Below the pieces are notes generated by a model, which saw only the letters and a program-made list of their open reading frames with translations, ran no database searches and had not been told where the DNA came from. From contig NZ_AUDY01000008.1 in the NCBI RefSeq assembly GCF_000425705.1, forward strand, positions 992,001 through 1,056,000: 64,000 nt of DNA, read 5' to 3'. Of the stretch, positions 1-64,000 are shown piece by piece. Positions within the stretch are counted from its first letter, which is position 1. Each line of letters opens with the position of its first letter. Source of the DNA: Halobacillus kuroshimensis DSM 18393 (GTDB lineage: Bacteria; Bacillota; Bacilli; Bacillales; Halobacillaceae). The position numbers were made by a program, and so were the translations under genes.

Positions 1-891
1 CCAGACATCATTCACGTTGCGACACCGTTCAATATGGGGTGGACAGGTCATCATTATGCCCGGAAACTGAACATCCCTTTGGTCGCGTCGTACCATACAC
101 ATTTTCACAAGTACCTGGACTTTTACAAAATGTCCTGCTTAACCCCCTTGATCTGGAAGTATATGCGGTGGTTCCACAAGCCTTTCAAACGGATTTTCGT
201 CCCGTCCATGGAGACGAGGGACGAGCTGCTTAAGAAAGGATTAACCAATGTGCGCCTCTGGTCAAGAGGAGTGGACAGTGACCATTTCCACCCATGGCCA
301 CACTCTACTTACCTGCGAGACACATTCGGGGTCACTGAGCCCTTCATCTTAACGTATGTCGGCCGGCTGGCTCCTGAGAAGGGATTGGACATTCTCATGA
401 AAACAGCTGCCGCTCTCCCTTCAGAATGGCAGCCATATATTCATTGGATGATAGTCGGAGAAGGGCCTTTATATCAAACGCTTCAACAGGAAGCACCGTC
501 CAACATGACCTTTACCGGTTACAAAGGTGGGATGGATCTGAGCCGGATCTATTCAGAATCCGCTCTGCTCGTTTTCCCCTCTGCGACAGAGACATTCGGA
601 AATGTCGTGCTGGAGGCTCTGGCATCCGGAACACCGGCCGTTGTAGCAGATTCCGGGGGCGTCAAGGAAATTGTCCAGCACGGGAAAACAGGCTGGGCCT
701 GTACACCAGATGATCCTTCCAGCTTCGTTTCAGCAGTCACACACCTGCTGCAGAATCCGCTTTTACTGAAGGCCATGAGCGAAAAAGCCAGAGCGTATGC
801 CTTAACCCGTTCTTGGGATGCAGTATTCTATGGCTTGCTGCAGGAGTATCAAACCATCCTGGAAGAAGTTCCGATGCTGTCCCATGCGTAA
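1..891 (+). CDS. Glycosyltransferase family 4 (partial, 5' end outside window)
   Basis: The reading frame is open from base 1, so the N-terminus lies upstream of the window. The visible part has a GT4/GT-B layout: acceptor-side segment, then YVGRLAPEKG, and near the C-terminus an E(x7)E donor motif (ETFGNVVLEALASG, followed by PAVVADSGGVKEIV). It should transfer a sugar from a nucleotide donor at the cytoplasmic membrane face. It lies 15 nt upstream of a UDP-glucose dehydrogenase, so a UDP-glucuronate or UDP-glucose donor and a glycolipid or wall polymer acceptor are plausible, but this is inference. Family assignment is sure, substrate is not. Confidence 0.85.
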   Translation, partial: PDIIHVATPFNMGWTGHHYARKLNIPLVASYHTHFHKYLDFYKMSCLTPLIWKYMRWFHKPFKRIFVPSMETRDELLKKGLTNVRLWSRGVDSDHFHPWPHSTYLRDTFGVTEPFILTYVGRLAPEKGLDILMKTAAALPSEWQPYIHWMIVGEGPLYQTLQQEAPSNMTFTGYKGGMDLSRIYSESALLVFPSATETFGNVVLEALASGTPAVVADSGGVKEIVQHGKTGWACTPDDPSSFVSAVTHLLQNPLLLKAMSEKARAYALTRSWDAVFYGLLQEYQTILEEVPMLSHA

Positions 892-906
892 AAAGGAGAT
901 GATGAT

Positions 907-2208
907 GTGAATAAGCTGGCTGTCATTGGAACAGGGTACGTGGGACTAGTTACAGGAATCTGCCTGGCTTCCTGCGGGCATCATGTCACTTGTATGGATG
1001 TTGATGAATCTAAGATTGACCAGATCAGCCGGGGGGACCTCCCTCTTTTCGAGCCGGGGTTACAGGAGCTCCACGAAACATGCACAGCCGCCGGCAGCCT
1101 TTCCTATACGACGAGTCCGGAAGAAGCTGTCCAGGATGCAGAAGCGGTTTTCATTGCTGTCGGGACACCTCCACGCAAAGACGGGAGTGCTGATTTATCT
1201 TACCTTTATGCCGCCGTCCACGATATAGCTCCATTCATTCAAAGAAATACAGTCCTCATCATCAAAAGTACAGTTCCTGCTGGTACTCATGCAGATATTA
1301 AAGATCAGCTGGACCGAACGACCGGGCAGTCCGTCCAAGTGGTTTCCAACCCTGAATTTTTAAGAGAGGGATCAGCTGTCAACGATTTCTTTTACGGTGA
1401 CCGTATTGTCATCGGTTCAACCGATTCTCGCGCAGCTGCCTTCGTTGAGCATATTTATGAGAGCCTCCCTGGCCCGGTCCTTCATACAGATCCACAGACA
1501 GCAGAAATGATCAAATATTCATCCAACGCCTTTCTGGCCGCTAAAATCAGCTTTATCAATGAGATGGCGTCCTTATGTGAAGCTGAAGGCGCCGATATCA
1601 CGATAGTGGCTGCAGGAATGGGGATGGATAAACGGATCGGTGAAAGTTTCCTAAGGGCCGGCATCGGTTACGGTGGCTCTTGTTTCCCTAAAGATACAGC
1701 CGCTCTGCTTTATTCAGCCCAGCAGAAAAAACTGCCCGTCCCCCTGCTTTCCTCCATTCATGAAGTCAATCGAAAACAGCCGGGGGCTTTCATTCAAAAG
1801 ATCCTCGATCGATTTGGGTCTATAGAAGGAAAAAAAGCCGCTGTGCTTGGTTTAACGTTCAAGCCCAATACAGATGACCTGCGTCAATCCCCCTCCCGGG
1901 ACGTTATCAATCTCCTCACCTCGGAAGGAGCAATGGTCATTGGATATGATCCTCTTATTAGTAAAAGCAGGAAGCGGATATGGCAGATCCCTCTGGCGGA
2001 AACGATGGAAGAAGCGTTGACAGGTGCTGATTTGGCCGTCATATGTACAGAATGGAAAGAAATCGTTGACTTCCCTCCAGACCGCTATCCTTCACTTATG
2101 AAGGAAGCCAATATTTTTGATGGAAGAAATTGTTACGCAATCAAACAAGCTTTACATCTGCCTATTTATTACTCCTCTGTCGGCCGGCCTGTGTATAATG
2201 GATTATAA
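907..2208 (+). CDS. ugd: UDP-glucose 6-dehydrogenase
   Basis: 433 aa. Oxidises UDP-glucose to UDP-glucuronate with two NAD+. N-terminal Rossmann motif GTGYVGLVTG, the central FLRAGIGYGGSCFPKD segment with the catalytic cysteine, and the C-terminal domain with GLTFKPNTDDLRQSPS are all present, and the length is normal for the family. The start is GTG at 907, preceded by AAAGGAGAT at 892-899; the gene follows the glycosyltransferase by 15 nt and is probably cotranscribed with it. An intrinsic terminator follows. B. subtilis homologues (TuaD/Ugd/YtcA) serve teichuronic acid and related polymers; which polymer applies here cannot be read from the sequence. Confidence 0.95.
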   Translation: MNKLAVIGTGYVGLVTGICLASCGHHVTCMDVDESKIDQISRGDLPLFEPGLQELHETCTAAGSLSYTTSPEEAVQDAEAVFIAVGTPPRKDGSADLSYLYAAVHDIAPFIQRNTVLIIKSTVPAGTHADIKDQLDRTTGQSVQVVSNPEFLREGSAVNDFFYGDRIVIGSTDSRAAAFVEHIYESLPGPVLHTDPQTAEMIKYSSNAFLAAKISFINEMASLCEAEGADITIVAAGMGMDKRIGESFLRAGIGYGGSCFPKDTAALLYSAQQKKLPVPLLSSIHEVNRKQPGAFIQKILDRFGSIEGKKAAVLGLTFKPNTDDLRQSPSRDVINLLTSEGAMVIGYDPLISKSRKRIWQIPLAETMEEALTGADLAVICTEWKEIVDFPPDRYPSLMKEANIFDGRNCYAIKQALHLPIYYSSVGRPVYNGL

Positions 2209-2215
2209 CAAGGAA

Positions 2216-2249
2216 GCCTTCAGCGAAGAATGAACTGAGGGCTTTTTTT
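2216..2249 (+). terminator. Intrinsic terminator after ugd
   Basis: GCCTTCAG (2216-2223) pairs with CTGAGGGC (2235-2242) and is followed by seven T residues. Confidence 0.85.
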
Positions 2250-2363
2250 ATACCCTTAGTTTACATAATAATATACTTGTCATCTATTAGAGCAGAATGG
2301 TTTTCCCGCTGAAGAACACGGCGTATAATGGACGTTTAGTAGGTTGAAAAAGGAGGAAGGAAT

Positions 2364-3833
2364 GTGTCCGAACAGACCCCCAATCGAATCCTGATGGCAG
2401 CTTTACTGCTTGCAGGATCGTTTATAACCATATTAAATCAGACGCTGATGATCACAGCCATCCCACCGATTATGGATGAAATGAACGTGTCGGCCAACTC
2501 GGCCCAGTGGCTGACAACCGTGTTCATGCTTGTCAACGGCGTCATGATACCAGTGACCGCCTTTTTAATTGAGCGTTTTTCCACCCGGCAGCTATTTTTA
2601 AGTGCCATGGGGATTTTCACAGTGGGGACCATCCTCGGAGGGATTGCCCCAAACTTTCCTATGCTCTTATTCGGCCGGGTGGTCCAGTCCATGGGCGCAG
2701 GTGTAATGCTGCCATTGATGCAGACCGTTTTCTTAATGATTTTCCCTGTCGAGCGCCGCGGCACGGCCATGGGATACATTGGACTGGTCATTTCTTTTGC
2801 ACCGGCCATCGGCCCCGCCTTGTCAGGATGGATCACTTCTGAATTCAGCTGGAGATTTTTATTCTGGCTCATTCTCCCGCTGCCCATTCTTATCATCATT
2901 GTTGCGTATTTCATATTGAAAAATGTAACAAAATTGACCTATCCAACGGTCGATCCCCTATCAATCATCCTGTCTTCAGCAGGATTTGGAGGACTTTTGT
3001 ATGGCTTTACACTGGCAGGAAACGCCGGATGGTCTTCACCATTTACACTACCCGTTCTCGCTGGAAGCTCAGCTGCCCTCGCTTTATTCATAACAAGGCA
3101 GCTGAAAATGGAGCATCCGATGCTGGAATTCCGTGTGTTCCGCTATCCTGTTTTTTCAATAACGACCGGAATTGCCATGATTGCCTTTTTAGGCTTAATC
3201 GGATCGGAAACCTTGATCCCTCTTTACATGCAGGACATGCGTGAATTTACAGCCTTCGAATCCGGACTGGCCCTGCTTCCGGGTGCCGTTATTACAGCAT
3301 TCATGTCTCCGATAACAGGAAGGATTTTTGACAAAATCGGTGCCCGGCTGCTGGCGGTCTGTGGACTGATCATTCTTACCGGAGCCACAGCAGCCTTTTC
3401 GTTCCTGGATATCCAGACAACATTCACGACCATTACAGTCCTGTATGCCATTCGGATGTTCGGCCTCTCCATGGTTATGATGCCTGTGACAACGGCAGGA
3501 TTGAACCAGCTGCCTAACCGGTTGATTCCGCACGGGACTGCGATGAGTAATACCATGCGGATGGTGGCTGCATCTGTTGGCACAGCCGTTCTTGTAACGA
3601 TTATGACATCAACAACCCAGTCAGCCGGAGCTGATCCCACCATTGATCATCCTGCGATTTTTGGAGTGAACACGGCCTTTATGGTCATTACAGCCCTATC
3701 TATTGCGGGAATTGTGCTTGCATTTTTTGTGAAAAAGACCCACCCGCCTGAGGAAGCAGAAGCAGCTTCTCCTGCACCGGAAACGGACAAAGAAGAAGCT
3801 TCCCTTCAGACTTCATATGGGCATTCCAAATAA
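2364..3833 (+). CDS. DHA2-family MFS drug:H+ antiporter
   Basis: 489 aa, hydrophobic throughout with about 14 membrane segments, the length of the EmrB/QacA (DHA2, 14-TMS) group. The segment FGRVVQSMGAGVMLPLMQT and later GPALSGWI correspond to motif A/C-type signatures of DHA2 pumps. Likely exports toxic hydrophobic compounds using the proton gradient. Start is GTG at 2364, with the strong site AGGAGG at 2351-2356; the ATG at 2362 is out of frame. A TATAAT box at 2324-2329 lies upstream with no convincing -35. The tail after residue 465 is acidic and soluble. No adjacent regulator is visible. Confidence 0.88.
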   Translation: MSEQTPNRILMAALLLAGSFITILNQTLMITAIPPIMDEMNVSANSAQWLTTVFMLVNGVMIPVTAFLIERFSTRQLFLSAMGIFTVGTILGGIAPNFPMLLFGRVVQSMGAGVMLPLMQTVFLMIFPVERRGTAMGYIGLVISFAPAIGPALSGWITSEFSWRFLFWLILPLPILIIIVAYFILKNVTKLTYPTVDPLSIILSSAGFGGLLYGFTLAGNAGWSSPFTLPVLAGSSAALALFITRQLKMEHPMLEFRVFRYPVFSITTGIAMIAFLGLIGSETLIPLYMQDMREFTAFESGLALLPGAVITAFMSPITGRIFDKIGARLLAVCGLIILTGATAAFSFLDIQTTFTTITVLYAIRMFGLSMVMMPVTTAGLNQLPNRLIPHGTAMSNTMRMVAASVGTAVLVTIMTSTTQSAGADPTIDHPAIFGVNTAFMVITALSIAGIVLAFFVKKTHPPEEAEAASPAPETDKEEASLQTSYGHSK

Positions 3834-3838
3834 AAAAA

Positions 3839-3877
3839 GCGTGTAGAGAAACTTCATGTTTTTCTACACGCTTTTTT
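3839..3877 (+). terminator. Intrinsic terminator after the MFS gene
   Basis: GCGTGTAGA (3839-3847) and TCTACACGC (3863-3871) form the stem, followed by TTTTTT. An A-run at 3832-3838 would also give a U-tract on the minus strand. Confidence 0.85.
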
Positions 3878-3984
3878 CTTACGAGCTCTCTGACCACGCC
3901 GTATCCGCAATACAATATAGTCTCAGAACTTCTCATTGTTTCAATCCTATAAGCTTGCATCGATAGAAATTACACTACATATAA

Positions 3985-4025
3985 ATAGAGCACTCCGGGT
4001 CGGTGGATAGACTGAATCGGGGCGT
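3985..4025 (-). repeat. Degenerate CATCCACC-type intergenic motif, copy G (weak)
   Basis: On the minus strand this reads CCCCGATTCAG...TATCCACCG...CGGAG, resembling the motif better preserved at 25266-25324. It lies just downstream of iadA on the same strand. Match judged by eye and could be chance. Confidence 0.25.
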
Positions 4026-4035
4026 ATATTTAATT

Positions 4036-5202
4036 TTATTCAAATGTTCCTTTAACTAGAGGCTCTCCATCTCTCACCATTTCCCTGCCTAAAGCGATGA
4101 CACGAGAAATTCTCAGTGTTTCCGGATCCATCAAAATAAGATCAGCCTCTTTACCAACTTCTATCTTCCCTTTAGCAGGCAGCCCCAAAATAACAGCCGG
4201 ATTAAGCGTGATGACACGCAGAGCATCTTCCAAGCGCACCTTCTGATCTAGAACGGCCTCTTTAAAAGCTTCATAAAGCGAGGCGACTTTGCCTACCTTC
4301 AAACCAATCAGAATGCCTTGATCATCAAAATCCGGAAGACTTCCCTGGGCGTCGGAAGTAAAGGTGATTTGTTCAACCGGCACCCCCTGATCGAGCATGC
4401 GTTTCAGGGCTTCACTACTTTTTACTTCGCCGTCTTCTAAAAATTTCGGAATGGTACTTGTCGTTAAATCTACATATCCTCCCTTTTTAGCATATTGGAT
4501 GCCTGCTTCAAATAGATCGGCATTACGATTGATGTGTGTCGGGTAAAATTGCGTTATGGGTATATCAGTCGTTTCAATAACTCTCTCTATAAGATTTAAT
4601 TTATCTGGGCTATCCCCGACATGCACATTCACAACTCCCTTCTTTCCGGACAGCATCCCACCGATACGCGCCTCCGAAGCGATTTTTGCTATTTCTTCAA
4701 CAGTCGGCTGAGAAGATCGATGGTCGGATATGGCGATTTCTCCCGCTCCTATAATCAAGTCAATCAACAAAATGTCGTCTTCAATGTTTCCTGTCAAAGT
4801 CTTTACCGGGACTTGGTAGGAACCTGTGTGACAATAACAGGTGATTCCCTCTTCCCTCAATGCACGCGCCTTAGCCAACAGATTCGGCATTGTCCGTGTC
4901 GTCCCATCCGTGCCGATGACACCTACAAGGGTTGTTACTCCACTTAAGGTGGCATCCGTCAGGGTTAATTCCGGTGTGCGGGTACGGAAGCCTCCTTCTC
5001 CGCCCCCTCCTGTAATATGGACGTGGCCATCAATAAACCCTGGAGTCAACACCTCCCCCTCAGCTTCGATGACATTCACCTGTGCACCGGACAAGTCTAT
5101 ACGGTCCTGGATATCTGCAATCTGCCCATCGGCAATCAACACATCTTTTTCCCCTAAAAACTCAGGAGCATATACGGTTGCCTGTTTGAATAGAGTGATC
5201 AA
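4036..5202 (-). CDS. iadA: Beta-aspartyl (isoaspartyl) dipeptidase
   Basis: 388 aa, same length as E. coli IadA (390). Hydrolyses isoaspartyl dipeptides from damaged proteins. Amidohydrolase metal site: GHVHITGGGGEGG (59-71), HVGDSP, ITQFYPTHINRN and TFTSDAQGS are all recognisable. The position of E. coli Lys162, carboxylated and bridging the two zincs, is taken by Glu155 (GEIAISDHRS where E. coli has VKCAISDHRS). The start is TTG at 5202, with AGGAGG eight bases upstream. It lies 26 nt downstream of the YfcC-type transporter gene and shares its sigma-54 promoter, which suggests peptide or amino-acid uptake followed by cleavage. Confidence 0.93.
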   Translation of the reverse strand: MITLFKQATVYAPEFLGEKDVLIADGQIADIQDRIDLSGAQVNVIEAEGEVLTPGFIDGHVHITGGGGEGGFRTRTPELTLTDATLSGVTTLVGVIGTDGTTRTMPNLLAKARALREEGITCYCHTGSYQVPVKTLTGNIEDDILLIDLIIGAGEIAISDHRSSQPTVEEIAKIASEARIGGMLSGKKGVVNVHVGDSPDKLNLIERVIETTDIPITQFYPTHINRNADLFEAGIQYAKKGGYVDLTTSTIPKFLEDGEVKSSEALKRMLDQGVPVEQITFTSDAQGSLPDFDDQGILIGLKVGKVASLYEAFKEAVLDQKVRLEDALRVITLNPAVILGLPAKGKIEVGKEADLILMDPETLRISRVIALGREMVRDGEPLVKGTFE

Positions 5203-5228
5203 TTCTCATACCTCCTGTGTTGTTTCAC

Positions 5229-6725
5229 TTAATTGAAATTGATAAGTACGGCGACAATGATAAAAATTGACGCGAGTCCGAAGAGAAGCAGCTGGAATTT
5301 GAAGATGAAACGGAACCAGTTCGCCCAGTCCAACCGTGCTGCTCCTAATGTACCCATAAGAGCCGCAGAAGTAGGTACGATGATATTCGTCAACCCGTCA
5401 CCTAATTGGAATGCAAGGACAGCTACCTGTCTCGTCACCCCTGCAATGTCAGCTAACGGAGCCATCAGCGGCATCGTCAGAGCCGCTTGACCGGAACCTG
5501 ATACGACAAAGAAGTTGAAGACTGATTGGAATAAAAACATCAACCATGCAGAGATCACCTCAGGCACACCTTCGAAAACCTGTCCCGCTGAATGGAGAAC
5601 CGTATTCAGCACAGAAGCTGCAGCCGGATCGTCACCTCCTAAAATGATAATGATCCCTTTAGCCATCCCTACGACTAAAGCAGCTGGCAGGAGATCTTTC
5701 GCTCCTTGAGCAAACCCTTCGGCAATATCATTGACTCTCATATTGTTGAGCTTGAAGATTACACCAATCATTCCTGCCACAAGACCAATCGTAAAGAACT
5801 GGCTAGCGATTTCCGGAATATAATAAGCGTGTTGAATCACTCCCCATATGATCCATGCAATACCTAATACAACCGTTAAAATGACAAGAATGTGACCGAA
5901 TTTGAAATTGACCTTCAAGTCTTTTTGCTCAAAGTCATCCCTGAAGTATTGATCGGATTCATAAGCTAGTGATCGGGTCGGATCTTTTTTCACAGAACTG
6001 GCATATTTCCATGTATAGTAAGTACCAATGGCCGTAAAGACCAGCCACATGGTAAACCGGAACGGGGTCCCTGATAAAACAGGTACATCTGACACTCCTT
6101 GAGCAATGGCCACACCAAATGGGTTCATCCAGGATGTCGCAAATCCAATTTGCGTGGCTACATAAGTAATCATGATTCCTGTAATGGCATCATAGCCAAG
6201 CGCCACCACGAGCGGCACCAGAATCATAGCGAAAGCGATGGCTTCTTCTCCCATACCGAAGACAGCGCCACCCAGGGAAAACAAAAAGAACATGATCGGA
6301 ATAATCAATACTTCTTTCCCCTTCGTTCGATCAATGACCGACAAAATCCCTTCCTCAACAGCCCGTGTTTTCATAATGATCCCAAAGGCACCGCCGATAA
6401 TCAGGATAAACGCGACGACTCCCACAGCAGATCCCCACTTATCCCCTGAAACTAACCCCTCAAATACATAATTTAAAAGACCGGCTCCTCCAAAAGGCTC
6501 GAACAAGCTTGTCCCCTGCTGAGTACTTTCTTCAGCCACTGAAAAGCTATCGGGTACGAGAACTGTCCTTGATTCTTCTGTGCCTGAATTGTCATACGTC
6601 ACCTCTTTTGTTTCAAATGTCCCAGCAGGTATTATATAGGTTAATAAAGCTGCAAATAGGACAACGAAAAAGATGATGATGTACGTATGAGGCATCTCGA
6701 ACTTCTTTTTCCGCTTCTTATCCAT
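5229..6725 (-). CDS. YfcC-family (DcuC/ArsB superfamily) membrane transporter
   Basis: 498 aa with about 11-12 membrane segments and a basic N-terminal tail (KKRKKK). Segments such as LIIGGAFGIIMKTRAVEEGI, GMGEEAIAF and FVVSGSGQAALTMPLMAPLAD are typical of the YfcC family, often annotated as basic amino-acid or C4-dicarboxylate carriers. Substrate unknown; pairing with iadA suggests a dipeptide or amino acid. An in-frame GTG at 6749 exists, but ATG at 6725 has GAAGGGGG directly upstream, and the predicted sigma-54 transcription start (about 6752) leaves a sensible short leader for it. Confidence 0.87.
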   Translation of the reverse strand: MDKKRKKKFEMPHTYIIIFFVVLFAALLTYIIPAGTFETKEVTYDNSGTEESRTVLVPDSFSVAEESTQQGTSLFEPFGGAGLLNYVFEGLVSGDKWGSAVGVVAFILIIGGAFGIIMKTRAVEEGILSVIDRTKGKEVLIIPIMFFLFSLGGAVFGMGEEAIAFAMILVPLVVALGYDAITGIMITYVATQIGFATSWMNPFGVAIAQGVSDVPVLSGTPFRFTMWLVFTAIGTYYTWKYASSVKKDPTRSLAYESDQYFRDDFEQKDLKVNFKFGHILVILTVVLGIAWIIWGVIQHAYYIPEIASQFFTIGLVAGMIGVIFKLNNMRVNDIAEGFAQGAKDLLPAALVVGMAKGIIIILGGDDPAAASVLNTVLHSAGQVFEGVPEVISAWLMFLFQSVFNFFVVSGSGQAALTMPLMAPLADIAGVTRQVAVLAFQLGDGLTNIIVPTSAALMGTLGAARLDWANWFRFIFKFQLLLFGLASIFIIVAVLINFN

Positions 6726-6762
6726 GCGTTTTCCCCCTTCTTGATCCACCTACCATTACACA

Positions 6763-6779
6763 TGCAAGTTTCATGCCAA
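6763..6779 (-). promoter_or_regulatory. Sigma-54 (-24/-12) promoter of the yfcC-iadA operon
   Basis: The minus strand reads TTGGCATGAAACTTGCA: GG (6777-6776), ten bases, then GC (6765-6764), the invariant sigma-54 spacing, with TGGCA and TTGCA blocks matching consensus TGGCAC-N5-TTGCW closely. Transcription would begin near 6752, about 27 nt before the yfcC ATG. The neighbouring divergent gene encodes a sigma-54 activator. Confidence 0.85.
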
Positions 6780-6823
6780 AGGTAAATTCTGAAAATTCCA
6801 CCTGGCATAAGGCCGCAAATCTA

Positions 6824-6833
6824 AAACCGGTTT
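6824..6833. promoter_or_regulatory. Palindrome AAACCGGTTT, candidate activator site
   Basis: A perfect 10-bp palindrome about 50 bp upstream of the -24 element of the yfcC promoter and just upstream of the regulator gene. It is well placed as an enhancer site for the adjacent sigma-54 activator, but there is only one copy, so this is inference. Confidence 0.35.
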
Positions 6834-6835
6834 GA

Positions 6836-6860
6836 ATTGGGTGTTATAATATAACCCAAT
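6836..6860. promoter_or_regulatory. Inverted repeat over the regulator's -10 box
   Basis: ATTGGGT (6836-6842) and ACCCAAT (6854-6860) flank an AT-rich core containing TATAAT (6845-6850), a likely -10 of the regulator's own promoter. The arrangement suggests an autoregulatory operator or a second activator site. Confidence 0.35.
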
Positions 6861-6884
6861 AAAGACCAATAAAGGAATGATAGG

Positions 6885-8915
6885 ATGAAAAATCAAATAA
6901 CCTTGTTAACGGGAACAAAAGAAACAAAAATGGCACTCCACCAGCAATTGGAAGATATTTTAGGAGAATTCATTCACATTGAGAGTTATGCCGTGGATGA
7001 ACAAGTCCTCGATCAAATCCGTGACGATTTAATCATCTTTTCTTCTTATTTAATTGAAAAGGAAGCCTCACCTTTCATTGCTCCTGGATCACATCAAAAA
7101 ACAGCCATACGCACGATTAATTACCAACACATTGAACGATTATTGGAACTAGAAGAAGGAACCTCCGTTCTTTGTGTCAATGACACATTTGAAATGGCAG
7201 AAGAAACGATCGACACATTAAAAAAGATGGGTATGAACCATCTTTCCTATACCGCTTATTATCCAGGACAAAAGAATACATATGACATCTCAACCGCCAT
7301 TACCCCAGGCGAGGTTACACTCGCCCCTCCTTCGGTAGACAAAATCATTGATATCGGTGTACGCCTTATCGATATTACGACATTGATTGAAATTCTCGAT
7401 CACTTCCACTTAAAGGAAAAGCTCGGGGGAATGATTTCAAACCGGTACACAGGAAAAATCATTGATTTAAGCAAAAAACTTTCAGAAATGAACAAACAAA
7501 CGGAGCTCTTAAACCAACACCTTCAGCAGGTGGTCGATGGGGTGAACGATGGAGTTATGGCAATTGACTCCGATCAAAAGGTTACAGTGTTCAATCCTTT
7601 CATTGAAAAATACAGTGGTCTAGCGAAAGTACATGCTATGGGAAAACCGGTCCACCAATTATTCAAGGAACCTAAGCTCCTTAAATTTATGACCTCCCCT
7701 CAGGAAGAAGGACTGTATTTTCCTTTAAACGGCTATAACCTTATGATCTACCGAATCCAATGGGAAGAAAGCGACAATGTGATCTTCATTTTCAAAAACT
7801 CTGATGAAACCATCACAATGGAAAAAGCGGCCCGGAAACAATTGTTGAAAACGGGATATATCGCAAAATACACATTCAAACATATTATCGGAAACAGCCG
7901 AGCGATACAAAAAGCGAAAAACATCGGAATTAAACTTGCGAAGACTCCTCTCCCTGTTTTAATACATGGGGAGAGCGGAACCGGAAAAGAACTGTTCGCC
8001 CATGCGATTCACCCTGAGTCCGACCGCCGTAATGAACCCTTCCTCGCGGTAAACTTCAGCGCATTACCAGAAGACTTATTGGAAAGTGAACTGTTCGGGT
8101 ATGAAGAAGGAGCTTTTACAGGAGCTAAAAAAGGCGGTAAAAAAGGCGGTAAAAAAGGGTTGTTTGAACAAGCGGATGGCGGAACAATTTTCCTTGATGA
8201 AATCGGAGATATCAGCTTGAAGCTCCAAGCTCGTTTATTACGCGTGATCCAGGAGATGGAGATCCGTAAGATTGGAGGATCTAAGACCATCCCCATTAAC
8301 ATTAGGGTCATCGCCGCTACGAATAAGGATTTACTTGAGCTCATCGATCAGGGGAAATTTAGAGAAGACCTTTACCATAGACTTAAAGTTCTATACGTAT
8401 CCGTTCCTCCACTTAGAGAACGAAAAACAGATATTCCTGCACTTGTGGAACAATTCTTATTGGAAAACTATACGCCCAATAAAGCGCTGGGCAAAGGATT
8501 GCTTGGAGAATTGATGAGCTATGAATGGTTCGGAAACATCCGCGAATTAAAAAATACAATTTCCTATCTTCTTACCGTGTCAGAAGGGGATACCATTACG
8601 ATTGATGACCTTCCTGATGCAGATTTTTTCCAAAGGCCGAAGAAGAATACTAAACACGAAACGACAAGTCTGATGGATGATCATTTGAACAAGAAAGTTT
8701 TGTCGGTTGTCTTGTCATTGAATGAAGCGTTGATCAATGCGAGCCGTAAAAAAATCCTTGAGAAACTCTCCGCCGAAGAATCCATCCCCTTATCTGAACA
8801 GCAGGTTCGCAGAGTGTTGACAGAGTTAAAGGAACGTGGATTTGTTACGATTAAACGCGGCCGGGCAGGCACACAAATCACAGAGGCAGGGGCTGACTAT
8901 ATTCGCAAAAGCTAA
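6885..8915 (+). CDS. Sigma-54-dependent enhancer-binding regulator (PAS + AAA+ + winged helix)
   Basis: 676 aa. Residues 1-190 form an uncharacterised sensory part, 210-320 look like a PAS domain (VDGVNDGVMAIDSDQKV), and 340-570 are the AAA+ domain with GESGTGKE (Walker A), GAFTGA (409-414), GGTIFLDEIGD (Walker B) and a VPPLRERKTDIP segment. The C-terminus looks like a winged helix (QQVRRVLTELKERGFVTIKR) rather than the usual Fis-type helix-turn-helix. KKGG is repeated right after GAFTGA through a 12-bp tandem duplication. It is divergent from yfcC-iadA, which has a sigma-54 promoter, so it almost certainly controls that operon; the inducer is unknown. Confidence 0.9.
   Translation: MKNQITLLTGTKETKMALHQQLEDILGEFIHIESYAVDEQVLDQIRDDLIIFSSYLIEKEASPFIAPGSHQKTAIRTINYQHIERLLELEEGTSVLCVNDTFEMAEETIDTLKKMGMNHLSYTAYYPGQKNTYDISTAITPGEVTLAPPSVDKIIDIGVRLIDITTLIEILDHFHLKEKLGGMISNRYTGKIIDLSKKLSEMNKQTELLNQHLQQVVDGVNDGVMAIDSDQKVTVFNPFIEKYSGLAKVHAMGKPVHQLFKEPKLLKFMTSPQEEGLYFPLNGYNLMIYRIQWEESDNVIFIFKNSDETITMEKAARKQLLKTGYIAKYTFKHIIGNSRAIQKAKNIGIKLAKTPLPVLIHGESGTGKELFAHAIHPESDRRNEPFLAVNFSALPEDLLESELFGYEEGAFTGAKKGGKKGGKKGLFEQADGGTIFLDEIGDISLKLQARLLRVIQEMEIRKIGGSKTIPINIRVIAATNKDLLELIDQGKFREDLYHRLKVLYVSVPPLRERKTDIPALVEQFLLENYTPNKALGKGLLGELMSYEWFGNIRELKNTISYLLTVSEGDTITIDDLPDADFFQRPKKNTKHETTSLMDDHLNKKVLSVVLSLNEALINASRKKILEKLSAEESIPLSEQQVRRVLTELKERGFVTIKRGRAGTQITEAGADYIRKS
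8127..8158 (+). repeat. 12-bp in-frame tandem repeat beside GAFTGA
   Basis: AAAAAAGGCGGT occurs at 8127-8138 and 8139-8150, with a partial third copy (AAAAAAGG) at 8151-8158. It encodes KKGG-KKGG-KKG. Related activators usually have one such unit between GAFTGA and GLFEQA. Confidence 0.9.
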
Positions 8916-9279
8916 CGCAACCCCATTTGTTAGAACGATATGCTGACAAACTCTCTGAACCGCAAGAAAAACATATAATAATACAGTTATTGTGCTGACA
9001 TTCCCTCTTTCTCTTTCATTTTTTAAAAAGATCTGACAGCAGAAAAAGAAAAATCAAAGCAGGTCTTTTACATACATGAAACGCTGAAGTGATGGGAGAT
9101 TGATGCCTTTTGTGATTGGAATATTCGTTTTCCTGAAGAGTCTTTGAAGTAAAGAAAAGCACACCACTGAACAGTGATGTACTTCATGAATACCACATAC
9201 TTTTCTTTAAAGACAAACTTTTGACATGGCAGAAATAGAAGTGATGCACGGACCTTACAATATACAAAACAGTCGTTTA
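8916..9279. other. Intergenic stretch without a recognised gene
   Basis: 364 bp between two convergent genes. An open frame at 9068-9283 (minus) is Phe/Lys/Cys-rich, lacks a ribosome binding site and resembles nothing known to me. No clear terminator hairpin was found. Confidence 0.5.
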
Positions 9280-10392
9280 TCACTTAAATAACCGGTCGAT
9301 TGTGTAAGGACTGATGTCCATGGACGTATCCTCTCCTGCTGCAAGAGCAGCCAGCTGTGCCCCGACAAAAGGACCACTCGTCAGGCCGGACGCCCCAAGA
9401 CCGTTAGCAGCAAGGATATGCGGCTGATTAGGCAGGCGGCCGAAGACAGGGAGTGATCCAGGGGTAAAAGGTCTGAACCCTACCTTCGTTTTTACGTAGG
9501 CAGCCTCCTTCAACCCCGGAGCTGTACGAAGAGCTTTTTCCAGCAATTGATGAATCCCACCGGCTGTAACTCGTGAATCATGCTCCTGAATCTTTTCTTT
9601 CGTGGCTCCAACAACAAGTTTCCCTTCTTCAAAACCAAGCATATAGTGGCTGAAAGGCGGCAGGAGGACCGGCCAGTGCTCCGTTGCCTGCCCGGTCAGA
9701 TGAAGGTGGATGATCTGCGCTTTCTCGAAGGTGACCCGGGGGCTCAGGGCAGAAGGCGCAAACAATTGCCGCATCCAGGATCCATTCGTAAGGATGATTT
9801 GATCGGCATGCTGCGGCACACCATCAATGTCGACACCTTGGATTTCCCCTTTATACGTACGCAAAGAGGCGTTCCCATGGATAACTTCTGCTCCTTTCCG
9901 CTCGGCCGCTTTCAAGAGGGATTCGGTGACACGGCTGCCGTTTACTCTGCCCGCCCCCGACAGGTGAAGAGAGCGGTAATGTTCCGCAAGAGGTGGAAAC
10001 ATCTCTCTTGTTTCTTTTGGAGACAGCTTCGAAATCTCCCCCATTTCGGGCGTTTCCATTTTCCGCATTTCTGCATAAGCGGCTTTCCGGTCAAGCTTTT
10101 CTTCTGTATCGAATATATTGAGGGCGCCCACTCTTTTATATCCCGGTTCAGAAATACCGGCTTCCTTGAGCTGTTCCACCAGTTCAGGGTAATATCCGGC
10201 GCCGTTGACAGCGAGCTGGTACCAGTCCTTACTCGTCCGGTTCGTCAGCCACGGACAGATGATTCCAGCTGCATTCCGTGTAGCCTGTCCACCTTCCCCA
10301 CGGTCTACAATCGCCACTTTTTCTCCTTTTGAAGCTAAATGATAAGCTGTGGAAGCTCCCAGTATCCCAGCTCCAACAATTATATAATTCAT
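9280..10392 (-). CDS. FAD-dependent oxidoreductase, DAO (glycine/D-amino acid oxidase) family
   Basis: 370 aa. N-terminal dinucleotide-binding motif IIVGAGILGASTAYHLASKG, a middle substrate domain, and a C-terminal GFRPFTPGSLPVFG...NGLGASGLTSGP segment typical of the DadA/ThiO/SoxB group. Expected to oxidise a primary or secondary amine of an amino acid using FAD; the substrate cannot be assigned. An in-frame GTG lies three codons upstream (10401), but ATG at 10392 has TAGGTG correctly placed before it. The gene stands alone. Confidence 0.85.
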   Translation of the reverse strand: MNYIIVGAGILGASTAYHLASKGEKVAIVDRGEGGQATRNAAGIICPWLTNRTSKDWYQLAVNGAGYYPELVEQLKEAGISEPGYKRVGALNIFDTEEKLDRKAAYAEMRKMETPEMGEISKLSPKETREMFPPLAEHYRSLHLSGAGRVNGSRVTESLLKAAERKGAEVIHGNASLRTYKGEIQGVDIDGVPQHADQIILTNGSWMRQLFAPSALSPRVTFEKAQIIHLHLTGQATEHWPVLLPPFSHYMLGFEEGKLVVGATKEKIQEHDSRVTAGGIHQLLEKALRTAPGLKEAAYVKTKVGFRPFTPGSLPVFGRLPNQPHILAANGLGASGLTSGPFVGAQLAALAAGEDTSMDISPYTIDRLFK

Positions 10393-10565
10393 CCTATACA
10401 CCTACATTTTAATCATTTTCTTATGACAGTTTAAAGCAAAAACGTCTGGAAAGATAGGGAGCGCCACTATTTTCAATGCACCTCCCTGTGCAGAGACTCG
10501 TTCTTTGACGACCGCCGGAATATGATAGGATGGATGAGAAGTTCCAAAAAGGAGTGAATCCGCTC

Positions 10566-10787
10566 ATGAATGAACAATTAAAAACAGGGATTGCTTTGAT
10601 CGCAAGTTTTTTTCTGACTTTTGCGGGAGCAAGCCAGATGTTAACAAGCCAGCTGGAAGATATGGCGGTATGGGTGGCATGGATTTTTATCATTACGGGT
10701 GTGATCGGAATCATTGCCAATGGTCTGAAATGGAAAAAAATTAACCGTTCCCCGGGGACATCCAGCCCTAAGAGAAACCATAAATAA
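10566..10787 (+). CDS. Small two-helix membrane protein, function unknown
   Basis: 73 aa from ATG 10566 (AAAGGAG at 10546-10552 upstream); a longer frame from 10530 lacks a ribosome binding site. Two hydrophobic segments (about residues 6-26 and 33-54), then a basic tail (KWKKINRS...KRNHK), suggest an N-in/C-in inner-membrane hairpin. Not recognised. It has its own terminator and stands between two minus-strand genes. Confidence 0.65.
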   Translation: MNEQLKTGIALIASFFLTFAGASQMLTSQLEDMAVWVAWIFIITGVIGIIANGLKWKKINRSPGTSSPKRNHK

Positions 10788-10817
10788 GAAAACGTCCAGC
10801 GGTTGCTGGACGTTTTC
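10788..10817. terminator. Bidirectional intrinsic terminator
   Basis: GAAAACGTCCAGC (10788-10800), loop GGTT, and GCTGGACGTTTTC (10805-10817): a perfect 13-bp stem with A/T flanks usable from both sides, ending the small membrane gene and the convergent murE-like gene. Confidence 0.9.
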
Positions 10818-10829
10818 AGGATTACCCTT

Positions 10830-12302
10830 TTATTGATACTGATGGACATCTGTCTTCATTTCGTTACGCAAGTTTACGACTGTCTCACGGTCCGAAGAAA
10901 ACGGACGTTGATAGGACTGCTGGTAGGTTTCATGACCTTTGCCGGTGATTACAATGACATCTCCTTCCCTGCCAGCCTCGACGGCCGTTTTTATGGCTGA
11001 GGTTCTATCAGGAATGATCCGCCCGTGAGCCCGGCCTTCTTCTTCATGAAGTTTGGAGAGGGCGGCCGTCATATCCTCATGAGAAACCGCGTTCAAATCG
11101 TCAAGGGTCAGGATATAGCCGTCGCTCCATTCTGCTGAAGCTTGCAGCATAGACGGCCGCTTGGACTCATCCCGATTCCCTCTAAATCCGAACACATGAG
11201 TTATATTCCCGTCAAACTGCCGAGCAGCGGTTTGGAGGATGTGACGAATACTGTCTGCTGTATGAGCATAGTCGATAATCACATGAGCACCATTCGGCAT
11301 GGAATACTGCTCAAAGCGACCAGGAATACCTGGGAACGATTCTAAAGCATCGACCATGGTCCCTTTTGAAACTCCTAAATAAGCAGCAGCTGTACAAGCC
11401 TGCAGCGTATTATAGCTGTTGTAGACACCTGCAATCGGGGTTGGATAATAAGAAGGTTTTCCACCTTCAAGGAAGCGGATCCCTTCGTCACTGACCTCAT
11501 CGATCTTGATATCACAAGCATCATTTCCACCTATTGAGGTGACCGCAAGTCCTTCGTCTCTTAGCAGGTTGGAGAGTCTGTCCCCCCATGGGTCATCCAC
11601 ATGGATGATGGCCTGTCCCCTCTCCTTCATCATAAAAAAGAGTTTGGACTTCGCCTTAAAATATTCTTCCATTGATGGATGGTAATCCAAGTGATCCTGC
11701 TGAAGATTGGTGAATATCGTAATATCAAAAGACACCCCCTCCAGGCGATGCTGGTCAAGCCCATGAGAGGAGACTTCCATCACGATCACATCGTCCCTGC
11801 TTTCATACAACCATTTATGAAGGTCCACCACGCCGGGGGTCGTCTGGAACCCTTCCACGGATTTCCCATTCATATAATTTCCTACTGTTCCAAAGCGTCC
11901 GCAGGAAAAACCGCTGGATTCCAGAAGATGATGAAGCAGGTGTGTAATGGTCGTTTTTCCATTGGTCCCTGTCACTCCTATAATCCTTTTGTCACGTGCT
12001 GGATATTGATAAAAAGCAGCTGCCAGTATCCCCAGCGCTCTTCTCGGATGTTCGACGTAGAGAAATGGTACGGGAATATTTTCCGGCTTTTTGCTTCCTA
12101 CAATGAGTGCGGCTCCATTACGGCAGGCTTCCAATATATAATCATGGCCATCTGCTTCATGACCTTCTACCGCTGTAAATATTTGACCAGGACTCACCTG
12201 TCTTGAATCATCTGTGATTCCTGTTATGTCTTTTTCCAACCCAAGCTTTGTAAAGGGCTGGGGGTCTATGTTTAACAGTTCGAATACCTTGTTGATTTTC
12301 AC
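10830..12302 (-). CDS. murE: MurE-like UDP-MurNAc-tripeptide ligase lacking the DNPR motif
   Basis: 490 aa. Mur-ligase fold: substrate domain, ATP loop GVTGTNGKTT (109-118), the YFKAKSKLF segment with the carbamylated lysine, and GFRGNRDESKRPSM in the C-terminal domain. It adds the third amino acid of the peptidoglycan stem peptide. meso-DAP enzymes carry DNPR; here the equivalent is DDLN (401-404), so the substrate is probably not DAP. L-Lys or L-Orn (Halobacillus walls contain Orn) is possible, as is a paralogue with a different job. Start GTG 12302, with GGAG eight bases upstream; a longer frame from 12407 lacks one. It is not in a division/cell wall cluster. Confidence 0.85.
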   Translation of the reverse strand: MKINKVFELLNIDPQPFTKLGLEKDITGITDDSRQVSPGQIFTAVEGHEADGHDYILEACRNGAALIVGSKKPENIPVPFLYVEHPRRALGILAAAFYQYPARDKRIIGVTGTNGKTTITHLLHHLLESSGFSCGRFGTVGNYMNGKSVEGFQTTPGVVDLHKWLYESRDDVIVMEVSSHGLDQHRLEGVSFDITIFTNLQQDHLDYHPSMEEYFKAKSKLFFMMKERGQAIIHVDDPWGDRLSNLLRDEGLAVTSIGGNDACDIKIDEVSDEGIRFLEGGKPSYYPTPIAGVYNSYNTLQACTAAAYLGVSKGTMVDALESFPGIPGRFEQYSMPNGAHVIIDYAHTADSIRHILQTAARQFDGNITHVFGFRGNRDESKRPSMLQASAEWSDGYILTLDDLNAVSHEDMTAALSKLHEEEGRAHGRIIPDRTSAIKTAVEAGREGDVIVITGKGHETYQQSYQRPFSSDRETVVNLRNEMKTDVHQYQ

Positions 12303-12528
12303 GTGGACGACTCCTTTACTGCGACATTCAGTTACAGCCTTTATTCTAAAACAAGTCTGCCTTTCACGTACAAAATTTTTCATGATGTTATTGAATTTTA
12401 ATGTCATGACCTAAATTTTGGTTCATAAGGAAATTTTGAAACCAACTCCTCCCCCCATCCGTATAGTAATTGTCGATAGAAATTCGATGAACATGTATAC
12501 TATGGAAGAGATTGAAAGGAGAGTACAT

Positions 12529-13530
12529 ATGACAAAAAGAATTACCGCGGCAGTCATTGCCGGTGCCCTGCTGATTGTAGCGATTGCCGTCCAGGCGGCT
12601 GGAGCATTTTTATCACAGGAAGACGAAGAAAAAAACGGGGCCATGTCCCTTTTCTCCTCCAGTGAAAAGCTGGAAGAAAAAGTGGTGGAGCAAGGGTCTG
12701 GATCCAGCCGCATTGTAGAAATCAACCTTGAAGGAGCGATTATGGACAGCCCAAGCTCCAACACCAATCCATTCAGCGGTGGAGGCTACCAGCATGACCG
12801 TTTCATGAAAAAACTCGAACAGATCAAAAATGATCCAACCATTAAAGGAGTGCACTTATATGTGAACTCGCCGGGCGGCGGTGTTTATGAGAGTGCAGAA
12901 ATCCATGATAAACTGATGGAGATTAAAGAAGAAGACAAAATGATCTACGTGTCCATGGGGAACACGGCCGCTTCCGGCGGGTATTACGTTTCAGCGCCCG
13001 CTGATCAAATTTATGCTTCCAACGACACGTTCACCGGCTCCCTTGGTGTCATTATGCAGAGTGTGAATTATCAGGAGCTCGCTAATGAGTATGGCGTCAA
13101 ATTCAACACGATCAAGAGTGGCGAGTTCAAGGATATTATGAGTCCTACTAAAGAAATGACGGAGGCTGACAGAGAAATCCTCCAGACCTTGGTTGATGAA
13201 TCCTATCAACAGTTCGTTGACGTCATTTCTGAAGGAAGAGATATGTCGGAAAGCCGTGTGAAGGAACTGGCTGATGGAAGAATTTATTCCGGTAAGCAGG
13301 CAGCTGAAAACGGACTTGTTGACCAGATCGGCTTCCGCGAAGATACCCTTGCAGCTTTAAAAGAGGAAATAGGTGGAAACCCACAGGTGTTCGAATACAA
13401 AAATAACATTACCTCTTTCTTTGATTTTCCAATGGCGCAGAGCTTGATGCCTGACAGTGAAATCCGTTATATTGAACAGTTGATCAGTGAGCGTCAAGGA
13501 CCGACATTGATGTATATGTACACAGAATAA
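12529..13530 (+). CDS. sppA: Signal peptide peptidase SppA (S49)
   Basis: 333 aa, anchored by an N-terminal membrane helix (4-25). The serine-lysine dyad is visible: Ser149 in NTAASGGYY and Lys201 in GEFKDI, matching Ser147/Lys199 of B. subtilis SppA. Cleaves remnant signal peptides at the membrane and has been linked to lantibiotic/antimicrobial peptide tolerance. ATG 12529 follows GAAAGGAGAG; an upstream in-frame extension to 12418 lacks a ribosome binding site. Followed after 12 nt by a yteJ-like gene, the same pair as in B. subtilis. Confidence 0.95.
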   Translation: MTKRITAAVIAGALLIVAIAVQAAGAFLSQEDEEKNGAMSLFSSSEKLEEKVVEQGSGSSRIVEINLEGAIMDSPSSNTNPFSGGGYQHDRFMKKLEQIKNDPTIKGVHLYVNSPGGGVYESAEIHDKLMEIKEEDKMIYVSMGNTAASGGYYVSAPADQIYASNDTFTGSLGVIMQSVNYQELANEYGVKFNTIKSGEFKDIMSPTKEMTEADREILQTLVDESYQQFVDVISEGRDMSESRVKELADGRIYSGKQAAENGLVDQIGFREDTLAALKEEIGGNPQVFEYKNNITSFFDFPMAQSLMPDSEIRYIEQLISERQGPTLMYMYTE

Positions 13531-13542
13531 GGAGGAGTAAAG

Positions 13543-14079
13543 ATGGAAACGACAGAATTTGAACAACCCAATCACCCATTATCCACTTTAGTCCTTCAGC
13601 AGAAGGATGATATTCAGAGAGTCATCTTTGCGGGATTTATCCCCCGCTTTTTTGCCTATCTCATCGACCTTCTCGTCATCTGGAGTGTGAATTCCATCGT
13701 AACAAAACCGCTGCTGCGCCTCGTTAACCTGGAGGATGCGCAGGTGTGGATCCCTTTGTTCAGTGCAGAAAATATCATGACGTCCCTGATTTTCTTCCTG
13801 TACTTCATTCTGATGACAAAGTTTTTCCAGGCATCGCTTGGAAAGATGGTGTTCGGTCTATCCGTTGTGTCCCTGACACGCAGCAGGATGAGTAATAGTC
13901 AGGTTATCTTCCGGGAGTGCATCGGACGTTATATCAGCATGGCCCTTGGAGGAATTCCGTATCTTGTCGTGGCCTTCACAAAACGCCACCAGGGTATCCA
14001 TGATTTGTTCGCCGATACTTCTGTGATCAAAAACCGTTTCACAGAATTGAACGAGCAGATCGAAGAGAACAACAAGTAA
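13543..14079 (+). CDS. yteJ: RDD-family membrane protein, YteJ-like
   Basis: 178 aa. Four likely membrane helices after an acidic N-terminus; the RDD signature appears as PRFFAYLIDLLVI, with later SLGKMVFGLSVV and HQGIHDLFADTSVI. In B. subtilis yteJ is cotranscribed with sppA and modulates SppA-related peptide resistance. Located 12 nt after sppA with GGAGGAG at 13531-13537, and followed by a strong terminator. Confidence 0.9.
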   Translation: METTEFEQPNHPLSTLVLQQKDDIQRVIFAGFIPRFFAYLIDLLVIWSVNSIVTKPLLRLVNLEDAQVWIPLFSAENIMTSLIFFLYFILMTKFFQASLGKMVFGLSVVSLTRSRMSNSQVIFRECIGRYISMALGGIPYLVVAFTKRHQGIHDLFADTSVIKNRFTELNEQIEENNK

Positions 14080-14081
14080 TG

Positions 14082-14116
14082 AAAAGCCTGCTCCTTAAGA
14101 AGGAGCAGGCTTTTTT
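14082..14116. terminator. Bidirectional terminator between yteJ and a small minus-strand gene
   Basis: AAAAGCCTGCTCCTT (14082-14096), loop AAG, AAGGAGCAGGCTTTT (14100-14114), then T residues. On the minus strand it follows the 33-codon gene directly. Confidence 0.9.
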
Positions 14117-14217
14117 CATCGATATGGATCCTGTTTTCCCGTACCGTTCGTTTCCCCTTTTTCTCTTCGAAGCGCATTTAAATCCTTCTTGCTTTTATTT
14201 TTCGCTTTTTTTCCCAT
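14116..14217 (-). CDS. Very small basic protein, 33 aa, unknown function
   Basis: ATG at 14217 is preceded by the strong site GGAGGGTGG (GGAGG at 14226-14230), and the stop at 14116 runs into the bidirectional terminator. The protein begins MGKKAKNKSKKDLNALRREK and ends GETNGTGKQDPYR: lysine-rich, no hydrophobic segment. The composition recalls short spore-associated proteins, and the neighbours on one side are a germination operon, but I do not recognise a family. Confidence 0.6.
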   Translation of the reverse strand: MGKKAKNKSKKDLNALRREKGETNGTGKQDPYR

Positions 14218-14328
14218 GTTCCACCCTCCTTTCCTTCTTATCCTTTGTTATTTTTCTGCAGATAATGAAGCAGTTTCTTCCATTTAGAAGTCTCTTCCGC
14301 TTTTCAGGGTAATCCCACATGATTGGCT

Positions 14329-14335
14329 CATACTA
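14329..14335 (+). promoter_or_regulatory. CATACTA, sigma-G-like -10 of the germination operon
   Basis: CATACTA matches the forespore sigma-G -10 exactly and ends 35 nt before the gerA-type start codon. The -35 region (around 14305-14313) is only a poor match. Germinant receptor operons are normally sigma-G dependent. Confidence 0.45.
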
Positions 14336-14370
14336 ATAAAAATTCCAAGAATCTTATGGAGGGCTTTCCG

Positions 14371-15741
14371 TTGAATGTTAAGGAGTTCCTGTCCCAGAAG
14401 AAAAACGATGACTGTGTTACGGTCAAAACCATCCCATTTGATTCCCACAACATTTATGTCTTGTATATGCCCTCTATTACAGATATGACCAAGATCCAGG
14501 ATTCCATTCTTGCTCCGCTGCTTGAGTGGAACAACCCGGAAGACAAAACCGTAGACCATGCATTTTCTGCGGAACCTTTGACAATTCTATTTAAAACAAA
14601 GGATATGGATAGTCATCTTCTCAATGGATATACACTAATGCTTGAGAATGAGACCGTATATGCTGTTGAAACGTGCGGATTCCATTACCGCGCTGTATCA
14701 GAGCCCGTATCTGAAATGACTCTCCGGGGTGCCAGGGATGGGTTTATTGAATCACTGGAGGAAAATATCAAGCTCCTCCGGGTTCATTTGAGATCTACGC
14801 ATTTAAAGTTCGAACACCTTTCTCTCGGTTTAAAAGCCTTCACACATGTCACCATTGCTTATGTGGAGGATGAAGCCAACGAAAAATTGTTGGAAGAAGT
14901 CAGAAAGCGCATAAAGGCAGTTAAGGAAGATTACCTCCCTGATGGAGGGGTTGTCGAACAAAGTCTGGAAAAGAATACGTTCTCTTTATTTCCTGAGCTA
15001 CAGGAAACCGAACGACCTGCTAAAGTAGCCAACGCTTTGGCTGAGGGGAAAGTAGCCATTTTCGTGGAAGGATCTCCTTCCGTCCTGTTAGCTCCTGTAA
15101 CATTGAATTCACTTTTTCAGACATCAGATGATTATAACTTCAAATGGATTCCTGCTTCTCTCATTCGTCTGATGCGGTTTGCTGCCGCATTTCTTGCTGT
15201 TATGCTTCCCTCTATCTATATTTCGCTGATTTCCTTTCATCATGGATTAATTCCTACAGATCTGGCTATTTCCATATCCAAAACGAGGGAAGGCGTGCCG
15301 ATCCCCTCTTTTATGGAAGCTTTTATTATGCAGATGACCATTGAAATCCTCAGGGAAGCCGGTATCCGGCTGCCTAAGCCTATCGGGCCCGCTGTCAGCA
15401 TCGTAGGAGCCATAGTAATAGGTGAGGCAGCTGTAACAGCTGGAATCGTCAGTCCATTGATGATCATCGTTGTCGCTTTTGCTGCCATTTGCTCCTTTAC
15501 CATTGTAGACTACAGCCTCAGCCTTGCGTTAAGGGCGGTGAGTTTCGTCATGCTGTTTGCTGCTGCCATGCTCGGCATTTACGGCTTAATCCTCGCTGTC
15601 TTTATTTTGAGTATCCATTTAATCCGGTTAAACAGTTTTACAGTCCCATACCTGGAGCCCTTTGCTCCTTATTACCCAAGCAGATGGAAAGACACATTGA
15701 TCCGGTTACGATTTGATAAAGAAGGTGGTTCGGATGAGTGA
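14371..15741 (+). CDS. Spore germination receptor subunit A (GerA family)
   Basis: 456 aa from TTG 14371, preceded by TATGGAGGGC; an upstream in-frame start at 14323 lacks a ribosome binding site. A soluble N-terminal half (to about 270) is followed by about five membrane helices starting at SLIRLMRFAAAFLAVMLPSIYISLI and the conserved segment EAGIRLPKPIGPAVSIVGAI. It is the A subunit of a germinant receptor in the spore inner membrane. First gene of a gerA-gerB-gerC operon with overlapping genes. Which germinant it senses cannot be told. Confidence 0.93.
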   Translation: MNVKEFLSQKKNDDCVTVKTIPFDSHNIYVLYMPSITDMTKIQDSILAPLLEWNNPEDKTVDHAFSAEPLTILFKTKDMDSHLLNGYTLMLENETVYAVETCGFHYRAVSEPVSEMTLRGARDGFIESLEENIKLLRVHLRSTHLKFEHLSLGLKAFTHVTIAYVEDEANEKLLEEVRKRIKAVKEDYLPDGGVVEQSLEKNTFSLFPELQETERPAKVANALAEGKVAIFVEGSPSVLLAPVTLNSLFQTSDDYNFKWIPASLIRLMRFAAAFLAVMLPSIYISLISFHHGLIPTDLAISISKTREGVPIPSFMEAFIMQMTIEILREAGIRLPKPIGPAVSIVGAIVIGEAAVTAGIVSPLMIIVVAFAAICSFTIVDYSLSLALRAVSFVMLFAAAMLGIYGLILAVFILSIHLIRLNSFTVPYLEPFAPYYPSRWKDTLIRLRFDKEGGSDE

Positions 15742-16828
15742 TTTAAGACAATTGACCTCCATCCAGCTGATCGTCATCTTTATATCGGCGATGATTGGTG
15801 TAGGAATCATATTGATGCCGCGAGACCTGGCCAACGCTGTGAATGCCCCGGACTTATGGATCAGTATCATCATCGGTGCTTTTCTTATGTGCCTGATCGC
15901 CACTTTGTATGTTTTACTAGTCACCCGTTATCCAGGTCTCACTTTCTTTGATATGTCAAAAAAGATCGCAGGCAGATGGATCGGAACGCTGATCAACCTC
16001 TTTTTCATTTTTTACTGTCTGATTGTAGCCTCTTATATTTTAAGAGTGACCACAGCGATTATTAAAAATTACCTGCTGGATACCACTCCTTTATACGTCA
16101 TTATCGGCTCATTTCTGCTGGTCAGTCTTTATTTAATCAGTAACGGGCCGGGAGATGTCGTTCGGTTTTTCCAATTGTACTTTCCTGTCATGATGTTTAT
16201 GTTTCTGATTCTTGCTCTGCTGAGCATCAAGGATGTAGATGTCCAGAACATAAGGCCTGTTCTGCAGAGCAATCTGCTGACAACGGTCACACAATCGAAA
16301 ATTACGTTTTTTTCGTTTATCGGCATTGAATTCCTGATGATTTTCTCCCCCCTTATCAAAAAGAAAAAGACAAGAAATCTGGCACTATCTGTATGGATCA
16401 GTATCATTGTGACAGCTGTGATCTATGTGATCTTTCACGTCTTAACTATTGGAGTTCTAGGCATAGCAGAACTGAAGGAAATCACATTTCCTACGATTGA
16501 AATGGCAAAGAGCATTGAATTTCAAGGCTTTTTCTTTGAACGATTTGAATTGATATTTATTTTCGGCTGGCTGATCACTGTGTTCACTTCATTTACGACT
16601 TACACTTATGGCATGATTCTTGGGATCGGAAAGGTAACCAAGCCGGGCTGGTGGTGTATGGCTGGCGCAGGTCTTCTGATTTTCATCGTGGCTCTTTATC
16701 CGGAAGGGCTTACGGAAGTGCTGGATTATTCCTCACATATCCAATGGATCGGTGCTGTTGCGGTTATTGGATTTCCCGCACTTATGCTGCTCATATCCTT
16801 GATGAGGAGGCAGACACATGACACTTAA
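15734..16828 (+). CDS. Spore germination receptor subunit B (GerB/GerKB family transporter fold)
   Basis: 364 aa with about ten membrane helices (APC-superfamily fold), family motif ISAMIGVGIILMPRDL near the N-terminus and YPGLTFFDMSKKIAG. ATG 15734 overlaps the end of the A-subunit gene by 8 nt (ATGAGTGA) and is preceded by GAAGGTGG. The B subunit is thought to bind the germinant and to take part in amino-acid sensing. Second gene of the operon. Confidence 0.93.
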   Translation: MSDLRQLTSIQLIVIFISAMIGVGIILMPRDLANAVNAPDLWISIIIGAFLMCLIATLYVLLVTRYPGLTFFDMSKKIAGRWIGTLINLFFIFYCLIVASYILRVTTAIIKNYLLDTTPLYVIIGSFLLVSLYLISNGPGDVVRFFQLYFPVMMFMFLILALLSIKDVDVQNIRPVLQSNLLTTVTQSKITFFSFIGIEFLMIFSPLIKKKKTRNLALSVWISIIVTAVIYVIFHVLTIGVLGIAELKEITFPTIEMAKSIEFQGFFFERFELIFIFGWLITVFTSFTTYTYGMILGIGKVTKPGWWCMAGAGLLIFIVALYPEGLTEVLDYSSHIQWIGAVAVIGFPALMLLISLMRRQTHDT

Positions 16829-17963
16829 ATATTTTTTCTGCCTGGTTTGTTCCGCCGTCCTTTTATCAGGCTGTTGGGATATTAAAGAAATTGAAGATGT
16901 CGGTATTGTTACAGGACTTGCATTGGACGTATCCGAAGAGGAACAGCTGCTAATGATCAACCAATATGTAAAACCGGGGCAGATTCCTACACAGCAGGAT
17001 AGTTCTCAGCAGGACAGCCCCTATCAGAACCTTGAATCGACCGGAACAACGCTGTTTGAAATGATACGTGAGAACTCTTTGGAGAGTAACCGTCCGCCCA
17101 ACTATACCCATTTAAAATCGATTTTATTTTCAACCAAACTGCTCGAAAAAGAACCGCTCAATCAACTGATTGATCTTTACATCCGTGATCACGAATTCCG
17201 TAGAACTGTTCCTGTATTCATTACGATGGATCCCGTTCAGAAGATATTCAACGCCCAGCCTGAAAAAGAGCTGTTTCCATCCATACAGATTAAGGAATTA
17301 AGCGAGAACTATCATAAGAATAATACCAACCCTAAAAACTTAACAATCGGAGATATGTCCCAGTATATTTCAGAAAGAAAGAGCTTTATTATACCTGGAA
17401 TGGCTATGATTAATGGAAACATCAAATCCTACGGAGCCGGCGTCATTTCAGGTGAAACTTCCCAATACATCGGCTGGATCCCTCTTGAAAAAATGGAGGG
17501 CATCCGGTACCTTCATAACAATGTGGAAGGCGGATACCTTTACTTAAGCGAAAAAGACATAACAGACGGACCGGTTGTTCTCGAGATTAAGGGAGCCAAT
17601 TCCAAGTTTGATGTTTCCCTCTCTGACGGAAACCTCTCCATGAGGGTCGATGTAGAGGTGACCACTTCCCTTGGAGAAGACTGGGGTGTCGACCGCAACG
17701 TTTTTAAAACCGGGTGGGAAAAGGAAATCAAAAAGGCTGCGGACAAGGATATCGAGGATAAGGTTGATGTCATTCTTCAAATAGCCCAAAAGGAACTAAA
17801 AACAGATTTTGCCCACCTTTCCCAATGGGCCCGCATCCATCAGCCCGACTACTGGAAAAAACATAAAGAGGAGTGGGATGAAATTTTCACTCAGATGGAC
17901 ATTGATGTCCAAGCGGATGTAAGTATAAAAGACTTTGGCACACAAAACTTCAATATGGAGTAA
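16818..17963 (+). CDS. Spore germination receptor lipoprotein C (GerC family)
   Basis: 381 aa. Lipoprotein signal peptide with lipobox LSGC (Cys19), then the family start WDIKEIEDVGIVTGLALD. The C-terminal half has the expected GerC domain organisation. It completes the receptor on the outer face of the spore inner membrane. Overlaps the B-subunit gene by 11 nt, so the three subunits are translationally coupled. No clear terminator is seen in the 67-bp gap after it. Confidence 0.92.
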   Translation: MTLKYFFCLVCSAVLLSGCWDIKEIEDVGIVTGLALDVSEEEQLLMINQYVKPGQIPTQQDSSQQDSPYQNLESTGTTLFEMIRENSLESNRPPNYTHLKSILFSTKLLEKEPLNQLIDLYIRDHEFRRTVPVFITMDPVQKIFNAQPEKELFPSIQIKELSENYHKNNTNPKNLTIGDMSQYISERKSFIIPGMAMINGNIKSYGAGVISGETSQYIGWIPLEKMEGIRYLHNNVEGGYLYLSEKDITDGPVVLEIKGANSKFDVSLSDGNLSMRVDVEVTTSLGEDWGVDRNVFKTGWEKEIKKAADKDIEDKVDVILQIAQKELKTDFAHLSQWARIHQPDYWKKHKEEWDEIFTQMDIDVQADVSIKDFGTQNFNME

Positions 17964-18030
17964 CATCTTTTGAATCCTTTCGTTCTACCGTTTACACTTT
18001 AAATAGAGACTGTAAGAAAGGATGAGCAGA

Positions 18031-18753
18031 ATGGGACAAGAAATCAAAGGAAAAACCGCCTATATCACAGGAGCTGGACGCGGCATCGGTAAAGCTGCCG
18101 CACTTAAACTTGCCGCTGAGGGCGTTCACGTTGGGTTAATGGCCCGCACAGAAGACGAGTTAAACAAAACAGCAGATGAAGCAAGAGCTTTTGGAGTACA
18201 AGCGGCTGCGGTCTCTGTGGACATTTCCGGACTGGAGGATGTAGAGCAGGCTGTGCAGCAATTAAGAGATGAGATCGGCCCCGCCGATATTCTCATTAAT
18301 AATGCCGGTATTGGTCTTTACGGAGACTTTCTCGACATCGATCCCGAAGATTGGAAACGGACATTTGAAGTCAATGTGTTCGGCACATACCATATAACAA
18401 GAGCAGTCCTCCCTCATATGATTAGCAAAAATCATGGGGACATCATCAATGTTTCTTCAAGCAATGGACTTAAAGGAACAGCTGGATCCACTTCCTACAG
18501 TGCCTCAAAATTTGCTGTCCAGGGAATGACAGAAGCACTGATGCAGGAAGTGCGCCGCAGCAACATCCGCGTCTTCACACTAAATCCGAGCCTTGTGGCT
18601 ACAGAACTTGCTTTCGGAGAGGACTTGGAAGAGCAGGATAAGGAAAAATACATGCAGCCGGAGGATATCGCCGAATATATGACGGCTCAATTGAAACTAC
18701 ACCCGAGAATCTTCATCAAACAGTCCCTTCAATGGGCCACCAATCCGTTCTAG
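18031..18753 (+). CDS. Short-chain dehydrogenase (FabG-like, YoxD type)
   Basis: 240 aa. Classical SDR: cofactor motif TGAGRGIG, NNAG, catalytic Ser plus YSASK (Tyr/Lys), and the late PEDIAEYMTAQLKLHPRIFIK segment shared with B. subtilis YoxD. Annotated in relatives as 3-oxoacyl-ACP reductase, though isolated members may reduce other carbonyls. Start ATG 18031 is chosen because AAAGG lies about 9 nt upstream; ATG 18022 abuts that site. Monocistronic with its own terminator. Confidence 0.9.
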   Translation: MGQEIKGKTAYITGAGRGIGKAAALKLAAEGVHVGLMARTEDELNKTADEARAFGVQAAAVSVDISGLEDVEQAVQQLRDEIGPADILINNAGIGLYGDFLDIDPEDWKRTFEVNVFGTYHITRAVLPHMISKNHGDIINVSSSNGLKGTAGSTSYSASKFAVQGMTEALMQEVRRSNIRVFTLNPSLVATELAFGEDLEEQDKEKYMQPEDIAEYMTAQLKLHPRIFIKQSLQWATNPF

Positions 18754-18765
18754 TGGATACTGATG

Positions 18766-18813
18766 AAAAACCCCGTCCAGTGAGGGAGACCTTTCCCACT
18801 GAACGGGGTTTTT
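18766..18813 (+). terminator. Intrinsic terminator after the SDR gene
   Basis: AAAAACCCCGT and CAGTG pair with CACTG and ACGGGGTTTTT around a short loop; one mismatch in the middle. Confidence 0.9.
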
Positions 18814-18888
18814 CGTATTCCTTCTATTGTCAAGATGATGCTCAACGGATGATTCAAGATGCTGCGCAAGATTCTACAAAAAGGATCC

Positions 18889-19629
18889 TTATTGACCACT
18901 CCAGCGGAAAAATCTAGCGGCTAGTATCGTGGATACTACGGCGATGCCGATCAAAACCATTGACTCCAGTCCATATTCCATAATTGGCGCTTCGTTCCAC
19001 GTCCCACGCAGAAGTTCGATCACATAATAAAGTGGAAGGATTCTGGCTGTATATTGGAGGACTTCCGGCATCATTTCCAGGGGAAAAGTAGCTCCTGACA
19101 AGAAGATCATCACATTCAAAAACAATGAACTGATCGCAGCCGCAGATTGTGTATTTTTAGCCAAAGATGTGATAAAAAGAGCAAAAGGGAAAAAGGCAGC
19201 GATACTTAGAAAAAGAGCAGCTAGTGTGCTTCCTATATAAAGAGGAAGTTCCAGGTCGTACAGCAGCATTCCAAATACAAGAAGAAGCAGAGCAGAACAA
19301 AGAAAAATCACCGTCCCTTGAACCGTATGAGCAGCCAGAATCTTCCATGGTTGTAAAGGGGTGGATTGATATCTGCGCAGGACTCCGGTCTCCCTGTAGC
19401 CGGCCAGGACGGTTCCCAAGGTAAAAAAGGAAGTAGTCACGATATTCACCCCGATCCAGGAGGGTACAAATAATGCAGCAAATGAAAAGTTTCCTTCAGC
19501 ATTGTCTCCAAACATGGATCCAAACAGCCAGATCATGACGACTGGAAATAAAAAGGTCCAGAATACACTGAGACGGTCGCGGAAAAACATTTTCGTTTCC
19601 AGCTGTGCAAGCTTCCACACGACATTCAT
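18889..19629 (-). CDS. ABC-2 type export permease
   Basis: 246 aa with six membrane helices and the ABC-2 pattern: a long first loop, and the conserved ALFITSLAKNTQSAAAISSLFLNVMIFLSGATFPLEMMP segment. It would partner the ATPase encoded just upstream (4-nt overlap, ATGA) to export a drug, Na+ or lipid-like substrate. Substrate unknown. Confidence 0.9.
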   Translation of the reverse strand: MNVVWKLAQLETKMFFRDRLSVFWTFLFPVVMIWLFGSMFGDNAEGNFSFAALFVPSWIGVNIVTTSFFTLGTVLAGYRETGVLRRYQSTPLQPWKILAAHTVQGTVIFLCSALLLLVFGMLLYDLELPLYIGSTLAALFLSIAAFFPFALFITSLAKNTQSAAAISSLFLNVMIFLSGATFPLEMMPEVLQYTARILPLYYVIELLRGTWNEAPIMEYGLESMVLIGIAVVSTILAARFFRWSGQ

Positions 19630-20537
19630 TTGGCTTCCTCCTTCTCCAAGTACTGGACAAACAGATCCTCCAACGTTCCTTTAGTAAATTGGAAATGATT
19701 TAAGGATAGATTCTCTTGATGACCATAGGTGAAGAGATGATAACTGGTGAGCTGCAGATCGTCACTGTACACTTTAAACGTATCCTCTTCTTTTTCAACT
19801 TTGACCACCCCCGGCATAGTTGGAAGCTTTACATAAGGAAAGTCATCGCTTTGGAATGTGATCAGCATGGCACCACTCTGTTCAAGTAGAGCGGAGGGTC
19901 GGTCCATTGCTTTCAGTTCACCACTGTAAATCATTGCCACCCGGTCACAGAGCTGTTCAGCCTCTTCCATATAATGAGTTGTCAACACAATAGTGCTTCC
20001 CTTCTCTCTCAACCGGCGGATCAACGTCCACATTTCCCTTCTGGCGTGGGGGTCCAGCCCCATACTCGGTTCATCAAGAAAAATGATTTCCGGCTGATGG
20101 AGGGTAGCCAGTGCCAGGGTCACCCGCTGCTTCCATCCTCCTGACAAATCTTCGAAACGGACATTCATTTTCTCCTCCAGGCCCAGCATCTCCACAAGCT
20201 GTTGTTTCATTACTTTCCCTGGATAAAAGGCAGCAAATAAATCCAGGGCTTCTTTCACTTTCATTTTCTTTTGGATGGATGTCGCCTGAAACTGAACACC
20301 GATCCGCTGATTCAATTGTTGAAGTTCCTTATTCGGCGTAAGTCCTAATACATCAATGGTTCCACTGTCAGGCTTTAAAATGCCTTCAATCATTTCCAGC
20401 GTCGTTGTCTTGCCCGCGCCATTGGGTCCAATGATTCCAAAAATTTCTCCCTTTTTGACGCTGAATGAGACCCCTTTGACAGCCTGCACTTTTCCGAAGC
20501 TTTTGGTCAATCTGTCAACTTTGATTACAACCGCCAT
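19626..20537 (-). CDS. ABC-2 transporter ATP-binding protein
   Basis: 303 aa. Walker A GPNGAGKTT, signature LSGGWKQRVTLALA, Walker B PEIIFLDEPSMGLDP, H-loop TTHYMEEAEQLCDR; about 90 extra C-terminal residues as in CcmA/DrrA-type ATPases. ATG 20537 has GGGGTGGAG before it; a longer frame to 20585 has none. Forms a two-gene exporter with the downstream permease. Confidence 0.92.
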   Translation of the reverse strand: MAVVIKVDRLTKSFGKVQAVKGVSFSVKKGEIFGIIGPNGAGKTTTLEMIEGILKPDSGTIDVLGLTPNKELQQLNQRIGVQFQATSIQKKMKVKEALDLFAAFYPGKVMKQQLVEMLGLEEKMNVRFEDLSGGWKQRVTLALATLHQPEIIFLDEPSMGLDPHARREMWTLIRRLREKGSTIVLTTHYMEEAEQLCDRVAMIYSGELKAMDRPSALLEQSGAMLITFQSDDFPYVKLPTMPGVVKVEKEEDTFKVYSDDLQLTSYHLFTYGHQENLSLNHFQFTKGTLEDLFVQYLEKEEAK

Positions 20538-20741
20538 TTGCTCTCCACCCCTTCTTCGTCCTTTATGACCCTTCTTACGTATCATAAAGAGATAAGTTTC
20601 AGAATAGCAGGAAAAATCACGCGCCTGCTATAGTTTCATCATAAGACCGATGGTTGAAAAATTCCTCCGGTTCTGTCCGACAGGTCAGATCATCCCGGTC
20701 AAATACCATCGTTCCTTCTTCACCTGCATAAACCTCCACTC

Positions 20742-20771
20742 AAAAAAGCCGCCTTCCAAAGGAAGACGGCT
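20742..20771 (-). terminator. Terminator of the metNPQ operon
   Basis: On the minus strand AGCCGTCTTCC pairs with GGAAGGCGGCT around TTT, followed by TTTTT (one mismatched pair in the stem). Confidence 0.85.
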
Positions 20772-20777
20772 CAAATG

Positions 20778-21608
20778 TTATTCTTCTTCTTTCATCCATT
20801 GGGGCTTTCCAAAGCCTTCAAACTTCTCATCAATGATCTGTTCGAACTCTTCCGATTCCACAACTTCCTTAATATCCTTGGCAAACTGGGCATCCAGATC
20901 TTCAGTCTTCACGGCTACCCGGTTTCTGTAATCATCCGGCATATCCTCGAGGGCGAGAGCACTCAACAAGTCCATCTCGGCAGCAAGCGCATAGTTACCA
21001 GGGACCATGGAAAGATCTTCACTATCCACCAGTCGTGGCAGCTGGCCGGCTTCTACTTCAACGAATTGGATTTCTTTAGGGTTTTCTACAATATCATTCA
21101 GGGACGCTCGAAGAGGGTCCACATCTTCTTTCAAAGTAACAAGACCTTCATCTTCGAGAATGATCAGAGCACGCGCCAGGTTTGTGGGGTCATTGGGAAT
21201 CCCCATCGTACTGCCTGTTTCAACACTTTCAATATCCTTATACTCACTGGAATAAATCCCCATAGGAGCTGTAGGAACAATAATGACCTCGGACAGATCC
21301 AGGTTGTGTTCTTCGGCAAAGGACTCTAAATAGATTTTGTGCTGGAACAGGTTGGCATCCAGATCACCATTGGCTAACGCTTTGTTAGGCTGCACATAAT
21401 CTGTAAACTCTTTATTGGTAACTTCATATCCTTTTTCCTCCAGCAGCGGGGCAATCGCTTCGGTGACCATATCACTGTAAGGACCGGATGTAGCTCCAAA
21501 GCGGATGGTTTTCTTCTCTTCTGCATCTGCATTTTCTTCTCCGCCACCACAGGCAGACAAAAAAGTAATGATTGTTAAGGCTGCAAACAAGGTTACGATT
21601 TTTTTCAT
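20778..21608 (-). CDS. metQ: Methionine ABC transporter substrate-binding lipoprotein
   Basis: 276 aa. Lipobox LSAC (Cys20), NlpA/MetQ family features: TSGPYSDMV, EFTDYVQPNKALANGDLDAN LFQH, IPNDPTNLARAL. Captures methionine outside the membrane and delivers it to MetNP. Last gene of metN-metP-metQ under S-box control, 34 nt after the permease gene, with a terminator behind it. Confidence 0.95.
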   Translation of the reverse strand: MKKIVTLFAALTIITFLSACGGGEENADAEEKKTIRFGATSGPYSDMVTEAIAPLLEEKGYEVTNKEFTDYVQPNKALANGDLDANLFQHKIYLESFAEEHNLDLSEVIIVPTAPMGIYSSEYKDIESVETGSTMGIPNDPTNLARALIILEDEGLVTLKEDVDPLRASLNDIVENPKEIQFVEVEAGQLPRLVDSEDLSMVPGNYALAAEMDLLSALALEDMPDDYRNRVAVKTEDLDAQFAKDIKEVVESEEFEQIIDEKFEGFGKPQWMKEEE

Positions 21609-21642
21609 TTTAATTTCCTCCTGAACTTCGTTTCGTCTTGGA

Positions 21643-22305
21643 TTAACTCTTTTTCACTGTTTTTGCCAGGAAATCCCCTGCGTACTGGACTACCTGAACA
21701 AGGACGATCAACACAATAACCGTTGTAAACATGACGAAATTATCATAACGGTAATAGCCGTACCGGATGGCGAGGTCACCGATCCCTCCCCCGCCGATAG
21801 CCCCGGCCATGGCGGAATAACCAATTAAACTGATCGCTGTTATGGTTAAGCCGCTGATCAACCCAGGCTTGATTTCAGGGAAAATAATATCTTTAATAAT
21901 CAGCCACGGTGAAGCTCCACAGGCGATAGCTGCTTCAATGACCCCTTTATCGATATCCCTGGCGGATGATTCGACAATTCTTGCATAAAAAGGGATCGCA
22001 GCTGCCGATAAAGCAACGGAGGCGGCAATCGGTCCTGTTGTCGTACCTAATAGAAAATTAGTAAATGGGAATAAGAACACAAGCAGGATAATGAATGGAA
22101 TGGAACGGACAAGGTTTACAAAAATGCCCACAGCTCCTTTGATCCACTTGTTTTCCAAAAATAAATCACGGTCGGTTACAAAAAGTAGCAGTCCAAGAGG
22201 CAGACCGGCGATAACGGCTACGCCAAGTCCGATTCCCACCATGATCAATGTCTCCATAAATGATTTATTCAGCTCGGGCCACAGGTTGATCAGCTGATCG
22301 ATCAT
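21643..22305 (-). CDS. metP: Methionine ABC transporter permease
   Basis: 220 aa, five to six helices, with the binding-protein-dependent EAA loop (EAAIACGASPWLIIKDIIFPE). ATG 22305 has the strong site GTGGAGGTG before it, which makes the gene overlap metN by 41 nt; a later in-frame ATG (22257) would avoid the overlap but lacks a site. Middle gene of the S-box operon. Confidence 0.94.
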   Translation of the reverse strand: MIDQLINLWPELNKSFMETLIMVGIGLGVAVIAGLPLGLLLFVTDRDLFLENKWIKGAVGIFVNLVRSIPFIILLVFLFPFTNFLLGTTTGPIAASVALSAAAIPFYARIVESSARDIDKGVIEAAIACGASPWLIIKDIIFPEIKPGLISGLTITAISLIGYSAMAGAIGGGGIGDLAIRYGYYRYDNFVMFTTVIVLIVLVQVVQYAGDFLAKTVKKS

Positions 22306-23308
22306 GATTCAGCACCTCCACTTCATCCAGTATCGTTTTCAGACTTTCCACGGCTCTCCCGACTTCCTGCGGGTCACCGGTTAATTCCATGACAAATGTG
22401 CCGAGGGCTTTTTCCTGTATGTAATCCACATTTCCATGCAGGATGTTTCCCTTGATTTTATAGTTCTGAAGCAGATCCGACACAACCGTATCCCCGGCCT
22501 GTCCGCCGGTAAACTTCATCTGAACAATGGTGCCGCGGCTTTTTTTCAGCAGTTCTTCCGGAACATGGAAGTCGATCACTGTTCGAATAAACCGCTTTGT
22601 CAAAGCATTTTGAGGGGAGGCAAAAATTTCATAGGCCGCCCCCTGTTCTACCACTTTTCCTTCTTCCATGACCGCACAACGGTCGCAGATTTCTTTCACC
22701 ACTTCCATTTCGTGTGTAATCAATACAATGGTCAGTCCAAGTTCCCGGTTGATTTTTTTTAATAGTTTCAGGATTGACTGTGTCGTGTTCGGATCGAGTG
22801 CGGAAGTTGCTTCATCGCACAGCAGCACTTTAGGATCGTTGGCCAGTGCCCGGGCAATACTGACCCGCTGCTTCTGCCCTCCACTCAATTGAGCGGGGTA
22901 CTGATCGGCTTTATCGCTAAGACCTACAAGTTCCAGCAGACGCCTGGCACGATCATTGCGTTCCTGTTTTGGTTTACCGGCCGCCTTCAATGCAAAGGCC
23001 ACGTTTTCCAAAACCGTCTTCCCCATAGCAAGGTGGAACCCCTGGAAGATCATGCCGATGGACTGTCGTGCTTTTCTAAGGTCCTTTTTGGACAGAGAAA
23101 GAAGATCGATGTCATCGATATAAACCTTTCCTGATGTCGGGCGTTCCAATATGTTCATGCATCGGAGCAGTGTACTTTTGCCAGCTCCACTGTATCCGAC
23201 GATTCCATAGATTTCCCCTTCCTGAATATCAAGAGAAACCTTGTCCACCCCGATCACCTGTTTTTTCTTGGATGTGTAAATTTTACTGAGCTCCTGGATG
23301 GAAATCAT
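22265..23308 (-). CDS. metN: Methionine ABC transporter ATP-binding protein
   Basis: 347 aa. Walker A GYSGAGKST, signature LSGGQKQRVSIARAL, Walker B VLLCDEATSALDP, and a C-terminal NIL (ACT-like) domain from about residue 265 which in MetN binds methionine and causes transinhibition. Site AAAGGAGGA precedes the ATG. First gene after the S-box leader. Confidence 0.96.
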   Translation of the reverse strand: MISIQELSKIYTSKKKQVIGVDKVSLDIQEGEIYGIVGYSGAGKSTLLRCMNILERPTSGKVYIDDIDLLSLSKKDLRKARQSIGMIFQGFHLAMGKTVLENVAFALKAAGKPKQERNDRARRLLELVGLSDKADQYPAQLSGGQKQRVSIARALANDPKVLLCDEATSALDPNTTQSILKLLKKINRELGLTIVLITHEMEVVKEICDRCAVMEEGKVVEQGAAYEIFASPQNALTKRFIRTVIDFHVPEELLKKSRGTIVQMKFTGGQAGDTVVSDLLQNYKIKGNILHGNVDYIQEKALGTFVMELTGDPQEVGRAVESLKTILDEVEVLNHDRSADQPVARAE

Positions 23309-23330
23309 AACAATCCTCCTTTACCTAATA

Positions 23331-23486
23331 AAAAAACTCTCTTCCTTATCAAGAAGAGAGTTTCGCATAACTATCAGCCAAACTCTTATCTCCCGGAAAT
23401 CATCATTCCGGCGGATTTAGCACCACTCCACATGGAAGGTTGCTGTGACGTCTACGGGCCTTTCCCTCAGTCACTCTTGATAAGAA
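23331..23486 (-). promoter_or_regulatory. SAM-I (S-box) riboswitch with terminator
   Basis: Minus strand: CTTATCAAGAGTGACTGAGG (from 23484), GGCCC, the AGCAACC and GGTGCTAAATCC blocks, and closing GGAGATAAG (about 23385), the standard S-box order. It is followed by a terminator: GAAACTCTCTTC pairing with GAAGAGAGTTT (23334-23363) and a U-run (23331-23336). High SAM should stop transcription before metN. Confidence 0.95.
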
Positions 23487-23662
23487 TTAGTTGTTGCTAT
23501 TCGTTTATGATTTACAACTTTAACGCATCATTCTGCATTTGTAAACAATTTTCTCAACATTTCATCAATAAAGACGGATATGCCGGGAAGCCTATTACGC
23601 TGTTTAAAGGTCTGGAGGAGTAAGGAATAAAAGGAATAACAAAGAAAAGGGAGAGTGAAAGA

Positions 23663-24010
23663 ATGAACAAGCAAGGAGAAGACCTGCTCAAAGAGTATAG
23701 AAATGGCATTGAAACCCTGACCGAACACCTGCCGGAGGCCACAAAAGAATACAATCACTTTACCGGCTCGTTCTTTGAAGACGGAGAACTGAGCAAGGGC
23801 ACCAAGCACTTAATGGCTCTTGCTATCAGTGTGAAAGATGGAGATGAAGCCAGTATGGCCTACCATATGGATCAGTGCGTGGAAGCAGATTGTTCGGACA
23901 GGGAAATTCTTGAAACGATGGGTGTATCAGCTGCTTATGGCGGGGGCTCTGCCATGAGTCAGGCCGTAACCACAGGTCTGAACATTCTTCATGAATTCCG
24001 AAACCGTTAA
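23663..24010 (+). CDS. Carboxymuconolactone decarboxylase-like protein without CxxC
   Basis: 115 aa, all-helical CMD/AhpD-like fold by pattern (GTKHLMALAISV...AYHMDQCVEADCSDREILETMGVSAAYGGG). AhpD and YurZ relatives carry a redox CxxC two residues before the helix containing His; here that position is DEAS, so a disulfide-based peroxidase role is unlikely. Two other cysteines (in DQCVEADC) are not CxxC-spaced. Function unknown. Monocistronic with a terminator. Confidence 0.8.
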   Translation: MNKQGEDLLKEYRNGIETLTEHLPEATKEYNHFTGSFFEDGELSKGTKHLMALAISVKDGDEASMAYHMDQCVEADCSDREILETMGVSAAYGGGSAMSQAVTTGLNILHEFRNR

Positions 24011-24014
24011 CTCA

Positions 24015-24043
24015 CAAAACCGGGAGGCCTGCTCCCGGTTTTG
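24015..24043 (+). terminator. Intrinsic terminator
   Basis: AAAACCGGGAG (24015-24025) pairs with CTCCCGGTTTT (24031-24041). Confidence 0.9.
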
Positions 24044-24107
24044 TTATTGACATATTATTCTGTCATCTGGATAATGATGGCTATATCATTTCCAGAGGTG
24101 ATCAACC

Positions 24108-25169
24108 ATGAAAAACGTAACTGTACAAGGAGCACCTGCGATTTATAAAGCTGAGCCTGGAATTCTAAGGGATCTTCCAGAAATGCTGGAAAACCAGGCC
24201 TTTTCAAAAGCAGGAATCATTCACGGTGAGCAGTCGTGGAAGGCTGCACAGCCCTATTTTCCAAAGCTGACGATGCCGGTCCAATTGGAAGCCTATGCTG
24301 GGGAGTGCTCCCACAAAGAGGTCATGCGCCTCAGTGAAGCCCTGCGGGGCTGTGATGTCTTGATCAGCATCGGAGGCGGAAAGGTCCTTGATCTCGGAAA
24401 AGCCTGTGCCGATCAATTGGATATTCCAGCCGTGCTCATCCCAACACTAGCCTCAAACTGCGCACCTTGGACGCCGCTCAGTGTGTTTTACGATGATGAA
24501 GGAAATTTTGAGGAGTACATTATTTATCCACGTAGTACATGGATGCTGCTTGTAGAGCCTGATCTGCTCGTTCGTGCCCCGGAACCTTATCTCAGGGCCG
24601 GCATCGGCGATACGCTCGCCAAATGGTATGAAGCGGATGTTCTTACGAGGTCTCTCGCCTCCAAGCCGATCTCGGTAGACATTGCGCTGCACGCGGCCAG
24701 ATTATGCAGGGATGTTCTCATACAAGATGGCAGAGAAGCTGTGGAAGCCGTTCGTCAGCAAGCTGTCATACCTGCCTTTATGAGAGTCGCGGAAACCATT
24801 ATCATGGCTGGAGGTATGGTAGGTGGGTACGGGGATAGTTATGGAAGAATCGCCGGAGCCCATTCGATCCATAACGGCTTAACCAAAGTACCTGAAACCC
24901 ACCATTTTCTTCACGGTGAAAAAGTGGCTTATGGTATTCTCGTCCAGCTTGCTCTGGAAGGCCGCTTTGACGAAATTGAAGCACTCACTCCTTATTATCA
25001 GGAAATGGACCTGCCGGTAACCCTCGATGACTTCAACTTGACCAACAAAGCAGAAGCCATCTCCATAACAGCGGAACATGCCTTAAAACCCGGGGAATCC
25101 ATCCGATTAATGAACGTCATGGATGCCGCTCAAGTCGAGGAAGCGATGACCAAGATTGAAAATGGTTAA
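24108..25169 (+). CDS. Iron-containing alcohol dehydrogenase, glycerol dehydrogenase-like
   Basis: 353 aa. Fe-ADH/GldA fold: SIGGGKVLDLGKA (NAD-binding), metal ligands Asp168 (GIGDTLAKWYEA), His252 (GAHSIHNGL) and His269 (FLHGEKVAYG), corresponding to Asp171/His254/His271 in glycerol dehydrogenases. Probably oxidises a polyol or reduces a hydroxyketone; the exact substrate is open. ATG 24108 follows AGAGGTGATC. Its last codons form part of a long terminator hairpin. Confidence 0.88.
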   Translation: MKNVTVQGAPAIYKAEPGILRDLPEMLENQAFSKAGIIHGEQSWKAAQPYFPKLTMPVQLEAYAGECSHKEVMRLSEALRGCDVLISIGGGKVLDLGKACADQLDIPAVLIPTLASNCAPWTPLSVFYDDEGNFEEYIIYPRSTWMLLVEPDLLVRAPEPYLRAGIGDTLAKWYEADVLTRSLASKPISVDIALHAARLCRDVLIQDGREAVEAVRQQAVIPAFMRVAETIIMAGGMVGGYGDSYGRIAGAHSIHNGLTKVPETHHFLHGEKVAYGILVQLALEGRFDEIEALTPYYQEMDLPVTLDDFNLTNKAEAISITAEHALKPGESIRLMNVMDAAQVEEAMTKIENG

Positions 25170-25200
25170 CCGCTGATGCGGTTAACCATTTTCAATTTTC
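25155..25200 (+). terminator. Terminator hairpin that includes the gene's last codons
   Basis: A perfect 19-bp stem: 25155-25173 with 25178-25196, loop TGAT, then TTTTC. The stop codon (25167-25169) lies inside the 5' arm. Confidence 0.85.
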
Positions 25201-25265
25201 TTATTCCCTAGTATGGATGAAGATTTCCAAGTGAAACTGCTCAATACAACGGTTTGTGATTCCTG

Positions 25266-25324
25266 CCCAAGTCAGTTGAGGCCGTTCCCGCATCAGGCAT
25301 CCACCAGTAAGCGGAACGTGAATT
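25266..25324 (+). repeat. CATCCACC-type intergenic motif, copy A (reference copy)
   Basis: Contains TCAGTTGAGGCC, CCCGCATCAGG, CATCCACC (25298-25305) and AAGCGGAACGTGAA. Ungapped comparison with 43579-43631 gives about 38 of 53 identical bases. The surrounding 25201-25393 has no credible gene. Confidence 0.5.
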
Positions 25325-25393
25325 CCCACATAAAAGGGAAGCTCCCCGAGAAGACACGTTCTTTCTACAGCCTGAGAAAAACGGCCGCTTCCG

Positions 25394-26731
25394 TTATCCT
25401 CCTATTACCTCTCCTACATAAATCCCACTAGCCGCTGCCTGGGACAAGGAATGAGTGACGGATGAGCAGTCTCCAACCAGAAACAGTCCCGGGACGTCTG
25501 TTTCGAAATTCCTGTTGGTTGGAATAACTGGTTCGTAAAATTTAGCATCAAGACCATAAAGCAGTGTGTCTGGATCCACCGGTTCACCTATCGCTGCTTC
25601 AAGAGAGGTCAGGAACTCGATGAGAGCCTCTATATAAATATGTGGCACTTCCTCTATCAGCGACCCTTCTTCAGCGGAAAGGGAAGGGATCACGGGGTTT
25701 GTATGAAGAGAAGTCGTCCCCTTTCCCCTTTTCAAATCTTCGAGGCGCTGGACAACAATTCTTCCCCTCGAACGATTGATTCCACCGATTACACGTGAAG
25801 CTTCTTCCACCGCCTGCTTTTGACTCGGAAAGTAACGCGGGACAAACAGAGTGAAATTCAAATTGTCTCCCGGCATACCCTGTTCACGTAAATTCTGGCC
25901 ATCAGGCATGACAAGCCCATGCTGATGCTTCTGAATAATCCTGCCATTGGGATTCATACAGTATGTGTAAGCCGTAAAACGTGTCGTTTTTTTCAAAAGT
26001 TTCGTTTCAAATGTTTCCCTTAGGAGAGCATCCAGCTGGCCGCCCCGCATTTCCACCCGTATACCCAGGTCCAGTCGCGTATCCCTCGGTTCGATACCAA
26101 GCGGTTCCGTTATCCGCGCGAACCACTCACGACCACTGTTTCCTGTCGCAAGCACAACTTTCCGACTTAAAAACTGCTGACAATCTGTAACGAGGCGGAA
26201 ACCTTGACCCAGCCGTGTAATGGACTTGACACGGCTGTTAAAAGAAAAGGACAGCTTATTTACCAAATGTTTATAAAGGTTTTGAAATACCTCCTTCGCC
26301 AGGGAAGTACCAAGATGGCGTACCTCCGTCGTTAAAACGGTCAAGTCACCACATGCAGCCCTTCTTTTCACATGCTCGTTATCCGTTGAATACGTGTCCA
26401 CTCGGTCTCCTCCATAACCGGTTAGAATGCGGTCTACTTCTTTCATAAGGCGGTCGGTTTCCTGCTCGCCGATTTTTCGTGGAAGCTCTCCTCCAAAGGC
26501 ATTGGTAAAATTGAATTTCCCTTCTGACTTCCCAAGACCGCCAAAGCCTATGTACTGATCGCAGGCTCCAGAGCACGTGCAAGGTTGTCCATGCCCCTGT
26601 GCACAGGCTCTCTCTTTCAACGGTTTTCCTACGTCTACGACTTTCACTTGAAGACCGGGGTGTTTCTGGACAAGGGTGTAGGCCATAAATGTTCCCGCTA
26701 CACCAGCACCGACAATGGTCACATCATACAT
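25394..26731 (-). CDS. NAD(P)/FAD-dependent oxidoreductase (COG2509-like)
   Basis: 445 aa. N-terminal FAD motif VTIVGAGVAGTFMAYTLV, C-terminal GLFLVGDCSSVTHSLSQAAASG. Unusual cysteine cluster at about 43-58 (ERACAQGHGQPCTCSGACDQ) followed by GFGGLGKSEGKFN, a pattern found in uncharacterised FAD dehydrogenases of this group. Reaction unknown; the cysteines may bind metal or shuttle electrons. It overlaps the upstream acetyltransferase gene by 8 nt and is probably cotranscribed with it. Confidence 0.82.
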   Translation of the reverse strand: MYDVTIVGAGVAGTFMAYTLVQKHPGLQVKVVDVGKPLKERACAQGHGQPCTCSGACDQYIGFGGLGKSEGKFNFTNAFGGELPRKIGEQETDRLMKEVDRILTGYGGDRVDTYSTDNEHVKRRAACGDLTVLTTEVRHLGTSLAKEVFQNLYKHLVNKLSFSFNSRVKSITRLGQGFRLVTDCQQFLSRKVVLATGNSGREWFARITEPLGIEPRDTRLDLGIRVEMRGGQLDALLRETFETKLLKKTTRFTAYTYCMNPNGRIIQKHQHGLVMPDGQNLREQGMPGDNLNFTLFVPRYFPSQKQAVEEASRVIGGINRSRGRIVVQRLEDLKRGKGTTSLHTNPVIPSLSAEEGSLIEEVPHIYIEALIEFLTSLEAAIGEPVDPDTLLYGLDAKFYEPVIPTNRNFETDVPGLFLVGDCSSVTHSLSQAAASGIYVGEVIGG

Positions 26732-27305
26732 GTTTCTGCCTCCGTTCCTTTATTTTTGCGTAGACACATGTATCTGTCAGATGTTTCCCATCCACGGACC
26801 AGTCATCATTACGTAACATTCCTTCAAAATGGTAGCCAAGTTTTTCTGGAACCTGCCTGCTTTTTTCATTTTCCCTTTCACATCTGATTTCTACACGCGC
26901 TCCACCGAGATCATAAAGAGCAAGCCGCGTTATTTCACGGACGGCTTCCTGCATATACCCATGTCCGCTCCATTTGGTGTCGATCCAGTACCCGATTTCG
27001 AACTTCGGAATATCCCAGTCAATATTATGAAGTCCAGTCGACCCAACAAACTCTCCATTTTCCTTGCGAAAAACAAGATACCGGAGTTTTTTTCTTTCCA
27101 TAAAATCTGCATGGGCCTGCCTGACATTGCTTTCTGTATCTTCAACCGAAGGCATCTCCTGAACAAAAGGTAGCCACGGCTTCAATTCCTGTTCCGACCG
27201 GTGGACAGCTTCATTAATCGCCGGGCCGTCTCCAGCCTCCGGCCTCCGTAGACAAAGGCGTTTGGTATGCAGAACATAGGGAACGTCGATATGTATAGGA
27301 TCCAA
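26724..27305 (-). CDS. GNAT acetyltransferase, RimJ/RimL type
   Basis: 193 aa. Acetyl-CoA-dependent N-acetyltransferase by pattern: LCLRRPEAGDGPAINEAV, EIGYWIDTKWSGHGYMQEAV (acetyl-CoA loop), and VEIRCERENEKSRQVPEKLGYHFEGMLR. Closest in layout to the ribosomal-protein alanine acetyltransferase-like YdaF group; target unknown. Overlaps the downstream FAD enzyme gene by 8 nt. Confidence 0.88.
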   Translation of the reverse strand: MDPIHIDVPYVLHTKRLCLRRPEAGDGPAINEAVHRSEQELKPWLPFVQEMPSVEDTESNVRQAHADFMERKKLRYLVFRKENGEFVGSTGLHNIDWDIPKFEIGYWIDTKWSGHGYMQEAVREITRLALYDLGGARVEIRCERENEKSRQVPEKLGYHFEGMLRNDDWSVDGKHLTDTCVYAKIKERRQKHV

Positions 27306-27389
27306 GATTTCCTCTCCCCTTTCTCAATAATAGAATACCAAACTGTTAACCTCTTTGAAAAAAGATTCACATTCATCTGATTAAAAATA

Positions 27390-27428
27390 AAAACGAGGAA
27401 GAAGGCCCTTCCCATTCTTCCTCGTTTT
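27390..27428. terminator. Bidirectional terminator
   Basis: AAAACGAGGAAGAA pairs with TTCTTCCTCGTTTT around GGCCCTTCCCA; it terminates the membrane protein gene at 27436 on the minus strand. Confidence 0.85.
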
Positions 27429-27435
27429 CATACAT

Positions 27436-27897
27436 CTATGAAACCGACGGCTGCCCCTTGCCCGCAGCGATCCGGTAATAATAATTTTTGGCCCTCCACC
27501 TTTGAAACCCGGAATAAAAACCGACCCCCAGACTAAACACGGAAAGAACAGCTGCCATAACCCAGGAAAAGTCCGTAGTGATAATAGCCGGAAGCCACAC
27601 TTGAGCCGATTGGGAAAATGATGAGCGCAGACTATATAAAAACGGCCGTTCCAGCCAACGCTCTTCCCAAATCTGCCATAATTGTTCATTCGTTTTACGA
27701 GCCATTAAGGTTTCATATAAAAACAGCCCGAAAAAGAGCATGGCCGCAAGATAAATGATTCCAGTCACCGATTCAAAAAAAAGCTGAGAGACCCCTACCA
27801 GAAAAGCCATAATCAGAAAGTTGTACCACATGGATTTCCGGCTTTTCATTCGAATGGAAATTTGATTCAGACTTTCTTCATCCAACGCTTTTTCCAT
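27436..27897 (-). CDS. Membrane protein of unknown function, 153 aa
   Basis: A charged N-terminus, two adjacent helices (about 24-65), a cytoplasmic or external central stretch rich in Trp (QLWQIWEERW), then one or two further helices (105-130) and a basic tail. Site AAGGCAGGAAGG precedes the ATG. No family recognised. Lies between an acetyltransferase gene and an orphan ectC, each apparently transcribed separately. Confidence 0.7.
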   Translation of the reverse strand: MEKALDEESLNQISIRMKSRKSMWYNFLIMAFLVGVSQLFFESVTGIIYLAAMLFFGLFLYETLMARKTNEQLWQIWEERWLERPFLYSLRSSFSQSAQVWLPAIITTDFSWVMAAVLSVFSLGVGFYSGFQRWRAKNYYYRIAAGKGQPSVS

Positions 27898-27960
27898 AAC
27901 ATGCTCCCTTCCTGCCTTTTTTGTTATTTTACCAAAAAAATACAGAGAGGGAAAAACCCC

Positions 27961-28368
27961 TTACATCAAAGGTGGGTTTCCTTGTTTCGAATCTACGGGA
28001 TACGTACCATCTGCGTCGTGTTTTTCCTGCCCTTGTAGAGGTGGATTAAACACACAGACCATCCGCATATCTGTGAAGGCACGCAGCACGTGTTCATCAT
28101 GCTGATCCAATGCGTATAAGGTGTTTTTGCGAATGGGCCAGATCCTTTGATCAGAAGCTGTCACGACCTCACCTTCCCCTTCTATGCAGTAGACCGATTC
28201 GAGGTGATGCTTATACCACATTTTCGTTTCCGTCCCCGCCCTGATCAAAGTATCGTGGACAGAATAACCCATATGGTCTTCAGCAACAAGTAAACGCCGG
28301 CTGATCCAGTTCCCTCCATCCACTTCCCTGTTGGATCCAACAACATCTTCCAGTGCTCTCACTTTCAT
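27961..28368 (-). CDS. ectC: Ectoine synthase (orphan)
   Basis: 135 aa cupin. Cyclises N-gamma-acetyl-diaminobutyrate to ectoine, a compatible solute. The iron ligands described for Paenibacillus lautus EctC are all at the same numbers: Glu57 ([15 protein letters not shown]), Tyr85 and His93; Tyr52 is also kept. The segment [10 protein letters not shown]...[15 protein letters not shown] is standard. No ectA or ectB is nearby: the gene is alone, with its own site (AAGGAGGGAC). Relatives with isolated ectC genes are known. It could back up an ectABC operon elsewhere or act on imported substrate. Confidence 0.93.
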
Positions 28369-28440
28369 CAGCTGTCCCTCCTTGCCTTACTTTATTCCAT
28401 AGCCGCCATCATAGACCCTTTCATCACATTCTCTTTCTGT

Positions 28441-28487
28441 AAACAAAACAAGCCTGAGGGCCCATGTCATCGATGGTCCCCCAGGCC
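28441..28487 (-). terminator. Terminator downstream of the YkuI-like gene
   Basis: AGCCTG-A-GGG-CCAT pairs with ATGG-CCC-CAGGC (28451-28486) with three interruptions; on the minus strand it is followed by a T-rich run. Confidence 0.6.
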
Positions 28488-28516
28488 TTCCTGCGAGAAG
28501 TTGAATGTGCCGCTCT

Positions 28517-29731
28517 TCAGGCAAGCAGACATTCATGATCATACAAATAGGCGTATCTCAAATCAATGAAAAGAAAATGCTGGTCGGTTAATGGAAAACT
28601 GAATGTGCGGACCATTTCTTTCGTTTCTATATCAGAGTAAAGGTCCGAAAGTAGACCAGCGTGCGACTCCCTCATTTTCATCACATTTTCCAGAAAATAT
28701 GGACGGAAAGCCCAGTTGGATCCTTTTTTATCCGTTTCCACAAACCACTCGTCTTCTTTTTTACGGAAGTTGGAGGATACCTGCTGACCATCCATATGGC
28801 AAATGAACATACGGAAGCTTTCATTGTGAAACTTCTCCGTCACACCATCAATAAACGCATCTGATTTCTTTGGTCCTTCCCACCTGGCCAGGAGCTGCCT
28901 CACCTTTGCTTCCCAATGTTTCACATACTGCTGGCGATTTTCCAACAGGCGTTTTTCCCGCTGTACAAAGCCGCTCATCCGTTCTTTGATATCCACCGAC
29001 AGCGCCCCTTTACCGACAGGGTCGAAGGATGGAAGGGCAAGGTAATATCCCTGATAGAACCTGCTGCCGTGCTTCCAGGCAAAATACAATTGAAAATCAT
29101 CCTCGATATTCTCAAATAAAAGAGCCGCCCCGATCCGATGGGCGAGCATAGATAACGAGTACATGATATCCTGAAAAGCATCCCCATCCTGTCTGCGAAT
29201 GATCCCTGTATCAATTTTTAAAATATGGGGTTCCAAAAGCCTGATCCGGTCGATATTCGAGCTCTTTGCTCCAACATGATCCACGGCAATCTGAATACCG
29301 TACGTTTTAAAATACAGCAGAAGGTGGTTCAGGGTTTCAAAGTCTTCATCAAAATCATGTTCAGTCACTTCAATGACAATACGACTCAGGTCAAACCCCT
29401 GGTCCTTGAATTGAAGGAGCGACTGCAGGAGATCATCCCCATTGTTCACCATCAGCTGCTTAGCATTGCGGTTAATAAACAGCAGACCTTCTTTCCTGTT
29501 ATCCATCATCGTTTGGACCGCTTGAGTGAGGACGACTTGATCGACCTCCACTTTGAATTCCTCCGGCACGTCCGTATCATGGAAAAAGGGACCAAGACTC
29601 TCCCACGTTTGATTCTCTTTATAACGGGCCAGCACCTCATATCCGATCACATCGTGATTAATTGCACTGACAATCGGTTGAAAGACAGGCTTTATTCTAT
29701 GTAAGTTCCCTACAATATCCAGTGGATCCAT
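28517..29731 (-). CDS. ykuI: EAL-domain cyclic-di-GMP protein, YkuI-like
   Basis: 404 aa, against 407 for B. subtilis YkuI. EAL domain at about 10-250 (YEVLAR in place of EAL, as in YkuI), C-terminal PAS/Cache-like domain (SNWAFRPYFLENVMKMRESHAGLLSDLYSDIETKEMVRTFS). The loop-6 site, DDFG in active phosphodiesterases, is DHVG here (DNIG in YkuI), so a c-di-GMP receptor rather than an efficient enzyme is likely. ATG 29731 follows AAAGGAGGA; an in-frame GTG at 29749 lacks a site. Monocistronic. Confidence 0.92.
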   Translation of the reverse strand: MDPLDIVGNLHRIKPVFQPIVSAINHDVIGYEVLARYKENQTWESLGPFFHDTDVPEEFKVEVDQVVLTQAVQTMMDNRKEGLLFINRNAKQLMVNNGDDLLQSLLQFKDQGFDLSRIVIEVTEHDFDEDFETLNHLLLYFKTYGIQIAVDHVGAKSSNIDRIRLLEPHILKIDTGIIRRQDGDAFQDIMYSLSMLAHRIGAALLFENIEDDFQLYFAWKHGSRFYQGYYLALPSFDPVGKGALSVDIKERMSGFVQREKRLLENRQQYVKHWEAKVRQLLARWEGPKKSDAFIDGVTEKFHNESFRMFICHMDGQQVSSNFRKKEDEWFVETDKKGSNWAFRPYFLENVMKMRESHAGLLSDLYSDIETKEMVRTFSFPLTDQHFLFIDLRYAYLYDHECLLA

Positions 29732-29828
29732 GAGTCTCCTCCTTTTCACGTCATTCTATTATTATACAATACAAGCCGTATTCAGCTAAAGCATGTGTTT
29801 GACAAGGTGATTTTGCCGCTTCATCCAT

Positions 29829-29856
29829 ACAAGTATCTAAGAAAACTCATATACTA
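29829..29856 (+). promoter_or_regulatory. Sigma-K-like promoter of the spore lysin gene
   Basis: AC (29829-29830), 17 bp, then CATATACTA (29848-29856), fitting the mother-cell sigma-K consensus AC-N16/17-CATANNNTA. It ends 30 nt before the ATG of a CwlC-like amidase; B. subtilis cwlC is sigma-K dependent. Confidence 0.6.
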
Positions 29857-29886
29857 AAAGAGATTCTTGAGAGGAGAAAGATTGAT

Positions 29887-31542
29887 ATGAAAACCATTGT
29901 CATTGACCCGGGGCACGGAGGTACAGATCCAGGTGCCGTTTACCGAGGGTATCAGGAAAAGACCTTTAACCTATCCATTGCCCTCAACGTCCAGCGTTAT
30001 CTTACGGAGCATTATGAAGCTGAAATTGTGATGACGAGAACATCCGATATAACGGTTTCCTTGAGCAGGCGGACAGCAGCCGCTAATGCTATCGACGCTG
30101 ACTTCTTCCTATCGATCCACAATAATGCCGCCGGTGGAAGCGGCTTTGAAAGTTATATCTATAACGGGGCTCTTGCTCCGAATACTCAAGCTTACCAGTC
30201 CATCATCCATAACACGATTTATCAAACGGCTTCAAAATACAGAGTGAACAACCGCGGCATGAAACAAGCCAACTTGTTCGTCACCCGCGAAACACATATG
30301 AGTTCCCTTTTACTCGAACTATTATTTGTCGATCACCCCGACGACCTGGCCCTGCTGAGAAACTCCACATTCATCAACGACATATCCAGAGCTATCGCGG
30401 AAGGAACAGCCAAAGCTCTACAGCTGCCGAAGCTTTCCAGCGCCGCATCGCCAGTGAGCTCCACGTTATACAAAGTGATGGCTGGATCTTTCCAAAGCAG
30501 AGAAAACGCAGAACAAAGAACCGAATTCCTATCTCAAAACGGTGTCGCTGCTTTTATCGTGCCTGCCTCCGTCTCAGGCAGTGTCTATTACCGTGTTCAA
30601 ACAGGAGCCTTCTCTAAGGAAACAAATGCCAAATCACAGGTAGAACAATTAAAGCGGATAGGGATTGCAGACGCGTATATCCTTGCCGGAACCGACAAAT
30701 CCGAATCCCCTGTGCGTGAAGATGATCTGTACCGGGTCATTGCCGGATCGTTCAGAGAAAGGAAAAATGCCGAGGAACGGGTGAACCTGCTTACCGCTGC
30801 CGGATTTCCATCATTTATCACGACTTTAGATATTGACGGCCTCACCTATTACCGTGTTCAAGCCGGCGCTTTTCAAGAAATGGATCATGCGAAAGCTCTT
30901 GTGCAAAAATTGAAGTCGTTCGGTATCATCGACGCCTTCATCTGGTCGGGTTCTGATCTGCCACCCTTACCAGATTCACCAGCCCCTGAAACACCGGAGG
31001 ACAAATGGACAATTCTTGGGCAGAGCGTGATTATCGGTTGTCAGCTTGACCAATTTGTCCGTTCGGTCTATCCAGATGCTCCACAGCTTGGTAGGTACTA
31101 TAGGGTATACGGAAACCTTTACGGCATACGAGCGGATATTGCATTCGCCCAGGCCGTTCATGAAACGAACTATTTCCGTTTCACGGGCGATGTACAAAGA
31201 GATCAAAATAATTTTGCAGGAATTGGAGCTGTAGGCGGTGGAGCTGCCGGGGCATCCTTTTCGACACCCGAAGAAGGTGTTCACGCTCAGATTCAACACT
31301 TATATGCCTATGCTTCCAGCGACCCGATTCCCGAAGGGGTGAAGCTTGTAGACCCACGATTCGATCTTGTTGCACGGGGAAGCGCGCGCACATGGACCGC
31401 GCTGAATGGAAAATGGGCTGTACCCGGCAATCAATATGGTCAGCTTATTTTATCAATCTATGAACGAATGGCTGAATACACGCAGAAGTCTATAGAAATC
31501 CAGCAGCAGACCCTGCAAAAACTTATTCAAGATTTAAACTAA
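29887..31542 (+). CDS. Three-part cell wall hydrolase: amidase_3, SPOR repeats, glucosaminidase
   Basis: 551 aa with no signal peptide, as in CwlC. Residues 1-178 are an N-acetylmuramoyl-L-alanine amidase (zinc ligands His10, Glu24, His78; catalytic Glu144 in LLLELLFVDH). About 195-275 and 282-360 are SPOR-like repeats (LYKVMAGSFQSRENAEQ, YYRVQTGAF, LYRVIAGSFRERKNAEE, YYRVQAGAF). About 378-530 is a glucosaminidase-type domain (GIRADIAFAQAVHETNYFRF...QNNFAGIGA). It can cut both the peptide-glycan link and the glycan strand. CwlC-like architecture, lack of export signal and the sigma-K-like promoter suggest release at mother-cell lysis. Relatives usually lack the third domain. Confidence 0.9.
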   Translation: MKTIVIDPGHGGTDPGAVYRGYQEKTFNLSIALNVQRYLTEHYEAEIVMTRTSDITVSLSRRTAAANAIDADFFLSIHNNAAGGSGFESYIYNGALAPNTQAYQSIIHNTIYQTASKYRVNNRGMKQANLFVTRETHMSSLLLELLFVDHPDDLALLRNSTFINDISRAIAEGTAKALQLPKLSSAASPVSSTLYKVMAGSFQSRENAEQRTEFLSQNGVAAFIVPASVSGSVYYRVQTGAFSKETNAKSQVEQLKRIGIADAYILAGTDKSESPVREDDLYRVIAGSFRERKNAEERVNLLTAAGFPSFITTLDIDGLTYYRVQAGAFQEMDHAKALVQKLKSFGIIDAFIWSGSDLPPLPDSPAPETPEDKWTILGQSVIIGCQLDQFVRSVYPDAPQLGRYYRVYGNLYGIRADIAFAQAVHETNYFRFTGDVQRDQNNFAGIGAVGGGAAGASFSTPEEGVHAQIQHLYAYASSDPIPEGVKLVDPRFDLVARGSARTWTALNGKWAVPGNQYGQLILSIYERMAEYTQKSIEIQQQTLQKLIQDLN

Positions 31543-31549
31543 TAAATAG

Positions 31550-31578
31550 AACCGGTTGCTTTACAGGAACCGGTTTTT
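31550..31578 (+). terminator. Intrinsic terminator of the spore lysin gene
   Basis: AACCGGTT (31550-31557) and AACCGGTT (31568-31575), then TTT. Confidence 0.8.
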
Positions 31579-31596
31579 CGTTTTAAAACAGGAACA

Positions 31597-32022
31597 TTAC
31601 TTCTCTTTTGTTTCTCTTGGCTTCATCGTTGTAAAGGATATGAGTTCCCCCCAGCTCCGTCCTTTTTTATCCAATACGGATGTTGCGGCAGAGACCAACA
31701 GCCACCACCCGTTGGTCAACAGCACCGGGCCGAATCCAAGAACAGCTCTTACCATGGATTGAAATACATGGGGGCTTCCTCCATGCGTCGATACGACAGA
31801 CATATTTGTCAGCAGCATGCCTAAAGTTCTGCCCTGTAGGAATAATGGCAGAACCATCAACGTGCTCAGGTGGATCGTGATAAAGGCCTGCCAGAATACA
31901 GGATTGGGATCAAATCCCCTCCCGGTATCCTGCAGATACGTGTAAAGGGCAGCCCATATTCCGGATATGAGCAGCTCCCCGCCAAATCCTAGAAATTTCA
32001 AAAACAAGTATTTACGGCGCAT
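31597..32022 (-). CDS. RDD-family membrane protein
   Basis: 141 aa, three to four helices. The layout is RDD-like: charged start, FGGELLISGIWAALYTYL, LFLQGRTLGMLLTNMSVVS (the loop that follows the second helix), and MVRAVLGFGPVLL. Function unknown. Convergent with the spore lysin gene. Site GTACAAGGAGGGAAG lies before the ATG. Confidence 0.75.
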   Translation of the reverse strand: MRRKYLFLKFLGFGGELLISGIWAALYTYLQDTGRGFDPNPVFWQAFITIHLSTLMVLPLFLQGRTLGMLLTNMSVVSTHGGSPHVFQSMVRAVLGFGPVLLTNGWWLLVSAATSVLDKKGRSWGELISFTTMKPRETKEK

Positions 32023-32209
32023 AAACTTCCCTCCTTGTACGTATCCTATGGATTCTTTCTGGATAAGGTCAGCCCATTATTCCGTCTTTTGTCACGCTTG
32101 TGAGCCATCATGAAGTGACAGTTTCGTTAACGTTCGACATCATGAGATGATTTTCAAGCGGATTTTTTATATACTATTCCTGCAGTCTATTAAGAGATGG
32201 GGTATTACT

Positions 32210-32740
32210 TTGGAAATAAAAAAAGATTTTAATTATGTACCATGGGTGGTGGGACTATCCATTGCTATCAATCTAATTGTGGTGGCCTTGTTGTTCCTTC
32301 CGGAGATTGGAAGCGAGACCAGCTTTGATATTACGCTGCTCCCGTTACTCAATGCCGTATTCAATTCCTTCACATTCGTGTTTCTTTTGGCGGCTTTATT
32401 TATGATTATCCGAAAGAACATTACGTGGCATAAACGGTTCATTTTTGCTGCCTTTACAACTACAGCCTTGTTTTTAGTTTCATATCTCACGTACCATTCC
32501 ATGTCTGAATCAACGTCCTTCGGCGGCGAGGGTCTGGTGGCGAGTATTTATTACTTTATTCTGATCACCCATATTGTGCTGGCCGCACTTATTGTACCCC
32601 TGGCCCTGTTAACACTGTTCAGAGGTCTGGCAATGAAAGTGGATAAACATAGGAGAATCGCCCGCTGGACGATGCCAATCTGGCTTTATGTCAGTTTCAC
32701 AGGCGTCGTTGTCTATTTAATGATTTCTCCATATTACTAA
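32210..32740 (+). CDS. ctaM: DUF420 membrane protein, CtaM/YozB-like
   Basis: 176 aa from TTG 32210 (GATGGGG upstream), close to the 178 aa of B. subtilis YozB; an in-frame start at 32147 lacks a site. Five helices with conserved histidines (ITWHKRFIFAAF, LTYHSMS, ILITHIVLAALIVPLAL, KHRRIARWTMPIWLYVSFTGVVVY). CtaM is needed for maturation of haem-copper oxidases (shown in Staphylococcus and Bacillus for heme-A or -O enzymes). Monocistronic, with a terminator. Confidence 0.9.
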   Translation: MEIKKDFNYVPWVVGLSIAINLIVVALLFLPEIGSETSFDITLLPLLNAVFNSFTFVFLLAALFMIIRKNITWHKRFIFAAFTTTALFLVSYLTYHSMSESTSFGGEGLVASIYYFILITHIVLAALIVPLALLTLFRGLAMKVDKHRRIARWTMPIWLYVSFTGVVVYLMISPYY

Positions 32741-32744
32741 GAAC

Positions 32745-32776
32745 AGTCACGTGTCTTTGGATACGTGGCTTTTTTC
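32745..32776 (+). terminator. Intrinsic terminator after ctaM
   Basis: AGTCACGT (32745-32752) pairs with ACGTGGCT (32763-32770), followed by TTTTT. Confidence 0.8.
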
Positions 32777-32938
32777 TTTTTTATATTACAAAAACAATAA
32801 GTAGACGGGAAAAGTTGGCTATTTTCCAAGATATTTGTTATTGTAGAATAACAGCCGGTAGGTATCGAAGCCGGTTAAGTCTATGAAAATATAATGAGCA
32901 CATGTCCAACCAGCTTACGGCCATAAGGAGACTAACTA

Positions 32939-33169
32939 ATGGACATTCTTAACTTTATCAAGGAAGAAGGATTTACGTCTGCAAGATTCCAATCGTTCGC
33001 AGGGAAAGATACGCTCATTCAATTGAACCGGATTACGGACATGAAGGAACTATTCGGCCTGCTTGATATGAACCCGACAACTGTGCGGTACTATCCTTAT
33101 GAAAAACTTCCTTATCTGGACTGCTCTCAGAATGAAGACAACTTAAAATTAAGATTGTTTAAGCCATAA
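32939..33169 (+). CDS. Small soluble protein, 76 aa, unknown
   Basis: ATG 32939 follows AAGGAGACT. Predicted mixed alpha/beta, no membrane segment; ends NLKLRLFKP. Not recognised. The 160-bp leader contains a TATAAT box (32889-32894), a small hairpin TGTTAT...ATAACA (32837-32853) and two GCCGGT direct repeats, but nothing matching a riboswitch I know. Followed by a strong terminator. Confidence 0.7.
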   Translation: MDILNFIKEEGFTSARFQSFAGKDTLIQLNRITDMKELFGLLDMNPTTVRYYPYEKLPYLDCSQNEDNLKLRLFKP

Positions 33170-33174
33170 AAATA

Positions 33175-33206
33175 ACCGGGATACATAACACATGTATCCC
33201 GGTTTT
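33175..33206 (+). terminator. Intrinsic terminator
   Basis: ACCGGGATACAT (33175-33186) with ATGTATCCCGGT (33192-33203), then TTT. Confidence 0.9.
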
Positions 33207-33620
33207 CTTTATTCCTTTATATTTCTGAAAAAGGAGCCTTCACAGCAAGTGGTCTTTTAACCAAGGGTGATCTCCTTCAGGTCATCCACTGAGTAGACGC
33301 TTGTGAAACATCGTCTGATTCAACCATTAACAAAAGCAGCACCGATACTCCCGGTCACCAGGACGTCCCCCTCATGAATCAGGACACGGATAACCATAAA
33401 ACCAGCGCCTGATGCTAAGTGAAACAAACAGGTATGAGTCCGCTTATCTTTGCTCCTCCCTCTGTGCTGGTTATCCCCACTGTATAAAGAACCGATTTCC
33501 TCTATCGGGAGATAACGGGAAACAGGGTTCCATAAAGAAGGAAGGGGCTGGGAATAGATAAAAAATGCCCCTTTTTCCAACCTCCACGTACGACAGAGGC
33601 GCTATGGCCTCTATTTCCTT
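33207..33620. other. Non-coding stretch between convergent genes
   Basis: About 410 bp. Contains a copy of the CATCCACC motif near 33283. Open frames here (for example 33320-33580, minus) start from a TTG without a proper site and have no recognisable content. Could include a decayed gene; nothing firm is seen. Confidence 0.45.
33270..33307 (+). repeat. CATCCACC-type intergenic motif, copy D
   Basis: CAGGTCATCCACT, then GAGTAGACGC and GTGAA; aligns with copy A (CAGGCATCCACC, AGTAAGCGG, GTGAA) with single-base gaps. Confidence 0.35.
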
Positions 33621-34550
33621 TTACCATTCCTCTTGAAAAGCATGGATAATTTTCCAACGCCGAACTGCCATAATTCCTTTCCATTGTTGTTCGGCTACAG
33701 CAAAAGCTTTTGTTCCGTCTCCCCAGTCCCAGGTGATATCCCAGATGCCTTCTTCCTTCAGCGTCTTCAAATAATAACGGATGTTTTCCAATACTAAAGG
33801 TTTATATTTAGCATATAACGGATGCTGTGGGGACGATATTATGTCAGTCGGAAGAGCACCGTACCCACTTCCCCATTCCGAAGGATCCTGACTAAAGCAG
33901 TTCTCGCCTAAAGCAAGAAGGTGGGACTGCACCTGATCAAGTCCATAAGGCATTAGATTATGAACATGTCCTTTATGCTTGTCCAAGGAGATCAGTAGAT
34001 TTTGAAAGCACTGCCATTCGTGGAAATCCATCTGACTGACACTCATCAAATGTTCGACAGCTTTAACAGCACCAGCCACACCCGTTTCCCAGGCTTCCGT
34101 ATCCCGTTGGGAGCAGTCGATGAGAAAACCGGCCAATTCCGCCGCCGGGTTAAACATCCAGTTGGACTGCACCCCTTCCCTCCACGACCACCAGGGTGCA
34201 TGAGGAAAATGGTTGACCTCAGGAACAACCGAGGGCCACATCCCTGATTGACGATCATACGAGCGAAGCAGGTAGGAAACCATCTGTTGAAGCATCGGCT
34301 CTTTGGAAGATACATTCAATTCAGTCAGCACTTGGGAAGCTGCCCATGTGGCCATTGGAGAAGAAGCTGGAAGTTGAAAATCCGGCTCAATTCCGTGACC
34401 AAAACCTCCATCTTCATTTTGGAACGCACTCAAATAATCGAGGACTTTTTCTTTAGGACCTCTTCCAAAAAGAGCTTCCCATCTGGCGGCTTCCAATGGA
34501 CGTGCATACCGCTTTATCCACCTGTTTGTCCGATGCATGTGATTGTTCAT
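33621..34550 (-). CDS. Alpha/alpha-toroid (prenyltransferase/terpene-cyclase fold) protein, unknown function
   Basis: 309 aa. Repeats of the QW type are visible (FQNEDGGFGHGIEPDFQLPASSP, YDRQSGMWPSVVPEV), a pattern of squalene-hopene cyclase and prenyltransferase-like toroids. The catalytic DxDD of cyclases is not seen, so enzymatic activity is doubtful. No neighbours hint at function; it stands alone upstream of a TPP riboswitch operon on the other strand. Confidence 0.7.
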   Translation of the reverse strand: MNNHMHRTNRWIKRYARPLEAARWEALFGRGPKEKVLDYLSAFQNEDGGFGHGIEPDFQLPASSPMATWAASQVLTELNVSSKEPMLQQMVSYLLRSYDRQSGMWPSVVPEVNHFPHAPWWSWREGVQSNWMFNPAAELAGFLIDCSQRDTEAWETGVAGAVKAVEHLMSVSQMDFHEWQCFQNLLISLDKHKGHVHNLMPYGLDQVQSHLLALGENCFSQDPSEWGSGYGALPTDIISSPQHPLYAKYKPLVLENIRYYLKTLKEEGIWDITWDWGDGTKAFAVAEQQWKGIMAVRRWKIIHAFQEEW

Positions 34551-34711
34551 GACTGTCTCCCCTTCCTGTTGATGGTATCCCTTGTCTTCTGATTGCCCGA
34601 CTCTTTTATTCCACTCAATAAATGACGGATTCTATTACCCTCAGCGTACCACGATTGGAAGATTTTGAAAATGAACTCTATCGTTCGTATTCATAAAAAA
34701 GAGAATAAACA

Positions 34712-34740
34712 TTTACAAATATTCCAACATCCGCTACGAT
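34712..34740 (+). promoter_or_regulatory. SigA-type promoter of the thiamine-precursor operon
   Basis: TTTACA (34712-34717), 17 bp, TACGAT (34735-34740). Transcription would start about 25 nt before the TPP aptamer. Confidence 0.6.
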
Positions 34741-34772
34741 AGAATCAATACAAAAAACTGTATACATATGAG

Positions 34773-34934
34773 GCACTAGGGGAGCTGCTGCGAGCGGCTG
34801 AGAGGATGATCCGACCCTTGGCACCCGAACTAGATAATACTAGCGTGGGGAAGTGCAGCCGTTCTATCAATCAGGCCTTTACAGGTTTTATTCATCGATC
34901 AACGGACTGCATTCCCATGGGATGCAGTTTTTTT
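34773..34934 (+). promoter_or_regulatory. TPP riboswitch (THI element) with terminator
   Basis: Aptamer at about 34773-34862: CACTAGGGGAGC, GGCTGAGAGGATGATCC, ACCCGAAC, TAGATAATACTAGCGTGGGGAAG, the usual THI-box order. A terminator follows at 34906-34934 (ACTGCAT with ATGCAGT, then TTTTTTT). Thiamine pyrophosphate should stop transcription of ykoFEDC. Confidence 0.95.
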
Positions 34935-34960
34935 GTGTTTAAAAAAAGGAGGAATGATGG

Positions 34961-35563
34961 ATGGATCAAGTTTGTGGTACATCAAAAATTGCCGGATGTT
35001 CGTTTTCTATACATCCGATGAGTGATGAGTTTGCGGGTATAATTCTGGAAAGCTTAAAGAAAGTGGATACATCTAAAGTATGGCTCGATACCGATGATGT
35101 CACAACGACGGTACGGGGACGAGTGGAACATATTTTTGATGTGACGAAGGCCATCCTTCTTCATGTATCCAAAACAAATGTTCATGCGGCTTTTCATGCG
35201 ACTTATTCAATTGGGTGCCCGGGAGATTCGGCTGGAGATACGTATATGGCTGAATCCCTGCACCGGAGGAATGAAGACGCCTCCCGCTCGATCACCCAGC
35301 CATTGGCAGCTAAGTTTTCCCTGTATCCAATGGGAGGGGGCAGCTATATGGATACAATATACAAGCAGATTGAAGCGATGAAATCGAAGGGCATCCAAGT
35401 GACGCCCGCCCACTATTCTACAAGGCTTGACGGAGATACCCATACGGTTTTCGAAGGGTTGGAAAATGTTTTCCGTGAGACAGAAGCTTCAGGGTCGTCT
35501 CACACTGTCATGACTGTATCGGTGTCGGTCAACAGCCCTTCCTCAAAGGAGAGCATCTTATGA
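34961..35563 (+). CDS. ykoF: Thiamine/HMP-binding protein YkoF
   Basis: 200 aa, identical in length to B. subtilis YkoF. Two ferredoxin-like repeats: CSFSIHPMSDEF...TDDVTTTVRG...DVTKAILLHVSKT and a second FSLYPMGGGSYMDTIYKQIEAMKSKGIQVTPAHYSTRLDGD. YkoF binds thiamine/hydroxymethylpyrimidine and works with the YkoEDC importer. First gene behind the TPP riboswitch; site AAAGGAGG precedes the ATG at 34961. Overlaps ykoE by 4 nt. Confidence 0.94.
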   Translation: MDQVCGTSKIAGCSFSIHPMSDEFAGIILESLKKVDTSKVWLDTDDVTTTVRGRVEHIFDVTKAILLHVSKTNVHAAFHATYSIGCPGDSAGDTYMAESLHRRNEDASRSITQPLAAKFSLYPMGGGSYMDTIYKQIEAMKSKGIQVTPAHYSTRLDGDTHTVFEGLENVFRETEASGSSHTVMTVSVSVNSPSSKESIL

Positions 35564-36138
35564 AAAACTGGAAACTCAAAGAAATCGTTGTTCTATCTGT
35601 TTTGTCTGTCGTTTTCGCTGTTGTCTACCTCGCTTTCCTGCCTGTTGGAAAACTTCTCTCAGGTCTCTTTGGTCCAATCGGATATGATTTTATCTTTGGT
35701 ATCTGGTTCATCGTATCCATCATTGCCGCCTATATTCTACGCCGCCCGGGCGCAGCTTTTCTCTCTGAAACCATCGCAGCGACAATTGAAGTTCTGCTTG
35801 GAAATGCTTCCGGACCTATTTTAATCTTAACGGGAATGGTTCAGGGACTCGGAGCTGAAAGTGCGTTTGCTCTGACGCGTTACCGGTCTTATCATCTTTC
35901 TGTACTCATGCTCGCCGGCGTGATGGCTGCCGTTTTCAGTTTCGCATGGGGGTATTTCCAATCCGGATACGCTGCGTTAAGTGGTGGATACGTTGCTGCC
36001 ATGCTGATTGTCCGTATGGTCAGCGGCGCTGTGATTTCCGGAGTATTTGGTAAAGCCATCGCTGACGGACTTGCACGTACCGGCGTCCTTTCCAGTTTTG
36101 CTCTCGGGCGGGAACTGAGAAAGAAGAGGGCTTCCTGA
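35560..36138 (+). CDS. ykoE: ECF transporter substrate-specific component YkoE
   Basis: 192 aa, five to six helices, starting WKLKEIVVLSVLSVVFAVVYLAFLPVG; GPIGYDFIFGIWFIVSIIAAYILRRPGAAFLSE and the conserved ALLGNASGP-like segment (EVLLGNASGPILI) are diagnostic of YkoE. Recognises a thiamine precursor (hydroxymethylpyrimidine). Overlaps ykoF by 4 nt and abuts ykoD. Confidence 0.94.
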   Translation: MKNWKLKEIVVLSVLSVVFAVVYLAFLPVGKLLSGLFGPIGYDFIFGIWFIVSIIAAYILRRPGAAFLSETIAATIEVLLGNASGPILILTGMVQGLGAESAFALTRYRSYHLSVLMLAGVMAAVFSFAWGYFQSGYAALSGGYVAAMLIVRMVSGAVISGVFGKAIADGLARTGVLSSFALGRELRKKRAS

Positions 36139-37406
36139 TGAAGACGGCTGTACAACTGGAAAACCTGACGCTTACGTATGAAGAAAATGAAAAAACCGTA
36201 TTGACGGATATTACCCTCTCCATCCAAAACGAACAGGACACCCTCATCCTTGGCCCGAGCGGTTCAGGAAAAAGCTCACTTGTCCAATGTATAAACGGGC
36301 TTTACCCGGAGGATTTGGATTTCATTACAACTCTGACTTCCATAAAAAAAACAAGGAGTCTTACCTTGATTGTAATCGAACACAGATTAGAAGGATGGCT
36401 GGAGCTTCTCAAGCATGTCGTTGTACTCCATTCCGATGGAGGGATTCTTACTCAGGGACCGTTAAAAGAAGTCCTCAATAACCAGGCCCGCGCCATCCAC
36501 AATCAAGGTATCCGGCTTCCCTATGCTGTGCAGTACAGCATAGACGAAGGCAGCCCTCCTCCCTATCCATTTACCCTGGAAGAACTGACGCAGCGGGACA
36601 TTGAAGTTCCTTCAGGTGTCCGTCACCCGAACCGACGTGGGAAGCCGCTCCTGGAATTATCCGATGTTCAGTGGAAAGCTATTTTACAGGATCTTACGTT
36701 GTCCCTTTATGAAGAAGAATGGATTGCTGTGGTAGGGGCGAATGGAAGTGGCAAATCCAGCCTATCCAAAATAATGGCCGGCATCACAAAGCCCGACAGA
36801 GGCACGGTTACATGGAAAGGGACATCCATGAAGAAATGGAAAGCGGACGACTTACGGTCACAGGTGGGGTACGTTTTTCAAAATCCGGAGCACCAATTTG
36901 TAACCGATGAAGTGTTCGAGGAAATTGCGTTCAGTTTAAGACAGCGGGGAACACCCGAATTGGAAATATGCCGGCAGGTTGAACATCTGCTCTCCCTTTG
37001 CCGATTGGATGGATTAGACAAGCATCATCCTTATCAGTTAAGTCAGGGGCAGAAACGCCGCTTAAGCGTGGCCACGATGATAGTGGAAAATCAATCACTT
37101 CTCTTGCTGGATGAACCGACTTTCGGCCAGGATGCAGTCTCCACCCAACAGCTGATGGCTCTGCTTGAAAAGCGCTTTCAACAAGGGACCACCTTATTTA
37201 TGATCACACATGATATGGAGCTTGTTCACCACTATGCGACAAGGGTGATCGTGTTGGAACAAGGAAGGATCGCTTACGATGGTCTCCCAGAGCATCTGTG
37301 GAAACATAACCGACTTTCGGATTGGCATATTGAACCTCCCCTTCCTGTTCAACTGGATCGATTATTAATAGAAAGGAGCTGCCTTCATGTCCCTTCATAC
37401 TCTTAA
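36138..37406 (+). CDS. ykoD: ECF transporter double ATPase YkoD with gutted first domain
   Basis: 422 aa. Full-length homologues contain two complete ATPase domains. Domain 2 is intact: Walker A GANGSGKSS (200-208), Q-loop Gln248, signature LSQGQ (301-305), Walker B LLLLDEP (321-327), H-loop His358. Domain 1 keeps only Walker A (39-47) and the H-loop segment IVIEHRLEGW (His82): after GLYPE (54-58) it jumps directly to DLDFITTLTSIKKTRSLTLIV, losing Q-loop, signature and Walker B, roughly 100 residues, in frame. The protein may be inactive, or the transporter may have one working ATP site at most. The rest of the operon is intact. Confidence 0.92.
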   Translation: MKTAVQLENLTLTYEENEKTVLTDITLSIQNEQDTLILGPSGSGKSSLVQCINGLYPEDLDFITTLTSIKKTRSLTLIVIEHRLEGWLELLKHVVVLHSDGGILTQGPLKEVLNNQARAIHNQGIRLPYAVQYSIDEGSPPPYPFTLEELTQRDIEVPSGVRHPNRRGKPLLELSDVQWKAILQDLTLSLYEEEWIAVVGANGSGKSSLSKIMAGITKPDRGTVTWKGTSMKKWKADDLRSQVGYVFQNPEHQFVTDEVFEEIAFSLRQRGTPELEICRQVEHLLSLCRLDGLDKHHPYQLSQGQKRRLSVATMIVENQSLLLLDEPTFGQDAVSTQQLMALLEKRFQQGTTLFMITHDMELVHHYATRVIVLEQGRIAYDGLPEHLWKHNRLSDWHIEPPLPVQLDRLLIERSCLHVPSYS

Positions 37407-38166
37407 TCCTGCCATGAAAGCCTGCACGATAATCGGACTCGTCTTTGTCCTTGCCTTTTTATTCGATCCTGTAACGCCTTTTGTCTTCACAGGATTCACA
37501 ATCGCTTTGACATTGATTTTCGGCAGGTTTCGGAAACGAGTATATCTCCTATACCTCTCAGCGTTCACCCTGTTCGCCTTCGGGATGCTGTGGACGACCA
37601 TTGCCTTTGCCGATGAACCAGCCAGGCCCGGCGAGACTATCCGCCTTGCTGGTTTTCTGTTCCCAAAAGAAGACTTGTTGATGGCTCTGGCGCTTTCCTT
37701 TCGTGTAATGGCCTTTGCCGCCTTATCTCTTTTGTTTGTATTTACGACAAACATGGTTCATTTCATATTAAGCCTCATTCAACAGCTGAAACTGCCTCCG
37801 AAGCTTGCTTATGGACTGATGGCAGGATACCGTTTCCTTCCAATGATGAAAGAAGAATTCGATCAGATCCGGGCGGCCCACCGGATACGTGGAGTCACAG
37901 AATCCAAATCAGTAAAAGGAAGATTCAAACAGCTGAAACGCTATTCCATCCCTCTTTTGGCAGGCGCTGTAAGAAAAGCAGAGCGAACAGCTGCTGCGAT
38001 GGAGTCCAAAGGATTTACGGGGGAACGGTCACGTACGTTTTACAGACCTATGAAAATCAGCACAAAGGACTGGGGGTTTCCTCTACTCATGTTTACGGTG
38101 CTGGGGGCATTGATCGTTCTGTCTATTCAATTGGACTATTTCCAATGGTATAACGGCCAGTTTTAA
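37387..38166 (+). CDS. ykoC: ECF transporter T component YkoC
   Basis: 259 aa, near the 254 of B. subtilis YkoC. Four to five helices and the coupling motif GYRFLPMMKEEFDQIRAAHRIRG, followed by AAAMESKGF; these contact the ATPases. ATG 37387 follows GAAAGGAG and overlaps ykoD by 20 nt. Last gene of the TPP-controlled operon. Confidence 0.94.
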   Translation: MSLHTLNPAMKACTIIGLVFVLAFLFDPVTPFVFTGFTIALTLIFGRFRKRVYLLYLSAFTLFAFGMLWTTIAFADEPARPGETIRLAGFLFPKEDLLMALALSFRVMAFAALSLLFVFTTNMVHFILSLIQQLKLPPKLAYGLMAGYRFLPMMKEEFDQIRAAHRIRGVTESKSVKGRFKQLKRYSIPLLAGAVRKAERTAAAMESKGFTGERSRTFYRPMKISTKDWGFPLLMFTVLGALIVLSIQLDYFQWYNGQF

Positions 38167-38206
38167 ATCCATGTTGAGCTGGATATCTCCCCGGATATTA
38201 CTAGAG

Positions 38207-38234
38207 AAAAAAAGAGAGGGCGCCCTCCCTCTCT
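38207..38234 (-). terminator. Terminator (mainly minus strand)
   Basis: AGAGAGGG (38213-38220) and CCCTCTCT (38227-38234); the A-run at 38207-38213 gives the U-tract on the minus strand, ending the 38280-38708 gene. Confidence 0.75.
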
Positions 38235-38279
38235 ATCATTCCATTCACTTTAAATAAAGCACTTACCAAAAACGCTGAA

Positions 38280-38708
38280 TTATTCTTCGCCGACGATGGA
38301 CCGGATGTAGGATGCCTCGTTTTGTGACAACTCCGAAAACCGGATACTATTCCACGTCTGTCCACTACGGATCCCAAGCACAGCCCTGTCTTCTTCAAAC
38401 CAAACCCTTGCATCCAGAATGCCGATGGAACGCTCCGGACTGATCAACTTCAAGGTTACATCTGGATTTTCCATGTCCACAGATGCCCCTTCCATCGGCT
38501 TTTGATGCAGCAAAATATTGAGCATCGTATCCAGTTCAGCCTGATGCTCTCCATTATGAAGTGTGGCAGACGTTTCTTTATTTTCTCCTGCTTTCACGGC
38601 AGTCAGCGTATAGGAAGGCGTGTCACCAACATACACAGCAGCCGCATACCCTCCACCAAAAATAAGTGCAATACCGGCTATCCATAATAAAAGTTTCCCT
38701 ATGTTCAT
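38280..38708 (-). CDS. Exported or membrane-anchored protein, unknown
   Basis: 142 aa. N-terminal hydrophobic segment (about 5-28, LLLWIAGIALIFGGGYAAAVYV) without a clear cleavage site, then a soluble acidic domain that would lie outside the membrane. No family recognised. It is 3 nt downstream of a GNAT gene and likely cotranscribed with it. Confidence 0.72.
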   Translation of the reverse strand: MNIGKLLLWIAGIALIFGGGYAAAVYVGDTPSYTLTAVKAGENKETSATLHNGEHQAELDTMLNILLHQKPMEGASVDMENPDVTLKLISPERSIGILDARVWFEEDRAVLGIRSGQTWNSIRFSELSQNEASYIRSIVGEE

Positions 38709-38711
38709 TGG

Positions 38712-39272
38712 TTACACATCCCTACTTTGACGTTTACTGAATTCGGTACGCAGTATGGAATACATATAGGCATGATGATTTTCTCCATTTTGAAACAGGT
38801 AGCCCCGCAGCAGGCCCTCTCTAAGAAACCCTGTTTTCTCAAGCACTCTTGATGAAGGAGTATTCGCCGGGAAGGTAACCGCTCCCACCCTGAACAGCCC
38901 TAATTCTTCGAACGCATAAGTGAGAACATGTGCAACTGCTTCCGTAATCAATCCCCTTTTCCAATAGCCGGGGTGCAGTTCATATCCTATTTCAGCTTTT
39001 CTGCCCCAGAGGCTTAAATGACTCAGCCCCACCGTACCGATAAACTTTTCTTCTTCGCTGAGCAAAATACCCCATCGGATAGCCTTTTCAGACTTAAACT
39101 GTTCTTTAAAGGTTTGAATCATTCCGTCAGCTTGATCCCGGTGGGTGAGGGAAGGCATCCCAATATACTTTGTCACTTCGTCTCTGGACAAGATGTGAAA
39201 ATAGTCATCAATATATCCATCAGTCATTTCCACAAGACGCAGCCGTTCTGTAGTCAATTCCTTAAACTCCAT
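38712..39272 (-). CDS. GNAT acetyltransferase, RimL type
   Basis: 186 aa. TTERLRLVEMTDGYIDDYFHIL, GWKRGLITEAV-like acetyl-CoA loop (HPGYWKRGLITEAVAHVLTYAF) and NTPSSRVLEKTGFLREGLLRGYLFQNG identify the RimJ/RimL group. Target unknown. Followed at 3 nt by an anchored protein gene. Confidence 0.88.
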   Translation of the reverse strand: MEFKELTTERLRLVEMTDGYIDDYFHILSRDEVTKYIGMPSLTHRDQADGMIQTFKEQFKSEKAIRWGILLSEEEKFIGTVGLSHLSLWGRKAEIGYELHPGYWKRGLITEAVAHVLTYAFEELGLFRVGAVTFPANTPSSRVLEKTGFLREGLLRGYLFQNGENHHAYMYSILRTEFSKRQSRDV

Positions 39273-39320
39273 ATCGTTCCCCCATCCGCCATCCTGAGCC
39301 TATTCATCTAACTTAATCCT

Positions 39321-39578
39321 TTATGTCCGAAATAAAATCATGCTGTCTGTCATGTTATAACCGTTTTTACGTACATAAAAGCGATATTCACTGGTTAACC
39401 CTTGCGAACCGGGCACTTCCCACACGACAGCCTTATGATGGATGACTGCTGTTTTGTAATCCAGCCCCGACTGTGTAAGCTTAGAAGCTGTTTTGTTATA
39501 ATCTATCCGCAGGAACGTTGTGTACACTCCTGTTTTTTTATTTGAAAACAGATAGGAAAATAAATGATTCACTTGCAT
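39321..39578 (-). CDS. Small protein, 85 aa, unknown
   Basis: ATG 39578 has AGGAAGG about 8 nt upstream. Predicted mostly beta, with several Tyr residues and no membrane segment. Not recognised; may be a narrow Bacillaceae protein. It is the first gene before the RimL-type gene (48-nt gap). Confidence 0.5.
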   Translation of the reverse strand: MQVNHLFSYLFSNKKTGVYTTFLRIDYNKTASKLTQSGLDYKTAVIHHKAVVWEVPGSQGLTSEYRFYVRKNGYNMTDSMILFRT

Positions 39579-39666
39579 TCAAGAACCTTCCTACCCTCTA
39601 CTTTATCATAATTTTCCAACAACTATAACCCTGCCATATGGAATCAAAGAAGAATAGAATAAAAGA

Positions 39667-39695
39667 TTGACGACTCCATGAGGTTGGAATATTAT
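39667..39695 (+). promoter_or_regulatory. SigA-type promoter upstream of the Spo0M-like gene
   Basis: TTGACG (39667-39672), 17 bp, TATTAT (39690-39695). Gives a leader of about 120 nt before the ATG at 39826. Confidence 0.6.
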
Positions 39696-39825
39696 ACAAG
39701 TGTAGACAGCTGAAAGAACGATAACCAGCTCTTCACTACCCCGTTTGAAAAAGCGAACAAAATATTCATTCACCCTCATTCCCGGGTGGAGTCATTTATT
39801 CTGATTATGAAGGAGAAATCAGCCT

Positions 39826-40221
39826 ATGCTTGCCAAACTTTTCAGCTGGATCAAAACCGGATTTCCTCAAGTGGATCTAGTCTTATCAGGAAACCAATTC
39901 AAACCCGGCGATTCAGTCCAGGGCTCTTTTCACGTTAAAGGGGGACTCACCCATCAAACCATTCAACGTCTGGAATGTGACTTATTTAAAAGGGAAGCAG
40001 GAAGAAAACCGGCTTTCATCCAGCCCATTACAACCATCTTAATGAATAGAGAACTTGATTCCAACGAAGAAACTCAGTACCCGTTCCATTTCGTCCTGCC
40101 TGAAGACATGGAACAGAGCTCTCCCGATATCGCCTATGTTCTTCAAACGAAACTTGTTCTCGGAAATAACCGTAAAACATCCGATACGGATGAGATTCGT
40201 ATCACTCTTCTTCCTCATTAA
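39826..40221 (+). CDS. Half-length Spo0M-like protein
   Basis: 131 aa. Matches the N-terminal arrestin-like domain of Spo0M (FPQVDLVLSGNQFKPGDSVQGSFHVKGG... LTHQTIQRLECDLF...FHFVLPEDMEQSSPDIAYVLQTKL). Full-length Spo0M is about 258 aa; the second half is absent and the gene ends properly before a terminator, so this is a short family member rather than an obvious truncation. Spo0M influences sporulation control in B. subtilis. Site GAAGGAG precedes the ATG. Confidence 0.82.
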   Translation: MLAKLFSWIKTGFPQVDLVLSGNQFKPGDSVQGSFHVKGGLTHQTIQRLECDLFKREAGRKPAFIQPITTILMNRELDSNEETQYPFHFVLPEDMEQSSPDIAYVLQTKLVLGNNRKTSDTDEIRITLLPH

Positions 40222-40233
40222 GGGAAAGATTAA

Positions 40234-40264
40234 AAAAGCGTCATCCTCCATGGATGACGCTTTT
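40234..40264. terminator. Bidirectional terminator
   Basis: AAAAGCGTCATCC (40234-40246) with GGATGACGCTTTT (40252-40264) between convergent genes. Confidence 0.9.
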
Positions 40265-40278
40265 CAGCTGCCGGCAAT

Positions 40279-41532
40279 TTAAAATTGAAATTCCCCCTCT
40301 TCCATCAGCAGGATTTCATTTCCGTCCTCGTTTATGCCAGTTACTTTCATATCTCCAGTACCAAAGGTCACATTAACGGACAATAGCGATGTATTCAGCC
40401 CAGCTGTCTTCAACTCTTTCACAGATTGATTCATGCCGTTCTGAATATTGGAAGGAGAAGCATGCCCAATTCCGATATGACAGGATGTATTCTCATCAAA
40501 CAGTGTGTTGTAAAAAAGAGTATCCTCCTGAGCAAGTGGGGATGTATGAGAGACGAGAGCGATTTCCCCGAGGTAATGGGATCCCTCGTCTGCAGCAATA
40601 AGATGCTCCAGCACTTCCTGCCCCTCTGCCGCATAATAGTCCGTAATCCGACCGTTTTTAAAAATCAGATAAAACCCATCAATAACACGTCCCTCATAAA
40701 CAAGGGGTCTACTACCTGCCAGTCTGCCATTCACTTTATTTCTATGGGGAGCAGTAAATACTTCTTCGGTAGGAATGTTCGGAAAGAATGGGATATCTTC
40801 TTTATCTGAGACTCCCCCGCCGATATAGAGATGGTTTTCAGGTAGACCAACGTGTAAATCAGTTCCCCAGCTATTCTTAAAATGCAGGGATTCAAATTGG
40901 CTCTCATTCAGGAAATTCTTCCGGGACTCGAAGGCTGCATGGTGCGTTTTCCAATCCTTTACAGGGAAATCCCCGTCTGCCCGGGCCCCTTTTAAAATCG
41001 ACGTCCACAAGGATTTTACAGCTTCTTCTTTACGTAGGTTCGGGAATACCTTCAATGCCCAGTCAACACTCGGTACAGCCAGAAGACACCAGCGTATCTC
41101 GTGGGATCTAACCTTATTGTGATAATCCCTCAATTTGGTACGAGAAGCTTTTTGAAAACGGGCCACCCTTTCAGCAGAAACCTCCTTAAACATCTCCGTA
41201 TTCTCAGTAATAATATGGATATAAGCGGCGTCTGCCTCTTCCCATTCCTTAAAACGGGCGGCCTGCCAATCCGGATAGTACCCGATGATGCGATCTGGTG
41301 CATGTAAGAAAAATTCTTTGGCAGACTGTACATCAGTCCAATCTATATGTACGTTTGATGCACCTGCCTTATAGGCTGCCGTTTGAATGAGACGTGCAAA
41401 CGGAGCATTTTGGATATCACTATGAATAATCAACATCTGCTGTTTTTGTAGATTCACACCAACTTTTACAGCGAGTTCTGCGTACTTGTATAATGCTTCT
41501 TCACTTACACACTCATAGATTCCTGTAGTCAT
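40279..41532 (-). CDS. M29-family aminopeptidase (AmpS/PepS-like)
   Basis: 417 aa. Cytosolic metallo-aminopeptidase family typified by Thermus AmpT and B. subtilis AmpS. Metal site residues are visible: Glu in PTEEVFTAPH, Glu in ADEGSHYLGE, His in LVSHTSPLA, His in TSCHIGIGHA. The N-terminus YECVSEEALYKYAELAVKVGVNLQKQQMLIIH is standard. ATG 41532 has TGGGGAG upstream; the frame extends to 41682 without a site and past family length. Confidence 0.9.
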   Translation of the reverse strand: MTTGIYECVSEEALYKYAELAVKVGVNLQKQQMLIIHSDIQNAPFARLIQTAAYKAGASNVHIDWTDVQSAKEFFLHAPDRIIGYYPDWQAARFKEWEEADAAYIHIITENTEMFKEVSAERVARFQKASRTKLRDYHNKVRSHEIRWCLLAVPSVDWALKVFPNLRKEEAVKSLWTSILKGARADGDFPVKDWKTHHAAFESRKNFLNESQFESLHFKNSWGTDLHVGLPENHLYIGGGVSDKEDIPFFPNIPTEEVFTAPHRNKVNGRLAGSRPLVYEGRVIDGFYLIFKNGRITDYYAAEGQEVLEHLIAADEGSHYLGEIALVSHTSPLAQEDTLFYNTLFDENTSCHIGIGHASPSNIQNGMNQSVKELKTAGLNTSLLSVNVTFGTGDMKVTGINEDGNEILLMEEGEFQF

Positions 41533-41707
41533 TTGATAACTCCCCAGAAGTAGTATGATAGATTCTCCTGCCAGGCTCTCTTCTGCTTTGATCTCCCAGC
41601 TTTGTATGACAAAACAGCAAACCGCGCTGTGCAGCTGTTTTTCGAACTTAACGTAAGGCATGAAATTAAGACAGCCATCCATTTTACCCTAAGCGCGCTA
41701 TCGTATT

Positions 41708-42697
41708 TTACTGCTTTTCAAAAAGGTCCGCTTCTCCTCTGACCACTTTGTTTATTTGGTTTATCTTAAATTCTACAATTTCCTTGATCCTGCCTTCGGC
41801 AGTATATCCTTGAAAGTATTTCTCGATTTCCCATGCCAGCATCATCACCGTGTGATCCAAATATAAATGGTGAAAATCATGTCTGTATGCATCATTACTT
41901 ATTGATACGTTTTTCTTATCCAGCAAAACCTTATAAGCTCTATATACATCCTGCACCAACTTCTCGTCATATACATCCTGCAAAAGTATCGTGACATCCC
42001 TGAGCGGTGAAGCAAATGCCGTCCACTCCCAGTCAATAAACCATATTTCACCATGATACCTGAAAACATTTTCAAGATGAGGGTCGCCATGTGTGAGAGT
42101 CAAAGGACCTCTCACTTTATATTCAGCAAGTTTTAATCTATGGTAGATAATTTCTATTTGAGTGAACCAATCAGGTGCCCATATGTGCGTTGCATTTAAC
42201 AGCTTTAATTGTTCAATGGCCCACTCCGACCATTCATATGTAATAGCATGAGTATTCAGAGGAACACCGGTCTGGTCAATTTTTAAACTATGTAGATGAG
42301 AGAGCCGTTGCAGAATAGACATGATCGACTTCTTTTTTTTATGGAAAGGGGATTCCATAAAATCGTCTTTTAAGGGTATTCCAAAATCAATCATAAGAAT
42401 GGCTTGTGGGGGAGACTCCCACCATTTCACCAGCCCGATAAAAGACTGTAGATGATCCGCCAGCTTTTTATAGATGTCTATTTCATTGTTTCTACCCTTA
42501 GCAAATTCTTTATAGATGAGTTTTTCCTTTTCACCATTTTGATTGAAAGTTTCAATCCGGATCACATGACCCGCGTGAGCTCCTTTAATATGTTCTGAAT
42601 GAATGGGGGACTTTTTCACTTCTTGCAGTCTTTGATTTAGAAGATCCAAAAAAACCTTCCTTTCATTGCATAAGATCAACAGGGAAAGCTGAACCAT
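41708..42697 (-). CDS. Aminoglycoside phosphotransferase/choline kinase-like protein
   Basis: 329 aa. Kinase fold with Brenner motif LTHGDPHLENVF and metal-binding WFIDWEWTAF; N-terminal lobe with IYKEFAKGRNNEIDIYKKLADHL. Could phosphorylate a small molecule; a resistance role is not implied. ATG 42697 overlaps the stop of the upstream gene (TGATG). An alternative TTG at 42649 has the better site (AAAGGAAGG), giving 313 aa starting MDLLNQRLQEV; the N-terminus is therefore uncertain. Confidence 0.82.
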   Translation of the reverse strand: MVQLSLLILCNERKVFLDLLNQRLQEVKKSPIHSEHIKGAHAGHVIRIETFNQNGEKEKLIYKEFAKGRNNEIDIYKKLADHLQSFIGLVKWWESPPQAILMIDFGIPLKDDFMESPFHKKKKSIMSILQRLSHLHSLKIDQTGVPLNTHAITYEWSEWAIEQLKLLNATHIWAPDWFTQIEIIYHRLKLAEYKVRGPLTLTHGDPHLENVFRYHGEIWFIDWEWTAFASPLRDVTILLQDVYDEKLVQDVYRAYKVLLDKKNVSISNDAYRHDFHHLYLDHTVMMLAWEIEKYFQGYTAEGRIKEIVEFKINQINKVVRGEADLFEKQ

Positions 42698-42894
42698 CAA
42701 TCCTTAGAGTGGTTGAAACGGTTTCGAAAAACGAGGGCTGAGGCGGCGAAAACGGCAAAAGAACCTGCTGATCCAGCAGCCAATAAGAGTTCAACGTATC
42801 CTGTCGGAGACTCAAATAATAAAGGAAGAGATAGCATTAAAACCGCACCACTACAACTTAAACCTAATATAGAAAAGGCCAATAACTGATTCAC
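42697..42894 (-). CDS. Small two-helix membrane protein, unknown
   Basis: 65 aa from GTG 42894, preceded by GGAGGGGGG. Two hydrophobic segments (about 5-26 and 33-55) and a basic end (FRNRFNHSKD). Not recognised. Translationally coupled to the kinase-like gene (TGATG). Confidence 0.62.
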   Translation of the reverse strand: MNQLLAFSILGLSCSGAVLMLSLPLLFESPTGYVELLLAAGSAGSFAVFAASALVFRNRFNHSKD

Positions 42895-42971
42895 AAAAAC
42901 CCCCCTCCGATATCACTGACTATATTTTTATTGATCCCATTGAGAATATGCCACAATTACTTTCTTGTACT

Positions 42972-43232
42972 TCATTTCACCTTAAATGCAAGAGCAAATG
43001 ATAGAATAGCAAAAAGGATAAAAAAGAAACAAAGAATACCATAAGCTGCCCCTTCGAATCCCCTGATGATAACAAATCCAATATAGAAGAGAACAAGAAC
43101 TGCAATACTCAATAAACCTCCGGGTAACATCCTGATAAACAGAGAAAAACCCTTTCTGCTGAACCACCACGCAAGACCCAATACAAGGATCCCTGGAATG
43201 AATGATACGAGTAAAGGTCCGTAAATCATCAT
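42972..43232 (-). CDS. Small three-helix membrane protein, YesK-like
   Basis: 86 aa with three hydrophobic segments (about 5-24, 35-56, 62-84). The order and the FSRKGFSLFIRMLPGGLLSIAVL loop recall the YesK family, whose role is unknown. Site GGAGGCACTC precedes the ATG. Assignment is tentative. Confidence 0.6.
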   Translation of the reverse strand: MMIYGPLLVSFIPGILVLGLAWWFSRKGFSLFIRMLPGGLLSIAVLVLFYIGFVIIRGFEGAAYGILCFFFILFAILSFALAFKVK

Positions 43233-43677
43233 AAGAGTGCCTCCATTCCATTACGTCTATGCGGTCTATATTATACCATAAAATGGATATTAACAGATTG
43301 CATGTGAAGCCTAATGGCGTTGCTCCTTTAATAAGACCTTTCCCTCGCTTGTTAACAATGCAACTCCGCATTGAACTCATGTGTAATGGTTTAGGAAAGT
43401 AAAACCATTTCTATTCCCTTCATTTTCTGAAATACCTCTATGGATTGTACATCACTTTGTGAGCTGTGATTTTAAAGGATACAAAGAATTATTTGCTGAG
43501 GTCACCAGGGGCGTTCAGTGGTGATGTTTGCGTAACAGTACGAGCCAAAGATACACTTGGGCAGGTGCTCTTCCCATTCAAGTTAGCTGAGGTCAATGCC
43601 GCGGCATGCATCCACCGATAAGAGATACGTTAACGCAACTACGACATGCGGGGCAGCGATTGTTTCTCGACAGACAG
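43233..43677. other. Non-coding stretch with a repeat-like motif
   Basis: About 445 bp between same-strand genes. Holds the promoter region of the YesK-like gene at its left end and copy B of the CATCCACC motif at its right. No credible gene was seen. Confidence 0.5.
43578..43634 (+). repeat. CATCCACC-type intergenic motif, copy B
   Basis: TCAAGTTAGCTGAGG, GCCGCGGCATG, CATCCACC (43609-43616), then ATAAGAGATACGT. In ungapped alignment with copy A (25267 onward) 29 of the first 39 and 9 of the next 14 bases agree. Confidence 0.5.
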
Positions 43678-43706
43678 AAAGCCGCTGCCTAAGCAGCGGC
43701 TTTTTT
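43678..43706. terminator. Terminator downstream of the DAACS symporter gene
   Basis: AAAGCCGCTGC (43678-43688) with GCAGCGGCTTT (43693-43703); usable from both sides. Confidence 0.85.
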
Positions 43707-43723
43707 ACTACAAGCGGACTTCC

Positions 43724-44920
43724 TTATCCAACGTTCTGATCAGATACAGGAATATCCTCTTGTTTCCTTTTTCTCATAAGTTTATCAGCAATCGCAGTAA
43801 TGGCTCCATCGCCTGTAACGTTCGTTGCTGTACCAAAGCTGTCTTGAGCTAGGTAGAGAGCAATAATTAAGGAAACCATGGTGGAATCGAACCCTAACAT
43901 GGATTCGAGAAGGCCGATAGCTGCCATAACTGCTCCTCCCGGCACACCCGGGGCTGCAATCATTGTAATTCCTACCATAAGAATGAATGGAAATACATCG
44001 GCAAATGTTGTGGCTTGTCCAAGCATATACATAACCGCCATGGCACAGCTGGTAATTGTGATTGTACTTCCTGCTAAGTGGACATTCGCAAGTAACGGTA
44101 CAGCAAAATCTGCGACACGTTCGCGCACTCCCATTTTCTTCACTTGCTTTAATGTAACTGGAATCGTAGCTGCCGAAGACTGCGTTCCTAATGCTGTAAA
44201 GTAGGCTGGCGTCATTTTCTTCAATAAGCTGAATGGATTTCTGCCATGCATACTGCCTGCAATACCATAGATAACGATGAGATAAAGCAGATGCAGGGCT
44301 ATGATCATCAGAAACACTTTGGCGAATACACTTAAAATCGTACCGACTTGTCCTGCATACGTCATATTCGCAAAGATTCCAAATATATGAAATGGTAAGA
44401 GTGGAATAATGATATTCTCTATTACCTTTTGGATAATGGAGCGAAACTCATTCATGACATGTAATAAGGAATCGCCTTGAACAGCCGTCATTCCAACTCC
44501 TAATAGGAAAGATAATATAAGTGCGGCCATTACGCCCATAATTGGAGTCATTTCGACTGAAAAAGGTGCTTCCACCAGGGATTCCTCTGGATTAGCAAAA
44601 GACCCCCCTCTTTGTCCTTGCAAAAAAGATGGATACAGGTTCTTGGCGAATAAAAAAGCCGCTGTACCTGCCAGAACTGTGGAGGCATAGGCTAATCCAG
44701 TCGTCAGACCCAGCATCTTTCCTGCCCCCTTGCCCATTGATGCGATCCCCGGTGCAATAAAACCGAGAATGATTAACGGGATGACAAAGCTTAGGAAATT
44801 ACCGAATAAACCTGTGAATGTTGCAGCGATTTCAATCAAAATCTCCGGTGCAAACTGTCCTATAATGATCCCCAGCGCTATTGCCAGGACAATCCTTACT
44901 AATAATGGTATTCTTTTCAT
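43724..44920 (-). CDS. Dicarboxylate/amino acid:cation symporter (DAACS)
   Basis: 398 aa, eight helices plus two re-entrant loops. Family motifs: serine-rich hairpin ALGTQSSAATIPVTL (HP1), LAGSTITI, PGVPGGAVMAA (HP2) and AQDSFGTATNVTGDGAI (substrate/Na+ site). Takes up glutamate, aspartate, serine/threonine or C4-dicarboxylates with Na+ or H+; which one cannot be decided. ATG 44920 follows GGGGAGAGGGAG. Monocistronic. Confidence 0.92.
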   Translation of the reverse strand: MKRIPLLVRIVLAIALGIIIGQFAPEILIEIAATFTGLFGNFLSFVIPLIILGFIAPGIASMGKGAGKMLGLTTGLAYASTVLAGTAAFLFAKNLYPSFLQGQRGGSFANPEESLVEAPFSVEMTPIMGVMAALILSFLLGVGMTAVQGDSLLHVMNEFRSIIQKVIENIIIPLLPFHIFGIFANMTYAGQVGTILSVFAKVFLMIIALHLLYLIVIYGIAGSMHGRNPFSLLKKMTPAYFTALGTQSSAATIPVTLKQVKKMGVRERVADFAVPLLANVHLAGSTITITSCAMAVMYMLGQATTFADVFPFILMVGITMIAAPGVPGGAVMAAIGLLESMLGFDSTMVSLIIALYLAQDSFGTATNVTGDGAITAIADKLMRKRKQEDIPVSDQNVG

Positions 44921-45094
44921 CTCCCTCTCCCCTTCTTCATTTGTAAAAATTTAACGAGGTCATGTGTTATAGAACAAATCATGGTTTATACACTACCCTT
45001 TTTTCTATGGTTTGTGAAGTATAAAAAACAATAAAACAATGGATATGTAAAGAACAAAGTTACGGACTGGTGTTACCAACCTTCTGCGTCTCAT

Positions 45095-45150
45095 CTCAGC
45101 TGTTCAGGTCATCCTTTGACCAGCGCTGCACCACAGTCTGGAACGTGCTT
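45095..45150 (+). repeat. CATCCACC-type intergenic motif, copy C (weak)
   Basis: CTCAGCTGTTCAGG, then GCACCAC-AGT and CTGGAACGTG, comparable to TCAGTTGAGG, GCATCCACCAGT and GCGGAACGTG in copy A. Confidence 0.3.
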
Positions 45151-45154
45151 TATA

Positions 45155-45189
45155 AAAACAAAAGCGCCACCCTCAAGGGGTGACGCCTT
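45155..45189 (-). terminator. Terminator of the ftsW-like gene
   Basis: On the minus strand GGCGTCACCCC pairs with GAGGGTGGCGCTT (one mismatch), followed by TTTGTTTTT. Confidence 0.75.
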
Positions 45190-45190
45190 T

Positions 45191-46330
45191 TTATGCGGCA
45201 GCTCTTTCTTCCTGATTCTTTTTGATTTTAGAAATAGCGTGGATATTGATTAAAATTCCTGCAGAAAACATCATCATCAATAACGAGGTTCCACCAAAAC
45301 TGACAAACGGAAGCGGAACTCCCGTCAAAGGAATTAATCCTGTCAATCCTCCCAGATTGATAACAGCCTGAATGCCAATCAAACCGGAAACACCGATAGA
45401 TAGCAGCCTTCCGAAGGTATCATGACTGTTCATACTGACATAAAAACCACGCAGGACGATAAGAGCGATCAGTCCGATCACAACAGCCACTCCAATAATT
45501 CCCAGCTCTTCCGCTATGACGGCCATAATAAAGTCGGTATGCGCTTCCGGCAGATATCCAAGCTTTTGCACACCTGCCCCAAGGCCTGTACCGATAATCC
45601 CGCCATTATGGATAGCGAGATAGGAATTAATCAGCTGGTACCCTGCGTCATCCGCATATTCGAAGGGCTGGTAGGCACCATCAAACCGGGAGAGCTGTTC
45701 TTCACTCAATCCGAATTGATACATCGTAACTGCAGCCACTAAAACGAGACCGAGCATAAAGAACAAATGGGACTTCTTCAAGCCGCTGGACATAATGATC
45801 AATCCGGAAACAGCCAGCGCGATCACTGCCGTGCCCAAGTCCGGCTGCTTTAAGATCATGGCCACGACAAGCATCGTAATGATCATAGGAGGAAGCAGCC
45901 CTCGTGTGAAATCCTGTATGTAGCTGCTTTTTTTCGTATAAATAGCAGCCAGGTAGATAATTAGTGACATCTTTGCTAGTTCCGCCGGCTGAAAGCGTCC
46001 GATCAGCGGGAGGCTGATCCAGGACTGAGCGTTGTTGGTCGTTTGTCCAATGACAAAAACCATTCCTAATAAAATGACGGTCACCAGTAAAATGAGTTTA
46101 AATAAACGGCGGTAGTTTTTATACGGAAAGATGATCCCGAAAAATAAAGCGCCGATTCCCAGACCCCAGGAAAGCAGCTGTTTTTCAAAGAAATATCCGG
46201 GGGTTACGTCATACACCATGACACCACTGACCATGCTCGCGCTGTATACCATGACAGTACCAAAGGCGGAAAGTGCCAGTACGGCGAAAAGGATTGAAAA
46301 ATCGATGTTCTTTAAGATTCTGACTATCAT
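45191..46330 (-). CDS. FtsW/RodA/SpoVE-family lipid II polymerase
   Basis: 379 aa with ten helices. SEDS motifs: GRFQPAELAKMSLIIYLA, LKQPDLGTAVI (catalytic Asp region), EAHTDFIMAVIAEELG, and the C-terminal GLIPLTGVPLPFVSFGGTSLLM. Polymerises lipid II into glycan strands with a class B PBP. Family members FtsW, RodA and SpoVE cannot be told apart from the protein alone; a solitary location away from a division cluster resembles B. subtilis YlaO/FtsW. Site AAAGAGGGTTACC precedes the ATG. Confidence 0.9.
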   Translation of the reverse strand: MIVRILKNIDFSILFAVLALSAFGTVMVYSASMVSGVMVYDVTPGYFFEKQLLSWGLGIGALFFGIIFPYKNYRRLFKLILLVTVILLGMVFVIGQTTNNAQSWISLPLIGRFQPAELAKMSLIIYLAAIYTKKSSYIQDFTRGLLPPMIITMLVVAMILKQPDLGTAVIALAVSGLIIMSSGLKKSHLFFMLGLVLVAAVTMYQFGLSEEQLSRFDGAYQPFEYADDAGYQLINSYLAIHNGGIIGTGLGAGVQKLGYLPEAHTDFIMAVIAEELGIIGVAVVIGLIALIVLRGFYVSMNSHDTFGRLLSIGVSGLIGIQAVINLGGLTGLIPLTGVPLPFVSFGGTSLLMMMFSAGILINIHAISKIKKNQEERAAA

Positions 46331-46459
46331 TGGTAACCCTCTTTCATTTTGGTGCTGATAGATAAATTATAAGGGTTCTCCCCATGTAAAAAAAGCATTC
46401 CTTTTAAATTAAATCAAAAGTCTTTATAATATCGATGAGAATGGTAGGAGGTTTGTGGA

Positions 46460-46831
46460 ATGATCTATCTTTATGTCGGCTTTGGTGGGTTTATCGGGGC
46501 ATCCCTGAGGTACTTGATTGGTCTATTATTTGTAAATACGAGTGGATTTCCTTATTCCACCCTGCTTGTGAATCTATCCGGCAGCTTTCTGCTGGCTTGG
46601 TTGACCGCGGGACTGATCAACAAATATCAGCTGGCGGCTGAGTGGAAAGCTTTTCTGGGCACCGGACTCATTGGATCTTACACGACGTTTTCCGCTTTGA
46701 CAGCAGATGCGTTTTCGTTGTATGAGCATGGCAGTGAATGGGAAAGCCTTCTCTACATAAGCCTGAGCATCGGGGGCGGATTTCTATGCTCATCCCTTGG
46801 ATACCACCTCGCAGGGAGGAAGACTCGATGA
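46460..46831 (+). CDS. crcB1: Fluoride channel subunit FluC/CrcB 1
   Basis: 123 aa, four helices. Motifs GGFIGASLRYLIG, NLSGSFLLAWLTAG and GLIGSYTTFSALTADAF (the fluoride-binding TTFS segment) are present. Forms, with the next gene product, a fluoride exporter; paired, non-identical subunits are common in Gram-positives. Site GGTAGGAGG precedes the ATG. A TATAAT box lies at 46425-46430. No fluoride riboswitch was found in the 130-bp leader region. Confidence 0.95.
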   Translation: MIYLYVGFGGFIGASLRYLIGLLFVNTSGFPYSTLLVNLSGSFLLAWLTAGLINKYQLAAEWKAFLGTGLIGSYTTFSALTADAFSLYEHGSEWESLLYISLSIGGGFLCSSLGYHLAGRKTR

Positions 46832-47202
46832 CGATACTGTTATTACTCCTGGCGGGGGCAGGCGGATTCATTGGAGCTGTCCTGCGCTATACTATAAGTA
46901 AATGGATCAACAGACGGACATCTTCTTCCTTTCCTTGGGCCACTTTTACTGTCAATATGACCGGTTCCTTCCTGCTCGGTACAACAGCCGGCATCCATCT
47001 TTCAGAAGCATGGATAACATTGGCCGGAACAGGGATCATGGGAGGTTTGACCACGTTTTCCACGTTTAAACTGGAAGCCCTCCACCTCCACAGGGGAAGG
47101 GAGTGGAAAACACTTACAGCTTATACAATTGCCAGCTATACCTTGGGCCTGACCCTGTATATCATTGGGTATACCTTCCCTTCCCTGCTGTCACAGCTTT
47201 AA
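46828..47202 (+). CDS. crcB2: Fluoride channel subunit FluC/CrcB 2
   Basis: 124 aa from ATG 46828 (GGGAGGAAG upstream; ATGA overlap with crcB1). Four helices; GGFIGAVLRYTIS, NMTGSFLLGT, GIMGGLTTFSTFKLE. The second half of a heteromeric fluoride channel. Its last 4 nt overlap the convergent nucleotidyltransferase-like gene. Confidence 0.95.
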   Translation: MTILLLLLAGAGGFIGAVLRYTISKWINRRTSSSFPWATFTVNMTGSFLLGTTAGIHLSEAWITLAGTGIMGGLTTFSTFKLEALHLHRGREWKTLTAYTIASYTLGLTLYIIGYTFPSLLSQL

Positions 47203-48035
47203 CTGACGGGGCCCGCTCCTTTCCAGTGCGACGCCCTTTCCTCCTGAAGGAGCCCTTTATAATCAGAAACTTCCACCAGCCGGACGACCTCCTTAACGAG
47301 CTGCTCTGTCTCCTGCAGCGCCTGTGCAGGAGATGCGTGAAAGATGTGAGTCAATCTCTCAGACATCCGTTCAGGGTGAACGTCCATCTGCTTCAAGGTT
47401 TCTTTCATCCATTTAAAGGAAGGGTGTTTGACGTACATCCGGTTTAATCCGTGAAGAATGCCGAAAAGATTTTGATGAACTCTGCAGATGACAGAATAAA
47501 ACATCAGCCAGTCTTCTCTTTCACACAATACTCTCCGGCTGCGCCACGGGCTGCCAAAATCCAGGTGGATTTTGATCATCTTTTCCGCTAAGGCACCCGG
47601 GTAAACATCCACCTCCTGCTTCAGTATATCTCCTACATGATGGCCATGTAATACGACCCCGTCCTGAACAGCTGCAAGAAGGCACTGTTTTTCATAACTC
47701 ACATCCAGCTTTTTCTTTACATCGTGGATCACCTCTGAAATCGTAGTCGTTAAAAAGCTGCTGATTTCAAACTTCACCCCGCTTTGATCGTGATACGTCT
47801 CAGACCACTCACCATCTTCATAAGGGTAAAACGTATGAAGAATCCCTTCTCCTCTTTTTACCGGATCCATGCGGTCATAATCACTCGGTGGCTCTTTCCA
47901 CAACACATGCAGTTCAATATCAGAATGATGATCATCAAGGTTCCTGGACACAGAACCAGCTAAAATGACAGCTTCCACATTGGCATTCTCCTGATAGAAG
48001 TACGCCATGTTTACAGCTTTTTTATTTAAACTCAA
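47199..48035 (-). CDS. Nucleotidyltransferase-domain protein
   Basis: 278 aa. N-terminal polymerase-beta-like motif AVILAGSVSRNLDDHHSDIELHVLW (G-S plus D-x-E); the remainder is mostly helical (KIHLDFGSPWRSRRVLCEREDWLMFYSVICRVHQNLFGILHGLN). Resembles small-molecule adenylyltransferase-like proteins; substrate unknown. Convergent with and overlapping crcB2 by 4 nt. Confidence 0.75.
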   Translation of the reverse strand: MSLNKKAVNMAYFYQENANVEAVILAGSVSRNLDDHHSDIELHVLWKEPPSDYDRMDPVKRGEGILHTFYPYEDGEWSETYHDQSGVKFEISSFLTTTISEVIHDVKKKLDVSYEKQCLLAAVQDGVVLHGHHVGDILKQEVDVYPGALAEKMIKIHLDFGSPWRSRRVLCEREDWLMFYSVICRVHQNLFGILHGLNRMYVKHPSFKWMKETLKQMDVHPERMSERLTHIFHASPAQALQETEQLVKEVVRLVEVSDYKGLLQEERASHWKGAGPVS

Positions 48036-48089
48036 CCAAATCCCTCCTCATATGTTCGATCTCATTCTGCCTGCCCTGCAAGCAGCATC

Positions 48090-48145
48090 TTCATACTCCG
48101 ACAGAAAAGTGTTACGGTGGATGTCTGCCGGCAGGGAAGACGGTC
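48090..48145 (-). repeat. CATCCACC-type intergenic motif, copy F
   Basis: On the minus strand: GACCGTCTTCCCTGCC, GGCAGACATCCACCG (core 48116-48123), TAACAC. Agrees well with copy A around GGCCGTTCCC, CAGGCATCCACC and GTAAGC. Confidence 0.4.
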
Positions 48146-48226
48146 TGCAAAGAAAAACCCGTACGATGATCCCATTTTTCACCGTACGGGTGTTATTTTC
48201 TTATTCGGTTTTACTAAGCTTTAGGT

Positions 48227-49075
48227 TTACAAAGCTTTATACCATATATTCATATCTTCGAGTCCACTGCCGATCATACTGTTTTGAATCATACAGCCCC
48301 CGAACGTGAAGCCCTGCTGTCTTGCTACGATATTCATCCCCATGGAAGCTGCACGCGTGTAGGAGAACATCGTCTGAACGCCGAGATGTTTCATCTTTTC
48401 TTCCAGGTGTGGGTATTGACAGGATAAAAGACCTTTTCCTCTATGAGAAGGAAGGGTTGCGCAGTCCGTGAATTCCGCTGCATTAAATTCAGGAAATAGA
48501 TCAGCGGAACAGGAGCTCACCAGCTGGTGCCGGTCATGAATGAGGGAAAAATAAACTTCTTCTCTCATCAGCTGTTTAATATAGGAAGGGTCATGAATAG
48601 GGGTTGGGTATTTCGGAAAAACCTCCCGGTACAACTCGGCCATTTCCTCTGCATCCTTTTCCTCCGCCCATCGGATATCATAACCTTCAGGCAGGTGCTT
48701 AACCCCGGTCTGCTCCTGTATGTTTAATTCCTTGAGGCGTGGGATCACATTGCCCGTGCCGGCTCTCCCTCTGTCAGGATTCAAGTACCTGGCATAAATC
48801 AGCGCATCCTCCCCTTGAAAAAAACCTTGGATTTCACCTTCATATATAAAGGAAAGCTCCTCTGCAATCGATGTTTCTTTTTGATCTGCCCGCACATAGA
48901 AAATGATTTTATCGCAGTCGTTATCCAGAGCCGTCTGAGAAAGTTCATCCAGTTCTTCCTCAGTGATCCAGTCTGGAAGCTTGTACACCTTGATCCGTTT
49001 ATTGACAGGTTCCAAATGAACATCATCGTTTTCCAAAAGCGTTTGAACAGAAAGATCCACCTTAGACATAATCAC
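48227..49075 (-). CDS. ablB: Putative beta-lysine N-acetyltransferase, AblB/YodP-like (orphan)
   Basis: 282 aa. C-terminal GNAT domain (YDIRWAEEKDAEEMAELYREVFPKYPTPI... AEFTDCATLPSHRGKGLLS... SYTRAASMGMNIVARQQGFTFGGCMIQNSMIGSGLEDMNIWYK), the pattern of B. subtilis YodP and archaeal AblB. With lysine 2,3-aminomutase (AblA/KamA), AblB makes N-epsilon-acetyl-beta-lysine, an osmolyte in methanogens. No aminomutase gene is in the window. GTG 49075 has AAAGGGGAG before it; ATG 49069 is possible. Confidence 0.87.
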   Translation of the reverse strand: MIMSKVDLSVQTLLENDDVHLEPVNKRIKVYKLPDWITEEELDELSQTALDNDCDKIIFYVRADQKETSIAEELSFIYEGEIQGFFQGEDALIYARYLNPDRGRAGTGNVIPRLKELNIQEQTGVKHLPEGYDIRWAEEKDAEEMAELYREVFPKYPTPIHDPSYIKQLMREEVYFSLIHDRHQLVSSCSADLFPEFNAAEFTDCATLPSHRGKGLLSCQYPHLEEKMKHLGVQTMFSYTRAASMGMNIVARQQGFTFGGCMIQNSMIGSGLEDMNIWYKAL

Positions 49076-49175
49076 TTTTTCTCCCCTTTATGAGTTTCAA
49101 GTCAGCTTTCATTCACCTCTACTCTTTTATTTTACAGGGGCCTGGATAAAGAAGGAATATGTCTCGAGGGACTAA

Positions 49176-50069
49176 TTATGACGACATTTGTAGAATTTCC
49201 GAGAGTGCATCGTCGATGGCAGGATATTCAAAGGAAAACCCTGCTTTGACCAGACGATCCGGAATGACCCAACGGCTTTTCAACACCAATTCGGTTTCTG
49301 TGCGGATAAATGCAGAACCAATCTCAAGCATCCACTTCGAAGCGGAAAGTCCAGAGCTCCGCCCCATTTGTTCCCGCATGATTTCCATGAAATGAGCGTT
49401 GGTGACCGGCCCGGGTGCTGAACAATTAAAAGCACCGGTTAAATCAGACCGGTCTTTCAGGAATAACACAATCCTGAACAAATCCTCCACGTGAATCCAG
49501 CTGAACATCTGCTTTCCACTCCCTTGGACACCTCCGAGACCAAACTTGACTAAATTTTTATAAGGGCCCATCACACCTCCCTCTTTACCGAGGACGATCG
49601 CTGTCCGAAGCGCGACCCTGCGGACTCCAGGCAGGCTGTGGGCATAGAAGTGATCCTCCCAGGTCGATGCGACATTGACGGAAAACCCACTCCCAGTTTC
49701 CCCAGACTCCTCAGTCATCGGCCGGTCTTCCGCATGCCGGTAAATCGTAGCTGTACTCGAGTTCATCCACACTTCCGGCGGGTGGGAACACGCTTTGAGA
49801 GCTTTACTTAGAACATGCGTCGTCATGACGCGAGAGATCATAATTTCGTTTTGATTACGTGGATGATACCGGCAGTTCACAGATTTGCCTGCCAGATTCA
49901 CCAACAGATCGGCTCCTTCAAGAGCCTGAACAATCCCGTCAAAGTCTTCCCAGTGAATATACCCGGGCTGCCTGGAAATCATACAGGTTTCAACACCCAT
50001 CTCTTCGAATCGCTGCTTAAAATAGTTGCCGATAAATCCAGTTCCCCCAGCTAATACCACTTTTTTCAT
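49176..50069 (-). CDS. TIGR01777-family NAD-dependent epimerase-like protein (YfhF-like)
   Basis: 297 aa. Extended SDR: GGTGFIGNYFKQRFEEMG cofactor loop, NLAGKSVNCRYHPRNQNEI, SSTATIYRHAEDRPMTEESG, FSWIHVEDLFRIVLF. This family (SulA-like, YfhF in Bacillus) is uncharacterised and contains the WTxxRK-like or NLAG signatures. Reaction unknown. Alone, with a site (GAAAGGTGG) before the ATG. Confidence 0.88.
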   Translation of the reverse strand: MKKVVLAGGTGFIGNYFKQRFEEMGVETCMISRQPGYIHWEDFDGIVQALEGADLLVNLAGKSVNCRYHPRNQNEIMISRVMTTHVLSKALKACSHPPEVWMNSSTATIYRHAEDRPMTEESGETGSGFSVNVASTWEDHFYAHSLPGVRRVALRTAIVLGKEGGVMGPYKNLVKFGLGGVQGSGKQMFSWIHVEDLFRIVLFLKDRSDLTGAFNCSAPGPVTNAHFMEIMREQMGRSSGLSASKWMLEIGSAFIRTETELVLKSRWVIPDRLVKAGFSFEYPAIDDALSEILQMSS

Positions 50070-50156
50070 ATGTAAACCACCTTTCAGGAAAATAATGAAA
50101 GAGCAAAACGCTCCTTACTATGGCATGTAAACCGTAGGTTTATTTTACCATGAAGG

Positions 50157-50453
50157 TCATGTTCTTTTCTTGAATTGACGGGCATGGGATTTGGCAAAAT
50201 CAATAATCCGCTCATACGTGTCTTCGTCAAAATCTTTTTTGGTTGTATTAAAAAGGGCAGCACTATCCTCATCAATGATCTTTATCCTCGCCCCTCCACG
50301 AACATAAAGCGTGACGTAAAGAAAGGGCTCTTTCATCCCCAGTGTCTTTTTCAGTTCAGGTGCAAAATCAGCAGTGATCAAGAGTCTGTCCTCGACCTGC
50401 TTCAAGGATAGCTGGCTGAGAAACTGCAGATTGTCGATTTCTTTCCATACCAT
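50157..50453 (-). CDS. Small soluble protein, 98 aa, unknown
   Basis: Starts MVWKEIDNLQFLSQLSLKQVED, with a beta-rich centre (YVTLYVRGGARIKIIDEDSAALF) and a basic end (HARQFKKRT). No family recognised. ATG 50453 follows AGGGAGTGCG. Stands alone. Confidence 0.65.
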   Translation of the reverse strand: MVWKEIDNLQFLSQLSLKQVEDRLLITADFAPELKKTLGMKEPFLYVTLYVRGGARIKIIDEDSAALFNTTKKDFDEDTYERIIDFAKSHARQFKKRT

Positions 50454-50523
50454 GTTTACGCACTCCCTGTTTTTTCTTTACCTTACCAATATCTTCTTCT
50501 TTTAAACATCATCACCCATCCTA

Positions 50524-50575
50524 CTGTTGAGCGGCACTGATTTCATGCGGTGTCACCAGTATAGCTCCGGGATAT
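50524..50575 (+). repeat. CATCCACC-type intergenic motif, copy E (weak)
   Basis: TTGAGCGGCACTG, CATGCGG, TGTCACCAGTATAGC; compare TTGAGGCCGTTCC, CATCAGG, CATCCACCAGTAAGC in copy A. Confidence 0.3.
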
Positions 50576-50607
50576 TCATCCTGTCTGAATTCTATGTAAA
50601 AATTAAG

Positions 50608-50633
50608 AAAAGAGGGGGGGGCGCCCCTCTTTT
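50608..50633. terminator. Terminator of the lysine-degradation operon (minus strand)
   Basis: AAAAGAGGGG (50608-50617) with CCCCTCTTTT (50624-50633). Confidence 0.85.
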
Positions 50634-50634
50634 C

Positions 50635-51789
50635 CTACACTTTATGATTTCGTTCTGTAATGACAACTCCCCGCTTCGCCATTTCCCTGATATAAAAATC
50701 ACCAGGAACAATTCTTTCGGGAGGATGGACGCCCCGCTTTGTGATCCGGCCGCTTCCGATCATCTGTGCAGCAACGGATATCGTATTAGCGGTCGCTCTT
50801 GCCATCGCCGTTACATTAGCTTCCCTGTCTTTATATGTGATCATTTCATAGCAGCAGGATTGGTCTTCCCCATCCTTCCGCCCTTCTACCAGGACTCTTA
50901 AAAGCACAGCGTCATCTTTTTCTTTTAGTTCCAAAAGAGGGTCAATGCTTTTCAGTAGAACCTTTCTCGTATTCACTTTCCTCCCGTCTACTTCCACTTC
51001 TTTGCCGGCTCCTGTGAGGTTCAGGTCCACGAGCAGCTTCATCTTCGCTGCATGGCCGGGGTAACGGATCGTTTTATATTCCAGCGTTTCAATATCCGGG
51101 TAGGATTGCAACAGCGTTGATGTGCCGCCGGAAGTGTGAAAAGCCTCCAGAGGGCCGAAGCGGTCAAAGTAAATCGGCTCTATTTCTGTCAGGGATTCCA
51201 CCTCTTCCAGTTTCCCTTTTCTTATTATCGTGGAAGGATCAGAATAGTGGTCCAGCAGTCCTTCCATAGAAAAGACATGGTTATACTCGAGCGGGGGCTC
51301 TGGGCGGACAGGAATCCCCCCGACGAACAGCTTTATACCACTCAAGCTGTCCAGTTTGGATGCGCCATACCCGGAAAGGATATTAATCATCCCGGGGGCT
51401 ACACCGAGGTCAGGGATGATGGTAACACCCGCCTTTCGGGCCGATTCATCCAGCTCAAGCACACGGTCGGTAATGTGACCGATATGCCCTCCAAGATCGA
51501 CGGAGTGGACACCCGCTTTCACTGCTGTACGCGCAACGATTTCGTTAAACGAATAAAACAAGGCATTGATCACGACATCGTAATCTTGTAAAAAGCTCTC
51601 GAGCTGCTGTTCATTGCCTGCATCAACCTGAAAGGCGGAAAGCTTTGGAGAATGCAGCGTATGAACGACAGCCTCGGCTCTTTTCTGATCAATATCAGCC
51701 AGACCGACATGTGTTACACCAGGACTGTGAGCAAGGTCTCTGGCCGCTTCCTTTCCCATGAGACCGGACCCTAAAACAGCCACCTTCAT
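50635..51789 (-). CDS. lysDH: L-lysine 6-dehydrogenase
   Basis: 384 aa. Closely matches, from memory, Geobacillus stearothermophilus L-lysine 6-dehydrogenase (385 aa): [33 protein letters not shown] (VNALFYQFNETVAKTA there), [58 protein letters not shown]. It removes the 6-amino group of lysine with NAD+, giving 2-aminoadipate 6-semialdehyde, which cyclises to piperideine-6-carboxylate. Fourth and last gene of an operon with an aldehyde dehydrogenase (20-nt gap), a ThDP enzyme and an aminotransferase. Annotators often label it saccharopine dehydrogenase-like. Confidence 0.9.
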
Positions 51790-51809
51790 TGGATCACTCC
51801 TTCTGCCCG

Positions 51810-53315
51810 TTATGAACCTTCCTCTACATCAATCTGCGCCCGCTGCAGGCGGCCGCTGAAATCGACATAAACGGCCTTCCATTCTGTGAACACATCAAGA
51901 GCAGCTACTCCGGAATCTCTATGGCCGTTGCCTGTGCCTTTTGTTCCGCCAAACGGAAGATGGATCTCAGCACCTGTCGTTCCCGCGTTCACATAAACGA
52001 TTCCTGTGTCGAGATCCCGTTGAGCAGCAAACACTCGGTTTACATCCTTAGTGAAAATCGAACTGGACAGGCCGAATTCGACTTGATTATTGATATGAAC
52101 CGCTTCTTCAAAGCTTTTAACAGGAATAAGGGATACCACCGGACCGAAAATTTCTTCACGGGCAATCCGCATGTCCGGAGTAACATCTGTGAAAATAGTC
52201 GGGGCGAAGTAACAGCCTTTTTCCAATGCGCCCTGGTTCATCACAGAACCTCCTGTAAGCAGCTTGGCCCCTTCTTGTTTTCCAATGTCTACGTACTGCT
52301 GAATTTTTTCAAGGCCGCCCCGATTGATAATCGGTCCCACCTTTATCGACTCATCAAGGCCGCTTCCTATTGTCAGCTTTTCCGTTTCCCTGAGCAGCCG
52401 CTCCTCCAGCTCTTTTTTGACGTTCTCGTGCACCATAACACGGCTGCAGGCGGTGCAGCGCTGTCCGCTCGTGCCGAACGCACTCCACAAAATCCCTTCA
52501 ACAGCAAGGGATAAGTCAGCGTCATCCATGACGATCACACCATTTTTTCCACCCATTTCCAATGACACTTTCTTCAGGCGGCTTCCGCACTTACCAGCAA
52601 TGTGCCTGCCAACTTCGTTCGATCCGGTGAAGGATATAACACGGATGTCATCTTCTTCGATCATCGCCTCCCCTACGTTGGAACCGGATCCGAACACAAC
52701 GTTCAGAACACCTTCAGGAAGGCCTGATTCCTGAAGAATCCCGGCCATTTCGAAGGCCATGAACGGGGTTTCGGTTGCAGGTTTCCAAACGACGGCATTT
52801 CCAGCCACGATGGCAGGGAAAGACTTCCACGTTGCAATGGCAATGGGAAAGTTCCAAGGGGTTATAATTCCGACGACACCTACAGGGGCACGGACACTCA
52901 TAGCAAACTTATCCTTCAGCTCGGAAGGAGTTGTCTGTCCAAACAGGCGCCGGCCTTCTCCAGCCATATAAAACGCCATGTCGATCCCTTCCTGCACCTC
53001 TCCACGCGCCTCTTCAATGACTTTACCGTTTTCCATCGTCAGCAGACGAGCCAGATACTCTTTTTTCTCCTTCATGATCAAGCCTGCTTTATAAAGGACC
53101 TCCGCCCGCTGCGGTGCAGGAACAAGCGCCCATTTCTTTTGGGCAGAAACGGCCGCCCTGGTCGCCGCCTTAACGTCCTCTGCGTTGGATAACGGAACGT
53201 CGGCTAGTATTTCTGAATCAGCCGGGTTATACACCTTGGTCATTTTTTCCGTAGAAGGTGCCTTCCATTCGCCATTGATAAAGTTCTTTAACTTTTTCAC
53301 CTGGGTGATTTCCAT
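51810..53315 (-). CDS. Aldehyde dehydrogenase, candidate aminoadipate/glutarate semialdehyde dehydrogenase
   Basis: 501 aa. Full [52 protein letters not shown] (catalytic Glu), [13 protein letters not shown] (catalytic Cys), [11 protein letters not shown] and [15 protein letters not shown]. The ending [32 protein letters not shown] is that of the Bacillaceae YcbD/KGSADH-like group. Beside lysDH, the likely role is oxidation of aminoadipate semialdehyde (piperideine-6-carboxylate) and perhaps also glutarate semialdehyde. ATG 53315 follows AAGAGGAGTGAGG; a longer frame overlaps the upstream gene and has no site. Confidence 0.88.
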
Positions 53316-53332
53316 GTCCTCACTCCTCTTGG

Positions 53333-54973
53333 TTACTGATTTGACCGGATACTTGAAATGGTCCGGTTCAAGGAAATCTGCTCCGGATCGCATTCAATTT
53401 CAATGACTACAGGGACGTTCGACCGTAGAGCTTTCTCCAGGGCGCCTGAGAATTCCTCTGCTGTTTGTACATAGAACCCTTCCGCTCCCATATGACGGGC
53501 TATTTTACTGAACCGGACCTCTCCCAGGTCTGTTCCGGCGACCTGGTACGGGTAATGCATTTCCTGATGCATGCGGATGGTTCCATACATACGGTTGTTA
53601 AAGACAAGACTAATTACAGGAATGTTGTATCTGACGGCGGTCTCCACTTCCTGCATGGTCATCATAAACCCTCCATCTCCGGAGAGAGAGACGACGGTTT
53701 TGTCAGGAGATGCCAGCTTCACTCCAAGGGCTGCAGGGAGTCCGTAGCCCATTGCCCCGGATGTCGGACCCACATAGGAATGGGGATGACGAAACACAAA
53801 GAATGAATGAAGCCATCCCGCAAAATTACCAGCATCGTTGGTAATCACACTGTTTTCTTTGAGTTTGTGCTGCAAACACTCGATAACCCGGCCATTTAAC
53901 ATCTGCCTTCCAGCGTTGGTCAGCGTGCGTTCATATTTCAGCCGCCTTTGTTCCGCCCACGAAATCCATCCGGCGGTAATATGCATGGATCTCAGCTTTT
54001 TCAATGTCTGTCGTGCATCAGCGGCCACCCCCAGGAACGGCGGATGCACACTTCCAATCGTCTGTTCATCGATATCTATATGAATGACCTTGTGGTCGGG
54101 AGTGAGAAGCTTATAGTCCTGTGTTGTAATTTCTGATAAACGGGTGCCGACCGCAACAATCGTATCGGCTTGACGAACCGTTTCCAGAATCTCCGCATCG
54201 GTTCCTAACCCGAGATGGCCGGCATATAAACGGTGGTCATTTGGAAAGCTGTCATGTCTGCGAAAGGCTGTAACGACGGGAAGGCTGAAGCGTTCTGCGA
54301 AAGAGACCAGCTCTTGTTCTGCGCCTGCACGCTTAATCCCGCCCCCGGCAATCACCACCGGACGGACAGCGGAATTCAAGGCAGTCTTTACGGCTTCTAC
54401 TTCCTCATCAGAAGGTGCAGGTGCAGGTATTGTAACCGCCGTCCCGAATGTCATAAGGGCTTCTTTGTTCAAAATATCTTCAGGCAGCGAAACCACCACT
54501 GGTCCGGGCCGCCCCGTTTGTGCAATCCGGAAGGCACGCTGAATGATTTCGGTTGTCCGGGGCGGCTCTCTGATTTCCGCCACCCACTTCGCGATAGGTT
54601 TGAAAAAGGCTTCCAAATCCACTTCCTGAAACCCTTCACGCCCCTTGAAGCTGGAATGCACTTGTCCAAGGAGAACGACAAGAGGTGTGGAGTCCTGCGC
54701 AGCCGTATGGACACCAATAGCAAGGTTGGCCGCTCCAACTCCTCTAGTGGCCATGACGACTCCAGGACAGGAGCCCGCTTTCCCATAGGCTTCCGCCATA
54801 AACGATGCACCGCCTTCATGCCTGGCGGAAATCAACTGCATGGAACGTTCCCTTGATATAGCATCCAGCACCGGCAGAAAACTTTCCCCTGGGACGCAGA
54901 AAATATGTCGGACACCTTCCATTTTTATACACTCCACAATGGCCCGGGCACTGGACATAACCGCTTGCTTCAC
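53333..54973 (-). CDS. ThDP-dependent enzyme (acetolactate synthase/benzoylformate decarboxylase fold), candidate 2-oxoadipate decarboxylase
   Basis: 546 aa. Three-domain ThDP enzyme: catalytic Glu53 (SARHEGGASFMAEAYGK), central domain, and ThDP/Mg motif GDGGFMMTMQEVETAVRYNIPVISLVFNN. Family members make acetolactate or decarboxylate 2-oxo acids. Located between an aminotransferase (4-nt gap) and the aldehyde dehydrogenase (17-nt gap) in a lysine operon, so the substrate 2-oxoadipate, giving glutarate semialdehyde, is the simplest reading. No small (regulatory) subunit of acetolactate synthase is adjacent, which argues against branched-chain synthesis. The substrate is inference. Confidence 0.87.
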   Translation of the reverse strand: MKQAVMSSARAIVECIKMEGVRHIFCVPGESFLPVLDAISRERSMQLISARHEGGASFMAEAYGKAGSCPGVVMATRGVGAANLAIGVHTAAQDSTPLVVLLGQVHSSFKGREGFQEVDLEAFFKPIAKWVAEIREPPRTTEIIQRAFRIAQTGRPGPVVVSLPEDILNKEALMTFGTAVTIPAPAPSDEEVEAVKTALNSAVRPVVIAGGGIKRAGAEQELVSFAERFSLPVVTAFRRHDSFPNDHRLYAGHLGLGTDAEILETVRQADTIVAVGTRLSEITTQDYKLLTPDHKVIHIDIDEQTIGSVHPPFLGVAADARQTLKKLRSMHITAGWISWAEQRRLKYERTLTNAGRQMLNGRVIECLQHKLKENSVITNDAGNFAGWLHSFFVFRHPHSYVGPTSGAMGYGLPAALGVKLASPDKTVVSLSGDGGFMMTMQEVETAVRYNIPVISLVFNNRMYGTIRMHQEMHYPYQVAGTDLGEVRFSKIARHMGAEGFYVQTAEEFSGALEKALRSNVPVVIEIECDPEQISLNRTISSIRSNQ

Positions 54974-54977
54974 ACCA

Positions 54978-56147
54978 TCACCCTCCCTTCATCGCCTTTT
55001 TCATCCGCAGCACAGCCTCATGCAGACGCTCGACGGGGTGGGTCAGACTGATGCGGATGTACCCTTCTCCCTGCTGCCCAAAGGCTGTTCCGGGTGTTAG
55101 AATGATTCCGGCTTCATCGAGCATTTTTTCAGCAAAGCTCTGGGATGTGAACCCCTCCGGGACCTGCGCCCAGACAAAAAACGTCCCTCTTGGTTTTACA
55201 GCACGGACATTCATTTCCTCCAGCTCTGGAAGAATAATAGTAAAGCGCATCTCGTACGTCCTGTTATTGGCCACGACAGAATCAAAACTGCTGTTTAAAG
55301 CGGCTGCTCCCGCTTTTTGAATGGCAGGGAACTGCCCTGTGTCCCTGTTGCTTTTGACAAGACCGAGGCCTTGGATAAGTTCTTCGTTCCCCGCGGCATA
55401 TCCCATTCTCCACCCTGCCATATTGAAGCTTTTAGACAGAGAGCCGAATTCAATCCCAACATCCTTTCCTCCCTCAGCCTGTAGAAGACTTGGAGATTGA
55501 TAGTCTCCGAAGGTCACAAGATCATAAGCGGCATCCTGCAGAAGAATCAGTTGATTTTTTTTCGCAAATCGGACAGCTTGTTCATACGTTTCCATTCCAA
55601 CCGTTCCACCGGTCGGATTGTTCGGATAGTTCAGGATCATCAATTTTGCCCGGGTGCAGTCCCGCTCCGAAATTTGATCAAATGCAGGTGCAAAATTCTC
55701 CTCTGGATTGAGAGGATAAGGAATCGTCACCCCGTAGGCCAAATGCACAGCTGATTGATACACCGGGTAGCCGGGGTCCGGCGCCAGGACGCCGTCGCCA
55801 GGATTGAGCATGGACTGGATTAAATGGGCAATGCCTTCCTTTGAACCGATCAGGGCCAAGACCTCCCTGTCCACATCAAGGGATACATGAAAACGGCGCT
55901 GATAAAAATCGGTCACGGCCTGCTTGAATTCCATGCACCCATGATAAGGGGGATATTTATGGTTCTCCGGCTTTCTGACTTCCTGAATAAGCTTGTCTAT
56001 AATAAACGGCGGTGTAGAAAGATCCGGAGCTCCGATCCCCAGATCAATCACATCAATCCCCTGCGCCGTAAGAGCCATCTTCTTTTTATGAAAAAGAGAA
56101 AACAGATATGCAGGCAGACTCTGCACCTGTTTAGAAAGTGGAATCAT
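54978..56147 (-). CDS. Class I/II PLP aminotransferase, candidate 2-aminoadipate transaminase
   Basis: 389 aa, fold type I. Schiff-base Lys239 in GSLSKSFNMAGWRMGY; NYPNNPTG and DAAYDLVTF contact the cofactor. The LDLGIGAPDLSTPPFI start and HKYPPYHG resemble the LL-DAP/aspartate aminotransferase branch. First gene of the minus-strand operon; amino-group transfer from 2-aminoadipate is the expected role in context. ATG 56147 has GGAGGTAAGG before it. Confidence 0.87.
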   Translation of the reverse strand: MIPLSKQVQSLPAYLFSLFHKKKMALTAQGIDVIDLGIGAPDLSTPPFIIDKLIQEVRKPENHKYPPYHGCMEFKQAVTDFYQRRFHVSLDVDREVLALIGSKEGIAHLIQSMLNPGDGVLAPDPGYPVYQSAVHLAYGVTIPYPLNPEENFAPAFDQISERDCTRAKLMILNYPNNPTGGTVGMETYEQAVRFAKKNQLILLQDAAYDLVTFGDYQSPSLLQAEGGKDVGIEFGSLSKSFNMAGWRMGYAAGNEELIQGLGLVKSNRDTGQFPAIQKAGAAALNSSFDSVVANNRTYEMRFTIILPELEEMNVRAVKPRGTFFVWAQVPEGFTSQSFAEKMLDEAGIILTPGTAFGQQGEGYIRISLTHPVERLHEAVLRMKKAMKGG

Positions 56148-56188
56148 TTACCTTACCTCCAGCCTGTCCTATATTCACATTCACCGTA

Positions 56189-56218
56189 CTGTCTTATCCT
56201 ATTAGCTGGATAAGGCAG
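56189..56218. promoter_or_regulatory. Inverted repeat, candidate operator between divergent lysine operons
   Basis: CTGTCTTATCC (56189-56199), 8 bp, GGATAAGGCAG (56208-56218): 11-bp arms with one mismatch. It lies 42 nt upstream of the aminotransferase start, in the 239-bp gap shared by both operons. No regulator gene is adjacent. Confidence 0.5.
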
Positions 56219-56320
56219 GTATGATGATAGATTTTACCCATTCATAGGCTGCCCCCTTTCTGCATAGGATGAGATACACCCCGTAAAGGACAACTTTGAA
56301 CCGTAACCCCCGCGTTTCCC

Positions 56321-56364
56321 AAGCCAGTCGGATTCATACCACGTATGGGTTCTTCTGGCTTTTT
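56321..56364 (+). promoter_or_regulatory. Terminator-like hairpin in the CoA-transferase leader
   Basis: AAGCCAG (56321-56327) pairs with CTGGCTT (56355-56361), and inside it ATTCATAC (56332-56339) pairs with GTATGGGT (56343-56350, two G-T pairs); a T-run follows at 56360-56364. No plus-strand gene precedes it, and the start codon is only 23 nt further on, so it may be an attenuator. Confidence 0.55.
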
Positions 56365-56386
56365 CTATGGAAGGAAGTGGTCGTAA

Positions 56387-57574
56387 ATGGAGACAGCCTT
56401 GAAAGGACGTCGGATCCTTGATTTGACCCGTGTGCTGGCAGGCCCCTACTGTTCCATGATCCTCGGTGACCTTGGCGCAGAAGTCATAAAAATAGAGGCC
56501 CCGGGCGGCAGTGATGAAACACGCTGCTGGGGTCCTCCCTTCAAAAATGGAGTCAGCTCCTATTTTTTGTGTACCAATCGGAACAAAAAAAGCTTAACAG
56601 TGAACCTCAAAAAGCCGGAAGGCATACAGATCATCGAAAAACTCGTCCAAACATGCGATGTGGTCATTCATAACTTCAAGACAGGGACGATGGAAAAGCT
56701 CGGAATCGGATATGACCGTTTAAAAGAGATCCATCCAGGGATCGTCTTCTGTTCTATTACCGGGTTCGGCGAAACCGGACCGTACCGTGACAGACCGGGA
56801 TACGATTTTATCATTCAGGCCATGAGCGGCTTAATGAGCATTACCGGAGATGAAACATCCGGCCCGCAGAAACTGGGAGTAGCGATTACCGATATTCTGA
56901 CCGGTCTTTATGCGTGCATCGGCATCCAGTCCGCTTTATTGGAACGCGAGGTTTCCGGAACAGGGCAGAAAATCGACCTGTCCCTTTTCGATTCAGCTGT
57001 AAGCGCCCTTGTGAATATCGGCAGCAATTATTTAATGACCGGTCATCTACCTGAAAGACTCGGCAGCCGTCATGCCAATATCGTCCCATACCAATCGTTC
57101 TATACGAAGGACGGAGAAATTGTTATTGCTGTAGGAAATGACCGGCAGTTCATGCAATTGGCAGAAATGCTCGGTAAACCCGAACTGGGATCGGATGAGA
57201 AGTTCAACTCCAATACGGGAAGAGTAGAAAACAGGAAGGAACTTTCAGCCATCCTGCAGAAGTTGTTTCTAGAGGGAAATACTTCCTTTTGGGAACAAGC
57301 CTGCCTGGCTAGGAATATCCCTTTCGGCCCCATCCAAACGTTGGAGGACGTCCGGAACGACCCGCAATTAAAGGACAGGGAAATGTTTATCCGCATGCAT
57401 CACCCACAAGCCGGAGCGACATCCATCATCGGAAGTCCGTTGAAACTCTCAAAAACTCCCGTAACCTACCGCACGGCTCCACCTGAACCAGGTGCCGACA
57501 GTGCTGTCCTTCTATCGGAACTCGGCTATGCCCCAAACGAAATACAACGACTGAAAAAAGGTGAGATCATATAA
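56387..57574 (+). CDS. Class III (CaiB/BaiF) CoA-transferase, candidate glutarate CoA-transferase
   Basis: 395 aa. ILDLTRVLAGPYCSMILGDLGAEVIKIE start, GFGETGPYRDRPGYDFIIQAMSGLMS, and catalytic Asp169 (GVAITDILTGLYA), the same number as in formyl-CoA transferase. These enzymes swap CoA between two acids; human SUGCT does so for glutarate. Followed at 11 nt by a glutaryl-CoA-dehydrogenase-like gene, which makes glutarate (with succinyl-CoA as donor) the likely substrate. Site GGAAGGAAGTGG precedes the ATG. Confidence 0.88.
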   Translation: METALKGRRILDLTRVLAGPYCSMILGDLGAEVIKIEAPGGSDETRCWGPPFKNGVSSYFLCTNRNKKSLTVNLKKPEGIQIIEKLVQTCDVVIHNFKTGTMEKLGIGYDRLKEIHPGIVFCSITGFGETGPYRDRPGYDFIIQAMSGLMSITGDETSGPQKLGVAITDILTGLYACIGIQSALLEREVSGTGQKIDLSLFDSAVSALVNIGSNYLMTGHLPERLGSRHANIVPYQSFYTKDGEIVIAVGNDRQFMQLAEMLGKPELGSDEKFNSNTGRVENRKELSAILQKLFLEGNTSFWEQACLARNIPFGPIQTLEDVRNDPQLKDREMFIRMHHPQAGATSIIGSPLKLSKTPVTYRTAPPEPGADSAVLLSELGYAPNEIQRLKKGEII

Positions 57575-57585
57575 GGAGTGATGGT

Positions 57586-58773
57586 ATGAATTTTTCATTT
57601 ACGCAGGAACAGGACATGCTTCGTAAAACGGTCCGCAGCTTCGTTGATCAGGAAATTATGCCGAACATCAGACAATGGGATGCTTCCGGTCATTTTGACC
57701 ACGGTGTCCTTCGACAGCTGGCAGACCTTGGGCTGATGGGGGTATGCATACCTGAAGATTATGGAGGAAGCGGGATGGATTATAACGCCCTGGCGATTGT
57801 ATGCGAGGAACTGGAGCGTGGCGATACCGCTTTCCGCACCGCGGTATCTGTGCACACAGGCCTGAACTGTATGACGCTTCTGCAGTGGGCCTCCGAGGAA
57901 CAGAAGCAGCGTTATCTCATCCCTCAGGCCAAAGGAGAAAAAGTGGGTGCGTTTGGACTCACGGAACCAGGCGCCGGATCTGATGTTGCTGCCCTTCAGA
58001 CGACGGCTGTCAAAGATGGGACCGAATACGTTTTGAACGGGCAGAAAACCTGGATCTCCCTCTGTGATGCTGCCGATCATTTTCTCGTCTTTGCCTATAC
58101 AGATAAAAGTAAAAAGCACCACGGTATATCCGCCTTTATAGTGGAACGGACATTCCCAGGCTTTTCATCAAAAGCTCAAAAAGGAAAGCTCGGCATACGT
58201 GCGGGGAATACGGGAGAATTGTTTTTTGATGGTGTGCGCGTGCCGGAAGATAACCTGGTCGGGCAGGAAGGAGACGGGTTTAAAATAGCGATGTCCGCCC
58301 TTGATAATGGACGCTTTACTGTCGCAGCCGGAGCCTGCGGACAAATTATGGCCTGCCTGGAAGCATGCGTGGATTACTGCCTTGAGCGGAAAACGTTCGG
58401 AATGGAAATCGGCAGGCATCAGCTCGTCCAGCAGATGATCGCCCGAATGGAAGCCGGCCTGCAGATGAGCCGCCTGCTCGTCTATAAAGCAGGTGAATTA
58501 AAAAACGAAGGAAAAAGAAACACAAGAGAAACATCTCTGGCCAAATGGCAGGCGTGCGATTTTGCCAACAAAGCCGCTGATGATGCTGTACAGATTCATG
58601 GTGCTTATGGTTATTCTGATGAATACCCAGTTGAACGGTATCTGAGGAATTCCAAAGCTCCAGTCATTTATGAAGGCACACGGGAGATCCATACCATCAT
58701 GCAGGCCGAGTATGTCCTCGGATATCGGAAAGATAAACCATTAGACCGCATGCTGCCGGCGTGGAAGTCTTAA
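57586..58773 (+). CDS. Acyl-CoA dehydrogenase, glutaryl-CoA dehydrogenase-like
   Basis: 395 aa, FAD enzyme. Catalytic base Glu363 (VIYEGTREIH). The segment EELERGDTAFRTAVSVHTGL parallels human GCDH (ELERVDSGYRSAMSV): Arg84 and Ser88 correspond to Arg94 and Ser98, which hold the distal carboxylate of glutaryl-CoA, and Glu77 to Glu87. Butyryl-CoA dehydrogenases lack that arginine. Likely converts glutaryl-CoA to crotonyl-CoA and CO2. Second gene of the plus-strand operon; GGAGTG precedes the ATG, and a terminator follows. Confidence 0.87.
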   Translation: MNFSFTQEQDMLRKTVRSFVDQEIMPNIRQWDASGHFDHGVLRQLADLGLMGVCIPEDYGGSGMDYNALAIVCEELERGDTAFRTAVSVHTGLNCMTLLQWASEEQKQRYLIPQAKGEKVGAFGLTEPGAGSDVAALQTTAVKDGTEYVLNGQKTWISLCDAADHFLVFAYTDKSKKHHGISAFIVERTFPGFSSKAQKGKLGIRAGNTGELFFDGVRVPEDNLVGQEGDGFKIAMSALDNGRFTVAAGACGQIMACLEACVDYCLERKTFGMEIGRHQLVQQMIARMEAGLQMSRLLVYKAGELKNEGKRNTRETSLAKWQACDFANKAADDAVQIHGAYGYSDEYPVERYLRNSKAPVIYEGTREIHTIMQAEYVLGYRKDKPLDRMLPAWKS

Positions 58774-58784
58774 ATCAATTAAAA

Positions 58785-58822
58785 AACAACAGCCTGCAGG
58801 TGCCCCCCTGCAGGCTGTTGTT
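58785..58822. terminator. Bidirectional terminator
   Basis: A perfect 16-bp stem, 58785-58800 with 58807-58822 (AACAACAGCCTGCAGG), between convergent genes. Confidence 0.92.
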
Positions 58823-58824
58823 CC

Positions 58825-59793
58825 TTACCCTTTCCACTCAAAGCTGCTCTCACTTCTCATTTTGATTCGAGGATGCTTCCGAAGCTCTCCAGCCAGTTGA
58901 AAAAGAGCTTCATCTTTTTGTTTCGCCTCAATCATACAGTCAATCTGGTCTGTTGTACCGGCGGTTTTCTCAATGAAAGTCAGGAACATATCCGGATCAA
59001 CGTAATCCGCATGACTTTTGAATGCTTCCGGGCTTTTTGGGCTGGAGATATGCATTTTCACAGGAAGCGGGGAATGAGTCCACGTCCCAAGTACGCGGCT
59101 CCAATTCTCTTCCCATTCCTTATGATCATAGTTCGCCATATGATGATGAAGATCAAAAACGAGGGGGATTTGAAGTTTTTCACATACATAGAGACAATCA
59201 TTCAACGTGTAGGAAGTATCATCATTTTCAATCATCACCATTTTCTGGATCCCTTTCGGCACATGTGCCCAGTTCTCTATAAAACGCTCCAGAGATGATT
59301 CTTTATCCTTGTACCGCCCTCCGAGGTGGAAGACGCATCGATGGGTCGGATCGATCCCCATATGGTGCAGAAGGAGATAATGATACTTCAACACAGTGAT
59401 AGACGATTGGAAAATCTCTTGATCACGGGCGTTCAGCACCACAAAATGATCAGGGTGGAAATCCAGGCGCATCCCATTCTCTCCGGCGTAATCTCCAAGC
59501 ATCTTCAAGTCCTGCTTAATCGGACCGATGTAATCCCACCCTTGCAAAGCCTCATGCGTGGCGAGGGGAACAAGACGGGAACTCAATCGAAAAAACTGGA
59601 TATCGTGTGCTTTGTTATGCTTCAAAAGTCTGAGGCAGTTCTGTAAATTGGCAGAAGCGGTCCGCTCCAGTTTCCTTTTTGCAGCTTCTTGATCTTTCAT
59701 CTGAGCAAATCGTTTATAAGTTACGGTCTGAGAAGGAGAAGCATTGTGCAGATGAACACTCATAGCCACATAACCGAGTCGGAATAAAGTCAT
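58825..59793 (-). CDS. uvsE: UV damage endonuclease
   Basis: 322 aa from ATG 59793 (in-frame ATG 59799, GTG and TTG just upstream also possible). TIM-barrel UvdE family: FRLGYVAMSVHLHNASPSQTVTYKRF start, FFRLSSRLVPLATHE, MRLDFHPDHFVVLNA, CVFHLGGRYKDKESSLERF, MIENDDTSYTLNDC, VFDLHHHMANY, and MIEAKQKDEALFQL carry the metal-ligand His/Glu/Asp residues. Nicks DNA 5' of UV photoproducts. Monocistronic. Confidence 0.94.
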   Translation of the reverse strand: MTLFRLGYVAMSVHLHNASPSQTVTYKRFAQMKDQEAAKRKLERTASANLQNCLRLLKHNKAHDIQFFRLSSRLVPLATHEALQGWDYIGPIKQDLKMLGDYAGENGMRLDFHPDHFVVLNARDQEIFQSSITVLKYHYLLLHHMGIDPTHRCVFHLGGRYKDKESSLERFIENWAHVPKGIQKMVMIENDDTSYTLNDCLYVCEKLQIPLVFDLHHHMANYDHKEWEENWSRVLGTWTHSPLPVKMHISSPKSPEAFKSHADYVDPDMFLTFIEKTAGTTDQIDCMIEAKQKDEALFQLAGELRKHPRIKMRSESSFEWKG

Positions 59794-59842
59794 AACCATC
59801 ACCAAGATTCTTTTTCTATATCATCTGTCATGGAATTCCCGC

Positions 59843-60139
59843 TTATGCATGGTCCATTCGTTTTAACAGCACCCAGCTCATACTGAGGAAAAGAGGATAA
59901 AAAACAAGGGCTAGTGCGATCGGCATCACCCAGGTGAACATACTGACACTCACGGGCACGGCTGTTAAAATGAACCACTTCACCGTCAGCGTAACAAGTA
60001 CGACACTGGGAAGAAGCACAGCCAGGTATCCCGTTGTTACATCCGTTCTCTTCGTGAAATAGCAGCCAAGACCTGTACATATAAGAGCACTTCCTACGAG
60101 GAACAATCCAAACAAGGTCAGTATCATGGAAATACTCAA
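59843..60139 (-). CDS. Small three-helix membrane protein, unknown
   Basis: 98 aa from TTG 60139, with AAGGAGGCG well spaced before it; the frame continues to 60235 without a site. Three hydrophobic segments (about 3-25, 37-60, 68-92). Not recognised. Confidence 0.6.
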   Translation of the reverse strand: MSISMILTLFGLFLVGSALICTGLGCYFTKRTDVTTGYLAVLLPSVVLVTLTVKWFILTAVPVSVSMFTWVMPIALALVFYPLFLSMSWVLLKRMDHA

Positions 60140-60335
60140 TGGAAACGCCTCCTTACTATATGTCCTTCTAGATGAATGATGGGATCCCCTGCCATTTTCC
60201 TCATTTTCCCACTTGATGTTTTCCGAATGTTTCACTACCCATCAATACGGATATACACCTTAATGTGTACACGATGAATTACAAAAAAGAGCGTAATGAT
60301 ACACAAGTTAGAAACTACCAGAGGAGGAAATTAAA

Positions 60336-60635
60336 ATGAAAGATCCAAAAGAACAGGCAGCACAGATGAATGAAGAGAAAAAAGATGAAATCATGAGCAA
60401 CTTCCAAACATTTAAGGACTACCTCGGTGATAAAGTCAATAAAGGCGAAAAATTGGGCCTTGGTGAAGAAGGTCTTACAAAGGGCGCTAAACGCGTAGCG
60501 GATTATTTAGCTGAATACGAAGAACCGAGAAACAGGGAAGAAAAGGTTCTCAATGAACTGTGGAATGCGGCGGACAATAATGAGCGGGAGCACATTGCAC
60601 ACGCTCTTGTAAAAATGGCCGACCAAACCAATTAA
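60336..60635 (+). CDS. DUF3243 protein, YmfJ-like
   Basis: 99 aa, acidic, all-helical. Central segment FKDYLGDKVNKGEKLGLGEEGLTKGAKRVADYLAEYEEPRNREEKVLNELWNAADNNEREHIAHALVKMA aligns with DUF3243/YmfJ. Role unknown. ATG follows AGAGGAGG; strong terminator behind. Confidence 0.88.
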   Translation: MKDPKEQAAQMNEEKKDEIMSNFQTFKDYLGDKVNKGEKLGLGEEGLTKGAKRVADYLAEYEEPRNREEKVLNELWNAADNNEREHIAHALVKMADQTN

Positions 60636-60641
60636 AACCAG

Positions 60642-60676
60642 AACCCCCGAGGCTGATGCAGCCCTCGGGGGTTTTT
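60642..60676. terminator. Terminator between DUF3243 gene and cblS
   Basis: AACCCCCGAGG (60642-60652) with CCTCGGGGGTT (60663-60673), then TTT. Confidence 0.9.
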
Positions 60677-61392
60677 TAACGTGGAAGGAGAGGGTGGAAC
60701 AACGCCCCTGCTGCTTTACGGAGCGCTGCTTCCTCTTCTTTTTTATAGCTGATGATAAAGCAGGTGGAAGGGCCGCCTGATTTATTTATATCCAATGAAC
60801 AATGTTCAGGAAAAGTTTCTGCTAAATCGTTCGCTTTCAACATTTCCTGCAGCTCGTAAAGAATTCCTTTGGAGCCGACAGGAACCATTTCAAAAACGGA
60901 CGGATGATCAGCGAGTTCTTTGAATAACGACAACGGTGCTATCCGGTCCTGCTTTTCCATCACTTCCTGCCCGACCAGCGGCTCACCGATGACAGCAAAG
61001 GCTGCATATTCCGGCGTACAGCCTGTCTTTACTTTTGACGGGCTTACTTTCCCCATGACAGTAAGGCTGAGCGCAGACTGCTGCAGAGGAAAATTGGATT
61101 CTGTGCTTCCAGTCACGGAAACAGAAAGACCGAGACCTTCAGTCAATTCGTTGACCCGATCCACGCACGGCTGCCACACTCCTTCTCCTGAAAAATTGTG
61201 CAGCAGAATGGATAATGGCTCCGCTCCTACTGCGTAATTTTCCATAAAAGCCACCCTGAACATAGATTCCGCCACAAGTGGATAAGGAGCTTGGATGTGA
61301 TCGGCATCCTTTTCGCCAATGTTCGCTGCGTTATCAGAACTGATGACCAGATCGAACTGTTTATCAAAAGGAATAAACGTACTATCCCGCAC
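60676..61392 (-). CDS. cblS: Alpha-ribazole kinase CblS-like
   Basis: 238 aa, PurM/AIR-synthase-like fold by pattern (FDLVISSDNAANIGEKDADHIQAPYPLVAESMFRVAFMENYAVGAEPLSILLHNF; SVSVTGSTESNFPLQQSALSLTVMGKV). In Listeria and Geobacillus, CblS phosphorylates imported alpha-ribazole, bypassing CobT. It overlaps the cblT-like gene by 11 nt, the same pairing. Last gene of the cobalamin salvage operon. Confidence 0.83.
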   Translation of the reverse strand: MRDSTFIPFDKQFDLVISSDNAANIGEKDADHIQAPYPLVAESMFRVAFMENYAVGAEPLSILLHNFSGEGVWQPCVDRVNELTEGLGLSVSVTGSTESNFPLQQSALSLTVMGKVSPSKVKTGCTPEYAAFAVIGEPLVGQEVMEKQDRIAPLSLFKELADHPSVFEMVPVGSKGILYELQEMLKANDLAETFPEHCSLDINKSGGPSTCFIISYKKEEEAALRKAAGALFHPLLPR

Positions 61393-61867
61393 TGACTTTC
61401 CCCTCCTTTACCCCCATGAGTGCCGGTTTTATTTTCTGTAATACGAAGCAGAACAAGATGACATTAATGCAAGCCCCTGCCGTGAGAGCTGGTACAAGAG
61501 CCCAGTAAAACACAGAGTTCATCATCCATAAAAAAGGGAGCGGTAAAACAAGGCTGTTGAAGGTGATGAAAAACAAATATCCCATCCATCTGCTCTTATT
61601 GTAGATAAAAGGAAACAGCAAAAGAAGCATAGCCATTTCCACCGAAATAAACAGATGAAAAGGACCGAGTGGAAAACCGCCGGTTAATGCGGAAAGAAGA
61701 TGGCCGAGACCACCGGCAACCGCTCCACTGACTGGTCCAAGAAGAATAGATGCAAGAAGCGCCGGCACTGCATCAAGCGCGATACTTCCAATACCGACAG
61801 GGATTTTCAATAAGCCGCCTAGAGCGGCCATGGAAGTGAACATTGCAGTCCACACGAATTTCTTCAC
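61382..61867 (-). CDS. cblT: Alpha-ribazole transporter CblT-like (ECF S component)
   Basis: 161 aa, five to six helices; LKIPVGIGSIALDAVPALLASILLGPVSGAVAGGLGHLLSALTGGFPLGPFHL is typical of ECF substrate-binding components. Adjacent to cblS, so alpha-ribazole is the probable ligand. Needs an ECF ATPase/T module from elsewhere in the genome. Overlaps the adenosyltransferase gene by 4 nt. Confidence 0.85.
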   Translation of the reverse strand: MKKFVWTAMFTSMAALGGLLKIPVGIGSIALDAVPALLASILLGPVSGAVAGGLGHLLSALTGGFPLGPFHLFISVEMAMLLLLFPFIYNKSRWMGYLFFITFNSLVLPLPFLWMMNSVFYWALVPALTAGACINVILFCFVLQKIKPALMGVKEGKVSAG

Positions 61868-62454
61868 GTATCTTTAAACTTCCGCGGGCGGCCTTTGAAC
61901 ACTTCAGCACTGCGGATATACTCTACATCCTTCTCCCCGCTTACGAAATTGATGTAGCGGCTCACCGCAAAAAAGTAGTCGGATAACCGGTTTAAATATC
62001 GCAGGCACACATCATGAATGTCCTCTACTTTCGCAAGGGAAACGACATTCCTTTCCGCTCTCCTCGTAACCGTCCGTGCGATATGCAGTGTGCCGGAAGC
62101 CGGAGCCCCTCCAGGTAGGATAAACCGTTTGAGCTCAGGCGTTTCTGCAATATAATCATCCATCCGGTCTTCCAGCCAGTTCACACTTGTCTCTTCCAAT
62201 TTATAGGGATGATCCGCTTTTTTATTAGCCAGATCGCCTCCACAGTCAAACAATTCATGCTGGATCCGTTCCAGTTCCTGATCCACCTGCTGAAGTGAAT
62301 CGATCGACAGATCCAATTCTGTTCTTGCTTTTCCGACAAAGCTGTTAGCTTCATCAACCGTACCATAGGCCTCCACACGGATATCATCCTTGTCCACACG
62401 TCCACCGATGACACTCGTCTGGCCCTTATCACCAGATTTTGTATAAAGTCTCAT
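61864..62454 (-). CDS. ATP:cob(I)alamin adenosyltransferase, PduO type
   Basis: 196 aa. Signature MRLYTKSGDKGQTSVIGG at the N-terminus, EAYGTVDEANSFVGKAR, FILPGGAPASGTLHIARTVTRRAERNVV, and LNRLSDYFFAVSRYIN. Adds the 5'-deoxyadenosyl ligand to corrinoids. B. subtilis YvqK is the equivalent. Fifth gene counting from cobS; site CAGGAGGTTATC before the ATG. Confidence 0.95.
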   Translation of the reverse strand: MRLYTKSGDKGQTSVIGGRVDKDDIRVEAYGTVDEANSFVGKARTELDLSIDSLQQVDQELERIQHELFDCGGDLANKKADHPYKLEETSVNWLEDRMDDYIAETPELKRFILPGGAPASGTLHIARTVTRRAERNVVSLAKVEDIHDVCLRYLNRLSDYFFAVSRYINFVSGEKDVEYIRSAEVFKGRPRKFKDT

Positions 62455-62469
62455 TTGATAACCTCCTGT

Positions 62470-62862
62470 TTATTTCAATTGTTCTGCAATACCGAACCAC
62501 ACCACATACGCATGAGCTGCCTCTTCCATAATCCTTTGATATAAGAAACCTGTCCGGTCACGCCACTCTCTGTCCGACTTTTCCAATGGAACAATCCCTC
62601 TGGTAATATCCGTACCTATCAGAAGCAGACGGCGCTGAGGGGCCTGACTCTCCCATAACAACAACGGCTTCAGCCAGGACCAGCCTTCTTCCGTTTCCCT
62701 GGCCATAAATTCAATGTTTTCAACAACAAGCTGATCTGTGTCCGGCATGTGCACCTCCTGGGATTTCATATCCATCCATGTGTGCTCCTTATTATGGTTC
62801 AGCCACATATCCCTGGCCCATTTTCCTTTCCCGTTATAGGCTCCACCTGTAACAAATTCCAT
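62470..62862 (-). CDS. cobU: Short CobU-like adenosylcobinamide kinase/guanylyltransferase
   Basis: 130 aa, about 50 residues shorter than Salmonella CobU (181). P-loop at the N-terminus is VTGGAYNGKGKWA (CobU: GGARSGKS, here Gly replaces the Ser/Thr). GTDITRGIVPLEKSDREWRDRTGFLYQRIMEEAA matches the CobU C-terminal motif [28 protein letters not shown]. The segment holding the guanylylated histidine (His46 region, HHKDGRP) is absent, so bifunctionality is doubtful. Start ATG 62862 overlaps cobC by 64 nt, preceded by GGGGAAGGGGG. Confidence 0.8.
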   Translation of the reverse strand: MEFVTGGAYNGKGKWARDMWLNHNKEHTWMDMKSQEVHMPDTDQLVVENIEFMARETEEGWSWLKPLLLWESQAPQRRLLLIGTDITRGIVPLEKSDREWRDRTGFLYQRIMEEAAHAYVVWFGIAEQLK

Positions 62863-63422
62863 GACATCCCCCCTTCCCCTTTTAGCTGAAGCTTAATTTT
62901 GACGCCTTCTCCAGGGTGGACTCGATATGTCCAGAGAGGTGTTCCTGTCACCCAGCTGATCATTTCCCTTAACGGACCTCCGTGGGTCACGACCGCAGCG
63001 GATTCAACCGGCTGTTTCTTGACTGCTTTTAGCAGATAGAACAAAAATCGTTCCACTCTCTGTTGGAAGTGAGGATACGATTCACCCTCGGGCGGTGTAA
63101 ACCGATCCGGCCGGGACACCCACGCCCTATAGAGGTCTTTATCCTTTAAATCCTCATATGTGCAGGTTTCCCAATCACCGAAATGGATTTCCCTCAAGGA
63201 AGAACTTCTTCCGTATCGACAGCCGGGGAACAACAGCTCCGTCGTTTCCAGGCAGCGAAGCAGATCACTGCTGTAAATCAACCCCATATCAGGGAGCTGG
63301 TCCTTGAGCTTTTGTATGTTTGTTTTCCCTTCTTTGAGAAGCGGAAAATCACTCCAGCCAATATATTGTCTCTGTTTGTTTCCTTTGGTTAATCCATGAC
63401 GGATAAAATAGAGATCCACCAT
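62799..63422 (-). CDS. cobC: Histidine phosphatase, CobC-like alpha-ribazole phosphatase
   Basis: 207 aa. Phosphoglycerate-mutase-like: LYFIRHGLTKGN (catalytic His, RHG), EIHFGDWET, and VVTHGGPLREM (second His). In this operon it should remove phosphate from alpha-ribazole phosphate or adenosylcobalamin phosphate. ATG 63422 is shown; GTG 63431 lies closer to the site AAGGAGGGG. It overlaps the end of cobS by about 34 nt and the start of cobU by 64 nt. Confidence 0.87.
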   Translation of the reverse strand: MVDLYFIRHGLTKGNKQRQYIGWSDFPLLKEGKTNIQKLKDQLPDMGLIYSSDLLRCLETTELLFPGCRYGRSSSLREIHFGDWETCTYEDLKDKDLYRAWVSRPDRFTPPEGESYPHFQQRVERFLFYLLKAVKKQPVESAAVVTHGGPLREMISWVTGTPLWTYRVHPGEGVKIKLQLKGEGGMSWNLLQVEPITGKENGPGICG

Positions 63423-64000
63423 ACGATCCACAACAGTGTTTCCCCTCCTTCTACCGTTGCACCCAGAACATCGCCCGTCATTCCCCCGAACGATCGGATA
63501 GATAAGTACCGGAACAGCCAATACATCAAAAAAGCAGCTGATAACGAAAGAAAGACCGGAATCCAGAACAGGTGATATCCAGCAATGAATAATGCAGTCA
63601 AAATAATGTTCTGCATAAGACTGATGATCATTAGTTTTTTTTCATAGGCTGACTGAAAAAGCACACATAACCCTACCTGCTTCGCAGGCGGTGTCCAGGC
63701 AAAATGATAAAGTAGGACACCTCTGCTTATCCATGGAAGGACAAGGAGTCCGAACGCAAATGCAGCAAAGGATAAATGGAGGGTTTCCATTAAAAACAGG
63801 AATCGGACGGAAAGGAGCAGAAGGACGGAAAGGACGCCGAAAGCCCCCGTGCGTGGATCACTCATGATCTCCAATCGTTTACCAATGGATTGATAGGAGA
63901 AATAAGCATCCCCTGTATCCATCCACCCATCCAGATGAATACCTCCAGTGAACACACTGCTGATAATCAAAGCTGCGAGCGCAATCCCTCCAACAGACAT
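63389..64000 (-). CDS. cobS: Adenosylcobinamide-GDP ribazoletransferase CobS (partial)
   Basis: At least 203 residues; the frame is open to the window edge and the family is about 250 aa, so the N-terminus lies outside. Family motifs GGIHLDGWMDTGDAYFSY (GGxHxDGxxD), DPRTGAFG and GGMTGDVLGATVE are clear, with several membrane helices. Joins adenosylcobinamide-GDP to alpha-ribazole (phosphate), the last assembly step of cobalamin, at the cytoplasmic membrane. First visible gene of the salvage operon. Confidence 0.94.
   Translation of the reverse strand: MSVGGIALAALIISSVFTGGIHLDGWMDTGDAYFSYQSIGKRLEIMSDPRTGAFGVLSVLLLLSVRFLFLMETLHLSFAAFAFGLLVLPWISRGVLLYHFAWTPPAKQVGLCVLFQSAYEKKLMIISLMQNIILTALFIAGYHLFWIPVFLSLSAAFLMYWLFRYLSIRSFGGMTGDVLGATVEGGETLLWIVWWISILSVMD

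Follow-up and report, generated by a model that had tools for sequence, protein, structure and literature searches.

In animals, lysine is converted to glutaryl-CoA by the saccharopine/2-oxoadipate dehydrogenase route. According to PMC5653290, lysine breakdown in Phaeobacter also proceeds via 2-aminoadipate, and 2-oxoadipate was undetected there. Formation of aminoadipate from fed lysine has been described in E. coli cells that carried the L-lysine 6-dehydrogenase (LysDH) of C. thermoamylovorans 1A1 and a Pseudomonas aldehyde dehydrogenase (ALDH) (PMC9437556). Further down the pathway, PMC6667623 and PMC6265302 describe CsiR and GcdR of Pseudomonas and E. coli as DNA-binding proteins that control csiD-lhgO and gcdH in response to glutarate.

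Here we analyse two divergent operons of Halobacillus kuroshimensis DSM 18393 in a window of 64,000 nucleotides, the whole stretch of DNA under study. We propose that the operons probably encode lysine catabolism through free glutarate, with the glutarate half under its own leader control. The proposed route shares aminoadipate semialdehyde, 2-aminoadipate, 2-oxoadipate, glutaryl-CoA and crotonyl-CoA with the animal route. Unlike the latter, it would use LysDH in place of the saccharopine enzymes, and a plain ThDP enzyme, an ALDH and a CoA-transferase in place of the oxoadipate dehydrogenase complex. A literature search, mostly of titles and selected passages, returned no description of this route or of a 2-oxoadipate decarboxylase.

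Gene cluster and proposed route

The preliminary description had placed six open reading frames in this region, and all six lie at those positions and on those strands, with profile searches agreeing on the protein families (Table 1). It had extended the ALDH frame to 53393; the gene stands, but the start most likely is the ATG at 53315 behind the ribosome site AAGAGGAG, which gives a protein of 501 aa, so that the ALDH and ThDP genes do not overlap.

Table 1. Features of the two divergent operons and their flanks (positions in the window)
Feature	Position	Strand	Remarks
Terminator-like hairpin 3' of lysDH	50604..50637	-	
L-lysine 6-dehydrogenase, lysDH	50635..51789	-	last gene of first operon; saccharopine dehydrogenase N and C domains
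ALDH, probable aminoadipate semialdehyde dehydrogenase	51810..53315	-	Aldedh PF00171
ThDP-dependent enzyme, NCBIfam PRK08199 subfamily, proposed 2-oxoadipate decarboxylase	53333..54973	-	profile score, motifs, AlphaFold model
Class I/II aminotransferase (LL-diaminopimelate aminotransferase-like), proposed 2-aminoadipate aminotransferase	54978..56147	-	first gene of operon; profile matches
Hairpin (56323-56359) and T5	56323..56364	+	conserved; directly before ribosome site of CoA-transferase
Class III CoA-transferase, proposed succinyl-CoA:glutarate CoA-transferase	56387..57574	+	profile, PDB match, Asp169
Acyl-CoA dehydrogenase (ACAD) with glutaryl-CoA signature Glu77, Arg84, Ser88, Tyr362, Glu363	57586..58773	+	active-site alignment
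Long terminator-like hairpin 3' of acyl-CoA dehydrogenase	58780..58827		20 pairs, scored on - strand

In the proposed route, LysDH would remove the 6-amino group of lysine, the ALDH would convert the resulting semialdehyde to 2-aminoadipate, the aminotransferase would produce 2-oxoadipate, and the ThDP enzyme would decarboxylate 2-oxoadipate non-oxidatively to glutarate semialdehyde. The semialdehyde would be converted to glutarate by a dedicated succinate-semialdehyde-dehydrogenase (SSADH)-like ALDH in relatives, and by the window ALDH or GabD here. The CoA-transferase would then form glutaryl-CoA from glutarate and succinyl-CoA, and the enzyme of the glutaryl-CoA dehydrogenase (GCDH) type would oxidize and decarboxylate it to crotonyl-CoA. 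Control of the glutarate half would lie in its leader: a conserved hairpin terminator here, and a covarying aptamer-like RNA with a terminator in other Bacillales genera. Each step after LysDH is inferred from the families of the proteins, the residues of their active sites, and the neighbourhood and co-occurrence of the genes. On this evidence, the order of intermediates given in the preliminary description (lysine, aminoadipate, 2-oxoadipate, glutarate semialdehyde, glutarate and glutaryl-CoA) remains the best reading, while its view of the pathway as distinctive and its idea of one ALDH for two steps find no support in the form given.

Conservation and co-occurrence of the genes

We surveyed 81 loci, namely the window and 80 related contigs found through LysDH; the sample favours close relatives, as the 80 contigs are the best of 125 LysDH matches. 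The complete six-gene set was found together in 58 of the 81 loci. In nearly all complete loci the aminotransferase, ThDP, ALDH and LysDH genes form one row on one strand, with the ThDP gene between those for the aminotransferase and the ALDH. Among 199 genomes of the order (97 genera), LysDH orthologues were present in 38 and ThDP orthologues in 33; both occurred in 29 genomes, as against 6.3 expected, and the two genes were less than 6 kb apart in 23 of these 29. At the genus level, LysDH was present in 18 of the 22 genera with the ThDP protein versus 25 of 97 overall (p 1.5e-10, uncorrected for deeper kinship). Two genomes of the same genus (G147 and G198) jointly lack LysDH and the ThDP and ACAD orthologues. 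The ThDP orthologue was absent from nine of the 38 LysDH genomes, two of the nine having in-frame stops in LysDH, and LysDH was absent from four of the 33 ThDP genomes. ACAD orthologues were found in 59 of the 199 genomes, only 32 of which have LysDH. The grouping of the six genes is not due to chance, and co-occurrence, the check proposed in the preliminary description, is seen for the six genes in the loci and for LysDH and the ThDP gene in the genomes. With LysDH and the ThDP protein jointly present in 29 of the 199 genomes, and in 18 of the 97 genera, the route is also a common one in the order, which leaves the word "distinctive" unsupported.

Enzymes from lysine to glutarate

The window LysDH matched PDB 3abi (PH1688; E 8e-38), which we take to be a lysine dehydrogenase, and is 72% identical to the LysDH of locus L046 from C. 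thermoamylovorans 1A1, an orthologue of shown activity. From the strain name and the protein start MKIGVL, which agrees with a primer printed in PMC9437556, we infer that L046 holds the very gene used there.

For the window ALDH, the best NCBIfam model was GucD (541 against a cut-off of 770), and the L-piperidine-6-carboxylate dehydrogenase model gave 419 against a cut-off of 730. A second, SSADH-like ALDH gene was found in 31 of the 58 complete loci (31 of the 40 outside the Halobacillus type); the one relative's copy that was tested scored 604.7 bits against a cut-off of 646. H. kuroshimensis has a gabT-gabD pair elsewhere in its genome. The second ALDH and the gabT-gabD pair speak against one ALDH serving two steps, although in Halobacillus a single ALDH may do both.

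The ThDP protein belongs to the PRK08199 subfamily (NF006052; 718.6 bits, over the cut-off of 539) and retains the PGE, GDGG and NN motifs. Its AlphaFold model (pLDDT 88) has the fold of acetolactate synthase (AHAS), and a structure search with the model returned the AHAS fold, a result that does not distinguish a decarboxylase from a carboligase. Among the best 25 of 60 families, no acetolactate synthase model was matched above its cut-off, TIGR00118 included (422 against 538). Two positions to which we assign the AHAS roles of the acceptor-binding Arg of FDDR and of a tryptophan are occupied by Ile/Val and by His, respectively, in 65 of 65 ThDP rows. AHAS activity was rejected for this protein because its profile scores stay under those cut-offs and it lacks the acceptor arginine.

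We propose instead that the ThDP protein may be a 2-oxoadipate decarboxylase. A comparable enzyme is the cyanobacterial 2-oxoglutarate decarboxylase, presumably an acetolactate-synthase-like protein followed by an ALDH. According to PMC10418658, this enzyme likewise uses ThDP and decarboxylates a 2-oxo-dicarboxylate, which leaves a semialdehyde with one carbon less; its 2-oxoglutarate-binding Lys386 and Lys471 do not appear at the corresponding positions of the window protein, as counted from motifs only. PRK08199-type proteins with 47-57% identity occur elsewhere beside a peptide ABC transporter and an M20 hydrolase, a Rieske enzyme, TRAP/AMP-ligase genes or a dicarboxylate symporter, and one with 60% identity (L123) lies away from LysDH and adjoins a carboxyltransferase. 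The family is therefore not lysine-specific.

CoA-transferase and acyl-CoA dehydrogenase

The CoA-transferase is a class III member by its fold family (PF02515, 432 bits) and by the catalytic Asp169, which the preliminary description had pointed out and which is present in 64 of 64 aligned rows. Among 35 matches of solved structure, SUGCT (9br7; E 3.6e-107) ranked second, after an entry named formyl-CoA transferase. The score with the succinate--glutarate CoA-transferase model NF052585 was 410.4 against a cut-off of 750; we claim that the protein would work like SUGCT in function, not that it is a member of NF052585.

The Glu77, Arg84 and Ser88 of the ACAD, noted earlier as carboxylate-binding residues that match glutaryl-CoA dehydrogenase, and also Tyr362 and Glu363, are conserved in 66 of 66 aligned rows, in which the window protein is counted twice, as reference and as member. 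None of 10 distinct ACAD paralogues measured in the same genome, an eleventh being left out, has this set. The best solved matches were 4l1f and 3mpi. The latter, the Desulfococcus glutaryl-CoA dehydrogenase, which we take to be non-decarboxylating, has Ala and Val at the positions of Glu77 and Tyr362. We assume that decarboxylation in GCDH is decided by the carboxylate-binding Arg with Ser and Glu and by the Tyr before the catalytic Glu, and all of these are found in the window protein, which points to a GCDH-type active site. It scored 371.9 with the glutaryl-CoA dehydrogenase model NF045552 (cut-off 470). Animal SUGCT and GCDH carry out the two reactions proposed for the window pair, and the equivalents of animal Glu87/Arg94/Tyr369 (human numbering) are present; unlike the animal enzymes, the window proteins fall under the NCBIfam cut-offs of both.

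Leaders of the glutarate genes

The hairpin before the CoA-transferase gene was present in all 18 Halobacillus/Sediminibacillus loci inspected, the window included, and one of 13 aligned sequences has a compensated stem change. The leader folds with a z of -1.9, and 7 of 200 shuffles were equally stable. The hairpin pairs as RNA with three G-U pairs. Since the halves of its inner helix pair as RNA with G-U pairs and are not palindromic as DNA, an RNA is preferred over a DNA operator. The hairpin is a conserved terminator, different from the leader RNA of the relatives.

The leader RNA of the relatives was found by following up the CoA-transferase leader. It precedes CoA-transferase/GCDH operons, the glutarate hydroxylase gene csiD, 5-aminovalerate-type genes and permease genes, and one copy lies before csiD in the H. 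kuroshimensis genome itself (G000:C2:381691-381791). In an alignment of 71 sequences fitted to the model, we counted 303 double-sided changes versus 84 after shuffling, and the covariation score was 0.541, as against 0.195 for shuffled alignments and no more than 0.098 for slid ones. In 21 sequences from outside the CoA-transferase leaders, a model-free analysis recovered P1, the terminator and part of P2. The covarying secondary structure expected of a riboswitch is found in this leader RNA of the relatives and of csiD, and the figures bear on that RNA and not on the window hairpin. The terminator stem GCCAGU/ACUGGC is followed by a U-run, and an alternative ACUG/CAGU pairing is complete in 68 of the 71 sequences; as it hardly varies, it shows no covariation. 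Judged by sequence, these mutually exclusive pairings have the form of an expression platform.

We regarded matches to the leader-RNA model with less than about 43 bits as uncertain: of those inspected, two are in fitting places (L187, before GCDH; L189, before csiD) and seven in unfitting ones (L186, L188, L190, L191, L217, L218 and L221). Rfam 15 gave no match at the gathering score for the leaders of the window and 32 further loci; a search of one leader that admitted hits with E up to 10 gave at best 25 bits against a gathering score of 83. The reading of the leader RNA as a terminator of the upstream gene was set aside because the upstream genes vary among loci and some are divergent.

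Discussion

A route through glutaryl-CoA could also be built without a 2-oxoadipate decarboxylase. The cluster might take lysine to 2-oxoadipate, and the 2-oxoglutarate dehydrogenase complex might make glutaryl-CoA from it directly, the ThDP enzyme and the CoA-transferase serving another acid that joins at glutaryl-CoA. The genome does encode an E1 of this complex, but a single one over the cut-off (1060 bits). The nine LysDH genomes without the ThDP gene, a locus (L128) that has GCDH, ALDH2, IclR, LysDH, ALDH and the aminotransferase without it, and the other settings of the family all fit this reading; the position of the ThDP gene between the aminotransferase and ALDH genes does not, and a glutarate CoA-transferase would be pointless if glutaryl-CoA were made directly. 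The csiD-lhgO genes in the H. kuroshimensis genome also count against it, as they make free glutarate probably a metabolite there. We consider direct formation unlikely. An HglS route was rejected, as a search of the genome gave no HglS match.

Two further readings were considered. In a halophile, LysDH and the ALDH might belong to the metabolism of osmolytes or pipecolate, the other genes forming a glutarate unit of their own that only happens to lie alongside. Halophilic genera contribute many of the 80 loci, and some loci have LysDH and the ALDH without the aminotransferase, the ThDP enzyme and the CoA-transferase. Two observations make this reading very improbable: nearly all complete loci have the four genes in a single row on one strand, and both halves are jointly absent from G147 and G198. 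We give hardly any credence to a scheme in which lysine loses its 2-amino group to the aminotransferase, 2-oxo-6-aminohexanoate is decarboxylated by the ThDP enzyme to 5-aminopentanal and the ALDH yields 5-aminovalerate, with LysDH on a side branch. A decarboxylase adjoining an ALDH would suit aldehyde formation, and in relatives an RNA leader of this kind also precedes 5-aminovalerate-type genes (L212 and L215), but the cluster has no class III aminotransferase of the 5-aminovalerate type, 2-oxo-6-aminohexanoate would cyclise, and LysDH co-occurs with the ThDP protein genome-wide (its presence in every surveyed locus being due to the survey design).

As for the leader RNA, we lean, by a modest balance, towards a new riboswitch class in Bacillales with glutarate as its ligand, the binding of which would activate glutarate genes through antitermination. 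The aptamer would consist of P0 (ACUG/CAGU), P1 and P2 with a CCA-containing loop. With ligand bound, it would hold the CAGU of the 5' arm of the terminator; without ligand, GCCAGU would pair with ACUGGC before the U-run. The candidate regulon would comprise the two known glutarate consumers, CoA-transferase/GCDH and csiD-lhgO, the likely producers (a GABA-type aminotransferase, an ALDH, and a Rieske and BCCT pair) and permeases. A literature search of limited extent found no glutarate riboswitch by title, and we do not claim its absence from print. In the papers cited above, CsiR and GcdR control the same gene sets, but as proteins on DNA, whereas in Bacillales a structured RNA leader precedes them. 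If glutarate is what this RNA senses, the proteins CsiR and GcdR would have a counterpart made of RNA, which would also be a ready-made glutarate sensor. Its regulon map would point to DUF3870 and to routes of 5-aminovalerate and betaine that have been little studied.

If the proposed lysine route is true, a PRK08199-type ThDP protein would gain a function, and the gap between 2-oxoadipate and glutarate in the lysine breakdown of these Bacillales would be filled. The route would also provide a native module that turns lysine into glutarate, for use in making polymer building blocks.

Gene cluster and its distribution

The window (G000:C1:992001-1056000) with the lysine cluster belongs to a genome of 3.85 Mb. 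The coordinates and strands of the six reading frames in the preliminary description were borne out, except for the start of the aldehyde dehydrogenase (ALDH) gene, which is now placed at 53315. Both operons end in terminator-like hairpins. A scan for lysine 6-dehydrogenase (LysDH) over an 84,980-species genome collection confirmed 125 stretches, and the best 80 loci were retained. All six genes lay inside the fetched flanks in 58 of 81 loci (the best 80 of 125 plus the window), some of the other 23 being truncated by contig ends. The nearest locus with a species name is that of Halobacillus litoralis (L035; LysDH 93% identical). In Halobacillus and Sediminibacillus (18 loci), two operons diverge from a single intergenic region; most other complete loci have the order aminotransferase-ThDP enzyme-ALDH-LysDH, then a converging unit of CoA-transferase and glutaryl-CoA dehydrogenase (GCDH). 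A second ALDH (36-40% identity) joins this unit in 31 of the 40 complete loci that are not of the Halobacillus type, and is missing from the Halobacillus cluster. An IclR regulator was found in 34 and a DUF3870 protein in 36 of the 81 loci.

The preliminary description had called for a survey of co-occurrence of the six genes, and a survey of three of them showed it. Among 199 genomes of the order, LysDH (at least 60% identity) occurred in 38, three with in-frame stops, the ThDP enzyme (at least 48% identity; next protein 36%) in 33, and the acyl-CoA dehydrogenase (ACAD; E <1e-150) in 59. LysDH and the ThDP enzyme occurred together in 29 genomes (6.3 expected), the ThDP enzyme and ACAD in 27 (9.8 expected), LysDH and ACAD in 32 (11.3 expected), and all three in 25. 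Against linkage, nine genomes had LysDH without the ThDP enzyme (G011, G021, G057, G081, G091, G099, G116, G144 and G155), and four the reverse (G022, G035, G125 and G177). When up to three ThDP candidates per genome were scored in a sample of 398 genomes, all of the same phylum, matches at E 1e-140 were found in two, the own genome and one more of the same order. With co-occurrence in 29 of 199 genomes, the proposed lysine route would be a common Bacillales variant of lysine catabolism; the earlier suggestion of a pathway distinctive for a spore-former is not supported.

Enzymes of the proposed route

The glutaryl-CoA signature described for ACAD was upheld: Glu77, Arg84 and Ser88, together with Tyr362 and Glu363, show no variation across 66 aligned rows, and the set occurs in none of ten distinct paralogues in the own genome. 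The Arg position is Gly in 4l1f, an enzyme of the butyryl-CoA type. In the Desulfococcus glutaryl-CoA dehydrogenase (3mpi), the Arg is retained while Ala and Val replace Glu77 and Tyr362, presumably the positions that decide decarboxylation. Among solved structures, the CoA-transferase is best matched by an entry under the name formyl-CoA transferase and by succinyl-CoA:glutarate CoA-transferase.

The ThDP protein belongs by profile to the PRK08199 subfamily. Glu30 and GDGG are conserved in the ThDP proteins, which have Ile or Val where acetolactate synthase binds the acceptor carboxylate. Arg467 and His469, invariant in 65 rows, coincide, by alignment and by motif counting, with pocket-lining positions of acetolactate synthase and of 2-oxoglutarate decarboxylase (PMC10418658). 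They may form a site for the distal carboxylate of the substrate; Arg467 was present in 18 of 18 ThDP-family proteins compared, lysine-linked or otherwise.

The window LysDH shares 72% identity with the C. thermoamylovorans 1A1 protein. In E. coli, a LysDH from that strain together with a Pseudomonas fulva ALDH converted fed lysine into 2-aminoadipate (PMC9437556). A glutarate semialdehyde step would predict a gene such as the second ALDH, of which one tested scored 604.7 against an SSADH cut-off of 646. A gabT-gabD-like pair (gabT assigned by eye) lies elsewhere in the own genome, and its ALDH is 51% identical to the second ALDH. This genome encodes one 2-oxoglutarate dehydrogenase E1 above the cut-off, and HglS had no match there. 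Because its contig C2 encodes CsiD (422 bits against a cut-off of 333) as well as LhgO, free glutarate probably has two outlets in this cell. Lysine breakdown via free glutarate is the best explanation of the cluster and in our judgment quite likely.

Features in the window, the own genome and related loci
Feature	Location	Context
Hairpin GCCAG-NN-GGATTCATAC-NNN-GTATGGGTTC-NN-CTGGC		Upstream of CoA-transferase; 18/18 Halobacillus/Sediminibacillus loci, window included
Leader RNA, own genome	G000:C2:381691-381791 (L219:7692-7792)	Directly upstream of csiD and lhgO
Leader RNA match, 40 bits	L105:11204-11319	Between lysDH and mreB/mbl gene; no CoA-transferase found there; perhaps a relic
Island with four leader RNAs (G042)	L211:4484-14534	10 kb; RNAs precede ALDH; Rieske oxygenase and BCCT carnitine/butyrobetaine-type transporter; CoA-transferase-GCDH-lhgO-DUF3870 (38 bits); csiD
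RNA, ABC transporter, GABA-type aminotransferase, ALDH, RNA, CoA-transferase, GCDH, DUF3870	L212:5089-15079	Likely 5-aminovalerate cluster
DUF3870 genes	L068:12029-12349; L203:1037-1360; L115; L211; L216:4868-5194	Next to lysDH, ThDP, lhgO, csiD, GCDH genes; in L216 with a 41-bit leader RNA match and a membrane protein gene (DUF819) close by
ThDP protein (49%) cluster	L119:2-9790	ALDH, GCDH-like piece, Rieske oxygenase, symporter, old-yellow-enzyme type flavoprotein; interrupted by contig end; possibly another quaternary amine route
PRK08199-type ThDP protein, operon-like row	L116:770-16612; L117	Peptide ABC transporter, epimerase, RidA, M20 hydrolase; ALDH in L116, none in L117; profiles from L116 only
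Putative beta-lysine N-acetyltransferase (ablB)	window 48227-49075	1.6 kb from lysine cluster
SAM riboswitch	window 23383-23486	Ordinary
TPP riboswitch	window 34768-34868	Ordinary

A leader RNA class upstream of probable glutarate genes

The hairpin before the CoA-transferase gene is followed directly by T5 in the window, and one of the 18 loci carries two mutually compensating changes. Three of its inner ten pairs are G-U, so that the dyad is present in RNA and not in DNA; its folding energy by itself is mildly unusual (z -1.9). The CoA-transferase leader of many other genera is longer, being composed of ACUG, P1, P2 bearing a CCA loop, AAAAGCCAGU and a terminator, the 3' arm of which ends in ACUGGC before a U-run. 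This leader RNA had no match in the window at E 0.1.

The first covariance model was seeded with CoA-transferase leaders, and the CoA-transferase context is therefore not independent; the csiD, permease and aminotransferase contexts were discovered by the models. At E 0.01 the first model matched 41 of 397 genomes of the order. In the 24 best (at least 39 bits), the RNA precedes a CoA-transferase in 21 and an amino acid permease in 3; among six inspected of the weaker 17, two fit (GCDH in L187, csiD in L189) and four do not. A second model, built on 59 hits, matched 22 of 39 selected genomes at E 0.01. Downstream of its 29 hits of at least 43 bits were csiD (10), CoA-transferase (8), amino acid permease (6), and in single cases GCDH-ALDH2, a GntR-lhgO-DUF3870 set, ALDH, and an ABC transporter followed by a GABA-type aminotransferase and ALDH; one (L213) had nothing related. 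One of the 29 belongs to the own genome and precedes csiD-lhgO. The island in G042 looks like a set for breaking down a five-carbon betaine to glutarate.

Covariation in a 12-sequence MAFFT alignment was 0.186, a value reached by 0 of 500 shuffles, versus 0.138 shuffled. In 71 sequences aligned by fitting to the covariance model, 91.7% of cells were paired (poorest in P2, 80%), both-sided changes occurred in 303 cells versus 84 shuffled, and covariation was 0.541 versus 0.195 shuffled and no more than 0.098 when slid. When 21 sequences from outside the CoA-transferase leaders were aligned without fitting to the model, P1, three P2 pairs and the terminator were recovered, with 16 of 24 pairs compensated. 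The ACUG/CAGU pairing, which cannot form together with the terminator, is fully present in 68 of the 71 sequences. Aptamer stretches folded alone (z-scores -2.8 to -6.3) formed P0-P1-P2 in seven of eight; the eighth ended before CAGU.

Since glutarate is the metabolite common to the downstream genes, we propose the leader RNA as a candidate glutarate-dependent antiterminator. The same RNA may instead be bound by a protein, or may sense another C5 ligand. Regardless of the metabolic route, from which this claim is separate, the RNA class found via the intergenic region of the cluster is the stronger surprise.
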